Source: Chlorobaculum limnaeum
GTDB lineage: Bacteria; Bacteroidota; Chlorobiia; Chlorobiales; Chlorobiaceae
NCBI RefSeq assembly: GCF_001747405.1
Contig: NZ_CP017305.1
Span: 1,630,001 to 1,694,000 of the forward strand
DNA length: 64,000 nucleotides
Reading direction: 5' to 3'
Under the pieces are notes generated by a model, which saw only the letters and a list, made by a program, of their open reading frames with translations, made no database searches and was not told the DNA's origin. This document shows positions 1 to 64,000 of this stretch, one piece after another; the stretch's first letter is position 1, and each line of letters opens with the position of its first letter. A program made the position numbers and the translations under genes.

Positions 1-743
1 TTTTTATCGAAAAAGACCTTGAAAAGATCGACCGGCACCGGGAAAATCGTGGTCGAGTTGTTCTCGGTGGCGATATCCTGCAAGGTCTGGAGATAGCGCA
101 ATTGCAACGCCGCCGGGTTCTGCGCGATGATCGCCGCAGCTTCGGAGAGCCGTTGGGCCGCCTGGAACTCGCCCTCGGCGTTGATGATCTTCGAGCGCCG
201 TTCACGCTCGGCCTCGGCCTGCTTGGCCATCGCGCGGCGCATCTCCTCGGGCAGATCGATCTCCTTCACCTCGACCTTGCCGACCTTCACGCCCCACGGC
301 GCGGTATCCTTGTCGAGAATGGACTGGATGCGCTCGTTGATCTCGTCGCGCTCGGCGAGCAGGTTGTCCATCTCCCCCTGCCCGCAAACGCTGCGCAGGG
401 TGGTCTGGGCAAGCTGCGAGGTGGCGAAGTGAAAATCGGCCACATCGATGATCGCCTTGATCGGGTCGAGCACGCGGAAATAGACCACGGCACTCACCTT
501 CACCGACACGTTGTCGCGCGTGATGATGTCCTGCGGCGGCACGTCGAGCGTCACGGTACGCAGATCGACCCGCACCATCCGGTCGATGTAGGGAATCAGG
601 ATGATGAGGCCCGGCCCTTTTGCCCCGATGATCCTGCCAAGGCGGAAAATGACCGCCCGCTCGTATTCGGGCATGATCTTGACCGCGGAGACGAAAAACG
701 CCACCGCAAGCACCAGTAAAATCAGGATATTCATCGAAAGCAT
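1..743 (-). CDS. Slipin/stomatin-like SPFH (Band 7) membrane protein, 3' end outside window
   Basis: The readable 247 codons begin [16 protein letters not shown], a single N-terminal membrane anchor, followed by an SPFH domain ([14 protein letters not shown], then a [14 protein letters not shown] segment) and the family's [16 protein letters not shown] and [17 protein letters not shown] segments. The start ATG at 743 follows a GGGAGG ribosome site and lies one base after the stop of the NfeD-type gene, so the two are surely co-transcribed. Slipin and NfeD commonly pair; the family is thought to organise membrane microdomains and to be a partner or substrate of the NfeD protease. The gene runs off the left edge of the window, so the C-terminus cannot be judged. 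Confidence 0.9.
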
Positions 744-744
744 A

Positions 745-2073
745 TCACCCCTCCCTGCTTTTTTGTTTCACATTGAGTTTCATTCCCTCGACCCCCGTCA
801 CCAAAACCGGCGCTCCGGCGGGAATCGAAACGTTTGCCGAAGCGTCCCACAGTTCGCCATGCACGAAAACCTTGCCGCTCCTGCCCTCGCTGATGGCCTG
901 CTCGACCGTGCCCGTCTCGCCGACCAGCCCCTCCATGCCGGAGAGCGCCTTGCGTCGGGTCGAGCGAAGCACCATAAAGACAAGTAACAGGACTGTCGCC
1001 GAAAATGAAAGAAAAAGAGGCAGAAAAACCCACCAGTCGATGACGAGACCAATTTCCGGCTGATTGAAGACCATCACCGAACCGATGAAAAGCGCGACAA
1101 GACCGGCAATAGCGAGAGCGCCGCCGCTGACGACGAAGAGTTCGAGTCCGAAAAAAAGGATGGCGAGCAGGATGAGCAGAAGGCCGGTCACGTTGACCGA
1201 CAGCAGTTGCATGGCCCACGCGCCGAGCACGAGGGCAATCGCGCCGGCCACGCCGGGAAAGATTGCGCCGGGCGTCGTAAGTTCGAAATAGAGCCCGGCG
1301 ATACCGAGAAGCAGCAGAAAATAGGCGATATTGGGATCGGCGATGGTCATCATCACCTCCTCCCTGAAGGTGGGTTCGGCAGCCCGCACCGTCATGCCCG
1401 ACGTGCGGATGGTCACGGCTCCGGCGGAGGTCGTCACCGTGCGCCCGTCGAGAAAGGCAAGCAGTTCGCTGCGGCTTGGGGCGACGGTATCGATCACGCC
1501 CGCCACGAGGGCCTCCGACGCGGTCGAGGCGATGCTCTCCCGCACGGCCCGTTCGGCCCACACAGGATTGCGGCCCCGCTTCTGCGCGAGGCTGCGGGCG
1601 AACGCCGCGAGATCGTTTTCGATCTTGGCGTTCATGACGCTCTTCTTTTCGACTTCGCCGCCGATGCCAACCGGATGCGCCGCGCCGGTCTCGGTGCCGG
1701 GAGCCATCGCCGCCACATGCGCGGAGAGCAAGAGCAGCGCCCCCGCCGAAGCCGCCTGCGCCCCGGAGGGCGCGACATAGACGACGACCGGTACCTTCGA
1801 GGCCATCACCCCCTGCACCATCTGGCGGAGAGAGGCGACCAGCCCACCCGGCGTATCGAGCTCGACCAGGAGCAGCGTATCGCCATCCCGGTTCGCCTCG
1901 TCGAGCACCCGCTGGAACCACGCCGCACTGCCGGGATTGACACTCCCCTTCAGCGACATGGTGCGTATCTGAGCCGATTCGCCTCGAACAGGAATGATCG
2001 CCATGAGCATCAGCACGACAATAACCGGTGTCAAGCTGAATTTCAGAAACCTGCTTATCATTGTCTGAACCAT
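745..2073 (-). CDS. NfeD-family membrane-bound ClpP-class serine protease (long form)
   Basis: The protein has 442 aa. Residues about 8-33 form a signal/anchor segment. A ClpP-like protease domain follows, with [18 protein letters not shown] (the Ser in ASAGA is the likely nucleophile) and downstream lysines around [19 protein letters not shown] that could supply the Ser-Lys dyad. Residues about 235-365 carry four to five membrane segments, and the C-terminal 60 residues form the NfeD OB-fold ([21 protein letters not shown]). This is the architecture of long NfeD proteins such as the archaeal 1510-N/stomatin operon protease. The next gene downstream is its usual partner, a slipin. The start could also be the internal Met at residue 5, since no ribosome site is obvious. 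Confidence 0.9.
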
Positions 2074-2162
2074 TCTGAGAAAAGTGAATTCACCAATTCA
2101 TCAACAATGATAACAATAACAAAAAAAACAGGATAGTTCCTCTGAAACAGCGTCGGGATTCG

Positions 2163-2876
2163 TCAACGTATGACCCGGTAATCGTGAAGGTAAAGATGGA
2201 TCAGCACTGGTTTGCGCAGCGGATTTCCCTTGAAGCTTCTCGGGGTTACGACTCTTTCGGAAGGATACGTCAGCCCGTCGGCATTTTCTGAATGACGATG
2301 CACGACATTGGCCGCCGTCGCGAGCGGACTGATGATGTCCGCCGTATAATCGTGCTGGATCAAGAGGCCGGTTTTGCGGTCGAACCGGAACTGCTGCACC
2401 CGGCTATGCGTCGGAATATGATCGGGAAAAACAGCACTGAGCCTTCCCGGTTCCGGCTCGCTCCAGTCGATATCCCCACGCAACAGCAGAGCCGGAAGGG
2501 TGAAGTAATTCCATGAAGCGTAATTGGCGAAATAGGTCATATCGAGATCATCCCAGTAGAACAGCCTCCGGCCAGCCTTGAAATAACTCCGCGCATTCCG
2601 GCGCTCTTTGATAACCTGGCCCTGAGCATCCTCAAGTCGCACATCACCGCCATCGAGCACTCCGGTTATAGCGGGATCACGGCCAATCGGGGTAAAACGG
2701 CAAGAGGGCCGGTGGGCGTCCATGGTCATTTTCGAATGGCTGAAAAAGGGCCGCCGTTTCAGGATGAACGCCAGTCCCGAGGCGCTGACCGACGTTTCAA
2801 CCGACACGGCGTTCCTCCACAATTCGATCCCGCCATAAGCGGCTATGGCTTTTGCAGCAGTTTCAGAAAGCTTCAT
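2163..2876 (-). CDS. Conserved hypothetical protein, 237 aa
   Basis: I do not recognise a family. The product begins MKLSETAAKAIAAYGG and has no signal peptide or membrane segment. It is rich in aromatic and basic residues, and the later part (LYLHDYRVIR at the end, RFDRKTGLLIQHDYTADII) reads like an antiparallel beta protein. The general layout of an LolA-like or porter-like beta-sheet with repeated RFDRKTG-type strands is possible, but that is only an impression. Codon use and GC match the neighbours. It is a single gene between NfeD and an alpha/beta hydrolase, with about 90 and 200 bp of flanking spacer. Confidence 0.7.
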   Translation of the reverse strand: MKLSETAAKAIAAYGGIELWRNAVSVETSVSASGLAFILKRRPFFSHSKMTMDAHRPSCRFTPIGRDPAITGVLDGGDVRLEDAQGQVIKERRNARSYFKAGRRLFYWDDLDMTYFANYASWNYFTLPALLLRGDIDWSEPEPGRLSAVFPDHIPTHSRVQQFRFDRKTGLLIQHDYTADIISPLATAANVVHRHSENADGLTYPSERVVTPRSFKGNPLRKPVLIHLYLHDYRVIR

Positions 2877-3080
2877 GGCAATAAGACTTGCTTTGAAAAG
2901 ATCAGGAGTGTTTATCTCAAATCATACTTTCGTCGCACTTGATGCTCATATGCCTGCGAAACAACAAGTCATCGCAAAGTGTTCAAAGACATAACTCTCC
3001 GCGTCATTTCCTGCGCTGTCTTGCAATCGAAATCCAGATCGAAACCAAACGTCATTTGTCAATAACGACAAAAAAACGCT

Positions 3081-3998
3081 TCATCCGACTTTTTCGAAAT
3101 CCGCTATCGCCTGCATCATCTCCACAAACACGGGATTTCGGGGTTCAAGCTCTTTGCCATCTTTGCTGACAACGGGCTTTTCGAGCAAGACGCTCGCGTG
3201 CGGCACGCACAGATTTTTCGTGATCCTGAAAAATCTGAATCGCTCCTGAACGCATACCTCCCGCAACGCCTCGATACCGGCAATATCCGCCGTGGTATCG
3301 GATTCTGAGTGCGCCGCGAACACTTTATAAGGGAACGGAAATCGTGATCCGAACAGGCTGATGATAGAGTCGGTCTCCTTGATGAGCCGGGCGAGTTGCG
3401 TCGCGCCATCCAGATCGACATAGCTGTAGCGGTAAGGATTTTCGCCAATCATTGGAGTGTTGAAATCGAACAGATCAGGCACGGGAGTCAGCAGCAGATT
3501 TTCCTGCATCTCGCCGACCAGGCCGAACGCGCCTCCCGCCAAATCGAGCGCCGCCGAGAAGAGGTAGAGCGTACCCCGAACTCTCGGATGGAGCGTCGCC
3601 ATATAGAAACTCAACGCGCCGCCGGTTGACAGGCCGCCGATTGAAATCTCGCTCGCTTTCGATGACGCCGTGTTGACGGCGAAGCTGACGTTCGATTTCC
3701 ACTCTTCGAGCTCGACCCCCTCCATCCCTTTGGGCTCCTTCAGGCCGTGGCCATGAAGCAACGGCATGTAGACATTGTAGCCGAGCTGGTGGAAAAAATA
3801 GTCGCCGATCGCCGTCATGAAGTATGGCGAGTCGGAAAGGCCGTGTACCAGCACGATCGCTTTTCGCGCAGGTTCCTGATGCTCCATGATTCGCGGCTGG
3901 CACCCGTCACGTACCGCGTCCTGCGAGAAATAGGTGAAGCGCTGGTAATAGTCGAACCACTCGTGATCGCGCGTCGGAGTTGAAAACTGACTGCTCAT
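3081..3998 (-). CDS. Alpha/beta hydrolase (serine esterase/lipase type)
   Basis: The protein has 305 aa with the alpha/beta-hydrolase hallmarks. There is an oxyanion-hole HGLSDSPYF near residue 52, a LLHGHGL stretch near residue 80, and the nucleophile elbow GLSTGG near residue 122. A likely acid lies in AAHSESDTTADIAG, and the His in LCVPHASVLLEKP would complete the triad. This pattern resembles carboxylesterase and monoacylglycerol-lipase-like proteins. There is no signal peptide, so it is probably cytoplasmic. The ATG follows a good GGGGAG ribosome site. It lies downstream of the radical SAM cluster, about 150 bp from it, so co-transcription is possible but unproven. The substrate cannot be inferred. 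Confidence 0.85.
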   Translation of the reverse strand: MSSQFSTPTRDHEWFDYYQRFTYFSQDAVRDGCQPRIMEHQEPARKAIVLVHGLSDSPYFMTAIGDYFFHQLGYNVYMPLLHGHGLKEPKGMEGVELEEWKSNVSFAVNTASSKASEISIGGLSTGGALSFYMATLHPRVRGTLYLFSAALDLAGGAFGLVGEMQENLLLTPVPDLFDFNTPMIGENPYRYSYVDLDGATQLARLIKETDSIISLFGSRFPFPYKVFAAHSESDTTADIAGIEALREVCVQERFRFFRITKNLCVPHASVLLEKPVVSKDGKELEPRNPVFVEMMQAIADFEKVG

Positions 3999-4146
3999 GT
4001 TGTCTCCCCTTTTGACTGTTGAAACGAGTCACGTGCTTTTCACGAAATATATCCCAAAGAACTTTGCTGAACAAAAAACAGGCAGTCACTCCGAGGGGAA
4101 CGAAACCGGACGCTATGGCAAGGCGCGGTCCGGTCAACGACGAAAC

Positions 4147-4950
4147 TCAGCGCTTCGGGGCGGGAAAGCGACGTTTCATGAACGATTTCGACTTGAGATC
4201 GTAGATTTCAAACCCGCTTCCGTCAAAAAGAAACCGACCGTAGGCTTTGACCTCCCACGAGAGATTGCCCGAGCGCTTTTCGCTCCATATCGTTTTTCCC
4301 TGCTTGTCAATCAGCACGAACGCCATGTTGCCCGTGCCATACTTCGAGGTGGCCGCAAGCGTGTAGTCGCCGTTGACGCTCACGCAGAGATAGTCGATCT
4401 CCGGCAATCCGGCTTTCGCAGACCAGAGACGGCGGCCCTCGGCTGCATCGAAAAGCGTGATCCATGAGCCGTCCCGCCCGTTCTCGCCGATGGCGATGCG
4501 AGCGCCTTCGGGAGAGATGGCTGTCCGGCAAACCCAGCGCAGGCTTTCGCTGCCGCCGTCGTTCCGGAAAACGATCTGCCGGAGCGCTTTGCCCTGGCCG
4601 TTGTAGAGGGCGATGCCGCTGGAGCCGCCCTCGTCGCGCCAGCCCCAAAGCGGCAGCGTGATGAGTTCACCGTTGTCCGACACCGCCGCGCCGCCAGGCC
4701 CGGTCATGAGCGGATCGCTCCATATCTCCTTGCCATGCTTCTTCAGGCTCCACGAGGCGAACGGATTTCCGTAGGTGATCGCCACTTCCCAGACGCCGTT
4801 GTCGGAGAAAAAGGAGTCCGTCTTGCCGACCGGATCGGCCATGCGTTCGGCCATTCGCGCCGGGACTTCGGCGGGCAGGAGAAGCAGAAGGCACAAAACG
4901 GCTGCGAAAAGAGGCCAAATGGCGTTCGGGCGGAGGATGAAATTACGCAT
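4147..4950 (-). CDS. Exported hypothetical protein, beta-propeller-like, behind the radical SAM gene
   Basis: From the ATG at 4950 the product has 267 aa. It starts MRNFILRPNAIWPLFAAVLCLLLLLPA, a signal peptide or anchor. The mature part has repeated blade-like strands (SDNGELITLP, SPEGARIAIGENG, GSWITLFDAAEGRRLW, FVLIDKQGKTIWSE), as in WD40/PQQ-like propellers. A GTG at 4980 would add ten residues, but the ATG puts the hydrophobic segment at the very N-terminus. The start overlaps the end of the radical SAM gene by 8 bp, which implies translational coupling and a functional link with that enzyme. The specific role is unknown; a periplasmic partner or receptor of the modified product is one possibility. 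Confidence 0.75.
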   Translation of the reverse strand: MRNFILRPNAIWPLFAAVLCLLLLLPAEVPARMAERMADPVGKTDSFFSDNGVWEVAITYGNPFASWSLKKHGKEIWSDPLMTGPGGAAVSDNGELITLPLWGWRDEGGSSGIALYNGQGKALRQIVFRNDGGSESLRWVCRTAISPEGARIAIGENGRDGSWITLFDAAEGRRLWSAKAGLPEIDYLCVSVNGDYTLAATSKYGTGNMAFVLIDKQGKTIWSEKRSGNLSWEVKAYGRFLFDGSGFEIYDLKSKSFMKRRFPAPKR

Positions 4951-6127
4951 GTTCGTGGAGTTGAGGTTCGGGAAGCTCACCGGGATCGATCAGTTCGACG
5001 ACCGATTCGAGGTACTCGAAAAGCAGTTGCTTGCCCGCGCAGAGCGAATCCTTTTCGGCGATGTTCCGACCTCCGCTGGCGATGAAGGAGAAGTAGGGAC
5101 AGCCCGCATTGCAGAGGTACCGAAAGCGACACGCCTCGGCTTCGCAGGCGGCAGTGGCCTCGAGGCGCTGGTCGATCAGCCGCGACATGGCCGGGTTGGC
5201 GACGGCGAGAATATCGGGCATCGCCGTCTCGCTGACGTTGCCGAGGCGCATCGCGTCGAAGCCCGCGAACTTGGGGCAGAGCCAGGCGTCGCCGTCGGGC
5301 GTGATAGCGAGAAAGTTGGTGAGGCAACGCCCACCGAAGGTGCAGACCGATTGCTTCAGCCCGACGCCCGCCACCAGCGAACGCAGCACGTAGTTGAGCG
5401 TGCCAGGCATCGGCAGCTTTCGCCCGCCCTCGAACCAGGCGTTGAACTGGGCGATGAAATAGGCGGCGTAGCCGTCGGCATCGAGCGAGAGGCTTTCGTC
5501 ACCGACGAGGTTCTCCGAAAAATAGTGGTACGGATTGCTGTGAAAAGCGTCGATGCCGAGCGAACGGTAGAAATCGAGAATCGCCCCCTCCTTGCCGAGG
5601 CTGTTCTGCGTGACCGTGCAGATGCAGCCGCAGTGCCCCTGATGCTCGATGATCGTTTCGCGCGTCTCGAGCACCGAGGCAAGCGATAGGCCGCCGCCGC
5701 TGGCCGGGCGCTGGAAGTCGTGCAGCTCCGGGGGGCCGTCGATGGTCGATGAGATGTGGAAGCCGTGCGCGGCGAGCCAGACGATCAGCTTCCGGTCATG
5801 CACATAACCGCTCGTCTGGATGGTGTTCGCGTAGGGTTTGGTGGCGTACTGTTTCTGGAGACGATCGACCTTGCGGTAAAAATCGATTCCGGCAAGAAAT
5901 GGCTCGCCGCCCGTCCACTCGAAGGAAACCTCGCAATGGCGTGTATCGAAGGCGCTCCGGATGGCGGCTTCGAGCAGGTCGTCCGGAATGCGGAGGCTCC
6001 CGGTTTTGTGGGAGCCTTTCGCAAAGCAGTAGCGGCACGAGAGCACGCACTGGTCGGTAAGCTGAAAAATCAGGTTCAGCGTGCCCGCCTCTTCGAGCAT
6101 GTCGAGAAACGCCTCTCTCGTCGTCAT
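4943..6127 (-). CDS. Radical SAM/SPASM peptide-maturase-like enzyme
   Basis: The protein has 394 aa. The radical SAM cluster motif is CVLSCRYC (C27, C31, C34). It is followed by SFEWTGGEPFL (the GGE motif) and STIDGPPELHDFQR, typical of anaerobic sulfatase maturase-like and peptide-modifying SPASM enzymes. The C-terminal SPASM region has CTFGGRC, a lone Cys in DAWLCPKF, and CEAEAC-RFRYL-C-NAG-C plus a final Cys, which should bind two auxiliary 4Fe-4S clusters. No sulfatase gene is visible. Twelve bases upstream ends a small exported protein with a repetitive His/Asn/Asp tail, so a RiPP maturase acting on that tail is the best inference. GAGG eight bases before the ATG serves as ribosome site. 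Confidence 0.9.
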   Translation of the reverse strand: MTTREAFLDMLEEAGTLNLIFQLTDQCVLSCRYCFAKGSHKTGSLRIPDDLLEAAIRSAFDTRHCEVSFEWTGGEPFLAGIDFYRKVDRLQKQYATKPYANTIQTSGYVHDRKLIVWLAAHGFHISSTIDGPPELHDFQRPASGGGLSLASVLETRETIIEHQGHCGCICTVTQNSLGKEGAILDFYRSLGIDAFHSNPYHYFSENLVGDESLSLDADGYAAYFIAQFNAWFEGGRKLPMPGTLNYVLRSLVAGVGLKQSVCTFGGRCLTNFLAITPDGDAWLCPKFAGFDAMRLGNVSETAMPDILAVANPAMSRLIDQRLEATAACEAEACRFRYLCNAGCPYFSFIASGGRNIAEKDSLCAGKQLLFEYLESVVELIDPGELPEPQLHEHA

Positions 6128-6139
6128 GCCGCGCGCCTC

Positions 6140-6535
6140 TCAGTAACGGTTCGCGTCACCGTGCGTGTTGGTGTGCACGTTGCCGTGGGAGTTTGTGTGC
6201 TTGCCGCTGTCCGAATAATCACTGTGAACATTGGGGCTGTTGCTATCGACATGGGTGTTCCCGTGCAGCGGATTGTCCTTATCGGCGAGCAATACGCCGC
6301 CCGGATTGGCCGTGATCTCCGTGAGATGCCGCGCCACTTCGTTCTCCCGCGCGGCGTCGGATGCGAATGTTGGCGTCGCGCCGTCGCGCGTCATCGCCGA
6401 GGCGTTCACGCCGCAAAAAAGCAGCAGCCCCGCCGGAATGGCGAAGCCAAGCTTCTGGCTGATGGCAAGCAGGCGCTCGCCCCTGGCCGGTCTGGAACGA
6501 CGCTCCCCTTCCGGCCTGTCGATCTCTCTGTTCAT
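6140..6535 (-). CDS. Putative RiPP precursor: exported small protein with His-x-Asn/Asp repeat tail
   Basis: The ATG at 6535 follows AAAGGAG at five bases; a GTG at 6541 is less likely because it overlaps that site. The product has 131 aa. A basic N-terminus (about 28 residues) precedes a hydrophobic LGFAIPAGLLLFCGVNASA segment that looks like an export signal. A short spacer follows, then a low-complexity tail (residues 91-131). In the tail all seven His are followed by x-Asn or x-Asp (HGN, HVD, HSD, HTN, HGN, HTN, HGD), and YSD makes an eighth unit. It sits 12 bp before the SPASM gene. Aromatic/His-x-Asn/Asp/Ser units are the substrates of cyclophane-forming SPASM enzymes (GrrM, HxsB type), so I infer a precursor. 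I did not match it to a named family. Confidence 0.75.
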   Translation of the reverse strand: MNREIDRPEGERRSRPARGERLLAISQKLGFAIPAGLLLFCGVNASAMTRDGATPTFASDAARENEVARHLTEITANPGGVLLADKDNPLHGNTHVDSNSPNVHSDYSDSGKHTNSHGNVHTNTHGDANRY

Positions 6536-6571
6536 ATGCACTCCTTTGTTTGATTGACGAAATCAGCGAAA

Positions 6572-6949
6572 TCACACGCTCTCGATGATCTTCTCGCGCT
6601 GCTTCCGGAACTCCTCGTCACTGATGAGCTTTTGACGCTTGAGTCCGTCAAGCGTTTTCAGCCGCGCCTCCACGCTTTGGGCATCAGAAGCGGATTGCGA
6701 CTCCCCCGCGTCTTCGATGCTGAAGATCACGTCCGGACTACCCTTCCGGCTGAAAGCCATGAAGAGCGCGAAACCGATGATCGCAACGCAGGCCACGATC
6801 CAGATGATGACAAACACACCGCCCTCTTCGAGCAGGCCGTTGCTTACGACGCCAACGATCATACCCGCGCCGACAAGCGCCACGACGACCGACGCGATTC
6901 TCATCATGGTCAGCGTGCAGCGCGTCGGCTTTATCCTGATATCCGGCAT
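6572..6949 (-). CDS. Two-TM membrane protein with C-terminal SHOCT domain
   Basis: The protein has 125 aa. Two hydrophobic segments (about residues 17-38 and 44-68) are followed by a polar linker. The C-terminal SHOCT-type helix pair reads RLKTLDGLKRQKLISDEEFRKQREKII. SHOCT is a short C-terminal oligomerisation domain often found on small membrane proteins. The gene ends about 35 bp before the RiPP-like precursor and starts 13 bp after the stop of the exported 338-aa gene, so it may belong to the same transcript. A role in the radical SAM system is conjecture. An internal ATG (residue 15, MMRIASVV) is an alternative start. Confidence 0.75.
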   Translation of the reverse strand: MPDIRIKPTRCTLTMMRIASVVVALVGAGMIVGVVSNGLLEEGGVFVIIWIVACVAIIGFALFMAFSRKGSPDVIFSIEDAGESQSASDAQSVEARLKTLDGLKRQKLISDEEFRKQREKIIESV

Positions 6950-6961
6950 GGCGAAGTCGTT

Positions 6962-7978
6962 TTACCGTTTGGGGGCGAAGGAGTCAAGCACGGCCTGGAA
7001 TGCGGGGAAATTCTGATCGTAGAACACTTTCGGACTCTTGAACGCCAGCACGTAAAATCCCCGTTTTGCCTTGACAACGACGAACCGCGCCTTCAACCAG
7101 TACTTCGTCGCGAACAGCGGGCCGCGCGGAACCTCCTGCCAGACCTCGTATTCGGTGATGGTTGCCTCGCGTCCGGCGACGGTTGTCTTCACGGGTTTGC
7201 TGTACGATGATTTCCTGCTGCCCGCATTTTTTTGCCTCAGCCGGTCGTAATCGGCCAGATAGCTTTCATACGTTTTCCCCTCGCTGTTGCCGGGAGCGTA
7301 GTATCCGACGTACATGAGCGGATGCGGGAAGTAAAATTTCTCGCCATCCTCCGGCCTGGCAAGACCGGTTTTGGTGAGCTGAATCTGATGAATCCCGGCT
7401 TTGGCGTCACCCGCCGGATCGTAACTCCGCGTCCAGCCGACGGGCAAAAGGCAGGAGAAAAAGTCCTGCGCAGCAGTGAACTTCTCGAACGGCTCCGGCC
7501 GAACCTCGCGAGGCAGGGGAAGATCCGTCACCGCATCTTTCACTATTTTAGGCAGATAGTACTCGCTTGTATCCACGAAGGGATGCGCGGATGATACCGG
7601 ATTGGTGATGACGTAGGTGTAGTTCCCCGAAATGCCGAGGTCGCGCTTCAGATCATAAGCGATGACTGCGCCATCCTCGACGATCGCCTTGCACTCGTCG
7701 GGCGTTTTGCGGACAATCGTCAACTCGTAGTGCGGCGCGAGCGCCGTGAGACCCGACTTTTTGTTCACCACCACTTCGAAGGAGTTTTTGGAGGTACAGC
7801 CATTGCTCCCCACGCGAATGACGAAGCCGCCCGGCCCGGTCACCGCCTCGTCGAGCACGATCTCGCCGGTCTGGCGCGGCCCCGGAGACCAAGCGACAGC
7901 GGCGGCGGTGTCATGGGAAAAGCTGAGGACGAGCGCGAGAGAAATCAGCCTGGGAATTCTTTGAACGGAGTACTTCAT
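6962..7978 (-). CDS. Exported protein of unknown function, 338 aa
   Basis: The ATG at 7978 gives MKYSVQRIPRLISLALVLSFSHDTAAAVAW, a cleavable signal peptide. An in-frame start 33 bases upstream would bury that signal and is rejected. The mature protein has a first module around GGFVIRVGSNGCTSKNSFEVVVNK with two Cys residues (NGCTSKNS and KTPDECKAIV) and a second module from about residue 185 (AQDFFSCLLPVGWTRSYDPAGDAKAG) that resembles stress-type or PsbP/Mog1-like beta folds with a C-terminal AFKSPKVFYDQNFPAFQAVLDSF helix. No catalytic motif is visible. It is probably periplasmic. It leads the minus-strand set that continues to the SHOCT, precursor and radical SAM genes. Confidence 0.7.
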   Translation of the reverse strand: MKYSVQRIPRLISLALVLSFSHDTAAAVAWSPGPRQTGEIVLDEAVTGPGGFVIRVGSNGCTSKNSFEVVVNKKSGLTALAPHYELTIVRKTPDECKAIVEDGAVIAYDLKRDLGISGNYTYVITNPVSSAHPFVDTSEYYLPKIVKDAVTDLPLPREVRPEPFEKFTAAQDFFSCLLPVGWTRSYDPAGDAKAGIHQIQLTKTGLARPEDGEKFYFPHPLMYVGYYAPGNSEGKTYESYLADYDRLRQKNAGSRKSSYSKPVKTTVAGREATITEYEVWQEVPRGPLFATKYWLKARFVVVKAKRGFYVLAFKSPKVFYDQNFPAFQAVLDSFAPKR

Positions 7979-8244
7979 GATCAAACAAAGCCGGTTGGAT
8001 GGAGCAATCAAAACTGACTTGCGCGAGGCGCTCCACGCTCCTGCTCCGCTGATGCGACTGACCTGAAAATGCGAAACCGGAAGAGGAGGCTGTAACGATG
8101 CAATCAGTTACTGATTGATCACATCAGATTGGGAAAGTGTCTTAAATAATAGCGATACACTACCTAAATTAACAGAGGACATCTATATATTCAAGGAGTG
8201 TTCTTCTATAATCTGTACAAAAAAACAATCCAAAATCCACGGTG

Positions 8245-8544
8245 ATGAAAAAAGTATTCAGCATGCTGCTCCTGTTTGCAGTTTCAGGAGCACTCGCGTC
8301 CGCGAATCTGCATGCGGGTGGCGCATTCGATCAATTGATGGATACGTCGAGAGACAGTGAAGCCGCCACGAGAGAGCCGAGCGACGAAGGCGCGAGGGAA
8401 GGCGCGAGCCAGGGATTCGACACCGGGTCGAGCACCCCTGTCGATCTGAGCGGCAAGGAAGGGGTCGTCGATCCGAATGACCTGAAGAGGTACGACCCGC
8501 CCGCGCAGAGCCTCCACACCAATCCGCCGCCGCCACTACCCTGA
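8245..8544 (+). CDS. Small exported hypothetical protein, 99 aa
   Basis: It starts MKKVFSMLLLFAVSGALASANLHAGG, a clear signal peptide. The mature 75 residues are polar, acidic and glycine/serine rich and end in a proline-rich LHTNPPPPLP. There are no Cys and no known domain. A GTG lies just upstream of the ATG; I prefer the ATG. It is divergent from the 338-aa exported gene and shares the 270-bp AT-rich spacer with it. It carries one HTN triplet like the precursor described at 6140-6535, which may be coincidence. Confidence 0.6.
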   Translation: MKKVFSMLLLFAVSGALASANLHAGGAFDQLMDTSRDSEAATREPSDEGAREGASQGFDTGSSTPVDLSGKEGVVDPNDLKRYDPPAQSLHTNPPPPLP

Positions 8545-8762
8545 CAGCTCATCAGGATTATGGTGACGAAAATCAAAAATCCGTAACAGCATAACAATGC
8601 ACAGCGCCAGGTAGGTATTCAAGCTTCCTGACGCTGTGCATTTCAGACGGATGCCTGTTGGCGCGCCTCTACATGACAACGCGGATATGGCGGCAACATG
8701 ACAATACCGGAAAGCAGAAAATGACGTTTCAGATAAAATTTTCGAATTATTCGGCTTTTCAG

Positions 8763-8790
8763 TTGCACAATCCGATTATTCTGTTAGATT
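8763..8790 (+). promoter_or_regulatory. Possible promoter of the tRNA-fMet gene
   Basis: TTGCAC at 8763-8768 and TAGATT at 8785-8790 are separated by 16 bp, with the tRNA beginning 15 bp further on. The match is modest and is judged by position only. Confidence 0.4.
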
Positions 8791-8804
8791 TAGAGCCATA
8801 ACAT

Positions 8805-8877
<73 letters not shown>

Positions 8878-8880
8878 CTA

Positions 8881-8912
8881 AAGCCGTCCAGTAGTATGGG
8901 GCGGCTTTTTTT
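8881..8912 (+). terminator. Terminator of tRNA-fMet
   Basis: AAGCCG pairs with CGGCTT around a 15-nt loop, followed by a run of seven T. Confidence 0.8.
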
Positions 8913-9042
8913 ATTGGCTCCCTCCTATATTTGGCCGATGCCCGTTGCTGCTCAACTCAAAGGCGGCTACAGCGGGTGGCTCTGCTTCTTTTCAGATGCG
9001 ACTGATTGGTCTGACCCGAACGAATCAAAATAGACCACCAGG

Positions 9043-9348
9043 CTACCCGATCGCCTTGAGCACCTCCTGGCGCATCTGCTGGTAGGGAATCGCTCCTGCT
9101 GTGCGCCATTTGAGCTGACCACAGACGAAGAGCATGAGCGCCGGTATGCCCTGAACCTGAAATTTCGATGCCGCTTCAGGTTGCTGATCGACGTTGACCT
9201 TCACCACGGTCAGCCGTCCCTTGAACTCGCTGGCGAGCTGTTTGACCGATGGCGCCACCATTTTGCACGGCCCGCACCAGTCGGCCCAGAAATCGATGAA
9301 TACGGGAAGTTCGCTTGTCCTGATAAGTTCGTCAAGTGATTGAGCCAT
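9043..9348 (-). CDS. Thioredoxin
   Basis: The product has 101 aa from the ATG at 9348 (MAQSLDELI). The active site is FWADWCGPCKMVAP, and the cis-Pro loop is QGIPALMLF, so it is a functional dithiol-disulfide thioredoxin of the cytoplasm. An in-frame ATG at 9447 would add 33 residues (MTENSGSGNVLSLFRQ) that are not typical of the family; the shorter form fits the usual 100-110 residues. It stands alone, convergent to the tRNA-fMet terminator region and divergent from the PTPS gene. Which thioredoxin reductase or target it serves cannot be seen here. Confidence 0.92.
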   Translation of the reverse strand: MAQSLDELIRTSELPVFIDFWADWCGPCKMVAPSVKQLASEFKGRLTVVKVNVDQQPEAASKFQVQGIPALMLFVCGQLKWRTAGAIPYQQMRQEVLKAIG

Positions 9349-9652
9349 AGGGGTTTGAATTGTTTGTTCGTGAATTTTACGGATCACGGACGGCGTGGAT
9401 TGCCGGAACAGAGAGAGAACATTTCCGCTTCCGCTGTTTTCCGTCATAAAAACAGGAGTCGCCCTTTTACCGTTTCATTTCCGGCTCCGGATGTTGTATC
9501 GTTGTCACCAATCGCAGAATCGCACGGAAGTTATGGGCGGCAGCGGCTGAAACTTATAATTGGCGGGCCGGGTTTATCTGAAAATTCACATCACATCTCC
9601 GCCATCCGGCAAGCGCTGGCAGGCGGTCAATGAAACATCAGCGATACTGTCG

Positions 9653-10102
9653 ATGAACGACATCCTCGAAAAGCCGAGAAAAATTTACGTTACACGAAAG
9701 ATCGAGTTCAATGCCGCACACCGTCTGTTCAATCCGGAACTTTCGGACGAGGAGAACCGGCGCCTCTACGGCAAGTGCTCCGGAACGTATGGACATGGAC
9801 ACAACTATCTGCTTGAAATCACCCTTTCGGGCATCATCGACCGGAAAACCGGTTATCTCTTCGATCTCAAGGAGCTTAAAAAAATTCTCGAAGAGGAGAT
9901 TGTGGCGCGGTTCGACCACCGACATCTGAACCATGAGGTAAGCGAACTCGCGGGCCACGTGCCGACCACGGAAATTCTTGCCGTCACCGTCTGGGAAATT
10001 CTCGAATCCCGGCTGGAAACCATTACCAAAAAGGAGGTTAGCCTCCATGAAGTCAAAATACATGAAACAGGAAAAAACAGTGTCACCTATCTTGGAGAAT
10101 AA
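9653..10102 (+). CDS. 6-pyruvoyl-tetrahydropterin synthase / QueD family
   Basis: The product has 149 aa from the ATG at 9653. Zinc ligands are visible in FNAAHRLF and YGHGHNYLL. The sequence also has [14 protein letters not shown] with the catalytic Cys and a C-terminal [13 protein letters not shown] (the Glu binding the pterin). The family makes 6-pyruvoyl-tetrahydropterin or 6-carboxy-tetrahydropterin from dihydroneopterin triphosphate. It overlaps the following folE by 56 bp, so the GTP cyclohydrolase product passes straight to it. In Chlorobium, tetrahydrobiopterin glycosides (limipterin, tepidopterin) are known, so a true PTPS role is as likely as queuosine synthesis. The choice cannot be made from sequence alone. 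Confidence 0.9.
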
Positions 10103-10736
10103 CCGTATCGGGCAGTCATCATTGGCATCCTGCGACCTCGACGAGTGCTTCGACGAAACGCATGATCGTGAAGAGGAGACGCTCGGCTCAATGGCCGATG
10201 CCGTTTACACGCTGCTGAAAGGGGTCGGCGAAGATCCCGAACGCGAGGGCTTGCTGTTGACGCCTGAGCGGGTCGCCAAATCCCTGCGGTTTCTGACTAA
10301 GGGATACCGGCAGGATCCGGAGCAGTTACTCAGGAAAGCGGTCTTCACCGAGTCGTACGACGAGATGGTGCTGGTGAAGGATATCGACATCTACTCGATG
10401 TGCGAGCACCACATGCTGCCCTTCTTCGGCAAGGCGCACGTGGCCTACATCCCCGACGGCAAGATCGTGGGGCTGTCGAAAATTCCGAGAGTCGTGGAGG
10501 TGTTTGCCCGGCGCTTGCAGGTTCAGGAGCGGCTGACCCAGCAGATTCGCGACGCCATCCAGAACGTGCTCAATCCGCGTGGCGTTGCCGTGGTAATCGA
10601 GGCGACGCACATGTGCATGGTGATGCGCGGCGTAGAGAAGCAGAACTCGGTGACGACCACTTCGGCCATGTCCGGCGAGTTCATGAACAACCAGTCCACC
10701 CGCAGCGAATTCCTGCGCCTCATCGGCAACCGCTGA
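10047..10736 (+). CDS. folE: GTP cyclohydrolase I
   Basis: The product has 229 aa. The ATG at 10047 follows an AGGAGG ribosome site nine bases away, inside the end of the PTPS/QueD gene. The family core runs from about residue 45: [18 protein letters not shown], then [22 protein letters not shown] with the zinc Cys and His residues, [20 protein letters not shown], and [20 protein letters not shown] with the third zinc Cys. The N-terminal 40 residues are variable and polar. It converts GTP to 7,8-dihydroneopterin triphosphate, the first step of folate, biopterin and deazapurine routes. Confidence 0.95.
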
Positions 10737-10818
10737 GGCAAGTTTTCGCTCGCTTCACCGCAAGTATCGACGCGGTGTCCGGTTCTCCACAGCAAGACGC
10801 GGAGAACCTGATACCGCT

Positions 10819-11286
10819 TCACTCAGCCAGCCACTCTCGCAGCACTTCGCGCCCCGTTTCGACGGCTTGCGCCAGATGCGCACGCATCGGCTCGCTCAGG
10901 CCGTTACCAAGGCCGAGGTCGTGCGGCGGCGCGCCGATGAGCACGATCTGCGACGGTTCGCGGCCATGCAGCCGGGCCACGGCGAGCAGTTCGCTCAGCC
11001 CCATCTGGTGAGCCGACATCTTGCGGTGAATGAACGCCGGAAGTTCTTCTTTACGATAGAGATAGACCTTCGGCTCGAACTCGACCGGGATGATCGAGTC
11101 GAAAATCATCAAGGCATCACACGACTCGAAATAATCGAGCAAGTAGAGCCCCTGCGTGCCACCATCCACGAACTGCACCTTTTCCGGCCAATTGCCGGAA
11201 TCCTCCAGCGCCCGAACTGTTTCCACGCCAAAGCCCTCGTCGCCGAAGAGAACGTTACCCAGACCGACTACGTTGATTGTTTTCAA
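10819..11286 (-). CDS. hupD: [NiFe]-hydrogenase maturation endopeptidase (HupD/HyaD/HybD type)
   Basis: The product has 155 aa. It opens with VVGLGNVLFGDEGFGVETVRALE, where the conserved Gly-Asn and Asp/Glu residues bind the active-site nickel of the substrate. FVDGGTQGLYLLDYF follows, then LIFDSIIP-type residues and SAHQMGLSELLAVARLHG with the second metal His. The enzyme clips the C-terminal tail of the large subunit after nickel insertion. HupL here still carries such a tail (residues after DPCLACASH). It is the last gene of the hup set, separated from hupC by 170 bp that contain a repeat-type hairpin. Confidence 0.93.
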   Translation of the reverse strand: MKTINVVGLGNVLFGDEGFGVETVRALEDSGNWPEKVQFVDGGTQGLYLLDYFESCDALMIFDSIIPVEFEPKVYLYRKEELPAFIHRKMSAHQMGLSELLAVARLHGREPSQIVLIGAPPHDLGLGNGLSEPMRAHLAQAVETGREVLREWLAE

Positions 11287-11395
11287 TGCTGCGAAATACT
11301 AAAGATTGTGGGACTTTTGGGACTATTGAGAACAATAACGGAAGCTTCCGATCATCCTCCACAAATTCCACAGTTGCGCCCCTTCAAAATAAGCA

Positions 11396-11420
11396 GGGCG
11401 GCTACGAGAACCGCCCCTAC
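11396..11420. repeat. Dispersed GC-rich hairpin repeat, copy 1
   Basis: GGGCGG and CCGCCC flank a 9-nt loop and continue as CCTACAATC, the same layout as elements near 31.2, 31.4 and 36.7 kb. It is followed by CCCCTCTTTCAATTCATCAT, a stretch that recurs beside the ABC ATPase gene at 39.78 kb. Confidence 0.7.
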
Positions 11421-11456
11421 AATCAGGTTACCCCTCTTTCAATTCATCATTTCTCA

Positions 11457-12143
11457 TCACACCGTCGCCTCGTCTTCAACCTTGTGCTTGTAACCGGTGA
11501 TGATCGACGAGGTCACGCTGGTGCGATCGACGATGTCGTGGCGGAAGACAGCATAAAGATGCACGATCACATAGAGCGGGAATATCCATGCCGCGAGATG
11601 ATGCGCGTAGTGCAGGTTGTAGCTGCTGCCGAACAGCGGCAGGAGCCAGCCAAACGCAGCATCGATGAAGCTGCCGGGACGGTTTTCGGCGTACATGGCC
11701 AGGCCGGTCAGGATCATGAAGATCGAGCCGCAAAAGATGAAAATGAAGTTCGCCAGCGCCGCGACCGGGTTGTGACCGATGTAGTTCGGCTCGTCTTTGC
11801 GCAGGAACAGGTATGAAGCAACCTGCTCCCTGAACGGCGTCCCCCACCATTTCGGAGACCACGGCCTGAATCCGCCGAACTTTGCGTACTGATCGTCCGA
11901 CAGCAGTGCGTAGTACATGCGGTACAGGAAGTTGCCGATGAACACGAAGGCAACGCCGTAATGAACATAGCGCCACATGGCGAAATTGTGCTGCCAGACC
12001 GCTTCGCCAAGTGGCGGATTGAGCACCGGAGAGGCGATGTACAGACCGGTGATCATCAACGCGACAATACTGAAGGCATTGATCCAGTGGTAAAGCCGGA
12101 CCGGCAGACGCCACACATAGATTTCCTCGATTAATCTGCCCAT
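11457..12143 (-). CDS. hupC: [NiFe]-hydrogenase cytochrome b subunit
   Basis: The product has 228 aa with four membrane segments. VRLYHWINAFSIVALMITGLYI opens the first helix with a heme-ligand His. WRYVHYGVAFVFIGNFLYRMYY follows, and NLHYAHHLAAWIFPLYVIVHLYAVF carries the later heme His residues. This subunit anchors HupSL to the cytoplasmic membrane and passes electrons to the quinone pool. It starts 12 bp after the stop of hupL. Length and topology match the HupC/HyaC family. Confidence 0.95.
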   Translation of the reverse strand: MGRLIEEIYVWRLPVRLYHWINAFSIVALMITGLYIASPVLNPPLGEAVWQHNFAMWRYVHYGVAFVFIGNFLYRMYYALLSDDQYAKFGGFRPWSPKWWGTPFREQVASYLFLRKDEPNYIGHNPVAALANFIFIFCGSIFMILTGLAMYAENRPGSFIDAAFGWLLPLFGSSYNLHYAHHLAAWIFPLYVIVHLYAVFRHDIVDRTSVTSSIITGYKHKVEDEATV

Positions 12144-12155
12144 GTCGTTCTCCGT

Positions 12156-13874
<1,719 letters not shown>

Positions 13875-13892
13875 GCCTTGTACTCCCTTGAT

Positions 13893-14972
13893 TTACTTGT
13901 CAGACTCTTTGTCGTGCTGCTTCTTCTTCACCGCGGTGACTGCCGCATGAGCCGCCGCTCCGGCAGCCGCCGCGCCGACCGCCACCATGCCGATCTTGTC
14001 GGCGGTGGTGTCCGTGCCGAGGAACGACACGTCTGCCAGGCGCGTGTAGAATGGCCCCTTGTCCCAGAAATCGGGTTCGGAACAGCCGATGCAGGGGTGG
14101 CCGGAACCGATCGGGAAGCTGGTACCCTCATTCCACTGAATCTTCGAGCAGGAGTTGTAGGTGGTCGGCCCTTTGCACCCCATCTTGTAGAGGCACCACC
14201 CTTTCCGGGTGGACTCCTCGTCGAAGCCACGCACGAACATACCGGCGTCGTAAAAGGCGCGGCGATAGCACTTGTCGTGAATTCTCGTGGAGTAGAACGC
14301 TTTCGGGCGGCCCATTCTGTCGAGTTCCGGCAACTTGCCGAAAGTGTGTACATGGGTAATCACGCCGGTCATCACCTCGGCAATGGGCGGGCAGCCCGGC
14401 ACCTTGACGATCGGCTTGTCCTTGATGATCTTGTCGATGGGTTGCGCTCCAGTCGGATTTGGATCGGCGTTCTGCACGCAGCCGAACGAGGCGCAAGCGC
14501 CCCAGGCGATCACCGCGGCAGCATCGGCGGCGGTCTCTTTGACGACGTTCAGGAACGAATCGCCGCCGATCATGCAATAGACACCATCATCCTTTGTCGG
14601 CACGTTCCCCTCGACGGCGAGAATATACTGGCCTTTGTACTCTTTCATGATCTTCCGTCTCACCTCTTCGAGTTGATGGCCAGCTGCAGCGCTCAGGGTA
14701 TCGTCATAGTCGAGGGAGATCATGTTCATGATGAGGTCGGCGACGATGGGATGCGAAGAGCGGATGAAAGATTCCGTGCAGCATGTGCATTCGAGACCGT
14801 GCAGCCAGATGACCGGTGTGCGAGGTTTGGTCTCCATGGCGTGGACGACCTTTGGAAGCATTGAGGGCGCAAGACCGAGGGAGACTGAAGTGAGCGAGCA
14901 GAACTTCAGAAAATCTCTCCGGGAAAGGCCACGGGACTGAAACACCTCCGCAAACGTTTGCTTGGTGGGCAT
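13893..14972 (-). CDS. hupS: Uptake [NiFe]-hydrogenase small subunit, Tat-exported
   Basis: The ATG at 14972 follows GGAGG at five bases; an in-frame GTG six bases upstream overlaps that site. The product has 359 aa. The Tat signal is SRRDFLKFC followed by a hydrophobic stretch. Cluster ligands appear in [20 protein letters not shown] (proximal), [11 protein letters not shown], and CPKGPT-type motifs such as [16 protein letters not shown] and [19 protein letters not shown]. The C-terminus has an Ala/Gly-rich membrane helix and a basic [11 protein letters not shown] tail. This is the electron-transfer subunit that carries HupL through the Tat system to the periplasmic face. Confidence 0.96.
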
Positions 14973-15067
14973 GTACACCTCCGTGAATGTTAATAATAGC
15001 TCACGGTAAGCGGGAAAAAAGCAATCTTGGCCTTCACTTCCCTTGTTTACCGGACTGTCATAGACTG

Positions 15068-15098
15068 ATTATAGCTGAATATACATAACAATTGTTAT
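15068..15098 (-). promoter_or_regulatory. hup promoter -10 with upstream palindromic operator
   Basis: On the minus strand a perfect TATAAT (15073 down to 15068) lies about 95 bases before the hupS ATG. Eleven bases upstream of it sits ATAACAATTGTTAT (15085-15098), a perfect 14-bp palindrome in the -35 zone. No good -35 box is visible, which suits an activator-dependent or repressed promoter. The same half-sites recur upstream of the Nudix gene. Confidence 0.6.
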
Positions 15099-15153
15099 TT
15101 CCGAAAACCCAGCAACATCTGAATTTAATTAAGTAAAATCATTGATTACAATA

Positions 15154-15191
15154 AAAAAACCCGGTTATCACAAGGATTGACCGGGTTTTTT
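15154..15191 (-). terminator. Terminator of the nuo operon (bidirectional shape)
   Basis: AAAAAACCCGGT pairs perfectly with ACCGGGTTTTTT around a 14-nt loop. It lies 33 bases past the nuoN stop. Confidence 0.9.
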
Positions 15192-15223
15192 AAAACTATG
15201 GAATGCAAGCTGCATCAATGTAT

Positions 15224-16759
15224 TCAGTTCAGAAACGCTCCGAAAAGAACTGATGAATATTTTGCATAGTTGGCGATAGGCTGGAAGAAGAGACCAAAGT
15301 AGATCGTCAGAATCATCAGTACGGCAGTCACGAGTTTTGCGCCCATGCCTGACTCTACGACACTCTCTTCCGGACGCTCCGATTCGCGCAGATACATGTT
15401 GAGCGGAATGAGCATGTAGTAGTAGAGCGAGATGACGCTGGTCAGGATGCCAATGAGGGCGAGCCACATGAAAAGACTCCCTTTGGCGAGCAGAGCTGAG
15501 AAGATCATCAACTTGCCGATGAACCCGAAGGTTGGTGGCAATCCAACCAGGGAGATCAGGAAGACCGTCAAAGCTGCCCCGGCGAGTGGCATCTTTTTGC
15601 CAAGCCCCTTGTAATCGTCGAGATTCTCGCTGCCGGTGCGATTCGCGATAAGAATCACAACATAAAAAGCGCCGTAGTTCATCAGAAGATATGAGGCCAG
15701 ATAAACCAGAACCGACTGGGTGCCGAGCTGATCCATGGTGATGATGCCGAGCAACAGATAACCGGCGTGCGCGATGGACGAGTAGGCGAGCAGACGTTTA
15801 ACGTTCTTCTGCCAGATGGCCACGACGTTGCCGTAGATCATTGAAGCCGCAGAAATCAGCATCAGGATCGTGAGCCAGTCGATGTGAAGCACGCTGACAT
15901 ACATATCCATGCCATGAGGCACCGCAACAAAGAAAAAGCGCATGAGCATTGCGAAGCCGGCTGCCTTGGAACCAACCGAGAGATACGCAGTCACCGGAGT
16001 GGGCGCGCCTTCATAAACATCGGGACTCCAGAAGTGGAACGGCACTGCGCCCATCTTGTAACCGAGACCAGCAAGAATGAGCAGCACAGCCAGAATCATG
16101 ACCAGAGGATCGTAGCCATGAGCAGCCAGAACCATGCTGATTCTGGTCAGGTTCGTCTCGGCGGTCATGCCGTAAATCAGGGAGAAGCCATACAGCAACA
16201 TGCCCGACGACGCTGCGCCATAGACCAGATATTTCAGCGCGGCCTCGGACGAGCGGGGTTCAGTCTTGAGGTATCCGGTCATCACGTAGGCCGAAAGACT
16301 GACCAGCTCCATGGCAAGAAACATCATCAGCATGTCGGTCGAAGAGGCCATCATCATCATGCCGACAACCATCGCAACCAGAAGGGCATAGTACTCGCCA
16401 ATGCCAGACTCCTGTTTTTCGAGCTGATCGTCGATGACGGTGGTCAGCACGGCGAGAATGCCTGATGCGACGAAGAAGTACTTGAAAAAGATGCCGAACC
16501 GGTCAAGGGAGTACATGCCGAAAAAGAACTCCGTATCCGGCATGGGCTGTTGCTTGTAAATAAAGTAGAGGCTGCCGAGAAGACCGGCTATGGTGACCGT
16601 GGCAAGGAAGCGGCCGTTCTTTCTCCCCGTGACGAGATCAAGAATGATCAGCACCATGAAGAGCGCTGACAGATAGATTTCGGGGACAAAATAACCGGCG
16701 CCACTCTTGAGAATCGAGATGATGCTCTGTATTTCAGCGCCTGATGGCATTGCGAACAT
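15224..16759 (-). CDS. nuoN: NADH-dehydrogenase-like complex I subunit N
   Basis: The product has 511 aa and about 14 membrane helices of the antiporter-like fold. It has the usual Glu in the fifth-helix region (LAMELVSLSAYVMTGY) and Lys/His positions in LGYKMGAVPFHFWSPDVYEGAPTPVTAYLS and AYSSIAHAGYLLLG. It is one of three proton-pumping antiporter-like subunits and the last gene of the operon. The start 38 bp after the nuoM stop is standard for this cluster. Confidence 0.96.
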   Translation of the reverse strand: MFAMPSGAEIQSIISILKSGAGYFVPEIYLSALFMVLIILDLVTGRKNGRFLATVTIAGLLGSLYFIYKQQPMPDTEFFFGMYSLDRFGIFFKYFFVASGILAVLTTVIDDQLEKQESGIGEYYALLVAMVVGMMMMASSTDMLMMFLAMELVSLSAYVMTGYLKTEPRSSEAALKYLVYGAASSGMLLYGFSLIYGMTAETNLTRISMVLAAHGYDPLVMILAVLLILAGLGYKMGAVPFHFWSPDVYEGAPTPVTAYLSVGSKAAGFAMLMRFFFVAVPHGMDMYVSVLHIDWLTILMLISAASMIYGNVVAIWQKNVKRLLAYSSIAHAGYLLLGIITMDQLGTQSVLVYLASYLLMNYGAFYVVILIANRTGSENLDDYKGLGKKMPLAGAALTVFLISLVGLPPTFGFIGKLMIFSALLAKGSLFMWLALIGILTSVISLYYYMLIPLNMYLRESERPEESVVESGMGAKLVTAVLMILTIYFGLFFQPIANYAKYSSVLFGAFLN

Positions 16760-16797
16760 ATTTCTCCAACGTTTATGCTTTTAAACGGAACACCGGA

Positions 16798-18435
16798 TCA
16801 ATGCACGGCCGACATGGCAACCGGCGCGAGAACCTGAACGAGTTTGTTGATGCTGGTAGTCAAGAGACCCATGACCGGCATCGGATAGATACCAAGTACA
16901 ATGATTATGACAGTAAGCGGAACGAGCATGGTAAGCTCGCGAGCGTCGAGATCGAGCTTGCCTTTCCAGTCATGGAAATGAATATGCTCGTGGCCATGCG
17001 CATCGACTTCGAGGTCATACAGGGCATCTGGCTTGCGTTTTCCGAGGAACATACGCTGCAGCGACCAGAGCAGATAAGCAGCGCCGAAGACAATACCGAG
17101 AACCGAAACGATGGCGATAGGCCTGGTAACTTCCGCGCTGAATGCGCCGACGAAGACAAATGCTTCCGAAATGAAGCCGCTGAGGCCCGGCAGGCCAAGA
17201 GAAGCGAACCATGCGACGGTCACGAAACCGGCATAGACCGGCATGTAGGAGGCAAGGCCGCCAAACTTGTCGATCTGGCGTGAATGCGCGCGGTCGTAAA
17301 TGACGCCGACCAGAAGGAAGAGCATGGCGGTGATGGTACCGTGGTTGAACATCTGGTAGAGAGCGCCGAGCATGCCTTCGCTATTCGCGGCAGCAAGGCC
17401 GAGAAGAACGTAACCCATGTGGCTGATCGACGAGTAAGCGACCATCTTCTTCAGATCCTGTTGGGCCAGGGCGCAGAACGCGCCGTAGATGATATTGATC
17501 GCGCCGAATACACCAATCACATAGAGACCTGCCTGATAGACTTCAGGGAAAAGCGGGAAGTTGATCCTCATCATTCCGTAGGTGCCGAGCTTCAGCAAAA
17601 CGCCGGCAAGAATAACCGAAATAGGAGTCGGAGCCTCGACGTGCGCGTCAGGCAACCAGGTGTGGAACGGAAACATCGGAACCTTGATGGCGAACCCGAC
17701 AAAAAGGACAATAAAAGCTACGTATCTCCAGGTGACGCTGTCGGGACCGAGAATCGCGCCCTTGATATAGTTGGCCTGGTCAGCCATGGCGACAAGACTG
17801 AAGGTGTGGTGACCGGTAAGCGGATCGATGACGCTGAAAAAGAGACCGATCATGACGAGCAGCATGAACACCGAACCGAACAGCGTATAGAGGAAGAACT
17901 TGATGGCTGCATACTCCCTGTTCGGGCCACCCCAGATACCGATGAGGAAGTACATCGGAAGCAGCATGAGTTCCCAGAACACGTAGAAGAGAAAGAAATC
18001 GAGCGCCACGAAGCAACCCATCATAGCCGTGCTGAGCAGGTTGTAAAGGATGAAGTAGCCCTTGACCTGCTTCTGTATCGGCCAGCTCGAAAGAATGCCG
18101 ATGATCGAAATCAGTGCGGTCAGAATCACCATCGTGATCGAAAGGCCGTCAACGCCGAGGAAATACTCGATGGTCAGAGGGCCGAACGAGCCGAGGTCGA
18201 GCGTGATCCATGGAATCCTTTCGATCAACTGGAAGGAACCTTCCGGCGATCCTCCGGGAGCTGCCACGATCCCCGCCATGGTCGGGTCGTATTGGCGCCA
18301 GATGAGGACGGCGAGCACGCCCTGGGCCAGAGCGGCCAGGAGCGAGACGATCCTGATGATCTGCTTCTGCGACGAGGGCACAGCCAAAATGATAAGTCCG
18401 GCAATGATCGGCAGAAATACAATTAAGCTCAGCAT
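16798..18435 (-). CDS. nuoM: NADH-dehydrogenase-like complex I subunit M
   Basis: The product has 545 aa with about 14 membrane helices. Conserved pieces include FYVFWELMLLPMYFLIGIWGG with the essential Glu, FAIKVPMFPFHTWLPDAHVEAPTPISVILA with the helix-break Lys and His, and KKMVAYSSISHMGYVLLG. A cytoplasmic loop near residue 475 is His-rich (DAHGHEHIHFHDWKG), matching an even larger His-rich stretch in NuoL. It is an antiporter-like proton channel subunit. Confidence 0.96.
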   Translation of the reverse strand: MLSLIVFLPIIAGLIILAVPSSQKQIIRIVSLLAALAQGVLAVLIWRQYDPTMAGIVAAPGGSPEGSFQLIERIPWITLDLGSFGPLTIEYFLGVDGLSITMVILTALISIIGILSSWPIQKQVKGYFILYNLLSTAMMGCFVALDFFLFYVFWELMLLPMYFLIGIWGGPNREYAAIKFFLYTLFGSVFMLLVMIGLFFSVIDPLTGHHTFSLVAMADQANYIKGAILGPDSVTWRYVAFIVLFVGFAIKVPMFPFHTWLPDAHVEAPTPISVILAGVLLKLGTYGMMRINFPLFPEVYQAGLYVIGVFGAINIIYGAFCALAQQDLKKMVAYSSISHMGYVLLGLAAANSEGMLGALYQMFNHGTITAMLFLLVGVIYDRAHSRQIDKFGGLASYMPVYAGFVTVAWFASLGLPGLSGFISEAFVFVGAFSAEVTRPIAIVSVLGIVFGAAYLLWSLQRMFLGKRKPDALYDLEVDAHGHEHIHFHDWKGKLDLDARELTMLVPLTVIIIVLGIYPMPVMGLLTTSINKLVQVLAPVAMSAVH

Positions 18436-18478
18436 GTTCAGTACCTGTTATGTTCGGAGATAAATTAAAGCGTTCGGA

Positions 18479-20755
18479 TTATTTCATGAGATAGACAAGG
18501 TAAAAGGCGAAATAGCCAAGAACCGCGACAACCACCATAACCAGATAGGTCTGTACCTTGCCGGTCTGAATCTTCCTGAAGACGGCGCCGGTTGTCTGAA
18601 CGGTGAAGGCCGTGAAGTTGACCAGACCGTCCACCACATATTTGTCGAACCCGCCATTGGCGAAAGCGAACTTCCTGAAGATGGTCGCGATACCGTTGAC
18701 GATCCCGTCAACGATGTTAGCGTCGAACCAGGAGAGAATTTTCGATATCAGTATCGAACCCTTGATGAAAGTCGCATCGTAAATCTCGTCCCAGTACCAC
18801 TTGTTGAACGAGTAGAGATAGAGTGGACGAATATTCCGGGCTGTCTTGTCGGGATCGATGATCCTGAAGACATAGACGATCAGCGCCATGCCGATACCAA
18901 TCGCCAGCATCAGCGATGAAAGCTTGATGGCATTATAGTGATTCTCATGCGTCATGTGCACGATCTCGGCCTGACGGGGATCGGCATATTCTGGCCCATG
19001 TCCTACAGCTTCGTGCGATGCATCTTCAGCATGAGCGGCGGGAGCTGCTTCGACATGCTGGGTGTCGGTATGCGCCTCCGCGATCAGTTTGCCTGCTTCC
19101 GGAGCGTGCAGGTTCGCGCCTTCATGCGCTGCTCCGGTCGAGGCGACGACCGTCGCGGGAGTCTGGACCAGGTGCATGAACCAGCCCTTGCCGCCATCGA
19201 GCGGGTCGGGCGAGAAGACGATGAATATCGAGAGGGTCGCGAGGATAACGAGCGGAAGCCTCATGTTCCACGGCACCTCGTGAACCTCGTGGTGACCGTG
19301 ATTGTCGTGTCCGTGATCGTCATGACCATGTGCGGCATGAGCGTCGTGCCCATGCTCCTCGGCTGGCTTGAGGTGCGTGCGGCTTTCACCGAAGAAGACA
19401 AGCCAAACCTGGCGACCCATGTAGAAAGCGGTCATCACCGCGGCAGCGAAACCAAGCACCGGGACGAGATAATAGATGCCGCCGCCTTCGACCTGCGCGA
19501 AACCGAGCGCACCGGCAAGAATGGCATCCTTCGAGAGAAAGCCGCTGGTGAGCGGAAGACCAGCCAGAGCGAGCGTCGCGATGCTGAAGGTGACGAACGT
19601 CCACGGCATTTTCTTGTAGAGACCACCCATCCAGCGCATGTCCTGCTCGTGGTGCATGGCGTGAATGATCGCGCCGGAACCGAGGAAGAGACAGGCCTTG
19701 AAGAACGCGTGCGTCAAAAGATGGAAGAGCGCTGCGGAGTAGGAGCCGACACCCATGCCGAGCACCATGTAGCCGAGCTGGGAAACGGTCGAGTAAGCGA
19801 GCACGCGCTTGATGTCGTGCTGGGTGATGGCGATGGTCGCAGACATGAAGGCAGTGAATGCGCCGATGAAGGCAATCACCTGCTGCGCTTCGGGAGTCAG
19901 CAACACAAAGATGCGGGCCACGAAGTAAACGCCGGCGGCAACCATCGTCGCCGCGTGAATGAGCGCCGACACAGGAGTCGGACCTTCCATGGCGTCAGGC
20001 AGCCAGACATGGAGCGGGAACTGCGCGGATTTGCCGACGCAACCCATGAAGAGCAACACGCCCGCAGCCGTGAGCCATGCCTGAGACATGTGGAAATCGC
20101 CGTTCTTGATATGTTCGTAAATCTCCTGGTACCCGAAGGTGTGGAACTGCGAATAGAGAATCAGGATACCGAGCCACATGCCGATGTCACCGACACGGTT
20201 GGTGAGAAACGCTTTCTTCTGGGCGTCGGCAGCGCTGTCCTTGTAAAAGTAGAAACCGATGAGCAGGTACGACGAAAGACCGACAAGCTCCCAGAACATA
20301 TAGATCGAGAAGAGGTTGTCGGAGAGCACGATTCCGAGCATCGAGAAGGTGAAGATGCCGAGGTAGGCAAAGAAACGGCCATACTTCGGATCACCGTGCA
20401 TGTACCCGGTCGAATAAAGATGCACCAGCGTGCTGATCAGCGTGACCATGGCGAGCATGATCGCCGTCAGGTTGTCGATCACGATACCCATCTTGACCTG
20501 CAAGGGGCCGACGCCCGGCACGTTGCCGAAATCCAGCCAGGTGAAGTCCCAGGCGATCCTGAACGCCGGATCGTAGTGCTGCACGATCACGACCCAGAAA
20601 ATATAGAGCGAGATGGCGAAAGCCGATCCCACCATGCCGAGTCCGACGAAATCGCCCATGCGCGGCAGTCTGCGGTTGAAGAATATCAGCACCACAAACG
20701 AGAGCAGCGGCAGAAGCAGGACAGCGATCGATAACTGGATTAAACTGTGCATCAT
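18479..20755 (-). CDS. nuoL: NADH-dehydrogenase-like complex I subunit L with His-rich insertion
   Basis: The product has 758 aa, longer than the roughly 610-650 of the usual subunit. The antiporter core carries YMFWELVGLSSYLLIGFYF and SAQFPLHVWLPDAMEGPTPVSALIHAATMVAAGVY. After about residue 470 comes a polar, His/Asp/Ala-rich stretch (EEHGHDAHAAHGHDDHGHDNHGHHEVHE), then a helix and a second Ala/His-rich segment, before the C-terminal long lateral helix (from about residue 650) and a final anchor. NuoL is the distal pump. The His-rich part may bind metal or simply be a linker; see the finding. Confidence 0.95.
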   Translation of the reverse strand: MMHSLIQLSIAVLLLPLLSFVVLIFFNRRLPRMGDFVGLGMVGSAFAISLYIFWVVIVQHYDPAFRIAWDFTWLDFGNVPGVGPLQVKMGIVIDNLTAIMLAMVTLISTLVHLYSTGYMHGDPKYGRFFAYLGIFTFSMLGIVLSDNLFSIYMFWELVGLSSYLLIGFYFYKDSAADAQKKAFLTNRVGDIGMWLGILILYSQFHTFGYQEIYEHIKNGDFHMSQAWLTAAGVLLFMGCVGKSAQFPLHVWLPDAMEGPTPVSALIHAATMVAAGVYFVARIFVLLTPEAQQVIAFIGAFTAFMSATIAITQHDIKRVLAYSTVSQLGYMVLGMGVGSYSAALFHLLTHAFFKACLFLGSGAIIHAMHHEQDMRWMGGLYKKMPWTFVTFSIATLALAGLPLTSGFLSKDAILAGALGFAQVEGGGIYYLVPVLGFAAAVMTAFYMGRQVWLVFFGESRTHLKPAEEHGHDAHAAHGHDDHGHDNHGHHEVHEVPWNMRLPLVILATLSIFIVFSPDPLDGGKGWFMHLVQTPATVVASTGAAHEGANLHAPEAGKLIAEAHTDTQHVEAAPAAHAEDASHEAVGHGPEYADPRQAEIVHMTHENHYNAIKLSSLMLAIGIGMALIVYVFRIIDPDKTARNIRPLYLYSFNKWYWDEIYDATFIKGSILISKILSWFDANIVDGIVNGIATIFRKFAFANGGFDKYVVDGLVNFTAFTVQTTGAVFRKIQTGKVQTYLVMVVVAVLGYFAFYLVYLMK

Positions 20756-20804
20756 GTTTCGTTTTACAAAGAATTTGCAGCTATAAGTCTTTTACCGTTG
20801 TGGG

Positions 20805-21128
20805 TCACTCTTTCATGGTGTCCACGCTGGAAACATCGACCGTCTTGAAGGTCTTGAATATATTGATCACGATAGCGAGCGCGACGGCAGCCTCGGCGGC
20901 GGCCAGCACGATCACGAAAAGGCTGAACATCACGCCCTCCATTCCTCCGTTGTATTTGGAGAAGGTCAGGAAGTTGATATTTGCCGCGTTGAGGATAAGC
21001 TCGACGCCCATCAGAATCACGATAGCATTTTTACGGGTCATGACGGCAAACATGCCCAGACCAAAAAGTATTACCGAGATCGTCAGAAAATGGTTGACAC
21101 CGATCGACAGTAACTGTTCCGTTAGCAT
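20805..21128 (-). CDS. nuoK: NADH-dehydrogenase-like complex I subunit K
   Basis: The ATG at 21128 follows an AAGGAG site (AAGGAGTGTCA-ATG), and gives 107 aa with three membrane helices. The conserved helix VILMGVELILNAANINFL carries the membrane Glu of the K subunit. A longer start would only add a polar extension (MPATTRLTKNEHQGVS) and is rejected. The C-terminus, VDVSSVDTMKE, is short and polar. Confidence 0.95.
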   Translation of the reverse strand: MLTEQLLSIGVNHFLTISVILFGLGMFAVMTRKNAIVILMGVELILNAANINFLTFSKYNGGMEGVMFSLFVIVLAAAEAAVALAIVINIFKTFKTVDVSSVDTMKE

Positions 21129-21144
21129 TGACACTCCTTGATGT

Positions 21145-21660
21145 TCATTTTTTGTGAGCCTTGTCGTAGCGGGCAAGGAACGCCGCGCCGATCAGTGCGA
21201 CCAGAAGCACGATGGAAACCATTTCGAACGGCAGCATGTAGCGTGACATGGTTTCGAGACCGATGCTCTCGACGACGCTGCCATTGAGCTGCACCAGTCC
21301 CGGCATCCAGTTCGCGGTCGTATAGAAGGTGAAAAGCATGCCACCAATCAGCAGAAACGTCAGAAGAATACCGGGCACGATGTGCAAGACGTCGGCTTTG
21401 AGCTCGGTCTGCATGATGGTGTTGGTAAACATGACGCCAAAAAGCAGCAGCACCAGAATACCGCCGACATAGACGACCACCTGGGTCACGGCGATGAAGT
21501 CCGCGCTCAGGAAAACATAGAGAGCCGCCACGCCGAAAAAGGTGAACAGCAGCGCGAAGGCCGAGTAGATGATGTTTTTCGAAAAGACCACAAACGCCGC
21601 CGACAGTACCGTTACGGCCGCGAAGATGTAGAAGATGATGGCGATGGTCAGTTGATTCAT
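21145..21660 (-). CDS. nuoJ: NADH-dehydrogenase-like complex I subunit J
   Basis: The ATG at 21660 gives MNQLTIAIIFYIFAAVTVLSA and 171 aa with five membrane helices. TQVVVYVGGILVLLLFGVMF is the conserved third-helix motif of the J subunit. Upstream in-frame Met codons lie inside the nuoI tail and give a basic, uncharacteristic leader, so they are not used. J sits at the membrane interface of the complex, where the quinone-linked conformational wave is thought to start. Confidence 0.95.
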   Translation of the reverse strand: MNQLTIAIIFYIFAAVTVLSAAFVVFSKNIIYSAFALLFTFFGVAALYVFLSADFIAVTQVVVYVGGILVLLLFGVMFTNTIMQTELKADVLHIVPGILLTFLLIGGMLFTFYTTANWMPGLVQLNGSVVESIGLETMSRYMLPFEMVSIVLLVALIGAAFLARYDKAHKK

Positions 21661-21700
21661 GATTATCTGCACTTGTTGGTAATCGATTCCTGCCGGATGC

Positions 21701-22351
21701 TTATTCGGCTCCGCCCGGTTTCTGTTGCGGAGCGGCCTTTGGAGCCGGTTTCGGTGCCGGAGCACCGCCTGCCGCGGCTTTCTCCTTTGCCGCCTGGGCC
21801 TGCTGCTCGGCAAGCTTTTTCTTCTTGGCCTCGGCCTCGATCTTCGAAAGGTTGCCGAAATGATAGAGCATGTTCTTCACATCGAACTCGGAGAAGTCGG
21901 CAACTGACGTATGGTAGAGGCAGTCGGTCGGGCAGACGCTCTGGCAGATGCCGCAGGTCATGCACTTGGCGGTGTCGATGTCGAACACCGGTACCCACAT
22001 GCGCTTCTGCTGACCACCCGAGGTCTTGCCGCAAGCTTCCAGATCATCGCTGGTCGTCTTGATGGTTTCGATGGCGATGCACTCAACCGGGCAGGCTCGC
22101 TCGCACTGGCGGCAGCCGATGCAGTCATCGATATTGCAGTACAGGCGGTAGCGGCCATGCGGCGGGGTCGGAATTGCCTCCTTCGGATACTGCAAGGTGC
22201 ACAGACCGTCAACCTGGCGAAAATAGTCGGCATCGTCGATACCCGCATCTCCCTTGCGCTTGACCGCATTGAAGAAGTGCTTGAGGGTGATGGCCATGCC
22301 GGTCGCGATGGTGGTCGCACTGGTCTTTATATTGCTGAAGTACTCACTCAT
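21701..22351 (-). CDS. nuoI: NADH-dehydrogenase-like complex I subunit I (2x 4Fe-4S) with Ala/Pro-rich tail
   Basis: The product has 216 aa. Two ferredoxin motifs, CIGCRQCERACPVEC and CMTCGICQSVCPTDC, bind the N6a and N6b clusters. The N-terminal amphipathic helix (GMAITLKHFFNAVKRKG) docks on the membrane arm. The last 40 residues are low complexity, rich in Ala, Lys, Pro and Gln (QAQAAKEKAAAGGAPAPKP and on), beyond the usual end of the subunit. This tail could interact with an alternative electron input. In a complex without NuoE, F and G this subunit is a likely docking surface for ferredoxin. Confidence 0.95.
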   Translation of the reverse strand: MSEYFSNIKTSATTIATGMAITLKHFFNAVKRKGDAGIDDADYFRQVDGLCTLQYPKEAIPTPPHGRYRLYCNIDDCIGCRQCERACPVECIAIETIKTTSDDLEACGKTSGGQQKRMWVPVFDIDTAKCMTCGICQSVCPTDCLYHTSVADFSEFDVKNMLYHFGNLSKIEAEAKKKKLAEQQAQAAKEKAAAGGAPAPKPAPKAAPQQKPGGAE

Positions 22352-22406
22352 AGTTTGTTGTTCGTCTTGCTTGCCTGTGTCTTCTCTGTTGAACCAGCCT
22401 CACAAA

Positions 22407-23486
22407 TCAATGGTTAATCACCCAGATGGCTGTCAGCACGAATGCAACCAGCGAGAATGGCGTCAATACCTTCCAGCAGAGGTACATGAGCTGGTCAACC
22501 CTGAGCCTGGGAAGCGTCCAGCGAAGCCACATCTGCACGAAGATGAAGAAGAATCCTTTCATGATGATCCAGAACGCGCCCCACACCGGGCCGCTGGTCA
22601 TGGCGTTGAGTTCGAGACTGCCAATATTCGGAAGCGGCGAAGTCCAGCCGCCAAGGAACGCGATGGAGATGATTGCCGACACCATGAACATGCTGCCGTA
22701 CTCCGCGAGGAAGATCACAGCGAATTTCATACCGCTGTACTCGGTGAAGTAACCGGCAACCAGCTCGGATTCCGCTTCGGGAATATCGAAAGGCGCGCGG
22801 TTGGTTTCAGCGAGCGAGGAGATGAAATAGATCAGGAACGGCAGCCAGGCGATCGGATTGGTGAACAGGAACCAGTGAAGAAAACCATTCGGCCCTGCCT
22901 GCATCAACGTGATCTGCTGCATGCTCAGGGTGCCTGCCAGCATTGCAGCGCAGAGCAGGGCGATGGATGCCGGAATTTCGTAGCTGACGATCTGGGCGAC
23001 GCTTCGAACCGCGCCGTAGAGCGCCCACTTGTTATTTGAACCCCATCCGGCAGCAAGGATACCCACCACTTCGAGGGCCACGATGCCGACAGCGTAGAAG
23101 AGACCCACGTTCAGGTCAGCGCCAATGAAGGCCGGGCCGAACGGAAGCACCGCGAAAGCGAGGAACGAACCGACAAACAGGATTCCTGGACCGATCACGA
23201 AGAGGAACTTGTCAGCCGCCGTCGGCACGATATCCTCTTTCTGGAGAAGTTTCAGGATGTCGGCGAGCGTCTGAAGGATACCCCAGAAGCCAACCTCCAT
23301 CGGGCCAAGCCTGTCCTGCATGAAGGCCGAAATCTTTCGCTCGCCGTACACACCGTAAGTCAAAGCGTACAGTGCGATGAACACGAGCGGAATAACCGCG
23401 ACGATAACCAGCCCGAGCGGAAACCAGCCGATAGAGAAGCCTGACAGGGCGTCGGACCAGGTATTGAGAGATGGTGATGAACTCAT
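22407..23486 (-). CDS. nuoH: NADH-dehydrogenase-like complex I subunit H
   Basis: The product has 359 aa with about eight membrane helices. [37 protein letters not shown] and [31 protein letters not shown] are the strongly conserved quinone-pocket motifs. [19 protein letters not shown] is also typical. The subunit connects the peripheral arm with the antiporter arm and forms the quinone tunnel with B and D. Confidence 0.97.
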
Positions 23487-23533
23487 ATCAATAGGCGAAC
23501 CTGCTTGAAATAAAAGTGTTGTCTTGAAAACGG

Positions 23534-24736
23534 TCAGCGGTCAACTTCTCCCAGCACGATATCGATGCTGCCGATGATGGCCACAAGGTCGGGAATGAGC
23601 TGCCCCTTCGAGAGATCCTTCATCGCCGACAGGTTGACGAAGCACGACGAACGGGCCTTGCAGCGCAGCGGACTGGTCGATTTTCCATCGCTGACGATGT
23701 AGTAACCAAGCTCGCCGCGCGGGTTTTCGGCTCGACCATAGACCTCGCCGGCCTTCGGACGAATCTTCTTCGGGATAAGCGCGCGCGAGTTAAAGTTCGG
23801 CTCCTCAGGCATCTTGTCGAGACACTGTTCGATGATTTTGAGGCTCTCATCCATTTCGAGGGCGCGAACAAGATGACGCGAGAGGCAGTCGCCGATGACG
23901 GAGAACTTGCCGTCCGGCACCGGAACATCGAAATCGAGTTCGGGATAGATCGAATAGGGATCGTTGCGGCGCAGATCCCACTTGACGCCGGAACCGCGAA
24001 GCATCGGGCCGCTCCAGCCGTAGTTGATCGCCACGTCGGCAGGCATGATGCCGATGTCGTAGGTGCGCTTGACGAAAATCTCGTTTTCGGTCAGAAGCTG
24101 GTACAGCTCCTTCGCTTTGGGTTTGAAGTAGGCGACGAACTCGGCGACGCGCTTCTTGAAATCGGCAGGCACGTCGTAAGCCAGGCCGCCAATCCATATA
24201 TAGTTATAGAGCATTCGCGCGCCGGAGATCCATTCGAGCAGGCTCATGATGTGCTCGCGGTCGCGGAAGCAGAAGAGAAACGGCGTGAAAGCGCCAAGGT
24301 CGATGGCATAGGTGCCGATGGCGACCAGGTGCGAAGCGATCCTGTTCAGCTCGGCGACGATGACGCGGATGAATTCGACGCGGCGGGGAATTTCGATGTC
24401 GAGCAGCTTCTCGACGGTGATGCAGTAGGCCAGCTCGCTGTTCATGGCAGCGAGATAGTCCATCCTGTCCGTGTAGGGCACGATGGCGGGATAGTCGACC
24501 TTTTCGCAATACTTCTCGAAACAGCGGTGGAGATAGCCGAGATAAGGCTCGGCCTCGACGACCACTTCGCCGTCGGTGATACATTCGAGACGAAGCACGC
24601 CGTGCGTCGACGGGTGCTGCGGGCCCATGCTGAGCACCATGTACTCGGTATCGAGATCCTTTTCGATAATGACGCGCTTGTCGTCCTGACGGATGATCCT
24701 GGTGGAGTTCGCTTCAGCTTTACCTAATTCCTGCAT
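23534..24736 (-). CDS. nuoD: NADH-dehydrogenase-like complex I subunit D (49 kDa type)
   Basis: The product has 400 aa. [21 protein letters not shown] with the quinone-site His, [14 protein letters not shown], and [25 protein letters not shown] are family signatures, and the C-terminus ends [12 protein letters not shown] as usual. It is homologous to hydrogenase large subunits but lacks the nickel Cys residues. NuoC and NuoD are separate genes here, not fused. Confidence 0.97.
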
Positions 24737-24768
24737 GACTCGGGAATACTTGTTTACGGGTTATGGCG

Positions 24769-25290
24769 TCAGTAAGGAACCTTGATGCCGTGATAGGTCT
24801 CCTGAACCTGGTAATCCTTGCGGAGCGGATAGCCGGTCCAGTCTTCAGGACAGAGTATCCTCCGGAGGTCAGGATGCCCCTCGAAGACCATGCCATACAT
24901 GTCGTAGGCCTCGCGCTCGTGCCAGTTGGCCGTGTGCCAGACGCATGAGACGGAGGGAATCGAACCGCCGTCACGCGGGCACTTCACCTTGACGGCGATC
25001 TTGTGGGCGTAGTGACCGATCGACTCGAAATTGCAGACGATGCCGAGCTTTCCCTCTTCCGGGTAGTCAACGCCCGACAAGCAGGCCATGTAGTTGAATC
25101 TCAGGAGGGAGTTGTCGCGCATATGGAGCGCGATATCCACCCATCTTTTGGTGTCGAGCACCTCGAAGAAAGGCATGGTCGGATTGGCGTCGAACTCCGA
25201 TATCGCGTCGCCGAACCGCTCCTTTATATTATCATAAGCGGTCTTGCTCTGCTGCACCGCCAGTGACATCTGGTTTGCTGATTCTTCCAT
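24769..25290 (-). CDS. nuoC: NADH-dehydrogenase-like complex I subunit C (30 kDa type)
   Basis: The product has 173 aa. The core reads RFNYMACLSGVDYPEEGKLGIVCNFESIGHYAHKIAVKV and the signature WHEREAYDMYGMVFEGHPDLRRILCPEDWTGYPLRKDYQ is complete. It packs against NuoD and NuoI. The first in-frame Met gives a polar N-terminus; M8 (MSLAVQQSK) is a possible shorter start. Confidence 0.96.
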   Translation of the reverse strand: MEESANQMSLAVQQSKTAYDNIKERFGDAISEFDANPTMPFFEVLDTKRWVDIALHMRDNSLLRFNYMACLSGVDYPEEGKLGIVCNFESIGHYAHKIAVKVKCPRDGGSIPSVSCVWHTANWHEREAYDMYGMVFEGHPDLRRILCPEDWTGYPLRKDYQVQETYHGIKVPY

Positions 25291-25321
25291 TCCCTTGACT
25301 CTTGATATAAGATAATAGTGG

Positions 25322-25888
25322 TTATGCCGTCGCCTTGCGCACCTGGTCGATCACCTGCTGCGGATCGACGCTCTTTTCGGCAAGCTTCTTGAGTGCGTCC
25401 TGACGCGAAATGCCAAGTCCCTCCATGCGGATCAGCTCCTGGATTTTCATCAGGCCGCCAATCAGCGCCTCGGGACGCGGAGGACAGCCGGGAACGTACA
25501 CATCGACCGGAATGACGCGATCAACCCCCTTGAGCACATGGTAGCCGTGATGCCAGTACGGGCCGCCGCAGTTCGAGCAGCTTCCCATCGAGAGCACGTA
25601 ACGGGGTTCCGGCATCTGCTCGTAGAGCGTGATCACTCTCTCGGCCATCTTCATGGTAACGGTACCGGCCACGATCATGAGATCGGACTGGCGGGGCGAC
25701 GAGCGGGGAAAAATACCGAAGCGTTCGAGGTCGTAGTTCGAGGCGTTGGTGGCCATCATCTCGATAGCGCAGCAGGCCAGACCGAAACCCATTGGCCAGA
25801 GCGAAGAGAGCCGGGCCCAGTTCATCACATTGTCAACCGAAGTCACCAGAACGTTGCGGTTCGATACCCTGGCATCAAGCAAACCCAT
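25322..25888 (-). CDS. nuoB: NADH-dehydrogenase-like complex I subunit B (cluster N2)
   Basis: The product has 188 aa. [25 protein letters not shown] holds the tandem Cys of cluster N2. [26 protein letters not shown] and [23 protein letters not shown] hold the remaining ligands. It accepts the last electron before quinone. It follows nuoA by 27 bp. Confidence 0.97.
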
Positions 25889-25915
25889 AGCGTAAAATCG
25901 ATGATGATTGAAAGA

Positions 25916-26347
25916 TTATCCGTTCGCCTTGCCGGAGCGGCGATTCGGCAGTTCCGGCATTTTCGGAATATTCGGAGTCGGGCGAACCCAGTCGAGATCA
26001 CCCTTGACCCAGGCATAAACCAGACCCACCACAAGAATGCCTGCAAAGATCAGCACTTCGACAAGCGCAAAGGTACCAAGCGGTTTGAAAACGGTTGCCC
26101 AGGGATAGAGAAAGACGACTTCGACGTCGAAGATGATAAAGATAAGGGCGACGATATAAAAGCGGATGTTGAACTTGACCCAAGCGCTTCCGACCGCAGG
26201 CTCGCCGCACTCGTAAGTCGAATTCTTTTCAGGGTTGGGCCTGCTCGGCCTGAGCATTCTCGCCGTCAGGTAGCCACCGGCGACAAAAACGATACCGAGC
26301 ACGAGAAACACGAATACGGCACCAAAACCACTTAACGTCTGATCCAT
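25916..26347 (-). CDS. nuoA: NADH-dehydrogenase-like complex I subunit A, first gene of the operon
   Basis: The product has 143 aa with three membrane helices. [42 protein letters not shown] is the family signature with the loop Cys near the quinone pocket. The 215 bp upstream hold the operon promoter, though no box is convincing, and a terminator of the preceding gene. Eleven nuo genes follow on this strand in the order A-B-C-D-H-I-J-K-L-M-N. Confidence 0.96.
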
Positions 26348-26464
26348 GTTCTGTTGTTTGACTTTAATGGTTAAGGAAGTGACTGGCTCCTTTTTTTCTG
26401 ACGGGCTTGAAGAGCCTCTGAATCAGGTGCGGCCAATATAAAAAAATCTTCTCAATCTTAAGAC

Positions 26465-26498
26465 AAAAAGCTGTTTTTTTCAGGACAGGAAAAACAGC
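26465..26498 (-). terminator. Terminator of the small membrane protein gene
   Basis: GCTGTTTTT pairs with AAAAACAGC around an 11-nt loop, and on the minus strand five T follow. Confidence 0.75.
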
Positions 26499-26562
26499 GC
26501 AAAAATCAGATCAACCAATTTTCTGATAGCAGGAATCAAAATCGCCTTAATTTTATTAAAAA

Positions 26563-26853
26563 CTAATCGAGCTTATCAAAAATTTTTAAGCCGGCCATTT
26601 TGAACAGCCGGATCAGCGCAACCATGATTAAAAGCGTGGCAACGCCAAGCATGACAACGTTTACCTGCCATGCGCCGATCAGGCGTTCCATGAAAGGGCC
26701 AAGAAAGGCCGCCAGCGCCATCCAGACGATAGGCGTCCAGACAACCGCCAGAACTACCGGGAGCCCGCTTTTCATGAAGTTCGTTCTTTTTTCCTTGTCT
26801 GGAAACAGTTTCATCTTGTTCTGATTGTTTTGAGTGGATCGAGCCTCTGCCAT
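26563..26853 (-). CDS. Small membrane protein, 96 aa, unknown function
   Basis: The ATG at 26853 gives MAEARSTQNNQNKMKLFPDKEKR, a polar basic start, then two membrane segments (VVLAVVWTPIVWMALAAFLGPF and NVVMLGVATLLIMVALIRLF) and a short charged end. A second ATG at residue 14 is also possible. It begins 11 bp after the stop of the TPR gene, so they share a transcript, and a terminator follows about 65 bp downstream. I recognise no family. Confidence 0.7.
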   Translation of the reverse strand: MAEARSTQNNQNKMKLFPDKEKRTNFMKSGLPVVLAVVWTPIVWMALAAFLGPFMERLIGAWQVNVVMLGVATLLIMVALIRLFKMAGLKIFDKLD

Positions 26854-26864
26854 ATTATTACAGA

Positions 26865-27455
26865 TCAGGGAAGCAGCTCGGCGATCTGGGCGGCCACCTC
26901 CGGCTCGAGTTCCCTGAGCACCTCGTACTCCGCCCTGAGGCCGCGCATGTCGCCCCGCGACATATAATACATGGCGAGCTTGCAGTGCACCTCGGTATTT
27001 CCGGGCTGAAGCTCGTGGGCCTTGTCGAGCGCATCGAGCGCCTTGTCGTGCTCGCCGAGATCCATGTGGACATCGGCCAGCATGCACCACGCCTCAACGA
27101 AGCATGGGTCGAGACGCAGCGCTTCTTCGAGCACCTCGATGGCCGACTCCTCCTTGCCCATCGTCAGCAGCACGAAACCGAGATGGCAGTAGGCCTGGAG
27201 TTGCGAGCGGTCGAGCGCGACGGTGAAGACGAGATCGGTGCCCGCGCGGCGGTACTCACCGTTGGAGAGCAACGCCACGGCGCGCGCATAGCGCACCTTC
27301 GGATCACGGCAAGCTGCTCCGGCAAGCTCGTCGAGGATGGAGATCGCCTGGCCGTACTCCTGATTCTCGATGCATTCGAGCGCCTGGCGATACTGCCGCT
27401 CTCGCTCCGGCAGGGTTCCGGTCATCTTCTGATCTGGCATATCGATAGTGTTCAT
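26865..27455 (-). CDS. Tetratricopeptide-repeat protein, 196 aa
   Basis: Five degenerate 34-residue TPR units are visible: RQALECIENQEYGQAISILDELA, YARAVALLSNGEYRRAGTDLV, CHLGFVLLTMGKEESAIEVLEEALRLDP, CMLADVHMDLGEHDKALDALDKAHELQP, and CKLAMYYMSRGDMRGLRAEYEVL. There is no signal peptide, so it is a cytoplasmic scaffold. It lies between a ferrochelatase-like gene (18 bp upstream) and a small membrane protein, all on one strand. Its partners are unknown. Confidence 0.85.
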   Translation of the reverse strand: MNTIDMPDQKMTGTLPERERQYRQALECIENQEYGQAISILDELAGAACRDPKVRYARAVALLSNGEYRRAGTDLVFTVALDRSQLQAYCHLGFVLLTMGKEESAIEVLEEALRLDPCFVEAWCMLADVHMDLGEHDKALDALDKAHELQPGNTEVHCKLAMYYMSRGDMRGLRAEYEVLRELEPEVAAQIAELLP

Positions 27456-27473
27456 GCTGTGCTGTAGTTGGAT

Positions 27474-28541
27474 TCATTTCCCCGGCTGGCCGCCGCCGAA
27501 AGCCTCGCGCTGCACATCGAGCACCCCGATCTCGGTGGCGATCCTCGACGCCAGCCACTCGGCGAACGCCGGAGAGTCGTTGATGCAGGGAATATAGTGC
27601 TTCCGCCCGGCGGATGAACGTTCAAGCATCTTTTTTGCCTCGTAGTCGGTCTCGCTGTTGTCGGCGAAATAGCCGAACGGAAACATCGCCACCGAGCCAG
27701 TGCCTTCAGCGGCAAACTCTTCGAGCGCCCGTTCGACCGTTTCCGGCGTCCACTCCCCTCCCCTGCTGTGATTCAGGCAACCAAGCTTCACCTCGCCGAA
27801 CGCATTGCGCGGATCGGCCATGATTTTCTCGCGCATCACCCTGAAAAACTCCATCGTCTCCTCAAGACCGGTAAACACCGAAGGCTTTTCCCCGCGGCGA
27901 TTTTTGACAATGGTGCCGTGAATGACCAGCACAAGACCTTGCTTCCCTTTGCTCTCCGACCCTTTCCAGCCGGACGGCAGCGAAGCGAAAAGGTGATCGA
28001 GATAGAGGCGATGCAGCGCTTCGTCTTTCCAAAGTCCTCGCACCACTCGCAACGCGCCGAGATGATTCTCGCCAAAATGGTCGATCACCATCTGGCAGGC
28101 CGGGCCGCACGAAAACGCCGACTCGACAGGAAACATTGGCACGACAACAATGCCATCCGAGCAACCCCGGAACCGATCGAGCACCTCTTCGAGGTATGGC
28201 GGCACGAAATAATAGGCATCGGCAACCTCGATTTCGTCAGCGTCTCCGGCAAATCGCGGATTGCGCCTCAGCGCCGCTTCCACGCCGAGCGCCTGTTGGC
28301 GGTTGATCTCCACGAGGCGCGAGCGGTAGCGATGCAGCTTCCAGTCGAGGTAGTGTTTGGCCGAACGGTAATCGGCGATCATGTAGATCAGGAGCTTCGG
28401 AAGCTTGACGATCTTGCGCGTGATCACCTCGATGATTTTTCTCGAACTCGGCCAGAGCGCGCGGACGGTAAGCTTCTCGACCTCCCCGTATGTCACCAGC
28501 ACCACCCTGTAACGCCGTCCGCTCACAGTGAAAGCCACCAT
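27474..28541 (-). CDS. hemH: Ferrochelatase-like protein
   Basis: The product has 355 aa with the two-domain chelatase layout. The first domain has YRVVLVTYGEVE and GIVVVPMFPVESAFSCG. The second has VLVIHGTIVKNRRGE with the metal-binding His and SVAMFPFGYFADNSETDYEAKK with the catalytic Glu. It would insert iron into protoporphyrin IX, although Chlorobi use much of their porphyrin for bacteriochlorophyll. The N-terminal region is longer than in typical bacterial HemH. The ATG overlaps the end of the PAP2-like gene by 19 bp. Confidence 0.82.
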   Translation of the reverse strand: MVAFTVSGRRYRVVLVTYGEVEKLTVRALWPSSRKIIEVITRKIVKLPKLLIYMIADYRSAKHYLDWKLHRYRSRLVEINRQQALGVEAALRRNPRFAGDADEIEVADAYYFVPPYLEEVLDRFRGCSDGIVVVPMFPVESAFSCGPACQMVIDHFGENHLGALRVVRGLWKDEALHRLYLDHLFASLPSGWKGSESKGKQGLVLVIHGTIVKNRRGEKPSVFTGLEETMEFFRVMREKIMADPRNAFGEVKLGCLNHSRGGEWTPETVERALEEFAAEGTGSVAMFPFGYFADNSETDYEAKKMLERSSAGRKHYIPCINDSPAFAEWLASRIATEIGVLDVQREAFGGGQPGK

Positions 28542-29116
28542 TTGAATTCGCCGTACATCAGGAGAAAACCGATAAAGCTGCCGACAAGCGTCTGCATGAA
28601 ATTATGCGCCTTGAGGTAGATGCGTGACCACATCAGAAGCGGCACGAAACAGAGCAGCGCCAGCGCGGGCGCGCCGAGGGACAAGACCAGAAGCGCGATC
28701 GAAGAGGTCAGCGAAAACAGATGGATGCTGATTTTCCACTGAAGCGTCACCAGAAGGATGAAAACCGTATTAACGGCGTTGAAAAGCAGAATACCGGAGA
28801 GAAAGCGAGGCGCATCAAGCTGCTTCATCAGTTCATAGCCAACCAGATTGACGCCGACCAGCACCAAAAGCGGCAGGAATCGCTGCTCCCGGAAGGTGAT
28901 GTTGTAATCGGAAATGCGTCCGATCTTTTTCAGGCCATAGATCAGGAACATCGGCGCGATGGTGGCCGAAAGAAGCAGCACCAAAAACCAGTCGAGATAA
29001 CGGGGCTGGGATGAATAGCCAAAAAAGACAATAAGCAGATAGACTGCCGGCGCCACGACGACAGGACTGATGACCCATGAAACCAGGGAGGCGAACCGGC
29101 GAGTATCGAACTGCAT
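28523..29116 (-). CDS. PAP2-like integral membrane protein
   Basis: The product has 197 aa with five to six membrane segments. The phosphatase motifs appear in degenerate form: KKIGRISDYNITFREQRFLPLL (in place of K-x6-RP), LQWKISIHLFSLTS (in place of PSGH) and SRIYLKAHNFMQTLVGSFIG (SR-x5-H, where the last Asp is replaced). The fold is that of PAP2-type lipid phosphatases, but the substituted positions leave catalysis uncertain. It might act on isoprenoid or phosphatidate lipids. It precedes and overlaps the ferrochelatase-like gene. Confidence 0.75.
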   Translation of the reverse strand: MQFDTRRFASLVSWVISPVVVAPAVYLLIVFFGYSSQPRYLDWFLVLLLSATIAPMFLIYGLKKIGRISDYNITFREQRFLPLLVLVGVNLVGYELMKQLDAPRFLSGILLFNAVNTVFILLVTLQWKISIHLFSLTSSIALLVLSLGAPALALLCFVPLLMWSRIYLKAHNFMQTLVGSFIGFLLMYGEFKWWLSL

Positions 29117-29410
29117 TGAAAACCAGTGAGAGTGAAGGTGGACTTTCCATGTGGCGCATTTCAGGCGCTAATGAAGATAACCCTTTCCCCGAAAAACCGA
29201 AACCGGTTACGATTACATCGCCAATCTGAAGCACGCCGTCCTGCAACGCTCTGCATAAAAATCGTGACCGGAACCGGGTTATAAATTCGATGATCCGTAT
29301 TCCGTTTTCGACCGCTCAGCAGGATTTTTGGCCTCTTTCTGACAAAAACGGGAAAATTCGATTTAAATATTTATAATTATCACGAACAATGTATATTAGC
29401 CCTCCGAAGA

Positions 29411-29492
29411 GCGAGAGTGGTGAAATTGGTATACACGCTAGTCTTAGGAACTAGTGCCGTGAGGCGTAAGGGTTCGAGTCCCTTCTCTCGCA
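29411..29492 (+). tRNA. tRNA-Leu (anticodon TAG)
   Basis: The acceptor stem GCGAGAG/CTCTCGC, the class II variable arm (GTGCCGTGAGGCGT) and the anticodon loop CTTAGGA are complete, with discriminator A. CCA is not encoded. Confidence 0.95.
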
Positions 29493-29508
29493 CTGTTCAT
29501 TCGATCAT

Positions 29509-29592
29509 GCCAAAGTGGCGGAACTGGTAGACGCGCTGGACTCAAAATCCAGTGGGCGCAAGCTCGTGTGGGTTCGAGTCCCACCTTTGGTA
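29509..29592 (+). tRNA. tRNA-Leu (anticodon CAA)
   Basis: The acceptor stem GCCAAAG/CTTTGGT includes a G-U first pair, the variable arm is TGGGCGCAAGCTCGT and the anticodon loop is CTCAAAA. It lies 16 bp after the other tRNA-Leu and is probably co-transcribed with it. Confidence 0.95.
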
Positions 29593-29734
29593 CACGGCCG
29601 GCATTCCGGTCTTTCGAAGCATCTCTTTTTTCCTGCCTCCACGGCATTCCCGGAAACTCTAATAATCGTCATGGTCCCGGCAGCCGGGGCAAACGCAGCA
29701 ACCGGATAGCGCAACAGATTAGCAGATATTCCCT

Positions 29735-30262
29735 ATGCAAAGAATGTACTCACCGTGGCGCGATGTCTACATGCAGACCTTCAAGGAAGAAAAGCCCATC
29801 GTTCCGGAAGAAGGCAAATCGGTCTTCGCCGACATTCCGCCTGAACAGGACGAAGAGCGTTTCGTGCTCTGCCGTGGAGAATACTGCTTCGCCATCCTGA
29901 ACCTCTACCCCTACAATTGCGGCCATCTCATGGTCATCCCCTATTTGCAGACTCCCGAGTTCAGCGATTTGGACGAGAAGACGATGGTCGAGATTTTCAA
30001 AATGTCCAACCTCTGCATGGAGGCGCTGAAAATCGCCATCAAGCCGCACGGCTTCAACTTCGGCGCGAACCTCGGCAGGGTGGCGGGCGGCAGCATTGAC
30101 GAGCACATCCACTTTCACATCGTGCCCCGCTGGGAGGGCGACACCAACTTCATGCCGGTGCTCGGCGATACCAAGGTGCTCTCGAACGACCTGCGCAAAA
30201 CCTACATCCAGCTCCGCGAGGCGATCCAGCAGCTTCAGAGCGAGCAAAAAGAAAAACCGTAA
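29735..30262 (+). CDS. HIT-family nucleotide hydrolase/transferase
   Basis: The product has 175 aa. The histidine triad is in SIDEHIHFHIVPRWEGDTNFM. The upstream YCFAILNLYPYNCGHLMVIPY and LCMEALKIAIKPHGFNFGANLG segments are those of Ap4A-phosphorylase-like HIT proteins. It likely hydrolyses dinucleoside polyphosphates or other nucleotidyl esters in the cytoplasm. The ATG at 29735 could be replaced by Met4. A methyltransferase gene begins 9 bp downstream, so both share an operon. Confidence 0.9.
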   Translation: MQRMYSPWRDVYMQTFKEEKPIVPEEGKSVFADIPPEQDEERFVLCRGEYCFAILNLYPYNCGHLMVIPYLQTPEFSDLDEKTMVEIFKMSNLCMEALKIAIKPHGFNFGANLGRVAGGSIDEHIHFHIVPRWEGDTNFMPVLGDTKVLSNDLRKTYIQLREAIQQLQSEQKEKP

Positions 30263-30271
30263 ACCCGCACG

Positions 30272-31207
30272 ATGGAAAGGGTCCCCTGCCCAATCACCGG
30301 AAGCAGGGAGTTCCTCCCGCTGATGCAAGCCCCCGACCGCTTCGACCCGCGTGGCCCGTCGTGGCGGCTCGTGCGCTCGACGGCCTCCGGACTCGTCATG
30401 CTCGACCCGCGTCCCGAAGCGCACGAAATGGCGGCGCACTACCCCGCCGAAACCTACGATCCGTTTCTTCACGCCGGAAATGCCCGCACCCTGCGCGACC
30501 GCGCCTGGCTCGCCGTTACGTCACTTCTGCTGGCTGGAAAAGCGCGAATCGTGATGAAGGAGATCGACAAACCGGCAAATGCGGCGCATATCCTCGAAGT
30601 CGGCTGTTCGACGGGCAGGCTGCTCATGCGGATTCATCGCGATTACGGCATCCCGCTGACGAATCTTTTCGGCGTGGAAACCAACCGCCAGTCGGCGGCG
30701 GCGGCGAGAAACGCCGGACTCGGCGTTTCGGAAGCAGGGCTGGAGAAGTGCGATTTCGCCCACCGCTTTGACCGGATCGTCTTCTGGCACGCGCTCGAAC
30801 ACCTGCACCGCCTCGGCGAATCGCTCGACCGCGCCCGCGAGCTGCTCAATCCGGGCGGACAACTCATCATCGCCATACCAAATCTAGAGAGCGACGACGC
30901 CCGGCGCTACGGCCCGAGCTGGATCGCCCTCGACGCCCCGCGCCACCTCTACCACTTCACGCCGGAGACGCTCGGCAAGCTGCTCGAAAAGCACGGTTTT
31001 TCAGTGCTCGACCTCGGCACCTGGATTCCCGACACGCTCTACAACGTCTGGTTCAGCGAACAGCTGGAGCGCGATATTAACGGAAAAACGCTCGGAATCG
31101 GAGGGATCGCACGGACAGCGTTTCGTGCAGCACAATCGCTCGCGTCTGGCCGCGACCCTCGACGTGCGTCGAGCATGGTCGTGCGGGCGATGAGGATGAA
31201 GGGGTGA
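30272..31207 (+). CDS. Class I SAM-dependent methyltransferase, 311 aa
   Basis: Motif I is AHILEVGCSTGRLLMRIHRDYG, followed by FGVETNRQSAAAARNAGL (motif II acid) and KCDFAHRFDRIVFWHALEHLHRLGESLDRARELLNPGGQLIIAIPNLES, typical of the UbiE/type-11 group. The N-terminal 90 residues (RVPCPITGSREFLP) resemble a degraded zinc-ribbon-like region with only one Cys, as in some sugar or lipid O-methyltransferases. The substrate is unknown. The gene directly follows the HIT gene. Confidence 0.87.
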   Translation: MERVPCPITGSREFLPLMQAPDRFDPRGPSWRLVRSTASGLVMLDPRPEAHEMAAHYPAETYDPFLHAGNARTLRDRAWLAVTSLLLAGKARIVMKEIDKPANAAHILEVGCSTGRLLMRIHRDYGIPLTNLFGVETNRQSAAAARNAGLGVSEAGLEKCDFAHRFDRIVFWHALEHLHRLGESLDRARELLNPGGQLIIAIPNLESDDARRYGPSWIALDAPRHLYHFTPETLGKLLEKHGFSVLDLGTWIPDTLYNVWFSEQLERDINGKTLGIGGIARTAFRAAQSLASGRDPRRASSMVVRAMRMKG

Positions 31208-31230
31208 TCGCCTGATTTTCATGCCGATTC

Positions 31231-31260
31231 TGTAGGGACGGCTCTTGTAGCCGTCCTCTT
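31231..31260. repeat. Dispersed GC-rich hairpin repeat, copy 2
   Basis: GGACGGCT and AGCCGTCC form a perfect stem with loop CTTGT; TGTAGG precedes and CTCTTTTT follows, so it may also end transcription from the methyltransferase. Confidence 0.7.
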
Positions 31261-31346
31261 TTTCCGGGATACCCTGAGACGCGAAGGTAGAACACATAGG
31301 TTCGCCCCTATAATCAATCAAAACAGCATTATCCTTGCCCACCGTA

Positions 31347-31425
31347 GGGGCAGACCTGCGTGTCTGCCCTGTCTTTCCGATACACCCCGGCGCACGAAAA
31401 GGGCGGCCACAAGAGCCGCCCCTAC
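31347..31425. repeat. Dispersed GC-rich hairpin repeats, copies 3 and 4
   Basis: The first hairpin is GGGGCAGAC/GTCTGCCC (31349-31370). The second is GGGCGGC/GCCGCCC (31401-31421), followed by CCTACAG. Together with copy 2 they fill the spacer between the methyltransferase and the TolC-type gene. Confidence 0.7.
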
Positions 31426-31462
31426 AGTTAAACATGCATCACCAACCAGCCCAACCGTCCCC

Positions 31463-32869
31463 TCACATCTTCGCCTCGACCGCCGGATCGATGCGGCCCA
31501 GCGATTTTTCCAGCTCGGCGGTGGCGACCAAGTAGTCATAGACCGCTTGCAGGTAGTTGGTTTTGGCGGTGTCGAGCTGCAACTCGGCGTCGGTCAGTTC
31601 GAGGCGCGAGCCGATGCCTTCGCGGAGGCGGAGCATGGTGATGCGATAGCTTCGCTCGGCGACGGCGATGGTTTTCGACTGCACGTCGATGCGTTTGCGG
31701 GCTTCGATGACGTTGGAGAGGCGCACCTCGACGTCGGCCCTGACCTGCGATTTCAGGTCTTCGTACCGCGTGCGGGTCTTCAGCCGCTCGATCTTCGCCT
31801 GCTGAATCTTCGCGCTCGTGGCAAAGCCGGAGAAGATCGGCACGCTCAGTTGCAGCCCCGCCGTCGATGAGACCGGCCAGCGAGTAGAACTGATGGACTC
31901 GCCGTCATTGAACTGCGTCTGCGCGTCGAGCTGCCCGAAGGCGCTCAGGACCGGCAGCCCCTCGGAGCGGGCGGCCATCACCTTGGCGTTCTCGGCTTCA
32001 GCCTGAAGCGAGAGGCTCCGCACATCCGGGCGCTTGTCGAGCGCCTCGCCATAGGCCGCCGCAACGCTTTTCGGCACAGCGATCTCGCGGAAGGCGAGCG
32101 AACTCGTCAGGGTCAGCGGCGTCTCCTGATCGATGCCCATGACGCGCTTGAGGTTTGTCGCCGCGATGGACTCCATGTTCTGTGCGCGAATCAGGTCGGG
32201 CCTGAGATTCTCGACCGACAGCCACGCTTTGAGCGTATCGAGGTCAGCGGCCACGCCTTGCCGGAAGAGCGCGTTGGTGTCCTTGCGAGCCTCCTCCCAC
32301 CGGGCGATGCTCTGCTCGACCAGCTTGCGCTTTTCGGTGGCGATCAGAACGTCGTAATAGGCCCGCCGGATCGACGTCACCACCTCGGCATTCGACTGGC
32401 GAAACGACTGGTCGCTGATCTTGCGCACGAGCGAGGCAGCCTTGATGCCCGCGAAGGCCGACAATTTGAAGATATTCTGGCTGAGATTGAGCGACGCGAT
32501 GGATGAGTTATCCGAGCTGATCTCGATTGCCTGCGTACCGCCCGTGCCACCGAAAATGCTCGACGGCAGAAAGATCACCGACGGCTTCAGTGTGCGCGTG
32601 TAAGTCAGGCTCGACGACAGATGCGGCAACACCTCCGCCCAAGACTCCCGAACCTTCTGCCCCGCCATCCGCCTGTCCAGCCGCGCAATCTCCAGCTCCC
32701 GATTATGCTGCTCGCCGATCCGAACCGCATCATCAAGGCTGATAACCAGCGGCTGCTTCCCTGACGACTCCGTGTTATCCGCAGCGTGGACGGGGATCGA
32801 ACACGCGAAAAAGAGAACAAGTAAGGCGATGATTCTGCGCAGGTTGTGGCTATATGTACGATGATTCAT
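31463..32869 (-). CDS. TolC-family outer-membrane efflux protein
   Basis: The product has 468 aa. A signal peptide (RIIALLVLFFACSIPVHA) precedes two OEP repeats, LVISLDDAVRIGEQHNRELEIARLDRRMAGQKVRESWAEVLPHLSSS and a second half starting near KSVAAAYGEALDKRPDVRSL, each a helical barrel half with a small beta-barrel insert. The C-terminal helix RLREGIGSRLELTDAELQLDTAKTNYLQAVYDYLVATAELEKSLG is characteristic. It is a periplasm-spanning exit duct for a type I or RND pump. No pump genes are adjacent; the next gene is unrelated. Confidence 0.92.
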   Translation of the reverse strand: MNHRTYSHNLRRIIALLVLFFACSIPVHAADNTESSGKQPLVISLDDAVRIGEQHNRELEIARLDRRMAGQKVRESWAEVLPHLSSSLTYTRTLKPSVIFLPSSIFGGTGGTQAIEISSDNSSIASLNLSQNIFKLSAFAGIKAASLVRKISDQSFRQSNAEVVTSIRRAYYDVLIATEKRKLVEQSIARWEEARKDTNALFRQGVAADLDTLKAWLSVENLRPDLIRAQNMESIAATNLKRVMGIDQETPLTLTSSLAFREIAVPKSVAAAYGEALDKRPDVRSLSLQAEAENAKVMAARSEGLPVLSAFGQLDAQTQFNDGESISSTRWPVSSTAGLQLSVPIFSGFATSAKIQQAKIERLKTRTRYEDLKSQVRADVEVRLSNVIEARKRIDVQSKTIAVAERSYRITMLRLREGIGSRLELTDAELQLDTAKTNYLQAVYDYLVATAELEKSLGRIDPAVEAKM

Positions 32870-32890
32870 GGGACAACTGTTATTTATGGT

Positions 32891-34585
32891 TTATTTCTTT
32901 GGCTCGTTTTCTGATGAAGTATCACCACCTTGTAACTTTTCCAACAATTCTTTGACATGTTTTTCTTTTGGTGATCCAATTGCACGATAAAGAACGATTG
33001 ACTTCTCATACATTTCCACTGCCCTATCATGTTCACCACGTATTTTATACAAGTTTGCAAGATTGCTATAATTCCTAGAAATGAACTCTTTATTGCCAAT
33101 CACCTCATCAATGGCCAATGATTTTTTGTACATAGCTTCAGCTGTTTCAAGTTCGCCTTGCAATAGATACACATTTGCAATATTACCATAAGAATTTGCA
33201 ATACCTACTTTACGGCCAAGCGACTTGTTCATAACTAGTGCTTTTGTAGACATATCCTTAGCTCGCTTTAGCTCACCTCGAATTCTATATAAGTTTCCTA
33301 GACTATCGCAAACCATAGCAATTCCTTCTTTATTACCAAATGCGCTATAAATGTTCATTGACTTCTGGTACATCTCTTCCGCCCTTTCAAGTTTACCTCT
33401 ATTAAGGTAAACGTTTCCAAGATTGCCATATTGATTTGCGATACTTTCATTACAGCCAAGCGCCTCATGAATGCGTAGTGACTTCTGATATGCATTCTCT
33501 GCCCGATCAAGATCACCCTTTATTTCATACACAATACCGAGATTCCCGTAAACATTTGCCATACCCTCATTATCATCAAGCTCTTCACTAATAGCCAATG
33601 ACTTCTCATAAATTTCTTCAGCTCGTTCAAGTTCACCTCTTATTTGATATAATAATCCGAGATGAATAAGGGCACCTAATGTTTCTTCATTTTGATTCTC
33701 AGAACCGCTCAAACTCAACCATTTTTCAAGAACAATTAACATATTATCCAAATCACCAGTGCGGTAGAAAAATTGTGAGCCAAGCGAAAGTATTTTTATA
33801 TCTGTTGTCTCCGTAACAAGTTTCGTGAACTTTTCTCTCGCAAACTCGACCTTCCCTTCCATCGCAAGTTGAGCAGCAACTTCAGCCATCTCCAACTGGG
33901 CTTCCTCGGTTTTCAAACGAGCCACTTCAGCCGCATCTTTTGCCTGCTTTGCCTCCTCGGTTTTCTGCAAAACGAGCTTTTTGACTCTCTCAACCTCCTG
34001 CAATGCAGCTATCGGTAACACAACAGTGTCATCACGATCTTCGGCTTTCGGCAAATCGCCTTTAGCATAAGCTCTGAGGTGAGTGTCAACTTCATCAAAA
34101 AAGGATTCGGGAGAATCAAAATAGCGGTAAAGTATCTGTCGTGTCTCCTCAAGGTGCTGACGAAATTTTATCACCTTACTCAACTGCGGGCCAGCATCAG
34201 CCTCAGATGCCGCATCGACCCGCTTGAAAAACACGAAAATCTCAGGCGCTCCAGTCTTTTTCCAGCGCTCCAGCGCCCGGTGAAACTCCTCTTCGGTGTA
34301 GGAAGTATAAATCCCTGCGTCAGGAGCATCCTGCCCCCAGCGCCTGTGCATTGCCAGAATAAAGACATCGCAGCTATCGATATCCTGATTGATAACCCCC
34401 TGACTTCGCCGCCCGGTGGAGGCAAGAGTGTCTTCCCAACCTAAAGCCACAAATTCCACATTCGCGCCATCACCAAATCCGATATTGAGCACATCAATCG
34501 CATTTCGGAACACCCGGCGCTCTTCGGCCAAGTCGTTTGGCGAGGCGATAAAAGCCCTGATTTTTCTTTTTTCCGTGGCGCTCAT
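32891..34585 (-). CDS. DUF4062-like N-terminal domain fused to kinesin-light-chain-type TPRs
   Basis: The ATG at 34585 gives 564 aa. A longer in-frame extension into the rarA end is unlikely. Residues 5-115 (KIRAFIASPNDLAEERRVF, CDVFILAMHRRWG, YTEEEFHRALERW, IFVFFKRVD) match the DUF4062/TIR-like nucleotide-fold pattern. Residues about 195-255 are a charged coiled coil (KLVLQKTEEAKQAKDAAEVARLKTEEAQ). From about 300 to the end six 40-residue TPRs follow (for example YGNLGIVYEIKGDLDRAENAY). The gene is visibly AT-rich among GC-rich neighbours, a sign of recent transfer. The function is unknown; such fusions occur in signalling and immunity settings. Confidence 0.8.
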   Translation of the reverse strand: MSATEKRKIRAFIASPNDLAEERRVFRNAIDVLNIGFGDGANVEFVALGWEDTLASTGRRSQGVINQDIDSCDVFILAMHRRWGQDAPDAGIYTSYTEEEFHRALERWKKTGAPEIFVFFKRVDAASEADAGPQLSKVIKFRQHLEETRQILYRYFDSPESFFDEVDTHLRAYAKGDLPKAEDRDDTVVLPIAALQEVERVKKLVLQKTEEAKQAKDAAEVARLKTEEAQLEMAEVAAQLAMEGKVEFAREKFTKLVTETTDIKILSLGSQFFYRTGDLDNMLIVLEKWLSLSGSENQNEETLGALIHLGLLYQIRGELERAEEIYEKSLAISEELDDNEGMANVYGNLGIVYEIKGDLDRAENAYQKSLRIHEALGCNESIANQYGNLGNVYLNRGKLERAEEMYQKSMNIYSAFGNKEGIAMVCDSLGNLYRIRGELKRAKDMSTKALVMNKSLGRKVGIANSYGNIANVYLLQGELETAEAMYKKSLAIDEVIGNKEFISRNYSNLANLYKIRGEHDRAVEMYEKSIVLYRAIGSPKEKHVKELLEKLQGGDTSSENEPKK

Positions 34586-34673
34586 CACGTGGTATTCAGA
34601 TTCCTGAAGCCGATGTTTGTTCGAGAACTCCTCAAAGATACCATCCCAACCATTCCAGTCCAATCCAATCCAA

Positions 34674-36026
34674 TCACTCCTTGTACCGATCCTTCCATAA
34701 CCCCTCCAACCGTTCGCGGATGAACTTTTCGCGGCCTTCGCCGGTCGGGCGGTAGTAGGCTTTTGGCTCCATCTGTTCGGGGAAGTAGTGCTCATCGACG
34801 AAGTGGCCCGGAAAGCTGTGCGGGTAGCGGTAGCCTTTGCCGTAGCCGATCTCCTTCATCAGGTCGGTTGGGGCGTTGCGCAGGTGGAGCGGCGGCACGG
34901 CGGACGCGCCCGCGCTTTTGACGTCCGCCAACGCCGCGCCGATCCCCTCGTAGCTCGCGTTCGACTTCGGGCACGAGGCCAGGTAAGTCGCCCCCTGCGC
35001 GAGGTTGATCCGCGCTTCGGGCAGGCCGATCAGCTCGACGGCGTGAAACACCGCCACGGCGAGCGTCAGCGCGTAGGGATCGGCGTTACCGATGTCCTCG
35101 CTGGCGAAGATCACCATGCGCCGGGCGATGAACTTCGGATCCTCGCCGCCGTCGATCATCCGCGCCATCCAGAAGAGCGCCGCGTCGGGGTCGGAGCCGC
35201 GCATCGACTTGATGAAGGCCGACACCGTGTCGTAATGCGCCTCGCCCCCCTTGTCGTAGGCCGGGGCGCGGTGCTGGAGCGCCTGCTCGAAAAGCTTGCG
35301 GTCGATCACCGCGGGCGCGGTTCCACGCGGCACGAGCGAGGCGGCGGCTTCGAGCGCGTTGAGCGCCTTGCGGGCGTCACCGGCGGCGTAGGCGAGCAGG
35401 AACTCCATGTCGCGCACCTCGACTCCGGCGGCCTGCATCGCCGGATCGTCCGCGATGGCGCGCTCGACCACCTGCCGCACCTCGTCATCGCCGAGCGGCT
35501 GGAGAATGTAGACCTGCATCCGGGAGAGCAGCGCGCGGTTCACCTCGAACGACGGGTTCTCGGTGGTCGCGCCGATCAAGACGACGAGCCCCTGCTCGAT
35601 GGCGTGGAGCAGCGTATCCTGCTGCGCCTTGTTGAAACGGTGGATTTCATCGATGAAGAGCAGCATCTGCCGCCCGTCGATGGAGCGGCTCTTCTGGGCG
35701 AGTTCGAGCACTCGGCGCACATCCTTCACCCCCGCGTCGGTGGCGGAGAGCTGCTCGAAGCGGTAGTTCAGCGACCCGGCGCAGATTTCGGCGAGCGTGG
35801 TCTTGCCGGAGCCGGGCGGCCCCCAGAAGATCATGGAAGGAATCCGCCCCTCTTCGATATAGCGCCGGATCGGCCCCGCCGCGCCGACGAGGTGCTCCTG
35901 GCCGAACAGCTCGTCGATGGTGCGCGGACGCACCCGCTCGGCGAGCGGCTGGTAGAGCTTCGCGTCGGATCGCTTGTTGGACGGAAATCCGAAAAGGTCG
36001 GGCTGTTCCGGCTCTTCAGGCTTCAT
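34674..36026 (-). CDS. rarA: Replication-associated recombination AAA+ ATPase (RarA/MgsA)
   Basis: The product has 450 aa from the ATG at 36026, which overlaps the ribE stop as ATGA. The N-terminus has [16 protein letters not shown], Walker [15 protein letters not shown], Walker [18 protein letters not shown], sensor 1 [14 protein letters not shown] and the arginine-finger region [10 protein letters not shown]. The C-terminal half ([32 protein letters not shown]) is the tetramerisation/clamp-loader-like domain. It acts at stalled replication forks. The frame continues upstream without a plausible start, so the overlap start is preferred. Confidence 0.94.
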
Positions 36027-36670
36027 GCAAACCCCTGGCCGCTCAGCCACGACTCGGTGATGCGGCTCTCCGCCGGAGCGGCGGTGTGCTGCCGGGCGAC
36101 GTACTTGCCGAGGATGTCGAATTCGAGGTTCACCTCGCTGCCGACGCCGAGGGCGGTGATGGTGGTGTGGCCGAAGGTGTAGGGAATGATCGCCACCGTG
36201 AACTGCCTCGGCTCGACCGAGGCTACCGTGAGGCTCACGCCATCGATGGCGATGGAACCGGCGGAGACGATCCACTGGTCGAAGCGCGAGTCGAACGCCA
36301 CCGAAATCATGCGGCTGCCGCCCACCTCCTCGATGCGCGTCACCTGCCCGACGCCATCGACGTGGCCGAGCACGAAGTGGCCGCCGAGGCGATCCATCGG
36401 GCGCACGGCGCGTTCGAGATTGACCGGCATGCCCGGACGGAACCCGCCGAGCGTGGTCTTTTTGAGCGTCTCGGCCACCGTATCGACCTCGAACCACCCC
36501 GGTCCGACCGCCACCGCCGTCTGGCAAGCGCCGCTGATGCTCACGCTCTCATCGATCCCGAGGTCGCCAAACTCCGCCTGCGACGTGTAGCGCACCTTCA
36601 GCCGCACCCCGCTCCCCTGCCGCGCGGCGCTCTCGACCGCTCCCACATCCTTGACGATACCTGTGAACAT
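36023..36670 (-). CDS. ribE: Riboflavin synthase alpha chain
   Basis: The ATG at 36670 gives [14 protein letters not shown], the standard opening, and 215 aa. The two-barrel repeat is visible: [35 protein letters not shown] and the second half [63 protein letters not shown] includes the conserved His-x-Asp region. It converts two 6,7-dimethyl-8-ribityllumazine to riboflavin. Other rib genes are elsewhere (ribD at 43.2 kb), and no FMN-riboswitch-like leader is evident upstream. Confidence 0.95.
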
Positions 36671-36721
36671 ATTGTTATTACTGTCGTTTATAGTGTCGAT
36701 TCGTTGTCTCTTATCATGACA

Positions 36722-36801
36722 GGGCGACCACAAGAGCCGCCCCTACAATCTGAAATGAACAACGTCTTGTAATCCGTAGGGGCAATCCCTTGCGGTTGCC
36801 C
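36722..36801. repeat. Dispersed GC-rich hairpin repeats, copies 5 and 6
   Basis: One imperfect hairpin (GGGCGACC...GCCGCCC, then CCTACAATC) and a second (GGGGCAA...GTTGCCC) face each other in the spacer behind the amylase gene. Confidence 0.65.
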
Positions 36802-36846
36802 TCTTTTCGAAATCGGGAATGGATTCGATTTCGATCATCCAGAAAA

Positions 36847-36876
36847 CCTGATTGTCCGGCTTTCGGGACAATCAGG
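36847..36876 (-). terminator. Second hairpin behind the amylase gene
   Basis: CCTGATTGTCC and GGACAATCAGG form an 11-bp stem with an 8-nt loop; TTTTCT follows on the minus strand. It backs up the stronger hairpin nearer the gene. Confidence 0.55.
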
Positions 36877-36892
36877 CCATGAACATAGTAAC

Positions 36893-36930
36893 AAAAAAGG
36901 CGGAGCCGGAAAACTCCCGACTCCGCCACT
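36893..36930 (-). terminator. Terminator of the amylase-family gene
   Basis: GGCGGAG pairs with CTCCGCC around a 17-nt segment, and TTTTTTG follows on the minus strand, about 30 bases past the stop. Confidence 0.85.
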
Positions 36931-36960
36931 TTGCGCGATTGTCGCGACAAACACCGCGCC

Positions 36961-38922
36961 TCAGCGATAGACGACGAATCCGCCGGGCGGCACGGTGATC
37001 TTTACCGCCGATCCGCACACCGGCACGACCTCGGTTTCAGCGCCCTCCTGATTCGGAACCGACGAAAAGACGCAGCGCATCCTCTTGCCGGGCGGATTGA
37101 GCTGGTGATCGACCACCGCCCATACCGTCAACTCTTTTTCGAGGCTGGTGTTGATGGCGCACAGGCACTCCGTTTCGGCGATGATGCGCGACCACGCCAC
37201 CACCCAGCGCATCTGGCTATTCACCGGCTGGGGATAGAAGAACTCCCCCTCGTTGCCGGTCGCCGAAACTTTCCGCAGATACTGGCGTCCCCGGCGCAGG
37301 GCGATCTCGCCTTTGCGGAACTCCGCCAGCCTGCCCACGAAGCGGAACACCTCGTGCTCCTCGCTGAAGAAGTGCCGACCTTTGCTTTGCAGCGAGCCGA
37401 ACGGCCCGCCGAACATGCACTCGCGCAGGAACACGTCGCCATACGAGTTGTCGTCGTGGCGCGGATCGGCGCCGTTGAACGCCTGCTCTGTGCCGTAGTA
37501 GATGCAACTGATCCCCTCCGTGGCGAGGTTCAGCCCCAACGCGGCCTTCAGCAGCTTCCAGCTCTCGGGCGAGTCGCCGCAGAAGCGGTATTTGCGCTGC
37601 TCGCCCACCTGGTCGTGGTCGTCGATCATGGTAACGATGTGCTTGGAGTACCACTGCTGGCTGCTCTTGCCGTCGAGCAAACTGTTGCGGAAGAGGTCGA
37701 AGTACCCCTCCTGCTCGCCGGTCTCCGGGTTGCCGGGGCTGCGCCACCCTTTGGCGAGGAATTCGAGCTTGTCGGGCAGGTCGCCGATGCCGAGCGCCGC
37801 GTCGAGGCCCGTCACGTCGAGAATCTGCATCGCGAAGGAGCGCCCGCCGGTGATTTCGCCGATGATCGGGAAGTTCTCCTTGCCGAGCGTCTGGGCAAAT
37901 TCGTGGATCCCCGAGGCGAAATAGCGCACCGCGCCCGGCTCCATGTGCTTGACCGTGTCGAGCCGGAAGCCGTCGATGTCGGCATACGCCATCCAGAAGC
38001 GATAAACCTTGATGAGGTGATCGAGCGCCACCGAGGGGCGGAACAGGCTGATGCGCCGTTCGAGGTCCCAGCTCTGCGCGGGATCCTGGAGGCCATGCCC
38101 CAGATGGATCTCTTTCAGCGAGCAGAAATCCCCTTCGAGAAACTCCGGAAAAGCGTCCCAGTTGCGGATTTCGCCCTTCATCGTCCAGGTCGTCTCGCTC
38201 TGGAACTCGACCGGCCAGATCGCGCCATCCGGCCAGATTTCCGGATGACCATCCCCACTGGCGATGCTGAAAGGAATCGAACCCGAGTCGCCCTGCTTCA
38301 ACCGGTACCCCTTGACCGGCCACTGCCACCCCTGATAGTAGAAATAGGGCTGGTTGTCCTGATAAGAGAATACGTCACCGGCGTGATTGAGAATGATGTC
38401 GAGGATCACCCTGATGCCGCACTCATGCGCTTCGGCCACGAACTCGCGCAGCTCCTCGCGGGTACCGAAGCGGGGATCGACATCGAGGAAGTTCTGGATG
38501 CCGTAGCCGTGGTAGGAGTCGCTGCCCGTCACCTGCCGGAAGACCGGGCTGACCCAGATCGCCGTCACGCCGAGCCGCTTCAGGTAGCCGAGCTTGTCCT
38601 TCAGCCCCGCGATGGTGCCGCCGCACCACCCCCGGCCAGCCTCGAACCACTCTTGCCACTCGGCATTGTTCGCGTCGGCTTCGATGCAGAAGAGCGGCGT
38701 CGTGCGAGCTTTGTCCGCCGGAACGGGATTACCGTTCACATCACTGAAACCGCCATGCTCTTTACCGTCTGAAAAACGGTCGAGCATGAGGAAATAGAGC
38801 ACTTCATCATCCCAGGCAGCCGGGGATGGAAAATAGTTCTTGCCAGCCGTCAGGTCAGCGAGGTGGATCTCGGCAAGACTGCGTTCGACCGGAGAAGCGG
38901 AGGGAGAGGCGTTGGGTTGCAT
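36961..38922 (-). CDS. Alpha-amylase family (GH13) glycoside hydrolase
   Basis: The ATG at 38922 gives 653 aa. The (beta/alpha)8 motifs are present: region I GIRVILDIILNHAGD, region II DGFRLDTVKHMEPG with the nucleophile Asp, region III ENFPIIGEITGG with the acid Glu, and region IV HIVTMIDDHDQVGEQRKY. There is no signal peptide, so it acts in the cytoplasm, probably on glycogen or maltooligosaccharides. The N-terminal DEVLYFLMLDRFSDGKEHGGF is the usual start of the barrel. Tandem hairpins follow the stop. Confidence 0.93.
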   Translation of the reverse strand: MQPNASPSASPVERSLAEIHLADLTAGKNYFPSPAAWDDEVLYFLMLDRFSDGKEHGGFSDVNGNPVPADKARTTPLFCIEADANNAEWQEWFEAGRGWCGGTIAGLKDKLGYLKRLGVTAIWVSPVFRQVTGSDSYHGYGIQNFLDVDPRFGTREELREFVAEAHECGIRVILDIILNHAGDVFSYQDNQPYFYYQGWQWPVKGYRLKQGDSGSIPFSIASGDGHPEIWPDGAIWPVEFQSETTWTMKGEIRNWDAFPEFLEGDFCSLKEIHLGHGLQDPAQSWDLERRISLFRPSVALDHLIKVYRFWMAYADIDGFRLDTVKHMEPGAVRYFASGIHEFAQTLGKENFPIIGEITGGRSFAMQILDVTGLDAALGIGDLPDKLEFLAKGWRSPGNPETGEQEGYFDLFRNSLLDGKSSQQWYSKHIVTMIDDHDQVGEQRKYRFCGDSPESWKLLKAALGLNLATEGISCIYYGTEQAFNGADPRHDDNSYGDVFLRECMFGGPFGSLQSKGRHFFSEEHEVFRFVGRLAEFRKGEIALRRGRQYLRKVSATGNEGEFFYPQPVNSQMRWVVAWSRIIAETECLCAINTSLEKELTVWAVVDHQLNPPGKRMRCVFSSVPNQEGAETEVVPVCGSAVKITVPPGGFVVYR

Positions 38923-39056
38923 GGATTTCAGATTTGCGTTATGAAAAGATGCACGTCGGAAATCAAACGGAAATGATCTGTGAAAAGATAGGCAATGCAG
39001 ACGTAATTCCGATGAAAACGCCACCACGATTCTGTTGCTGAACGGAAAAATCGGGG

Positions 39057-39094
39057 CAGAAAAAAAGCCATGCGATCACCAGACAGCATGGCTT
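39057..39094 (-). terminator. Terminator of tpx
   Basis: AAGCCATGC and GCATGGCTT are separated by 12 nt, and a run of T follows on the minus strand. Confidence 0.85.
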
Positions 39095-39119
39095 CAGAAG
39101 AGAAAATGTCAGAGGATAA

Positions 39120-39620
39120 TCAGGCGAGCGCCGCAAGCGCCTTGTCGTAATCAGGCTCCTGCACGATCTCGGGCACCTGCTCGGCGTAAAGCACCTTGCC
39201 GGAGGCATCGGCGACGATCACCGCGCGGGAGAGCAAGCCTTTGAGCGGCCCATCAGTGATGGTGAGACCGTAATCCGCGCCGAACTCTGGCGAGCGGAAC
39301 ACCGAGAGCGACACCACGTTTTCAAGCCCTTCGGTGGTGCAGAATCTGCCCTGGGCGAACGGCAGATCGGCGGAGATGCACAGCACGGCAGCGTCGCCCC
39401 GCTCGCCCGCCTCCTTGTTGAAGCGCCGGACGGAAGCCGCGCAGACGGCGGTGTCGAGGCTCGGGAAGATGTTCAGTACGAGCTTTCTGCCAACGAAGTC
39501 CGCCGGAGAGACTTCCGAAAGATCGCTCTTGACGAGACAGAAGCCGGGAAGCTGGCTGCCGACTGCCGGAAGCTCACCGACGGTCTGAATGCAATTTCCC
39601 TTGAGCGTGATGGTTGCCAT
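39120..39620 (-). CDS. tpx: Thiol peroxidase (atypical 2-Cys peroxiredoxin)
   Basis: The product has 166 aa. The peroxidatic Cys is in FPSLDTAVCAASVRRFN, and the resolving Cys lies in AQGRFCTTEG. The N-terminus (TITLKGNCIQTVGELPAVGSQLPGF) and the DGPLKGLLSRAVIVADASGKVLYAEQVPEI end are characteristic of Tpx. It reduces peroxides with thioredoxin as donor; a thioredoxin gene lies at 9.0 kb but not next to it. The gene is monocistronic with its own terminator. Confidence 0.95.
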   Translation of the reverse strand: MATITLKGNCIQTVGELPAVGSQLPGFCLVKSDLSEVSPADFVGRKLVLNIFPSLDTAVCAASVRRFNKEAGERGDAAVLCISADLPFAQGRFCTTEGLENVVSLSVFRSPEFGADYGLTITDGPLKGLLSRAVIVADASGKVLYAEQVPEIVQEPDYDKALAALA

Positions 39621-39802
39621 AATCGATGGGGGTTGAATGGTTAGATGAAGCTTTCAAAAGCGCTTGCACCATAAACCGGAAGCACCGGCGTTCCGTTCCG
39701 CATAAAGAAAAGAACAGGTCGGATAGGACGCACGGGACACATGGGGCACATAGGACGAAGAGAGGAATACTGATCTTGCCCCCTCTTTCAATTCATCATT
39801 CA

Positions 39803-40591
39803 TCATTCACTTGCCGGTACCGGCAAGTAAAACCCGTTGCGTTCGATCAGTTCGACGCTGCAATCGAACAGGCCGGAGACGCCGGACGAGGTCAGGATAG
39901 CCTTCTTGTCGCCATCGGCCACGACGCGCCCTTTGCGCATGAAGATGACCCGCGTGATCTCCGGCGGTATTTCGTGGATGTGGTGGGTGACGAGGATGAT
40001 TTGCGTGCCTTGCTGCATGAGCCTCCTCGCCTTGTCGAGGTAGAGGAACGACGCCGTGATGTCGAGGCCGCTGGTCGGCTCGTCGAGCAGCAGCGCTTTA
40101 GGCCGGTGCACCAGCGCACGGCCAAGCAGGAAGCGTCGCTGCTGGCCGGTGGACATCCTGCCGAAGGGCCGGTCGGCAAGCTCATCGACGCCGAGTTGCC
40201 GCATCAGCTCTTCGGCCCGCTCAATTTCGGTGGAGCTGAAAAGCTGATGCGGCCAGGTGTCGATGCTTGAATAGTAGCCCGAAAGAATCACGTCGCGCCC
40301 TTTGGCATGACTTCCGTAATTCTGTTGCAGGTCATGCGATACGATGCCGAGCCGCGAACGCAGCTCCTCGACGTTCCAGCGGTCACACCCATAGACCAGC
40401 ATCCTGCTTTCATCGGAGTGAACCGGATAGATTTCGCGTGAGATGAGCTTGAGCAACGTCGTTTTTCCAGACCCGTTCGGCCCGAGAATTGCGGTGTTTT
40501 CCCCTGTCCGGACACTCAGGTCAAGCCCGTCAAAAACCAGCGTCCCGTTCCGGTAAGCGCTGACATTGCTGAATTCAAAAACGTGATTCAA
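39803..40591 (-). CDS. ABC transporter ATP-binding protein (start uncertain, TTG chosen)
   Basis: The domain begins LNHVFEFSNVSAYRNGTLVFDGLDLSV, which suggests a TTG at 40591 (262 aa). The next ATG upstream (40765) would add 58 basic residues unlike any ABC N-terminus. Walker A is AILGPNGSGKTTLLKL, the Q-loop SHDLQQNYGS, the signature MSTGQQRRFLLGRAL (a variant of LSGGQ), and Walker B ALLLDEPTSGLD with the switch His in LVTHHIHEIPPE. No permease is adjacent, so the partner is unknown. Confidence 0.85.
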   Translation of the reverse strand: MNHVFEFSNVSAYRNGTLVFDGLDLSVRTGENTAILGPNGSGKTTLLKLISREIYPVHSDESRMLVYGCDRWNVEELRSRLGIVSHDLQQNYGSHAKGRDVILSGYYSSIDTWPHQLFSSTEIERAEELMRQLGVDELADRPFGRMSTGQQRRFLLGRALVHRPKALLLDEPTSGLDITASFLYLDKARRLMQQGTQIILVTHHIHEIPPEITRVIFMRKGRVVADGDKKAILTSSGVSGLFDCSVELIERNGFYLPVPASE

Positions 40592-42259
40592 AGCTGTAGC
40601 GATGATGTTCTTTATTCGCCTCCGTTGCAAACACGAAGAACTCGCCCTCTGGCGTATTCTTCTATAAAACAAGGTACCGCGCGGAAAGCAGATTATCAAT
40701 CGATGCCAGCGATTGAACCAAGTCACTACCGACAGCCGACCTGTAAGCACGCCAACGATGATCAAAATATTGACAAAGAAAAAATGCCGAAATATACAGC
40801 AGAAACACGACTACTTTTACTTATAAAAATGAATGGCATGAATGAAATCAACATCGATATGCTTCTCGCAAATGCTGTTTTTGCATATTTTCAACTGATG
40901 AATTACGAACTTAGCTTCATTCTTTTATTCTCTGATTCTTTGGATAAACTGTAACTGAGCTGATTCCTCCGAATTTCTGCATTCAGCAAAAAATAAATCT
41001 CAGACGCCGTCTTCAGCTACGTTCAGGGATAATAGATTGCCAACGCATTACCAAGCCAGAGTGCGCAACCGGAGCAGACGGCCGAGGCGGCATTCATGGT
41101 TTACGATGATGACCAGAAGTTTGAATGGGGCGATCATAACCGTTCCTGTCGTCACTTTTTACCCTTAACTGCTCTCCATCAAGCATGTCGACGGCTGAGC
41201 AGAGTTTCAAAAATTCGATGACTTGTACGACATTTTTTTTCTGCACTTTTCGCATAACGGGCATTTGCCTTTTAATAAAAGCAATGAATGTCCCGGAGCA
41301 TTCTGAATGATTCAGCCCTCAGATGAGACCATGATATTGCCGTGTTTCATCAGTTATTTGCTCCTTATCTTCAATTTCAGCATACTTCAACGGCACAGAA
41401 ACGACGTAATAAAAATGCGTTGACATTATCATGCTTCTGAACAGATAAATTTACTTGCCTCTGATAGTTGAAAATATTATGTTTCAGCCAAACCTCATTT
41501 TTGTGGTTTGCTCGATTTTTCATTTCCTGATGATATAACTTTTTCGGATATAGTGTTACGTCTCTTCTCGGCATCCAACGGATGCTGAGAAATTCAGGCG
41601 CAACATTGATTTTTGTTGAAAAAAATCAGCATCGCGATTGCTCAGGGTGAAAACAGGCATTCGTCATTGAAAACGCTCCCTTGTAATCATCAGGGATATC
41701 GTCGGAGCTGTGTATTCGCTTCCAGCAATGGATGTCGATACATCCAGATCCCTGAAATGTGGAATTTGTTACAGAGGCACACCGCCAGGCAGCTTTATCA
41801 TAAGCACCGTCATGGTTTAACCCGCCAGCTAAAGACAGGAGGCGCGGCTCGATGAAGCCTGCTTGGCCGGTGGCGCAAGATCGAAATGCACTGAATGGCA
41901 GTGACTCGTACAAGCATGACGTGAGACAGCCGGGCAAGGCCTTCTGTCTGCCAGTCATGGTAATGCCGAGAATGCTGCTTAGAGCCTAAATTCTTAAAAT
42001 AGTGAATGTTACCGACTGACCGGGAGATTTCTGTCCATATATAGGAGTTACTTCTCGAAAGTATTTCAATGTCTTGAAAAAACGATTAGTAAATTTTATT
42101 TGTATCTGATATATTCGAACCATACAGGTTCATATATAGGACTTATAATGCCCGTGCAGTACGCACTCAAAAAGTTTTCCTTTTCTTTTTTTTCAATCAT
42201 CGTGTCATGGTGCGAGTCTGAATCCGTACCGCGACAAAAAATGTAACCATGTTTCGTCT
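40592..42259. other. About 1.7 kb without a supported gene
   Basis: The GC content falls well below the neighbours and open frames are short with implausible composition. I found no tRNA, rRNA, CRISPR or clear insertion-sequence feature. The segment contains two copies of CATATATAGGA (42036-42046 and 42131-42141), a TATAAT at 42144-42149, and a hairpin CAGACAG/TGTCT-type structure near 41915-41950. It may be a degenerate remnant of transferred DNA or hold small RNAs that cannot be recognised by eye. Confidence 0.6.
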
Positions 42260-42520
42260 ATGACAGTTAGTGTAGCACAACTCATCCTCAAGCATATCGA
42301 AGAGGATAAATTTCTCGATGCAATCCAGTGTGTGCAGAATGAGATTTTAAAAATTGAAGTGAAACCTGAACTTGCCAGTGCTGACAGGCGGAAGATCAAA
42401 AGCCTGACAGCGATCATGGACAAGCTCAGTGAGGCAGCTATGTTCGGTAGCGAGTGGGATGAGGGCCGCCGCGCAAAAAAAGCGGCAATCGTCAAACTGC
42501 AGAAGGTCAGCGCCGCCTGA
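42260..42520 (+). CDS. Possible small hypothetical protein, 86 aa
   Basis: The sequence MTVSVAQLILKHIEEDKFLDAIQCVQNEIL... reads as a well-behaved helical soluble protein with balanced codons (IKSLTAIMDKLSEAAMFGSEWDEGRRAKKAAIVKLQKVSAA at the end, quoted in parts: DKLSEAAMF, WDEGRRAKK). There is no ribosome site of note. The gene is isolated at the border of the AT-rich region and its GC rises again here. The family is unknown. Confidence 0.5.
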   Translation: MTVSVAQLILKHIEEDKFLDAIQCVQNEILKIEVKPELASADRRKIKSLTAIMDKLSEAAMFGSEWDEGRRAKKAAIVKLQKVSAA

Positions 42521-42740
42521 CGATCTGCAAAGCGGGACGTTCAATGCCGCAAGTCACGGCAATCAACTCGCTTTCTGGCGAAGTATGTAATATCCGTCTC
42601 ACGGCATTGATGTTGTGGTACAACATTCGTACTGAACATGTTCAGCAAACTTTTCAGCGGTACTGAATTCTTTAAATCTCGTCTTCTCATCTTTTGACCG
42701 GATTAAAGGATCCTGTAAACGGTTCAGAATTGATGAAACG

Positions 42741-43142
42741 TCAGTTCCACTGCCCCATGCCTTTCGTTACACTGTAGCGGCCAGCGCCGAGAAAGAAGAT
42801 CGCGATGGAGCCGAAAAAGTAGAACGCTTGCAGTTCGAGCGCGTAGCCACCGTGCTGGTCGAGCGAGGTGAGCTGGCCCATGTGGACGAGCCAGACGGCC
42901 ATGCCCATCAGGAACGCTTCGACAAGCGCGGCTGGCCGGGTGTAGAACCCGAGCACGATGAGCAGCGGCGCGATAACCTCACCCATCGGCACGCCAGCGA
43001 CAAGCCACTGCGGCAGTCCGGCAGCCTTGAGCTTACCCGCGATGAAACCGTAGCCGTGAATCAGCTTGTGCACGCCGTGAAACAGCATGAGGCCCCCGAC
43101 GCACAAGCGGATCAGGAGCTTGCCAAGATCGTTGTTATTCAT
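42741..43142 (-). CDS. DoxX-family membrane protein
   Basis: The ATG at 43142 follows a GGAGGG ribosome site and gives 133 aa. An alternative ATG at 43229 overlaps the ribD stop as TAATG and would add a Lys-rich 29-residue extension. Four membrane helices are visible: [21 protein letters not shown], a second around [21 protein letters not shown], then [13 protein letters not shown] and [19 protein letters not shown]. DoxX proteins are small quinone-type or redox membrane proteins. It lies directly behind ribD. Confidence 0.85.
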
Positions 43143-43228
43143 GAACCCTCCGGATGAAGTGTTGACTCTGACGCGACCCTTGCCACTTTTGCTTTTCTTC
43201 TTGCCGTCGCTTTTGAATAATCCCGCCA

Positions 43229-44350
43229 TTATGGTATTGGATAGGCTTCGAGAAGGAGGTCTTCGCCAAACCGCTGGATTCCGGCGAAGTTGAGTTTGAC
43301 GGCGCAGTCGGGATGCACGACGTCAAGCGGGCCGAAGCTCGCCAGGCCGTCGCCACCGAACAGTTTTGGCGCGATGAAAAGGTGATACTTGTCCACGAGG
43401 CCCGCCCTGACCAGCGCCGCCGACAACCGGCTGCCTCCCTCGACCATCACCGAGAGCACGCGCCGCCGGTGCAGCTCCCCAAACACCTGCGCGAGATCGA
43501 GTCCGCCGCCGGACTCGCCGACTGTCACCACCTCCACGCCACGCGCTTCGAGCTGGCTGACGCGACACGGCTCGGCCTCGCTGCGGAGCGCAAAGACGAG
43601 CGTTTTCGCTTCGCTGTTGAAAATCCGCGCCTCGACCGGCACCTGGAGGCGTCGGTCGAGCAGCACGCGCAACGGCTGACGTCCGGCGCAGTGGCGCACG
43701 GTCAGCTCGGCATCATCCGACATCACGGTAGAAGCGCCGCACATTACGGCGTCGTAGAAGCAGCGCAGGCGGTGCACCTCGCACCGCGACTCATCGCCGG
43801 TGATCCACTTCGACGCGCCGAGCGAAGTGGCGATCCGCCCGTCAAGCGTCTGCGCGGTCTTGAGCGCCACGAAGGGACGCCCTTTGCGATGCAAGGTCAT
43901 GAACGCCTCGTTGAGCCGCTCCGACTCTGCTTCGAGCACGCCGACCGTCACCTCGATTCCGGCGTCACGGAGCTTCGCAATCCCTTTGCCCGCAACCTTC
44001 TCGTGCGGATCGAGGCAGCCGACGACCACCTTCGGGATGCGCTTTTCGACGATCAGATCGGCGCAGGGCGGCGTCTTGCCGTAGTGCGAACACGGCTCCA
44101 GATTGACGTAAAGCGTCGATTGCCGGAGCAGCGCCGGATCCTCGACCGACGCTATGGCGTTGACCTCGGCGTGCGGGCCACCGTACTGCCGGTGCCACCC
44201 TTCGCCGATGACGCGCCCGTCGTGCACGATCACCGAGCCGACCATCGGATTCGGGCTCACACTCCCCGCGCCGCGCCCGGCCAGTTCGTGGCAGCGCCGC
44301 ATGTAAGCCTCATCCTCCGGGCCTGCCAGAGCTGCTGGATTCGTCGCCAT
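43229..44350 (-). CDS. ribD: Bifunctional riboflavin biosynthesis deaminase/reductase
   Basis: The ATG at 44350 follows GGAG at eight bases and gives 373 aa; a GTG at 44359 is less likely. The deaminase domain has the zinc site [10 protein letters not shown] and [18 protein letters not shown]. From about residue 150 the reductase domain follows ([62 protein letters not shown]). The enzyme performs the second and third steps of riboflavin synthesis. It is preceded closely by the dCMP deaminase gene (15 bp). Confidence 0.95.
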
Positions 44351-44364
44351 TTGCGCCACTCCGC

Positions 44365-44889
44365 TCAGCAGTTTTCGGCGCTTACCTGCACCAGCCTGAT
44401 GCCCGACAGTCGCAGAAGCTCGGCGATGTGCTCGATCTTGTAGGGCTTGTCGTAGTAGATCGTCTTGATGCCGACGTTGATGAGCACCTTCAGGCAGTGA
44501 ATGCAGGGGCTGGCGGTGATGTAGATATCGGCGTCCTTGATCGAGACGCCGTGCTTGGCGGCCTGCCCGATGGCGTTGATCTCGGCGTGAATCGTGTTGA
44601 CGCAGTTCTCCTCGACCGTTCCGTCAGGGTGTGTGCTGCGGTAAATCTTGCAGTTGGTCTCGTTGCAGTGCGGCAGGCCGGAGGGCGCGCCGTTGTAGCC
44701 GGTCGAGAGAATGTTGTTGTCGCGCACGATCACCGCGCCGATGTGCCCCCGCGTGCAGGTCGCCCGGCGCGAAATGAGGTGCGCGACGCACATGAAATAT
44801 TCGTGCCACCCGAGCCGCTGCTCCGGCTGACCGCTTGCACCCGATGCGCCGCAGCAGCACCCGCTATTGCCTTCTTCATGCATAACCAT
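44365..44889 (-). CDS. dCMP/deoxycytidylate deaminase-family protein (ComEB type)
   Basis: The product has 174 aa. After a Cys/Gly-rich N-terminal stretch ([12 protein letters not shown]), the zinc-deaminase core has [16 protein letters not shown] and [19 protein letters not shown], plus [25 protein letters not shown], the nucleotide-binding part. It would convert dCMP to dUMP. The N-terminal Cys cluster is unusual and could bind a second metal. It precedes ribD in a small operon whose shared trait is the deaminase fold. Confidence 0.88.
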
Positions 44890-44962
44890 AGAATTGATAC
44901 ATTGAGTCTGATTGCTTCAGGAAAATAGAGGAAAGAAAGCGTCCGCGCAACCACTCACGCCC

Positions 44963-46592
44963 ATGCTCCGCAACTACTTCACGCTTTACCACGCCGCAGC
45001 CGAGTTGCACGAACAGCTTGCGGGGGGCTACCTCTTCGAGATCCATTCGCAGCAGAAAAACGAAATCACGCTCGCCTTCGTCACGCCGGTAGGTGCTCAC
45101 CTGCAACTCATCGTCACCGTGCGCTCGCCGCACTTCTCGCTCTTCACGCGGGAGGGGCTGAACCGCAAGAGCCGCAACACGGCGGGCATCATGAGCCAGC
45201 TCAATGAACGGCAGGTGACAAGCGTGGCGATCTCGCCCGCCGACCGGCAGATAAGCTTCGTTCTCGACGACGGACACACGCTCGCACTGCGGATGTTCAG
45301 CGCCGAAACCAACATGCTGCTCGTGCGCGAAGGCCGGATCGTCGATGCCTTCAAGGATGCACGGAAGCTCGAAAACACGCCGTTCGAGGAGACGACTTCC
45401 GACACGCCCTATTTCCGGTCGCTGGAGCAGCTCGCCGCCGACCCGGTACTGTTCCGCAGGATGCTCGAAAAGTTGAGCGAGGACGAGCCGCTCGACCGGC
45501 GACTGCTCTCGATGCTGCCCGGTTTCGACCGCAAGCTCGTCCGGCGACTTCTCGCGATTGCGGAGGGCGACTCCCCCGGGTCGCTGCATAACGCCTTCGT
45601 CGCTATCTTCTACGATCTCGCCTCGCCAACCCCGTGCGTCATCGAAAATCCCGGCAAGCCGCCAGCCTTCTCGCTCTTCGCTCCTTCCGCGGAGGACGAG
45701 GCCGTCGCGTTCGACACCGTACTCGACGCGCTGAACCACTACAGCCGCAAGATGTATCGCTATCTGCACTTGCACGAGCGTGCAGTGACGATGCGGCGGG
45801 AACTCAATGCAAAAATCGGCAAGCTCGAAAAGGAGCTGAACGCCAGCGCCGGGCACGATCCCGAAGAGATTTCGCAACGCAACGAACGCTACGGGCACCT
45901 GCTCACCGGAGCCATCGGCACGGTCGAGCCATCGGGCGGCACAGTGACGGTGCCGAACCTCTTCGAGCCCGGCTCGCCGGAGATGATGATTCCTGTCAAA
46001 ACGGGACTCAACCTTCAGGAAAATGCCGCGTGGTACTTCACGCAGGCAACGAAAAATCGCAAAAAAGCGGAGGCGCAGAAACTCCGCCACGCCGAGCTGC
46101 GCACCGAACTCGACGCGCTCTATCGTAAGCTCGCCGGACTCGACGAAGCGGACTCCCCCGACCGCTTGCAGCAAGCGCTCGAAACCGGATCGCCCGCCGG
46201 AGGCCGGTCATCCGGCAAGGACAGGAACAAAAAGGAGAAAACACCGCAGTTCCGGACGATACCAATCAGTGAAAAGATCACGCTCTACATCGGCAGGAAC
46301 TCGGCGAATAACGAAAAGCTCACCTTTGGCTTCGCCAAACCGGACGACATCTGGCTTCACGCGCGGGGCGCATCGGGATCGCACTGCATCCTCAAGGGCG
46401 CGGCCATGCACAACGCCTCGGAAATCCGTCGCGCCGCCGAAATCGCCGCCTGGCACTCGGCAGCCAAGCACTCCGAACTGGTGCCAGTCATCTGCACCCA
46501 GAAAAAATACCTGAAAAAAAGACCGGAAATCCCCCGGAAACGTGATTATAGAACGAGAGCAAGTTCTGATGGTCAAACCGATTAAAGAGTAA
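44963..46592 (+). pseudogene. RqcH/NFACT-family gene with an apparent frameshift near its 3' end
   Basis: The ATG at 44963 gives MLRNYFTLYHAAAELHEQLAGGYL, the usual NFACT-N opening. The protein continues with the long coiled-coil middle (RELNAKIGKLEKELN) and the NFACT-R domain (DDIWLHARGASGSHCIL, HNASEIRRAAEIAAWHSAAKHSE). At the run of seven A (46514-46520) the open frame goes into an unrelated tail ending at 46585. If one A is removed, the same bases read KSPGNVIIEREQVLMVKP, the family's real C-terminus, and stop at 46592. So the gene is either frameshifted, expressed by slippage, or affected by a sequencing error. RqcH proteins add C-terminal Ala tails in ribosome rescue. Confidence 0.8.
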
Positions 46593-46675
46593 TCAATTGA
46601 TAATGGATAGTTGATAATGAAGAATGATTCTTCCATCTTCCATCCCATAAGTCCCAATTTTCTCAACTCTTCCCA

Positions 46676-47038
46676 ATGCACATGCAAACACACAAACTCG
46701 TCATGCCAGAACACCTCAACCACTACGGCTTCCTGTTCGGCGGCAATCTGCTCAAATGGATCGACGAGGTCAGCTACATCGCCGTAACCCTCGACTACCC
46801 CGGCTGCAACTTCGTCACGGTCGGCATGGAGAACATCAGGTTCAAGAAAAGCATCCGGCAGGGCACCATTCTCTGCTTCGAGTCAAAAAAGAACCATGTC
46901 GGTACCACCTCGGTGGAGTATATCGTGGATGTAACCCGGGAGGAGATCACCACTGGCAGCCATGAGCTGGTGTTCACCACCCGGATAACCTTTGTCAGTG
47001 TAGATGAAAAAGGCAGGAAAAAGGCGATTTCGGCCTGA
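46676..47038 (+). CDS. Acyl-CoA thioesterase, hotdog fold (YciA type)
   Basis: The product has 120 aa. [32 protein letters not shown] is the hotdog helix with the catalytic-type Asn/Asp region and [10 protein letters not shown]. The continuing beta strands ([21 protein letters not shown]) are typical of medium-chain acyl-CoA thioesterases. The start could also be Met3. It is convergent with the DUF202 gene, with 14 bp between the stops. Confidence 0.88.
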
Positions 47039-47052
47039 TCGATCGCGAAATA

Positions 47053-47388
47053 TCAGGCGTTGTGCGTCCATCTGAGCGTGCGCGAAATTGCGCCCTGCAT
47101 TTTCCGGAACCGCCAGATACCGAAAATGCCGGTGACAATGCCAAGCGGAATACATGCCACCCCCGCCCACATGAACCACGGCTTGTTGGCGTAGTGAATG
47201 ATCGTCAGTCCGGTGATCATCATCGCGACCCCGGATCGGAGATAGGAGAGCAGGGTGCGTTCATTGGCCAGCAAGGTACGGTCGATGGCAAGTTCGTCAC
47301 GGAGAATCAGTTCTTCAGTGTCAAACCGCTCATACGGAGAAACCTCCGTTGCCGAGTCCTTCTGGCCATACAGATACTTCAAAATCAT
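47053..47388 (-). CDS. DUF202-family small membrane protein
   Basis: The ATG at 47388 gives 111 aa (a TTG 30 bases upstream would add a hydrophobic decapeptide). The DUF202 signature is LAIDRTLLANERTLLSYLRSGVAMMITGLTII, followed by a second helix (WFMWAGVACIPLGIVTGIFGIW). The family's function is not established. The gene lies between LptF/G and the thioesterase. Confidence 0.85.
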   Translation of the reverse strand: MILKYLYGQKDSATEVSPYERFDTEELILRDELAIDRTLLANERTLLSYLRSGVAMMITGLTIIHYANKPWFMWAGVACIPLGIVTGIFGIWRFRKMQGAISRTLRWTHNA

Positions 47389-47439
47389 GAGCAAAAAACC
47401 AGGAATTAAGTAAAGCAATAGTCAAACACAACAATCATT

Positions 47440-48762
47440 TCATCGCCCCGACCCGCTTGCCGAACCACTCAGGCGGTACATCATGAAAAGGCCAGCTGCG
47501 GTCAGCATGACGTTGGGAAGCCAGACCACGATGGCCGGTGACAGCAGACCTCTTTCGGCAATCTTCTCCCCGCCGATCAGAACCACCCAGTAGAGCACGA
47601 AAAAAAAGAGCGAGAGCGCCGCGCCAGCGCCGAATCCGCCGCGCCGCGCCATGACGCCGAGCGGCGCGCCAACCACGGCGAACACCAGGCAGGCGAAAGC
47701 GAGTGAATATTTCTTGTGATACTCGATCATGTAGTCGTTGAACGATTCCCGGTTCTCCTGCATCTGTTCGATGCGCTCCGAAAGATCGTCGAGCAGTGTA
47801 TCGACCGCCTCGATGGCGCGGCCAGTCACGGCGGGCGGCAACGCTGTCGGCGTCGAAGCGAGAGCGCGCCTGTTGCGTATCGTCGCGATCTCTGCGCTCA
47901 ACTCCTCGATCCCCTTGTCGATCGAACTCTCCGCCGCATCGCCTTTCAGATGAAATCCTCTTGCCATCGACAAAAGATCGGCAGCCGAAAGCTCCTTGCC
48001 GCCCCGACGCCGGCTCCGGTCATCGGTGCGTTCGAATCCGTATCCGGTCGCGTCGAAAATGTAACGGTTTTTGGCGAAAACCATTTTCCGGTAACGGTCC
48101 ATCCGAGGCAGGGAAAGCTCGTGAATCTGGCCATCTTCGAGGGTCAGAACGAGGTGGTTGTAATCCTGCGTAAACTGGATTTGTCCCTTCGCCGCCATGA
48201 TCACAGTACGCACATCAGAGCGCCCGCGATCGTAGAGCACAATATCGTGCAGTTCGCCCGTCTCGTTGTCGATATCGCGAACCATGATGGAATAGCCTTT
48301 GATAACATCGGAAAAAGCGTTCTTGTCGAGACCGAGACCAGGCTTCATGCGCGTAATATCGGCAAAGAGGGCATTGGCCTTGTAATTGGCCTCGGGCATC
48401 AACACGTTGTTGAAGCGCTCCATCAGAAGCGAAAGGCCAAGCGCTGCGAGCAGCACCGGCGCGACGAGCCGGTAGATCGAGATGCCGCCGGAGCGCATCA
48501 CCGTCAACTCCGAGCTGTTGGTGAGCGTGCTGAAAGCCATAACCGTCGATACCAGCGCCGCCATCGGCACGGCCAGCCCGACCATCCATGCCGACTGCAA
48601 CAGGACGACCTCGGCGATGATGCTGAAATCGAGACCTTTGCCGATCAGCCGCTCGAGAAACTGGGTGAGGAAGGAGAGGATGAACACGAAAATGATCGTT
48701 ACCAGCGCAAAAAAGAAGGTGCCGAGATGCGCCTTGAGAATGTATCGATCCAGAATTTTCAT
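47440..48762 (-). CDS. LptF/LptG-family permease (YjgP/YjgQ)
   Basis: The product has 440 aa. It starts MKILDRYILKAHLGTFFFALVTIIFVFILSF, then VGLAVPMAALVSTVMAFSTLTNSSELTVMRSGGISIYRLV, the classic six-helix opening. A periplasmic beta-jellyroll domain (about residues 140-300) and three C-terminal helices follow (KYSLAFACLVFAVVGAPLGVMARRGGFG). It is the membrane part of the LPS export ABC system. Only one permease gene is present here, so a second is elsewhere or this one acts as a homodimer. Confidence 0.92.
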   Translation of the reverse strand: MKILDRYILKAHLGTFFFALVTIIFVFILSFLTQFLERLIGKGLDFSIIAEVVLLQSAWMVGLAVPMAALVSTVMAFSTLTNSSELTVMRSGGISIYRLVAPVLLAALGLSLLMERFNNVLMPEANYKANALFADITRMKPGLGLDKNAFSDVIKGYSIMVRDIDNETGELHDIVLYDRGRSDVRTVIMAAKGQIQFTQDYNHLVLTLEDGQIHELSLPRMDRYRKMVFAKNRYIFDATGYGFERTDDRSRRRGGKELSAADLLSMARGFHLKGDAAESSIDKGIEELSAEIATIRNRRALASTPTALPPAVTGRAIEAVDTLLDDLSERIEQMQENRESFNDYMIEYHKKYSLAFACLVFAVVGAPLGVMARRGGFGAGAALSLFFFVLYWVVLIGGEKIAERGLLSPAIVVWLPNVMLTAAGLFMMYRLSGSASGSGR

Positions 48763-48986
48763 CGAATGCCGTTTAACCCTTACACGTTTCGCTCCCCATG
48801 CCGGAGAGCTGGTCGCTCACAATATACTGCGGAACATTTTCTCTGCAATAGGCCTGGTTCCATGCGCCGTTTGGCAGAATACAGGAAGAAGCTTTGCGCT
48901 CTCGCAAGCCTTGAGTAAATTGCGTGTAATAGCACAACACCAGCAGTGCTGCTGGATCATTTTAAAAAAATAATAAAGGAGTACAC

Positions 48987-49643
48987 ATGGCGCCATTTGA
49001 TTTCGGACAGAAGGTCGATACGGCACAATTCGACAAGCTCATCGAGGGAAATTATGAAGTCAACGCTTCAGACTATTTGCAAAAGGGCTGGGAGATGTTC
49101 AAGGGAAACATCGGAGAATTCATCGGCTTTACGCTTGTCGTCTTCGCGGCTTCGCTTGTGATTTCGAAGTTGGGAGCTTTCGGCTCGCTGCTTTTTTCAG
49201 CCTTGGCTGCTCCACTTTATGCCGGCTTCAGTATCGCGGCGTTCAGAATCCTCAGCGGCAAATCGCTCCAGTTCAGCGACTTTTTCAAAGGCTTTAACTA
49301 CTTCCTGCCGCTCTTCCTGGCCGGGCTGGCAAGCGGCATTATCGTATCGGTCGGACTGGCGCTGCTCCTCCTGCCGGGAATCTATCTTGCTGTCGGCTAC
49401 ATGCTGACGACCTTGCTCGTCATCGACCACCGCATGGAGTTTTGGCAGGCGATGGAGACGAGCCGCAAAATCGTCACGAAGAACTGGTTCGCCTTTTTCA
49501 TCTTCGCGCTGCTGCTCTTCCTCGTCAATGTGCTGGGCATCATCGCCCTCGGCGTTGGCCTCCTGGTCACGATTCCCATAACCTCCTGCGCCGCCGCAAT
49601 CGCCTATAAGGAGATCGTCGGCCTGCACTCGACGGAGTGGTGA
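48987..49643 (+). CDS. Multi-pass membrane protein, 218 aa, unknown function
   Basis: The ATG follows AAAGGAG at a normal distance. A polar N-terminus (about 45 residues, DTAQFDKLIEGNYEVNASDYLQKGWEMFKGN) precedes five membrane segments from residue 50 on, with a DUF975/YciC-like pattern of amphipathic helix pairs (SRKIVTKNWFAFFIFALLLFLVNVLGIIALGVG). Such proteins are found in bacterial membranes without a defined role. The end faces the tRNA-Lys terminator region. Confidence 0.75.
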   Translation: MAPFDFGQKVDTAQFDKLIEGNYEVNASDYLQKGWEMFKGNIGEFIGFTLVVFAASLVISKLGAFGSLLFSALAAPLYAGFSIAAFRILSGKSLQFSDFFKGFNYFLPLFLAGLASGIIVSVGLALLLLPGIYLAVGYMLTTLLVIDHRMEFWQAMETSRKIVTKNWFAFFIFALLLFLVNVLGIIALGVGLLVTIPITSCAAAIAYKEIVGLHSTEW

Positions 49644-49746
49644 TGAGGAAGACGATTTTGAATGGCGGTAGCGCCTTGATCGCTGGCGTCGGATTTACAG
49701 TCGGACGTTCAGGAGATAACGATGGACAGGTAGTTGAAATGAAAGA

Positions 49747-49820
49747 GTGCGTCCAGTGAGCGCACCCATCTATTTCCCGTCGAGCGAAATGACTCGATCC
49801 CCTGACTCATTTCGCTCGAC
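49747..49820. repeat. Two hairpins in the spacer before tRNA-Lys
   Basis: GTGCG/CGCAC (49747-49765) and a perfect 14-bp stem GTCGAGCGAAATGA/TCATTTCGCTCGAC (49779-49820) with a 14-nt loop lie in tandem. Neither has a T-run. A true terminator follows at 49849. Confidence 0.6.
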
Positions 49821-49848
49821 ACATCGGGCAATCCCCCATAAACGAAAA

Positions 49849-49877
49849 AAGCCTTACAGTTGCTTTCTGTAAGGCTT
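49849..49877 (-). terminator. Terminator behind tRNA-Lys/secG (bidirectional shape)
   Basis: AAGCCTTACAG and CTGTAAGGCTT form an 11-bp stem; six T follow on the minus strand, which ends the secG-tRNA-Lys transcript. Confidence 0.9.
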
Positions 49878-49885
49878 TCTTAGTC

Positions 49886-49961
49886 TGGTGCACTCGCAAG
49901 GATTCGAACCTTGGACCCACTGATTAAGAGTCAGTTGCTCTACCAACTGAGCTACGAGTGC
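49886..49961 (-). tRNA. tRNA-Lys (anticodon CTT)
   Basis: The acceptor GCACTCG/CGAGTGC and the anticodon loop CTCTTAA are complete, and CCA is encoded (49888 down to 49886). It starts 6 bp after the secG stop on the same strand, so it may come from the secG transcript. Confidence 0.95.
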
Positions 49962-49967
49962 AGAATC

Positions 49968-50348
49968 TTATTTTGCCGGAGCTGCCGGTTGTTCCGCTGG
50001 AGCTGCCTCGGGCTTGATGTTGCCGGTCGGAAGCGATTGCGGGAGGTTGCCTGCCGGAAGCGATGCCGGTGCGCTCTTCTGCAAGATGCTGCCGCCTGCG
50101 CCTTCCTGATGACGGGCCGGAAGCGTGAACTGGGCAATGAAGCAAAGAACCATAAACAAGCCAGCCAGAATCGCCGATGTCTTGCTCAGGAAATCACCGG
50201 TACGCCTGACTCCGAGAGTCTGAACAGTACCGAGGCTCGAAATACCACCGGTCAGACCGCTGCCCGCCTTGGGGCTTTGCAACAGCACCGCCACGATCAG
50301 GAGGAGCGCTGCAAGCATGGCGAGGATGACGATGAAACCGTTGAGCAT
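49968..50348 (-). CDS. secG: Preprotein translocase subunit SecG
   Basis: The product has 126 aa. Two helices and the central [35 protein letters not shown] motif are typical. The C-terminal 45 residues form an Ala/Pro/Gln-rich periplasmic or cytoplasmic extension ([16 protein letters not shown], then [13 protein letters not shown]), longer than in the usual 80-100 aa subunit. It is followed by tRNA-Lys. Confidence 0.93.
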
Positions 50349-50426
50349 ACTTGCTATCTGGTGAAATTCCCGTTTACTGTCGTATCTTTCAACAACGAGG
50401 GCTTAATTTAGCAACTTTTTCACAAT

Positions 50427-50678
50427 ATGCAAGACCCGTTTGCAGGAATTGGAAAAATGCTCATTTTTCTTGGAGCATCGATCACTATCGTCGGCCTGCT
50501 CATCGTGCTGGCCCAGAAATCTGGTTCGAGCGGCTGGTTTGGATGGTTCGGTCGCCTGCCGCTCGACATCAACATCCAGGAAGAGAATTTCCGGCTCTAT
50601 TTTCCGCTCGGCAGCTCTATCGTGATGTCGATCATTCTGAGCATCGTCATTGGTTTTATCAACAAACTTTTCAGATAA
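50427..50678 (+). CDS. DUF2905-family small membrane protein, 83 aa
   Basis: The product [31 protein letters not shown] has a first membrane helix, then the conserved [39 protein letters not shown] with a second. The motif GRLPGDI/LPLDI is the DUF2905 signature. The function is unknown. It sits 7 bp before hisB. Confidence 0.85.
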
Positions 50679-50685
50679 CATTTTC

Positions 50686-51288
50686 ATGACAGATTCGACC
50701 TCCATGCACCCGCGCATCGCCTCACACAGCCGCAAAACGGCTGAAACAGACATCTCCGCCACCATCAACCTCGACGGATCTGGAGCGTCCTCCATCGAAA
50801 CCGGCGTGGTTTTTCTCGATCACATGCTGACCAGCTTCAGCCGCCACTCCGGCATCGACGTGCAAATGCGATGCAGCGGCGACCTGGAGGTCGACGACCA
50901 CCACACCGTCGAGGACGTGGCACTCGTGCTCGGCAAGGCCATCGTGGAGGCGCTGGGCGACAAAAAAGGGATCGGTCGTTACGGCTGGGCGATCATTCCG
51001 ATGGACGAGGCGCTGGCCCAATGCTCGATCGATCTCGGCGGTCGGAGTTACTGCGTCTTCAGGGCGGAGTTTCAGCGCCCGGTGATTCAGGGGCTTTCGA
51101 CCGAAATGGTGGAGCACTTCTTCGTGTCGCTCTCGCGCACGATGAACGCGAACCTGCACCTGTCGGTGCTGGAAGGGCGCAACACGCACCACATGATCGA
51201 GGCGCTCTTCAAGTCGCTCGCCTACGCGATGAAGCAGGCGGTGAAAATCGAAGGCGCAGAGATCAAGTCGACCAAAGGCTTGATTTAA
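50686..51288 (+). CDS. hisB: Imidazoleglycerol-phosphate dehydratase
   Basis: The ATG at 50686 ([18 protein letters not shown]) gives 200 aa; Met7 is an alternative. The manganese-binding motifs are [42 protein letters not shown] and [31 protein letters not shown]. It performs the sixth step of histidine synthesis. It is the monofunctional dehydratase, without the phosphatase domain of E. coli HisB. Confidence 0.96.
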
Positions 51289-51307
51289 AGGAGCAAGTCT
51301 CGCGCAT

Positions 51308-51346
51308 AAAAAAAGCTGCTTCGGGAAATCCCTGGCAGCTTTTTTT
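51308..51346. terminator. Shared terminator of hisB and rny
   Basis: AAGCTGC and GCAGCTT form the stem, with seven A before and seven T after, so it works in both directions between the convergent genes. Confidence 0.88.
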
Positions 51347-51399
51347 GCTTTTTTGATCAGTCGAATCGGGGTGATCAGTCCGATGAACCAATCATTTTG

Positions 51400-52974
51400 T
51401 TACTTCGCGAACGCGACCGAGCGTTTTTCGCGCAGGATGGTCACCTTGATCTGGCCAGGGTACTGCGCCTCCGACTCGATCTTGCTGGCGATGTCGTGCG
51501 CAAGCACATCGGCCTGGGAGTCGCTGACGTTATCTCCCTCGACGATTACCCTGATCTCACGGCCCGCCTGCAAGGCGTAGGTCTTGAGGACGCCAGGGAA
51601 AGTCTTGGCGATCTCTTCGAGGCTTTCGAGGCGCTTGACGTTCCCCTCGGCCGTAATCGCTCCACGTGCACCAGGCCTCGACAGCGACACGACGTTGGCC
51701 GCATCGACCAGGTCGGCGATGGGTGACGCCTTTTCGACCTCGCCGTGATGGGCGCCAATCGCGTTGAGCACCACCGGCGACATGTTGAATTTCTTGAGGA
51801 ACTCCATGCCTGCCAGCGCATGAGGCATTTCAGTTTCAGGAAGCACCAGTCCAATGTCGTGCAGGAGCCCGGCGCGCTTGGCCTGCCTGGCGTCGAGCTT
51901 CAGCTCGGCAGCCATCAGACCGGCCAGCATGGCCACCTCTCGGCTGTGCTGCAGGAGGTTCTGGCCATAAACCGTGTGGAAACGCATCTTGCCGATCATG
52001 CCGACGATTTCGGCTGGCATGTCGGGAATCTGGAGCGAGGAGATCGCCTCTTCGCCGGAGGAGATGATGACATCCTCGATCTCTTTCTTCGCGTCCTGAT
52101 AAGCCTTTTCGATAGCAACCGGATGGATGATGCCGTCAACGAGAAGCTTTTGCAGGGTGAGTTTTGCCATCTCGCGGCGAAGCGGATCGAAGCAGGAGAG
52201 AATGACCACTTCGGGAGTGTCGTCAACGATGATGTCCACGCCCGTGGCGTTCTCGAATGCCTTGATGTTGCGGCCTTCACGCCCGATGATGCGCCCCTTC
52301 AGCTCGTCGCTCTGGATGTGGACCACCGACAGGGCGCTCTCGGTAGCCTGCTCGAAGGAGATGCGCTGGATGGCGGTGAGCATGATCTTTTCGGCGAACT
52401 TGTCGGCTTTCTGCGCGGCCTCTTCGTGAATCTGGTGGATGGTCTCGGTAGCCTCCTCCCGGGCCTTCGTGATCATGTTGTCGATGAGCATCTGGCGAGC
52501 CTCTTCGGCGGTCAGGTTCGAGATGCTCTCAAGCCGCTGGTTCTGCTCGAAGATGATCTTTTCGAGTTCGGCGGAGCGGTTCTGCACATTTTCGGTCAGG
52601 TGCCTCAGCTCCTCCTTCTGATCCTGAAGCTTCTTTTCGGTCTCCTTGACATCTCTCATCTGATTACCGAGAGTCACCTCTTTCTGGCGAATCTGCTTCT
52701 GAAGCTGGGCGAACTTGTTGTTCTTGATAGTAACTTCGCTATCGAACTCGCGTTTGCGCTTTTTCCACTCCTGGTTCACCTCGTTAACCTTCAGCTCCTT
52801 GTAGTCGTTGGCCTCTTTCTGAGCCTCCTGAACGACCTGAACAGCCCGCTCCTCGGCCTCGAGCACCTTGGTGGTGCCGATACGTTCGAGAAAAATCCTG
52901 CCAATGTAGAATCCAACCGCAAAAAAGATGACGGATGCCGCAATAATGAGAAACAGATTTATAACAATCCCCAT
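51400..52974 (-). CDS. rny: Ribonuclease Y
   Basis: The product has 524 aa. An N-terminal anchor (INLFLIIAASVIFFAVGFYIGRIF) precedes a long coiled coil (residues 35-190). A KH domain follows (DELKGRIIGREGRNIKAFENATGVDIIVDDTPE), and then an HD domain (HSREVAMLAGLMAAELKLDA, AGLLHDIGLVLPE). It is the membrane-bound endonuclease that begins mRNA decay. AGGAGG eight bases before the ATG is a strong ribosome site, and a GC-rich hairpin (CCGGCC/GGCCGG) lies just upstream in the leader. Confidence 0.96.
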   Translation of the reverse strand: MGIVINLFLIIAASVIFFAVGFYIGRIFLERIGTTKVLEAEERAVQVVQEAQKEANDYKELKVNEVNQEWKKRKREFDSEVTIKNNKFAQLQKQIRQKEVTLGNQMRDVKETEKKLQDQKEELRHLTENVQNRSAELEKIIFEQNQRLESISNLTAEEARQMLIDNMITKAREEATETIHQIHEEAAQKADKFAEKIMLTAIQRISFEQATESALSVVHIQSDELKGRIIGREGRNIKAFENATGVDIIVDDTPEVVILSCFDPLRREMAKLTLQKLLVDGIIHPVAIEKAYQDAKKEIEDVIISSGEEAISSLQIPDMPAEIVGMIGKMRFHTVYGQNLLQHSREVAMLAGLMAAELKLDARQAKRAGLLHDIGLVLPETEMPHALAGMEFLKKFNMSPVVLNAIGAHHGEVEKASPIADLVDAANVVSLSRPGARGAITAEGNVKRLESLEEIAKTFPGVLKTYALQAGREIRVIVEGDNVSDSQADVLAHDIASKIESEAQYPGQIKVTILREKRSVAFAK

Positions 52975-53037
52975 TAACTAACCTCCTTTTTCAACCGGCC
53001 AAACAAGGCCGGACCTTCAAAATTGAACAAAAAAAAC

Positions 53038-53255
53038 CCGCACCCCCAAGAGATGTGTAAGATTCAAGAACCCGTTTGATCACGGTGGGTGCTTCCTTCA
53101 GATTTTTTGCTTCCAATGCAGTGCTTCAAAAAGCACCGATGTCAGCGGCTCATAGCCGCCAGACAGCAAGGCCTGCAATCAAAAAGAAGAGTTTAGCTCC
53201 CTGTTCTGTCCTGTTAGTTCTTTTACTTACAAAACACCTCTCGCTGTGGTGCGGA
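53038..53255 (-). ncRNA. ssrS: Probable 6S RNA
   Basis: The first and last bases pair over a long interrupted stem: CCGCACC with GGTGCGG, GAGAGGTGT with ACATCTCTT, and GTAAG with CTTAC. A middle open region follows, then hairpins GCGGCT/AGCCGC (loop ATG) and GTGC/GCAC. Eight T follow the 3' end. The size of 218 nt, the open central bubble and the position between zapA and rny (the zapA neighbourhood is common for ssrS) fit 6S RNA, which binds RNA polymerase. I could not check the bubble by alignment. Confidence 0.65.
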
Positions 53256-53282
53256 TATTTCGTCTGACTTCAATGTAACGCT

Positions 53283-53552
53283 TTAACGCAAATTCTGCTC
53301 GATAAAATCATTGATATGAGCCATTTTCTGCCTGAGTTGCGACAACTCCTCCTCCAGTTCATTCTTTTTTTCAGCAAACTGGATCGCTGCCAAAACAGCC
53401 AGCTTTTTCGCTTCCAGATCCGGAGCTTTAGCGGCGAAGCGCCTCATGACGCCATCGACATCTTTTGCCGCCTTTCCGGTCAGTTCGCTGTTCTCTACCC
53501 TCAACGGGTAGTTGTCGCCATATACATTGACGTTGATCTTTTCCATGGACAT
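53283..53552 (-). CDS. zapA: Cell division protein ZapA
   Basis: The ATG at 53552 overlaps the preceding stop as TGATG and gives 89 aa; Met3 (MEKINVNVYG) is an alternative. EKINVNVYGDNYPLRVEN is the N-terminal ZapA globular part, and the C-terminus is a helix (KKNELEEELSQLRQKMAHINDFIEQNL). It helps FtsZ filaments bundle. The stop lies 27 bp from the probable 6S RNA. Confidence 0.92.
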   Translation of the reverse strand: MSMEKINVNVYGDNYPLRVENSELTGKAAKDVDGVMRRFAAKAPDLEAKKLAVLAAIQFAEKKNELEEELSQLRQKMAHINDFIEQNLR

Positions 53553-53857
53553 CAAAATCCGGCTTTCTCTCCCCTCAGTTCCCTCTCGATCTTTTGCAGG
53601 ATCATCACCAGCTTCTGCCTGATCTGGAGCTTTTCGGCGTAGGAAAATCCCTCGCCTGAAGTTACCGCCACCTGGACCTCCGGCCCTTCGGTGCCCGGCA
53701 GCTTGAATGACCGCAATATGTTCTGGAGGCTCGAAACCTCAGATTTCAACAACTCATTTTCTTTCCGGCATTCGGAGAGCTGCTCCACAAGCCTCGTGAC
53801 ATTCTCTTCGAGGCCCGCAAGCAACTGATGATCATTATGCTCGTCTGCTGCATCCAT
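53552..53857 (-). CDS. Coiled-coil hypothetical protein, ZapB-like
   Basis: The ATG at 53857 gives 101 aa. Residues 10-50 form a coiled coil (LLAGLEENVTRLVEQLSECRKENELLKSEVSSLQNIL), followed by a linker and a second helix (AEKLQIRQKLVMILQKIERELRGEKAG). Between pheT and zapA in other bacteria such proteins are annotated as cell-division associated. The direct TGATG coupling with zapA supports a shared task, but this is inference. Confidence 0.7.
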   Translation of the reverse strand: MDAADEHNDHQLLAGLEENVTRLVEQLSECRKENELLKSEVSSLQNILRSFKLPGTEGPEVQVAVTSGEGFSYAEKLQIRQKLVMILQKIERELRGEKAGF

Positions 53858-53871
53858 AAAACCGGACTGAA

Positions 53872-56304
53872 TCAAACTTGCCGAATTACCGCACCAAGTT
53901 CACTTTTGGCACTGTCACTCACCTTCGATATGACGGCGCTGATCGCCTCCTCGTTCATCGTTCCCGACCTGTCGGCAAGCTCCAGCGATATTGCCACGCT
54001 TCGCATCGGGGCGTCTCCCTCGGGTTCGACCCGGTCGAACACATCGAAAACCCGAACCGACCTGACCAGGGGATCGCTCGCTTTGGCGATATCGATCAGG
54101 CGACGGGCCGGAATATGACGGGGAAGCACGAATGAAAGATCTCTTTCAACCACGGGAAACTTCGACGGCGACTCATAAACAACGCATGAATCGAAACAAC
54201 GCTCCAGCGCCGCAACGTCCAGCTCGGCCAGATACACATCCTGATCGAGACCAAAAGCATCAAGCACCTCCCTGCCGACCTCCTGAACCGTGCCCACTTT
54301 TAAAACGGAATGTTTCCCGTTTTCCGTCGAGGTGATTTCAATACCAATCGTCCGCTCATTATAAATATTGAATGCTGATTTTTCAAGTAAATTCAGCTTC
54401 TCGAGCAACATCTCCACAACGCCCCGGAGATCATAAAAATCGGCTTTTTCGTCCTGACGGTTCCAGCTTCTTGGTTCACGGCGTCCGGTAATCACCATCG
54501 AGAGCAGCTCTTTTTCGAGAAATGCCGAAAGCGGATCCCCGCTCCGGCGCTCGCTCTCCGGCTGCGTCTCGAAACCGTGCGCCACCTCGAAGAGGCGAAG
54601 ATCGCGATTGCCATGCCGCATGTTGTGCGCGGCGACCTTGAGCAGCGAGGGAGCGAGGTTCGGGCGAAGCACTTCGAGTTCTTCACTGATCGGGTTGAGC
54701 GCGCTGACCGGCATGTCGCTGAAGCAGTCGGCCTCGGCTTTACGGATCAGCGGGTTAGTGAGCGCCTCCCGGAAGTTAAGGCCGATCATGATGTTACGCA
54801 GATAATCGGGAAAATATTCAGGCGTCTTGCGGCTGACCGGATAGCTCGAAACCATCGCGGAGGCGGGCTCAAGATTGTTGTAGCCGTAGAGGCGGGCAAC
54901 CTCCTCGATCAGGTCGATCTCCTGTTCAATATCGACCCTGAACGAGGGCACCGAGAAGGCGATCTGATCGGCATCGTCCGACACGGCCCCTTGCGAGACC
55001 GCCTTGATGCAGATTTTTTCCAGAAGGCGCACCATCCGTGAGGCGGTGATCGAGCTGCCGAGCACGGCGTTGGCCCGCTTGGGCCTGAGTGACACGATTT
55101 TCTGCGCGGCTGGCATGCTGCCCCACGCTTCGGCGGAATCCACTTTGCCCCCGGCGATTTCGAGAATCATCGCGACGGCGTATTCGGCGGCGCGCTTCAC
55201 GTTGCACGGATCGACGCCCCGCTCGAAGCGATAGGAGGAGTCGGAGGAGAGCTGGAGCTGTTTGGCGGTCTTCCTGATCGAGGCCGGATTGAAATAGGCA
55301 GCTTCGAGCAGGATGTCGGTCGTCTTGTCGGTAACAGCGGAATAGAGGCCGCCCATGACGCCGCCGATGGCTACCGGTTCACGCGAATCGCAGATCGCCG
55401 CCATGCCGGGCTGGAGCTGGTACTCGACATTGTTGAGCGCCATGAAGCTGTCGGTTGCGTCGCTGCGCACGATGATGCGGCTCCCGGCAAGCCGGTGCAA
55501 ATCGAATGCGTGCAGCGGCTGGCCAAACGAATGGAGGATGTAGTTGGTAATATCGACGATGTTGTTCTTCGGACGCAGGCCGATCTGTTCGAGACGTCGG
55601 GCGAGCCAGCGCGGTGACTGGCCTACCTTGACGCCGCGGATGACCGTGGCCGTGTAGTAGGAGCACGCCTCCTCGTCTTGCACCTCGACCAGCCCGCCGC
55701 CGCGCGTGAACTCGATCACCGGCGCTTGCGGATAGACGATCTCGTGGCAGTCGGCCAGCTCGCGGGCCACGCCGAGATGCGAAAGCGCGTCGGGGCGGTT
55801 CGGTGTCACGGCGATGTCGAACACCGTGTCAGCTTCGAGGTAGTTCGCCAGCGGTTTGCCAATCTCGCACCCATCGTCGAGCACCATCACTCCGGCGTGA
55901 TCGTCGGACAGGCCGAGTTCGTCGGCGGCACAGATCATCCCTGACGAGTGCTCGCCGCGAATTTTCGCGGGCTTGATGGTGAAGCTCTCGCCGGAATCGG
56001 TTGTCAGCTCCGCGCCGATGGTGGCGACCGGCACTGTCATGCCAGCCTCGACATTCGGCGCGCCGCAGACGATCTGCCGAAGCTCGCCTTCGCCCGTATC
56101 GACCATGCAGATGCGCAGCCGGTCGGCATTCGGATGGGGCCTGACCTCGGCCACCTTGCCGACAACCACCTTCTCGTCGGGCAGTTTTTGTTCGAAGACC
56201 TCTTCGACTTCGAGACCAAGAAAAGTCAGGTGATCGACAAGTCCGGAACTATCGGATGAAAGCGAGGGGATGAACTCCTTGAGCCAGTTGACGGAGATTT
56301 TCAT
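53872..56304 (-). CDS. pheT: Phenylalanyl-tRNA synthetase beta subunit
   Basis: The ATG at 56304 gives MKISVNWLKEFIPSL and 810 aa. The EMAP/OB domain (residues 40-150: VVVGKVAEVRPHPNADRLRICMVD, IVCGAPNVEAGM), B3/B4 editing domains (NRPDALSHLGVARELA, EEVARLYGYNN), B5 (KIV-type helix region), catalytic-like core and C-terminal anticodon-binding FDX-ACB domain (YESPSKFPVVERDLSFVL) are present in order. It forms the (alpha-beta)2 enzyme with PheS, which is not adjacent in this window. Confidence 0.96.
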   Translation of the reverse strand: MKISVNWLKEFIPSLSSDSSGLVDHLTFLGLEVEEVFEQKLPDEKVVVGKVAEVRPHPNADRLRICMVDTGEGELRQIVCGAPNVEAGMTVPVATIGAELTTDSGESFTIKPAKIRGEHSSGMICAADELGLSDDHAGVMVLDDGCEIGKPLANYLEADTVFDIAVTPNRPDALSHLGVARELADCHEIVYPQAPVIEFTRGGGLVEVQDEEACSYYTATVIRGVKVGQSPRWLARRLEQIGLRPKNNIVDITNYILHSFGQPLHAFDLHRLAGSRIIVRSDATDSFMALNNVEYQLQPGMAAICDSREPVAIGGVMGGLYSAVTDKTTDILLEAAYFNPASIRKTAKQLQLSSDSSYRFERGVDPCNVKRAAEYAVAMILEIAGGKVDSAEAWGSMPAAQKIVSLRPKRANAVLGSSITASRMVRLLEKICIKAVSQGAVSDDADQIAFSVPSFRVDIEQEIDLIEEVARLYGYNNLEPASAMVSSYPVSRKTPEYFPDYLRNIMIGLNFREALTNPLIRKAEADCFSDMPVSALNPISEELEVLRPNLAPSLLKVAAHNMRHGNRDLRLFEVAHGFETQPESERRSGDPLSAFLEKELLSMVITGRREPRSWNRQDEKADFYDLRGVVEMLLEKLNLLEKSAFNIYNERTIGIEITSTENGKHSVLKVGTVQEVGREVLDAFGLDQDVYLAELDVAALERCFDSCVVYESPSKFPVVERDLSFVLPRHIPARRLIDIAKASDPLVRSVRVFDVFDRVEPEGDAPMRSVAISLELADRSGTMNEEAISAVISKVSDSAKSELGAVIRQV

Positions 56305-56443
56305 GGGTGGGTATTCCAGGGATGCATTCATGAAAAGCATCTCCGGAAATCGCCGGGAACGATACGAAGCCGAATCGATGGCGCGTCGGCCATGGCTGCG
56401 CTATCGAAGAGTACCGGCAATGTCCAGAGATGCCGCAACCTAA

Positions 56444-56479
56444 TAAAAAAAGCTCTGAACCTGCAACAGCACAGAGCTT
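56444..56479 (-). terminator. Terminator of the four-tRNA array
   Basis: AGCTCTG pairs with CAGAGCT, and seven to eight T follow on the minus strand. Confidence 0.85.
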
Positions 56480-56539
56480 GATAACCAGCGTATATATTGA
56501 ACTCACGTCAAAACCGCGAAGTTTATCGGAGCTATGGTG

Positions 56540-56611
56540 TGACCCCAACGGGATTCGAACCCGTGCTACCACCTTGAAAGGGTGATGACCTAACCACTAG
56601 TCGATGGGGCC
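56540..56611 (-). tRNA. tRNA-Glu (anticodon TTC)
   Basis: Acceptor GGCCCCA/TGGGGTC, anticodon loop CTTTCAA, discriminator A. It is the last gene of the array in the direction of transcription. Confidence 0.95.
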
Positions 56612-56662
56612 AATCAATCAAAAAACGCCTCCAGGAAATCAAGGAAGCCCATTCAGAACCGG

Positions 56663-56737
56663 GGTGAATGAGGGGACTCGAACCCCCGACCTCCAGGGCC
56701 ACAACCTGGCGCTCTAACCACCTGAGCTACAATCACC
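56663..56737 (-). tRNA. tRNA-His (anticodon GTG)
   Basis: The anticodon loop is TTGTGGC, the discriminator is C and a G is encoded at position -1, all tRNA-His features. The acceptor stem GTGATTG/CATTCAC contains one T-T mismatch at the fifth pair. Confidence 0.93.
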
Positions 56738-56763
56738 ATGAAAAGCGAAAAATCCTCTTCCTG

Positions 56764-56836
<73 letters not shown>

Positions 56837-56861
56837 ATAATCCTGTCGCAGCTCTCCATGG

Positions 56862-56934
56862 TCGGGGCACCGAGACTCGAACTCGGGACCTCCTGCTCCC
56901 AAAGCAGGCACGCTACCAGCTGCGCCATGCCCCG
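56862..56934 (-). tRNA. tRNA-Pro (anticodon TGG)
   Basis: Acceptor CGGGGCA/TGCCCCG, anticodon loop TTTGGGA, discriminator A. It is the first gene of the array. Confidence 0.95.
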
Positions 56935-56952
56935 TCTTAACGGAAGGCTCAT

Positions 56953-56980
56953 AATATACGACACGAGCCGAAATAAGCAA
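56953..56980 (-). promoter_or_regulatory. Promoter of the tRNA-Pro-Arg-His-Glu array
   Basis: On the minus strand TTGCTT (56980 down to 56975) and TATATT (56958 down to 56953) are 16 bp apart, and the -10 lies 18 bp before the 5' end of tRNA-Pro. This is a good sigma-70 type promoter. Confidence 0.75.
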
Positions 56981-57042
56981 ACAAATTTTTCAGAAATTCT
57001 TCACTGAAAAATTCCCGGCAAAACGAGCCGGAAAACGATCGA

Positions 57043-57453
57043 TCAGAGATCGAAACGGTTGACGATATAATCGGTTACGAGACTCCTGAGCTCCTTCTGG
57101 CAAATCATCTCTATGGCCTCCGATGGCGTCACCAGCCGACGCTGGCGCACGTGCATCTCCTCCCACTGCTCGAGCAGCGATTCGACTTCGAATGGATAGA
57201 CCTTGACCGAAAAGATGCCCGACGGGCGGCGGTACGAGTAGGCGCCGATCTCTTCGTGGCGAACGCTTCCGATGATACCCGCCTCTTCCCACGCCTCCTT
57301 GGCCGCGGATTCGGCAGGGGTCATGCCCTTTTCGATATATCCTTTGGGGATGATCCAGCGCCCGGAACCGCGGGCGGTGATCAGCACGATCCTGTCGCCG
57401 GCAATGGGCAGTACGCCTGACTGTTCCGATATCTTGACCGTTTCGTTTGCCAT
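57043..57453 (-). CDS. Nudix hydrolase
   Basis: The ATG at 57453 gives MANETVKISEQSGVLPIAG and 136 aa; longer starts add a leader without family support. The Nudix box is GYIEKGMTPAESAAKEAWEEAG (helix positions all filled, with Lys in place of Arg in the REUXEE part). The rest of the fold (ITARGSGRWIIPK) is like the DIPP/MutT-type hydrolases of nucleoside diphosphate derivatives or polyphosphates. The substrate cannot be predicted. An 18-bp palindrome sits 43 bp upstream. Confidence 0.9.
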   Translation of the reverse strand: MANETVKISEQSGVLPIAGDRIVLITARGSGRWIIPKGYIEKGMTPAESAAKEAWEEAGIIGSVRHEEIGAYSYRRPSGIFSVKVYPFEVESLLEQWEEMHVRQRRLVTPSEAIEMICQKELRSLVTDYIVNRFDL

Positions 57454-57495
57454 GATTGCCTGACGGGGGTAAATCGTTGAAACGACCGGCACAAT

Positions 57496-57513
57496 TCATA
57501 ACGATCGTTATGA
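57496..57513. promoter_or_regulatory. 18-bp perfect palindrome upstream of the Nudix gene
   Basis: TCATAACGATCGTTATGA is identical on both strands. Its core ATAAC-N4-GTTAT is the same as in the palindrome at 15085-15098 before hupS. It probably binds a dimeric regulator. Confidence 0.55.
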
Positions 57514-57749
57514 TTCCGGCCAGTGCAAAAGATAAGGCATTTCAGCTTTTTTCCATGACGATTTCACCATGATGTCACAATGATCTTTTCCGTCCCGGAA
57601 ACCGCGCCCCATGCGCTTCGCCCGGTGGATATCCACGCTCCCGGATTGACTCGGAAGACAAAGTTTCTCTGCCTTCCGGATGATGATAAATTCCTGTTAT
57701 TAAAGTAAATTCTCTCATCTATATGCGGTCAACCAAAACAACCCCTGAC

Positions 57750-58727
57750 ATGAAAGCCATCATTCCCGTAGCCGGAGTCGGCAGTCGGCTTCGTCCTCAC
57801 ACCTACTCCCAGCCGAAAGTTCTGCTCAATGTCGCCGGAAAGCCGATCATCGGTCATATCATGGACAAGCTCATCGAGTCGGGAATCGATGAGGCGGTGA
57901 TTATCGTCGGTTATCTCGGCAGCAAGATCGAGGAGTACCTCACCTCAAACTATTCGATCAAACTGACCTTCGTTACCCAGGCTGAGCAACTCGGTCTGGC
58001 CCATGCCGTTCACATGTGCAGGCCGCATGTCGTCGACGAAGAACCGCTCTTCATCATCCTCGGCGACACCATTTTCGATGTCGATCTCATGCCGGTGCTC
58101 GACAGCGCCGTTTCATCGCTCGGCGTCAAGGAGGTCGAAGACCCTCGCCGCTTCGGCGTGGCGGTCACCGAGGGCGACCGAATCGTGAAGCTCGTCGAAA
58201 AACCGGAACAGCCGGTCAGCAATCTCGCCCTGGTCGGCCTCTATTTCCTGCATCGCGCCGGAACGCTCTTCAGCAGCATCGAACACATCATTGCCAACGA
58301 CATTCGCACCAAGGGCGAATTCCAGCTTACCGACGCCTTGCAGCACATGATCGATCTCGGCGAACCCTTCTCGACCTTTCCGGTGCAGGGGTGGTATGAC
58401 TGCGGCAAGCCCGAAACGCTGCTCGCCACCAATGAGGTGCTGTTGCAGAAGAATCATCAGCAAAAATCGCTGCCCGGCTGCATCGTCAATCCGCCGGTTT
58501 TCATTGCAGACAACGCGATCATCACCAACTCCATCATCGGACCAAACGCCACGATTGCCGAACATGTGGTCGTCAAGGACTCCATTATCATGAACTCCAT
58601 CATCGGGCGCAAGTCGCAGGTCAGCGACATCATGCTGGATCGCTCGATCGTCGGCAACAACGCCGTCGTCTCGGCGATGGGCCACGAGCTGAACATTGGC
58701 GACTATTCGGAAATACGTATGGGCTGA
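57750..58727 (+). CDS. Sugar-1-phosphate nucleotidyltransferase with left-handed beta-helix
   Basis: The ATG at 57750 gives MKAIIPVAGVGSRLRPHTYSQPK, the classic opening, and 325 aa; an ATG 27 bases upstream is less likely. The nucleotide loop GVGSRLRPHT, the active-site ILGDTIFDVDL and LVEKPEQPVSNLALVGLYFL are in place. Residues from about 245 form hexapeptide repeats (NSIIGPNATIAEHVVVKDSIIMNSIIG). The enzyme makes NDP-glucose or a similar sugar, feeding cell-wall polysaccharide. No other sugar gene is adjacent. Confidence 0.9.
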   Translation: MKAIIPVAGVGSRLRPHTYSQPKVLLNVAGKPIIGHIMDKLIESGIDEAVIIVGYLGSKIEEYLTSNYSIKLTFVTQAEQLGLAHAVHMCRPHVVDEEPLFIILGDTIFDVDLMPVLDSAVSSLGVKEVEDPRRFGVAVTEGDRIVKLVEKPEQPVSNLALVGLYFLHRAGTLFSSIEHIIANDIRTKGEFQLTDALQHMIDLGEPFSTFPVQGWYDCGKPETLLATNEVLLQKNHQQKSLPGCIVNPPVFIADNAIITNSIIGPNATIAEHVVVKDSIIMNSIIGRKSQVSDIMLDRSIVGNNAVVSAMGHELNIGDYSEIRMG

Positions 58728-58739
58728 GCGTTTCGAGCA

Positions 58740-58767
58740 TGACCGGCAGGCGATGTCTTGCCGGTCA
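58740..58767. terminator. Hairpin between convergent genes
   Basis: TGACCGGCA pairs with TGCCGGTCA around a 10-nt loop and covers the stop codon of the HNH gene. No T-run is present, so its action as terminator is uncertain. Confidence 0.4.
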
Positions 58768-59277
58768 GCTCATGAAAAGGTAGGGCTTCCACTCGTCGGA
58801 GACCGGCAGGTAGTGCTGACGCATGAGGGTGATATGGCTCGGTCTGGACGGCTTTTTAAGCAGGGTCATGTCCGCTTCGGCTGGTGTGCGATTGCCTTTC
58901 TTCGAATTGCAGGGCTTGCAGGCAGTGACGAGGTTCTCCCAGCTCTCCTCGCCGCCGCGCGACTTGGGAATCACGTGATCGAGCGTGAGTTCGGCCTCTT
59001 TGCCTCCGCAATACTGACACCTGAACCCGTCCCGCCTGAAAAGGTTTTTCCGGCTCAACGCGGTGCTTCGGTACTCAACCTGCACAAACACGGTCAACCG
59101 GACGATACTCGGCAGCGGATAGCTCTCCGTCACCGTGCGGATGCGGTGTTCCGGATGGCTGGCAACCATCATCGCCTTTCCGCAGAAAAGCAGCAGCACG
59201 GCGTTTCGGGCGTCGCAGATGCTCAGCGGCTCGTAACTGGCGTTGAGCACCAGAACTTTGGTTGTTTGCAGGAGCAT
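58765..59277 (-). CDS. HNH endonuclease-like protein
   Basis: The product has 170 aa. The HNH motif is [37 protein letters not shown], with zinc Cys in FRCQYCGG and in ACKPCN. The N-terminal 70 residues ([27 protein letters not shown]) match the common HNH family of about 170-180 aa found in many bacteria. It may be a housekeeping nuclease; there are no restriction or phage genes nearby. Confidence 0.9.
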
Positions 59278-59378
59278 GGTTGTATCCGGATGCCGGACAT
59301 CGCCGGTTGTTCAGCCCTCCCTGTACTCTTTCACTTCAGACAAATTTCAAGGCTTAAACTTCAATATTCAGTTTTTTT

Positions 59379-61088
59379 TCAGAAAAACCTCGCCACGGCA
59401 AACGCGCCGTCGTGGTTCAGCACAGCCCAGACGCGGTGATGCTTTCGGTCTATACCATGCGAACCGAGAGCGTAACCACGCTTCCACGGCCCGTCGATAA
59501 AGGTTGCCGTGCCACCGGCATTGGCATCGACGGCGTTGACCCACCGTCCGGCGGCGTCCCTCGTGACGAGGCCGAACCCGCCGCTGGCAATCGTTTCTGG
59601 GCGAACCTGTTGCGGATCGTAGTTCATCGACAGCACAAAGGTATCCGTGTGGTCGCCGCCCAGCTCGCCCACGCCGCTGAGCAGGAACACGTCGCTTGCC
59701 GGATCACTGCCACCACGCTTCGATGGCTCGACGACAATCCAGCCGGTATTGACCACCTTGCTCAGAGGCCGCCCCTTGCCATCGGCGGTGTCGAGGCTGG
59801 CATCTCTGGAGGTGCTCGCGTTGAAACCTTCGAGAATCCGCGCCTCGTTGCCTTTGAACTGATCCTTCACCACGGTGTAACTCGCGCCCTGCGGAACGAG
59901 GAACTGCTTGCCGTTCAGGCTGTAGCTCCAACGCTCCTTCTTGACGAAGCGGAGCTGCGGCGTCACGCCGGTATCCGTTCGGCCCGCGCCTTGCGGATAA
60001 TTCGCGTCCGACTGCCAGTGGCCATGGTCATCGGCATAGTAATCGACCGTCACGGTCGGGCCGTCGATGGTAAAGATGTAATAGCCGACCGCCTGGTGCT
60101 CCTGTGAAACCGACAACTCGCGGGTTTTCTGACCGAACCATTTGTCGTCGTCGAGAACTTTCGGCGTGTAGAACTTGGTGCTGACCGATTGAGCGATGAG
60201 TTGCTCGACCTTCGACTTGCCATCGGGACTCGCGAGGAGCGAGCGCTGGTGGATGTGGTCGTGCCCGCAGATGAAATACTTCACGTCATTATTCTGCAAA
60301 CTGGCGAAAAATGCGTTTTGCCACTCGGGATGCTCGTTGGCGTATCCGCTGAAGAGCGTGTCCTGATGCCCCGCGCCGATGAGCGGCTGATGCGACAGCA
60401 CAAAGGCGTGCGGCGTCCTTCGCTTGCGCCGGTCGAGCCGCTCGCCGATCCACGGCTGCTGGTCGGCAATGGTGTAGCCGGAGGGATAGTGTGTGGAGTT
60501 GGCGACCACCCGGCCCGGCAGCGGCCAGTTGTCGATGATCACGAACCGTGCGCGCTCCTCGCCCTCGCCGCAGTCGAACGAATAGCTGAGGCCGTCGAGA
60601 TCGCGGCTCACCTTCACCGGGCTGCTGAAATTCGACCCAATCGTGAAGCGCATTCCCTGCTGCGTCACGAAGCCGCCGTCACGGGTCTGAGGATAGCGCT
60701 GACGGAAGCCTGCCGCGCCATAGCCGTTCTCGTTTTTCTTTTGAGCCTCGTGGTTGCCCCGGAAGGCGAAGAATCCGATCCCGGCATCGATGAGCGGACG
60801 GGCCGCCGCGACACGTACTTCCTCGGAGCTCTCCTTGCCGTCGTCGCTCAGGTCGCCGACCTGGATGACAAACTTCACGCCAGCGTCGATAAACTGCCGG
60901 TTCACCTGTTCGATGATCGAAACCGGCACGGTGCCGGGATTCTTCCCCGACGGATCGGCGCAGGTCCACTGCGTATCCCCCATCACTCCGAACTTCCACG
61001 GCGCGGCACTCAGCGACGCCGGAAACTGAAGCAGCACGAAGAGTGCAAAAACCGCGCCAGACCTCCTGAACGAACGACCGAAGCTCAT
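59379..61088 (-). CDS. Exported calcineurin-like metallophosphoesterase
   Basis: The product has 569 aa with a signal peptide (SGAVFALFVLLQFPASLSAAPWKF). The metal-site motifs are GVMGDTQWT, VIQVGDLSDDGK, FRGNHEAQ, FVLSHQPLIGAGHQ and FICGHDHIHQRS. From about residue 330 a beta-rich domain of unknown function follows, ending HRVWAVLNHDGAFAVARFF. It is likely a periplasmic phosphatase or phosphodiesterase. The gene is monocistronic and divergent from metK, with a 400-bp spacer between them. Confidence 0.9.
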   Translation of the reverse strand: MSFGRSFRRSGAVFALFVLLQFPASLSAAPWKFGVMGDTQWTCADPSGKNPGTVPVSIIEQVNRQFIDAGVKFVIQVGDLSDDGKESSEEVRVAAARPLIDAGIGFFAFRGNHEAQKKNENGYGAAGFRQRYPQTRDGGFVTQQGMRFTIGSNFSSPVKVSRDLDGLSYSFDCGEGEERARFVIIDNWPLPGRVVANSTHYPSGYTIADQQPWIGERLDRRKRRTPHAFVLSHQPLIGAGHQDTLFSGYANEHPEWQNAFFASLQNNDVKYFICGHDHIHQRSLLASPDGKSKVEQLIAQSVSTKFYTPKVLDDDKWFGQKTRELSVSQEHQAVGYYIFTIDGPTVTVDYYADDHGHWQSDANYPQGAGRTDTGVTPQLRFVKKERWSYSLNGKQFLVPQGASYTVVKDQFKGNEARILEGFNASTSRDASLDTADGKGRPLSKVVNTGWIVVEPSKRGGSDPASDVFLLSGVGELGGDHTDTFVLSMNYDPQQVRPETIASGGFGLVTRDAAGRWVNAVDANAGGTATFIDGPWKRGYALGSHGIDRKHHRVWAVLNHDGAFAVARFF

Positions 61089-61251
61089 GGTAACGTTTCA
61101 GTTGTTTTGCAAAACACCAAATTCACCCGTGAAGTTAAATCATTCCCCCCAACCGAATTGTAAACTTCACGCTAACATTTCCGCCCCTCTTCCGCTTACA
61201 ACATCCTTCATGTCCAGCTCGTCCGCTTTTCCCCAAAAGAGCACAAAACCT

Positions 61252-61280
61252 TTGCATACCATCATACCAATTCGTACATT
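61252..61280 (+). promoter_or_regulatory. Promoter upstream of metK
   Basis: TTGCAT and TACATT are 17 bp apart, so transcription should start near 61287 and run through the structured leader. Confidence 0.65.
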
Positions 61281-61312
61281 TGTCGTTGATTTTCCGGCAT
61301 CCCCATTACCTA

Positions 61313-61381
61313 TGGACACGGTGCCAAAAGCTCTCGCGCGGGATTCGTCCCCGGAGCTTGCCGAAAGGCTTCCCGTGTCCA
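61313..61381 (+). promoter_or_regulatory. Candidate structured leader RNA of metK (three-way junction)
   Basis: The closing stem is TGGACACGG/CCGTGTCCA (9 bp). Inside it, AAGCTC/GAGCTT carries a tip GGGA-TTCG-TCCC, and directly beside it GCC-GAAA-GGC forms a small hairpin. The TTCG and GAAA tetraloops are the stable types seen in functional RNAs. It lies 26 nt after the predicted start and 107 nt before metK. It matches none of the SAM riboswitch classes I can recall, so its function is inferred from position. Confidence 0.55.
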
Positions 61382-61488
61382 GTCTGTCCCTCCACGACAT
61401 TCACCCTCACGAGAACACCGTTTCGGCAATTCCGCCAGACGCCCGCAGTTCTTGTCTGTTCGATTAACAAAAAACCGAAAGGGAAACC

Positions 61489-62700
61489 ATGTCACAAACC
61501 AGGTACTTCTTTACCTCCGAATCCGTTTCCGAAGGCCACCCGGACAAGGTAGCCGACCAGATTTCCGATGCGATTCTCGACGAGTTCATCAAGCAGGATC
61601 CCAACTCCCGCGTCGCCTGCGAAACCTTCGTCACCACCGGACAGGTGATCGTCGGCGGTGAAGTCACCACCAAAGGCATTGTGGACGTCCAGACCATCGC
61701 CCGCAAGACCATCACCGAGATCGGTTACACCAAGGGTGAATACATGTTCGACGCAAACTCCTGCGGCATCCTCTCCGCCCTGCACTCGCAGTCGCCCGAC
61801 ATCAACCGCGGCGTCGATCGCAAGGAAGAGATCGCCGACGAGTTCGACCGCGTTGGCGCCGGCGACCAGGGCATGATGTTCGGCTACGCCTGCACCGAGA
61901 CCCCGGAGCTGATGCCCGCCGCCATCCAGTTCGCCCAGCAGCTCGTGAAAGTGCTCGCCGACATCCGCAAGGCTGGCCAGATCATGACCTACCTCCGCCC
62001 CGACGCCAAGAGCCAGGTGACGCTCGAATATGTTGACGAGAAGGTCGCCCGCGTCGATGCCGTGGTCGTCTCGACCCAGCACGATCCCGAACCGGCAGGC
62101 ATGAGCGAAGCCGAGTTCCAGGCACTCATCCAGAAAGAGGTGATCGAGAACGTTGTCCGCAAGGTCATTCCCGCCGAGCTGCTCGACGAGAACACCAAGT
62201 TCCACATCAACCCGACCGGCCGCTTTGAAATCGGTGGCCCTCACGGCGACACCGGCTTGACCGGCCGCAAGATCATCGTCGACACCTACGGCGGCGCAGC
62301 TCCGCACGGCGGTGGCGCGTTCTCCGGCAAAGACCCGTCGAAGGTCGACCGCAGCGCTGCCTACGCCGCTCGCCACGTCGCCAAGAACATCGTAGCTGCC
62401 GACCTCGCCGACAAGTGCACCGTGCAGGTCTCCTACGCCATTGGCGTGGCCCGTCCGGTCTCGATCTACATCAACACCCACGGCACCGGCAAGCACGGCC
62501 TGTCCGACGCCCAAATCCAGGAGAAGGCCGAGGCGATCTTCGATCTCCGCCCGCTGGCCATCATCCGCCGCTTCAACCTCGACCGTCCGCACGGCTGGTG
62601 CTACCGCGACTCCGCCGCTTACGGCCACTTCGGTCGCGACATCTTCCCGTGGGAGAAGACCGAGAAGGTCGGCGAGCTGAAAGCCGCTTTCGGCCTCTGA
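61489..62700 (+). CDS. metK: S-adenosylmethionine synthetase
   Basis: The product has 403 aa. [26 protein letters not shown] holds the ATP/methionine-binding His and Asp. [21 protein letters not shown] and [21 protein letters not shown] are the two family signatures, and the C-terminal [27 protein letters not shown] is complete. It makes SAM from methionine and ATP. A 26-nt spacer with AAAGGGAAACC precedes the ATG. The following gene, ahcY, belongs to the same cycle. Confidence 0.97.

Positions 62701-64000
<1,300 letters not shown>

Follow-up and report, generated by a model that had tools for sequence, protein, structure and literature searches.

A putative two-gene RiPP cassette pairing a SPASM radical SAM enzyme with an exported-type His-x-Asn/Asp repeat protein in Chlorobaculum, Bacteroidales and a Deltaproteobacterium

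Two adjacent genes of Chlorobaculum limnaeum appear to form a RiPP cassette, in which a radical SAM/SPASM maturase would crosslink the repeated H-x-N/D units (and a YSD unit) of a small precursor and the modified chain would be exported; we give this reading a probability of about 0.6. The genes lie in a window of 64,000 nucleotides (contig NZ_CP017305.1, positions 1,630,001 to 1,694,000), and the pair is common to phototrophic Chlorobi, gut Bacteroidales and one Deltaproteobacterium. The pair is minimal, consisting of two genes with no RRE, transporter or protease. If the reading is true, a His-Asn/Asp link would be added to SPASM chemistry, with up to 11 like reactions carried out by one enzyme on one substrate. 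Pfam and NCBIfam name neither gene beyond generic radical SAM/SPASM, and mining with those models would thus not name the pair.

ORF calls recovered the three minus-strand ORFs of the preliminary description, with the precursor upstream, 12 bp between its end and the SPASM ORF, and an 8-bp overlap of the SPASM gene with a propeller-like ORF if the latter starts at ATG 4950 (GTG 4980 is the alternative). The precursor has an alternative in-frame start, GTG 6541, which would give 133 aa. The features are:

4147..4950, minus strand: propeller-like exported protein gene (ORF from ATG 4950), judged not to be a required part
4943..6127, minus strand: radical SAM/SPASM maturase gene, 394 aa, passing the Pfam cut-offs for Radical_SAM and SPASM
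5039..5344, minus strand: SPASM auxiliary-cluster Cys C262, C268, C284, C328, C333, C339, C343 and C363, from alignments
6026..6049, minus strand: CxxxCxxC motif for the SAM-binding [4Fe-4S] cluster (C27, C31, C34), invariant in 12/12
6140..6535, minus strand: precursor gene, 131 aa (ORF from ATG 6535), with homologues in 13 species
6155..6265, minus strand: core units HGN, HVD, HSD, YSD, HTN, HGN, HTN and HGD, predicted crosslink units
6335..6343, minus strand: NEV motif between leader and core, candidate enzyme recognition site, in 11/12 aligned precursors
6395..6451, minus strand: hydrophobic signal-like leader segment LGFAIPAGLLLFCGVNASA, ending in an AxA-like site, conserved and identified by hydropathy

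The precursor tail, PLHGNTHVDSNSPNVHSDYSDSGKHTNSHGNVHTNTHGDANRY, contains seven His, all in H-x-N/D units, plus one YSD, exactly the units listed in the preliminary description. Because 20,000 shuffles of the 43-aa tail never reproduced 7/7 H-x-N/D (p < 1e-4), the pattern is not due to chance. Across 13 precursors (the window copy and 12 homologues), N or D occupies +2 in 117 of 120 core His and Ser in none, while +1 is mostly T, S, G, V or A. The His-to-His step is exactly four residues in 57/107 cases, which gives H-x-N/D-x-H-x-N/D. All differences at +2 among the Chlorobaculum copies are swaps between N and D, and YSD is kept in 5/5. Core dN/dS in these copies is mostly 0.04–0.12, with two pairs at 0.26 and 0.39, and leader dN/dS is 0.12–0.39, values that are rough because the core is short. 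The core is under purifying selection. The precursors are mostly 131–160 aa long and of exported type, with 7–11 units, and neither the window precursor nor its homologues gave a meaningful Pfam or NCBIfam match.

In the leader, the L, G, I, P and L of an LGIxIPxxL segment are invariant in 12 aligned precursors, with basic residues before the segment and AxA-like sites after it. The signal-like segment proposed earlier is conserved in the alignment, and it is best called a putative export signal, as judged by hydropathy and motif. Sec-type signal peptides are described as highly unusual in RiPP precursors, and Sec use as shown experimentally for bufferins alone (PMC12452194). Bufferins, which are MNIO RiPPs, resemble the system described here in that the precursor carries a signal-like leader and the modified chain would probably leave through Sec, but their enzyme is unrelated, as is their Cys-based chemistry. 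The present pair could be a second example of RiPP release through general secretion instead of a dedicated exporter.

The 13 species with the pair comprise five Chlorobaculum-type, seven Bacteroidales and one Deltaproteobacterium, and the two genes are always adjacent. Enzyme identity to the window copy is 85–86% in the Chlorobaculum-type genomes, 46–52% in Bacteroidales and 42% in the Deltaproteobacterium. Five of 98 Chlorobia genomes, all of the window's genus, contain the enzyme, and the precursor profile matches exactly those five. A scan of the genome collection returned ten loci (two Chlorobiales, seven Bacteroidales, one Deltaproteobacterium); the two Chlorobiales loci are those of G003 and G017, hence the total of 13 species. 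The Bacteroidales loci come from Rikenellaceae, Tannerella, Prevotellaceae, Alistipes and other MAGs. A small exported-type H-x-N/D-repeat protein is encoded directly upstream of the enzyme in 10/10 scan loci, with one precursor-profile match per genome. The scan relied on short peptide patterns taken from a single sequence and may have missed more distant members. Wider sampling of the enzyme returned known members alone, at 1/393 in the order Bacteroidales, 3/250 in the family of the Alistipes-type MAG, 1/125 in the Tannerella family and 1/284 in the phylum of the delta MAG. The H-x-N/D family is rare. No relatives were found in the viral contigs and plasmids searched as mobile carriers, no H-x-N/D precursor occurs among the ORFs neighbouring the two next-closest enzymes (G1161 and G080), and the Bacteroidales loci share no accessory genes beyond the pair. 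Homologues of the enzyme without the tail protein nearby were not encountered: the two stand side by side in all 13 species. Chlorobi, Bacteroidales and the Deltaproteobacterium all retain the H-x-N/D tail. The claim of a precursor and its maturase is supported by this strict adjacency and the conserved tail.

The 11 Cys of the maturase are positioned for what would be three [4Fe-4S] clusters. The SAM-cluster and SPASM Cys are invariant in 12 aligned enzymes, save one Cys displaced in the delta homologue (L017). Together with an adjacent conserved precursor that has a leader and a repetitive core, the CxxxCxxC motif and SPASM Cys set are the general features of a radical SAM/SPASM RiPP maturase. 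The structure model (pLDDT 83.7) shows no RRE-like domain at the N terminus, where the first radical SAM strand starts at about residue 16. Its nearest folds are anSME (TM 0.74–0.77) and then ChlB, a radical SAM protein whose crystal structure includes the leader of its precursor. Of the NCBIfam profiles, anSME scores highest (164 bits against a cut-off of 349), followed by dynobactin DynA (145 against 450). Profiles of three-residue cyclophanes score 34–72 bits and none reaches its cut-off (GrrM/OscB 69/310, FxsB 34/370, YhhB 55/445, AmcB 72/425); HxsB likewise falls short at 80/370, and XyeB is not among the best profile matches. The named families suggested earlier for the SPASM gene were not upheld in this profile search, in which it stayed below the curated GrrM, FxsB and HxsB cut-offs, and we rejected the named cyclophane, Hxs and dynobactin families for the maturase on their cut-offs.

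Among known systems, triceptide enzymes (XncB, OscB/GrrM, MscB/FxsB, YxdB, HaaB, YhhB) are alike in that a SPASM enzyme stands beside an aromatic- or His-x-x precursor. Conserved units of this type beside a SPASM radical SAM gene were found in 13/13 species (117/120 His), and the H-x-N/D motif is compatible with the class linkage of aromatic or His to C-beta at i+2. In published examples, SPASM enzymes link Trp, Phe or Tyr to the C-beta of an Asn/Asp at i+2, and for His the link runs from C2 to the C-beta of Ala or Arg; the acceptors at i+2 are C-beta of Asn, Asp, Arg, Ser and Ala, and the donors are ring carbons of Trp, Phe, Tyr and His (PMC11002830). The units described here bring together donors (His, Tyr) and acceptors (Asn, Asp) that are each already known. 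In triceptides, the Asn/Asp acceptor and the His donor are both known, but in separate enzymes; the window system differs in pairing His with Asn/Asp, in its 7–11 units, in its exported-type protein and in a maturase far below the curated GrrM, FxsB, YhhB and AmcB cut-offs. The HxsA/HxsB/HxsC/HxsD system shares repeated His-x-(residue) units and a SPASM enzyme, but the window system has no Ser at +2 and stays under the HxsB cut-off, and neither HxsC nor HxsD was matched by the pair or its neighbours (seven ORFs in all). With regard to dynobactin DynA and darobactin DarE, DynA is the highest-scoring named peptide maturase profile and dynobactin crosslinks His and Asn; however, dynobactin has one W-x-x-N and one His/Tyr link, whereas the window precursor has tandem H-x-N/D units, and neither the DynA score (145/450 bits) nor the core fits that family. 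A His-to-Asn/Asp C–C link was not reported, and no H-x-N/D RiPP family described, in the literature searched, a scope that did not include the main triceptide survey.

We infer the ring chemistry, its regiochemistry, leader recognition and Sec export from sequence, and consider cyclophane formation plausible. The enzyme, which has no RRE domain, would bind the leader directly, probably via the LGIxIP segment and/or the NEV motif, and modification would take place in the cytoplasm before export of the precursor. A 5'-deoxyadenosyl radical would abstract the C-beta hydrogen from the third-position Asn/Asp of each unit, and the C-beta radical would bond to the imidazole of the His at the first position, or to the Tyr ring in YSD, with the extra electron leaving through the SPASM clusters. 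Each unit would become a three-residue ring with the loss of 2 H, giving up to 8 rings in the window precursor and about 11 in Bacteroidales. The modified chain would then be exported via the signal-like segment of its leader, no dedicated transporter or protease being present in the cassette. As a guess, its final role may be that of a periplasmic or outer-surface His-rich array, for example in metal binding. The broader proposal of an undescribed RiPP family, with tandem (8–11) His-to-Asn/Asp C-beta cyclophanes on a long Sec-exported protein that forms a rigid His-rich periplasmic or surface chain, is more tentative, at slightly less than even odds.

A point against cyclophanes is that the maturase scores best against anSME and DynA and not against the cyclophane families. 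The same pair may instead perform another oxidative change, namely a dynobactin-like link from imidazole N to Asn/Asp C-beta, or desaturation, hydroxylation or epimerisation of Asn/Asp. DynA is the second-best profile and dynobactin has its His joined through nitrogen (PMC11002830), and sequence cannot fix the regiochemistry; against this, the conserved YSD unit offers no ring nitrogen for a C–N link, and hydroxylation or epimerisation would leave the strict His partner unexplained. We consider such a change unlikely, if still worth keeping in mind. The tail might also be an unmodified His/Asp/Asn metal-binding array, with the enzyme acting elsewhere or on another substrate. Metal binding is common among exported His-rich tails, and the +2 residue could serve as a ligand, but the tail protein is invariably coupled to the enzyme, and the exact +2 spacing and residue and the conserved Tyr unit would be unusual for a metal buffer. 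Because YSD is kept in all five Chlorobaculum, an aromatic-ring donor is favoured over a metal ligand, and the N/D exchange at +2 with an occasional Tyr at position 1 likewise seems to fit the cyclophane rule better; an unmodified array is improbable. Least credible is an anaerobic sulfatase maturase with the tail protein as a chance neighbour. anSME ranks first both by profile and by fold and has the same Cys layout, but the score lies far under the cut-off and a peptide substrate gene, rather than a sulfatase gene, always stands beside the enzyme. The catalytic Asp of anSME is the residue after the third SPASM Cys, and in the alignments this position holds an invariant Pro (Pro285), which makes sulfatase maturation unlikely. 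We rejected anSME identity on the cut-off and the catalytic residue.

The crosslinking cassette thus preferred has two genes, whereas the preliminary description had included the propeller-like third gene as a part of the system. In such a three-gene system, the propeller-like protein would be a receptor, chaperone or carrier of the modified peptide. The 8-bp overlap speaks for this reading, as does the presence of the gene beside the pair in 4/5 Chlorobaculum genomes (G000, G003, G015, G017), but G019 keeps the pair with the gene gone beside it, and no copy was observed next to the Bacteroidales and delta pairs. In Pfam, the protein gives a weak PQQ_2 match below cut-off and nothing else. The gene matches 14/98 Chlorobia genomes, four with the pair and ten without, the latter near full length in G010, G050, G081, G044, G040, G076 and G042 and partial in G007, G008 and G020. 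G010 retains the 349-aa, SHOCT, propeller and 237-aa genes in that order, and a gap of only about 280 bp takes the place of the pair; precursor and enzyme are missing together, and no remnants of the pair were found at this empty site. A three-gene system is thus very improbable; a requirement for the propeller-like protein is largely contradicted, and the protein may have a facultative role in Chlorobaculum. Since the propeller-like gene and the pair each occur without the other, we take the pair to be a self-contained cassette of two genes that were gained or lost together.

The G010 empty site lies between the SHOCT and propeller genes at about 4600–4880 of L058 (G010:C37:9000-18000), and its gap holds an inverted repeat, GGAGGCTGTCTCA...TGAGACAGCCTCC, that resembles insertion-sequence ends. 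Near the propeller-like gene, a roughly 100-aa exported-type protein (GAREGxxQGFDT...VDLxGKEGVVDP...PPPPLP) is conserved in two genera, at 8242–8544 (plus strand) of the window and L059:3866–4162 (minus strand); the window copy has no family match.

A rod-shaped RNA element of about 160–215 nt was observed upstream of the precursor in seven Bacteroidales loci. Six copies came from a covariance model (L010:4269–4445, L012:4244–4427, L013:4073–4284, L014:1608–1778, L015:4049–4228, L016:3990–4170), and the copy in L011 was recognised by eye and fold; 16 further copies are L080–L095. Its 5' AAAAGCG closes on the 3' CGCUUUUUUU, which is terminator-like. Across 22 copies, 89% of paired cells are standard, compared with 65% in shuffles, and both-sided changes occur in 51/62 pairs. 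The score for covariation is 0.61, where slid structures reach about 0.1. Fitting the alignment to the model biases these figures towards the structure, yet the difference is large. No match was found in Rfam 15. The seven Bacteroidales genomes have 2–10 matches each, a few of which are reverse-strand echoes of the rod, and 28/119 sampled Bacteroidales genomes have matches. A same-strand ORF follows within about 85 nt after nearly all of the 16 other copies read, many of these ORFs being secreted or peptide- or lipoprotein-related. The element precedes many unrelated genes and is therefore general rather than specific to the H-x-N/D cassette. It is a candidate for a new leader or attenuator RNA class and is possibly more novel than the H-x-N/D pair.

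Downstream of one copy (L092, G105:C14), 49–3023 nt away, lie genes for two Cys-rich proteins with RREFFKRAAK leaders, followed by a radical SAM gene and then by another gene that is SPASM-like; these constitute another putative RiPP cluster led by this multi-copy RNA element. Between RNA element and precursor, two genomes of Alistipes type also encode a conserved lipoprotein of 50 aa, SCTPE-YEAFWDGYNYGLTGDESVFDD (L015:4299–4451 and L016:4242–4394). A different RNA, SAM-Chlorobi (RF01724), was identified at 61295–61382 of the window on the plus strand, with 82 bits.
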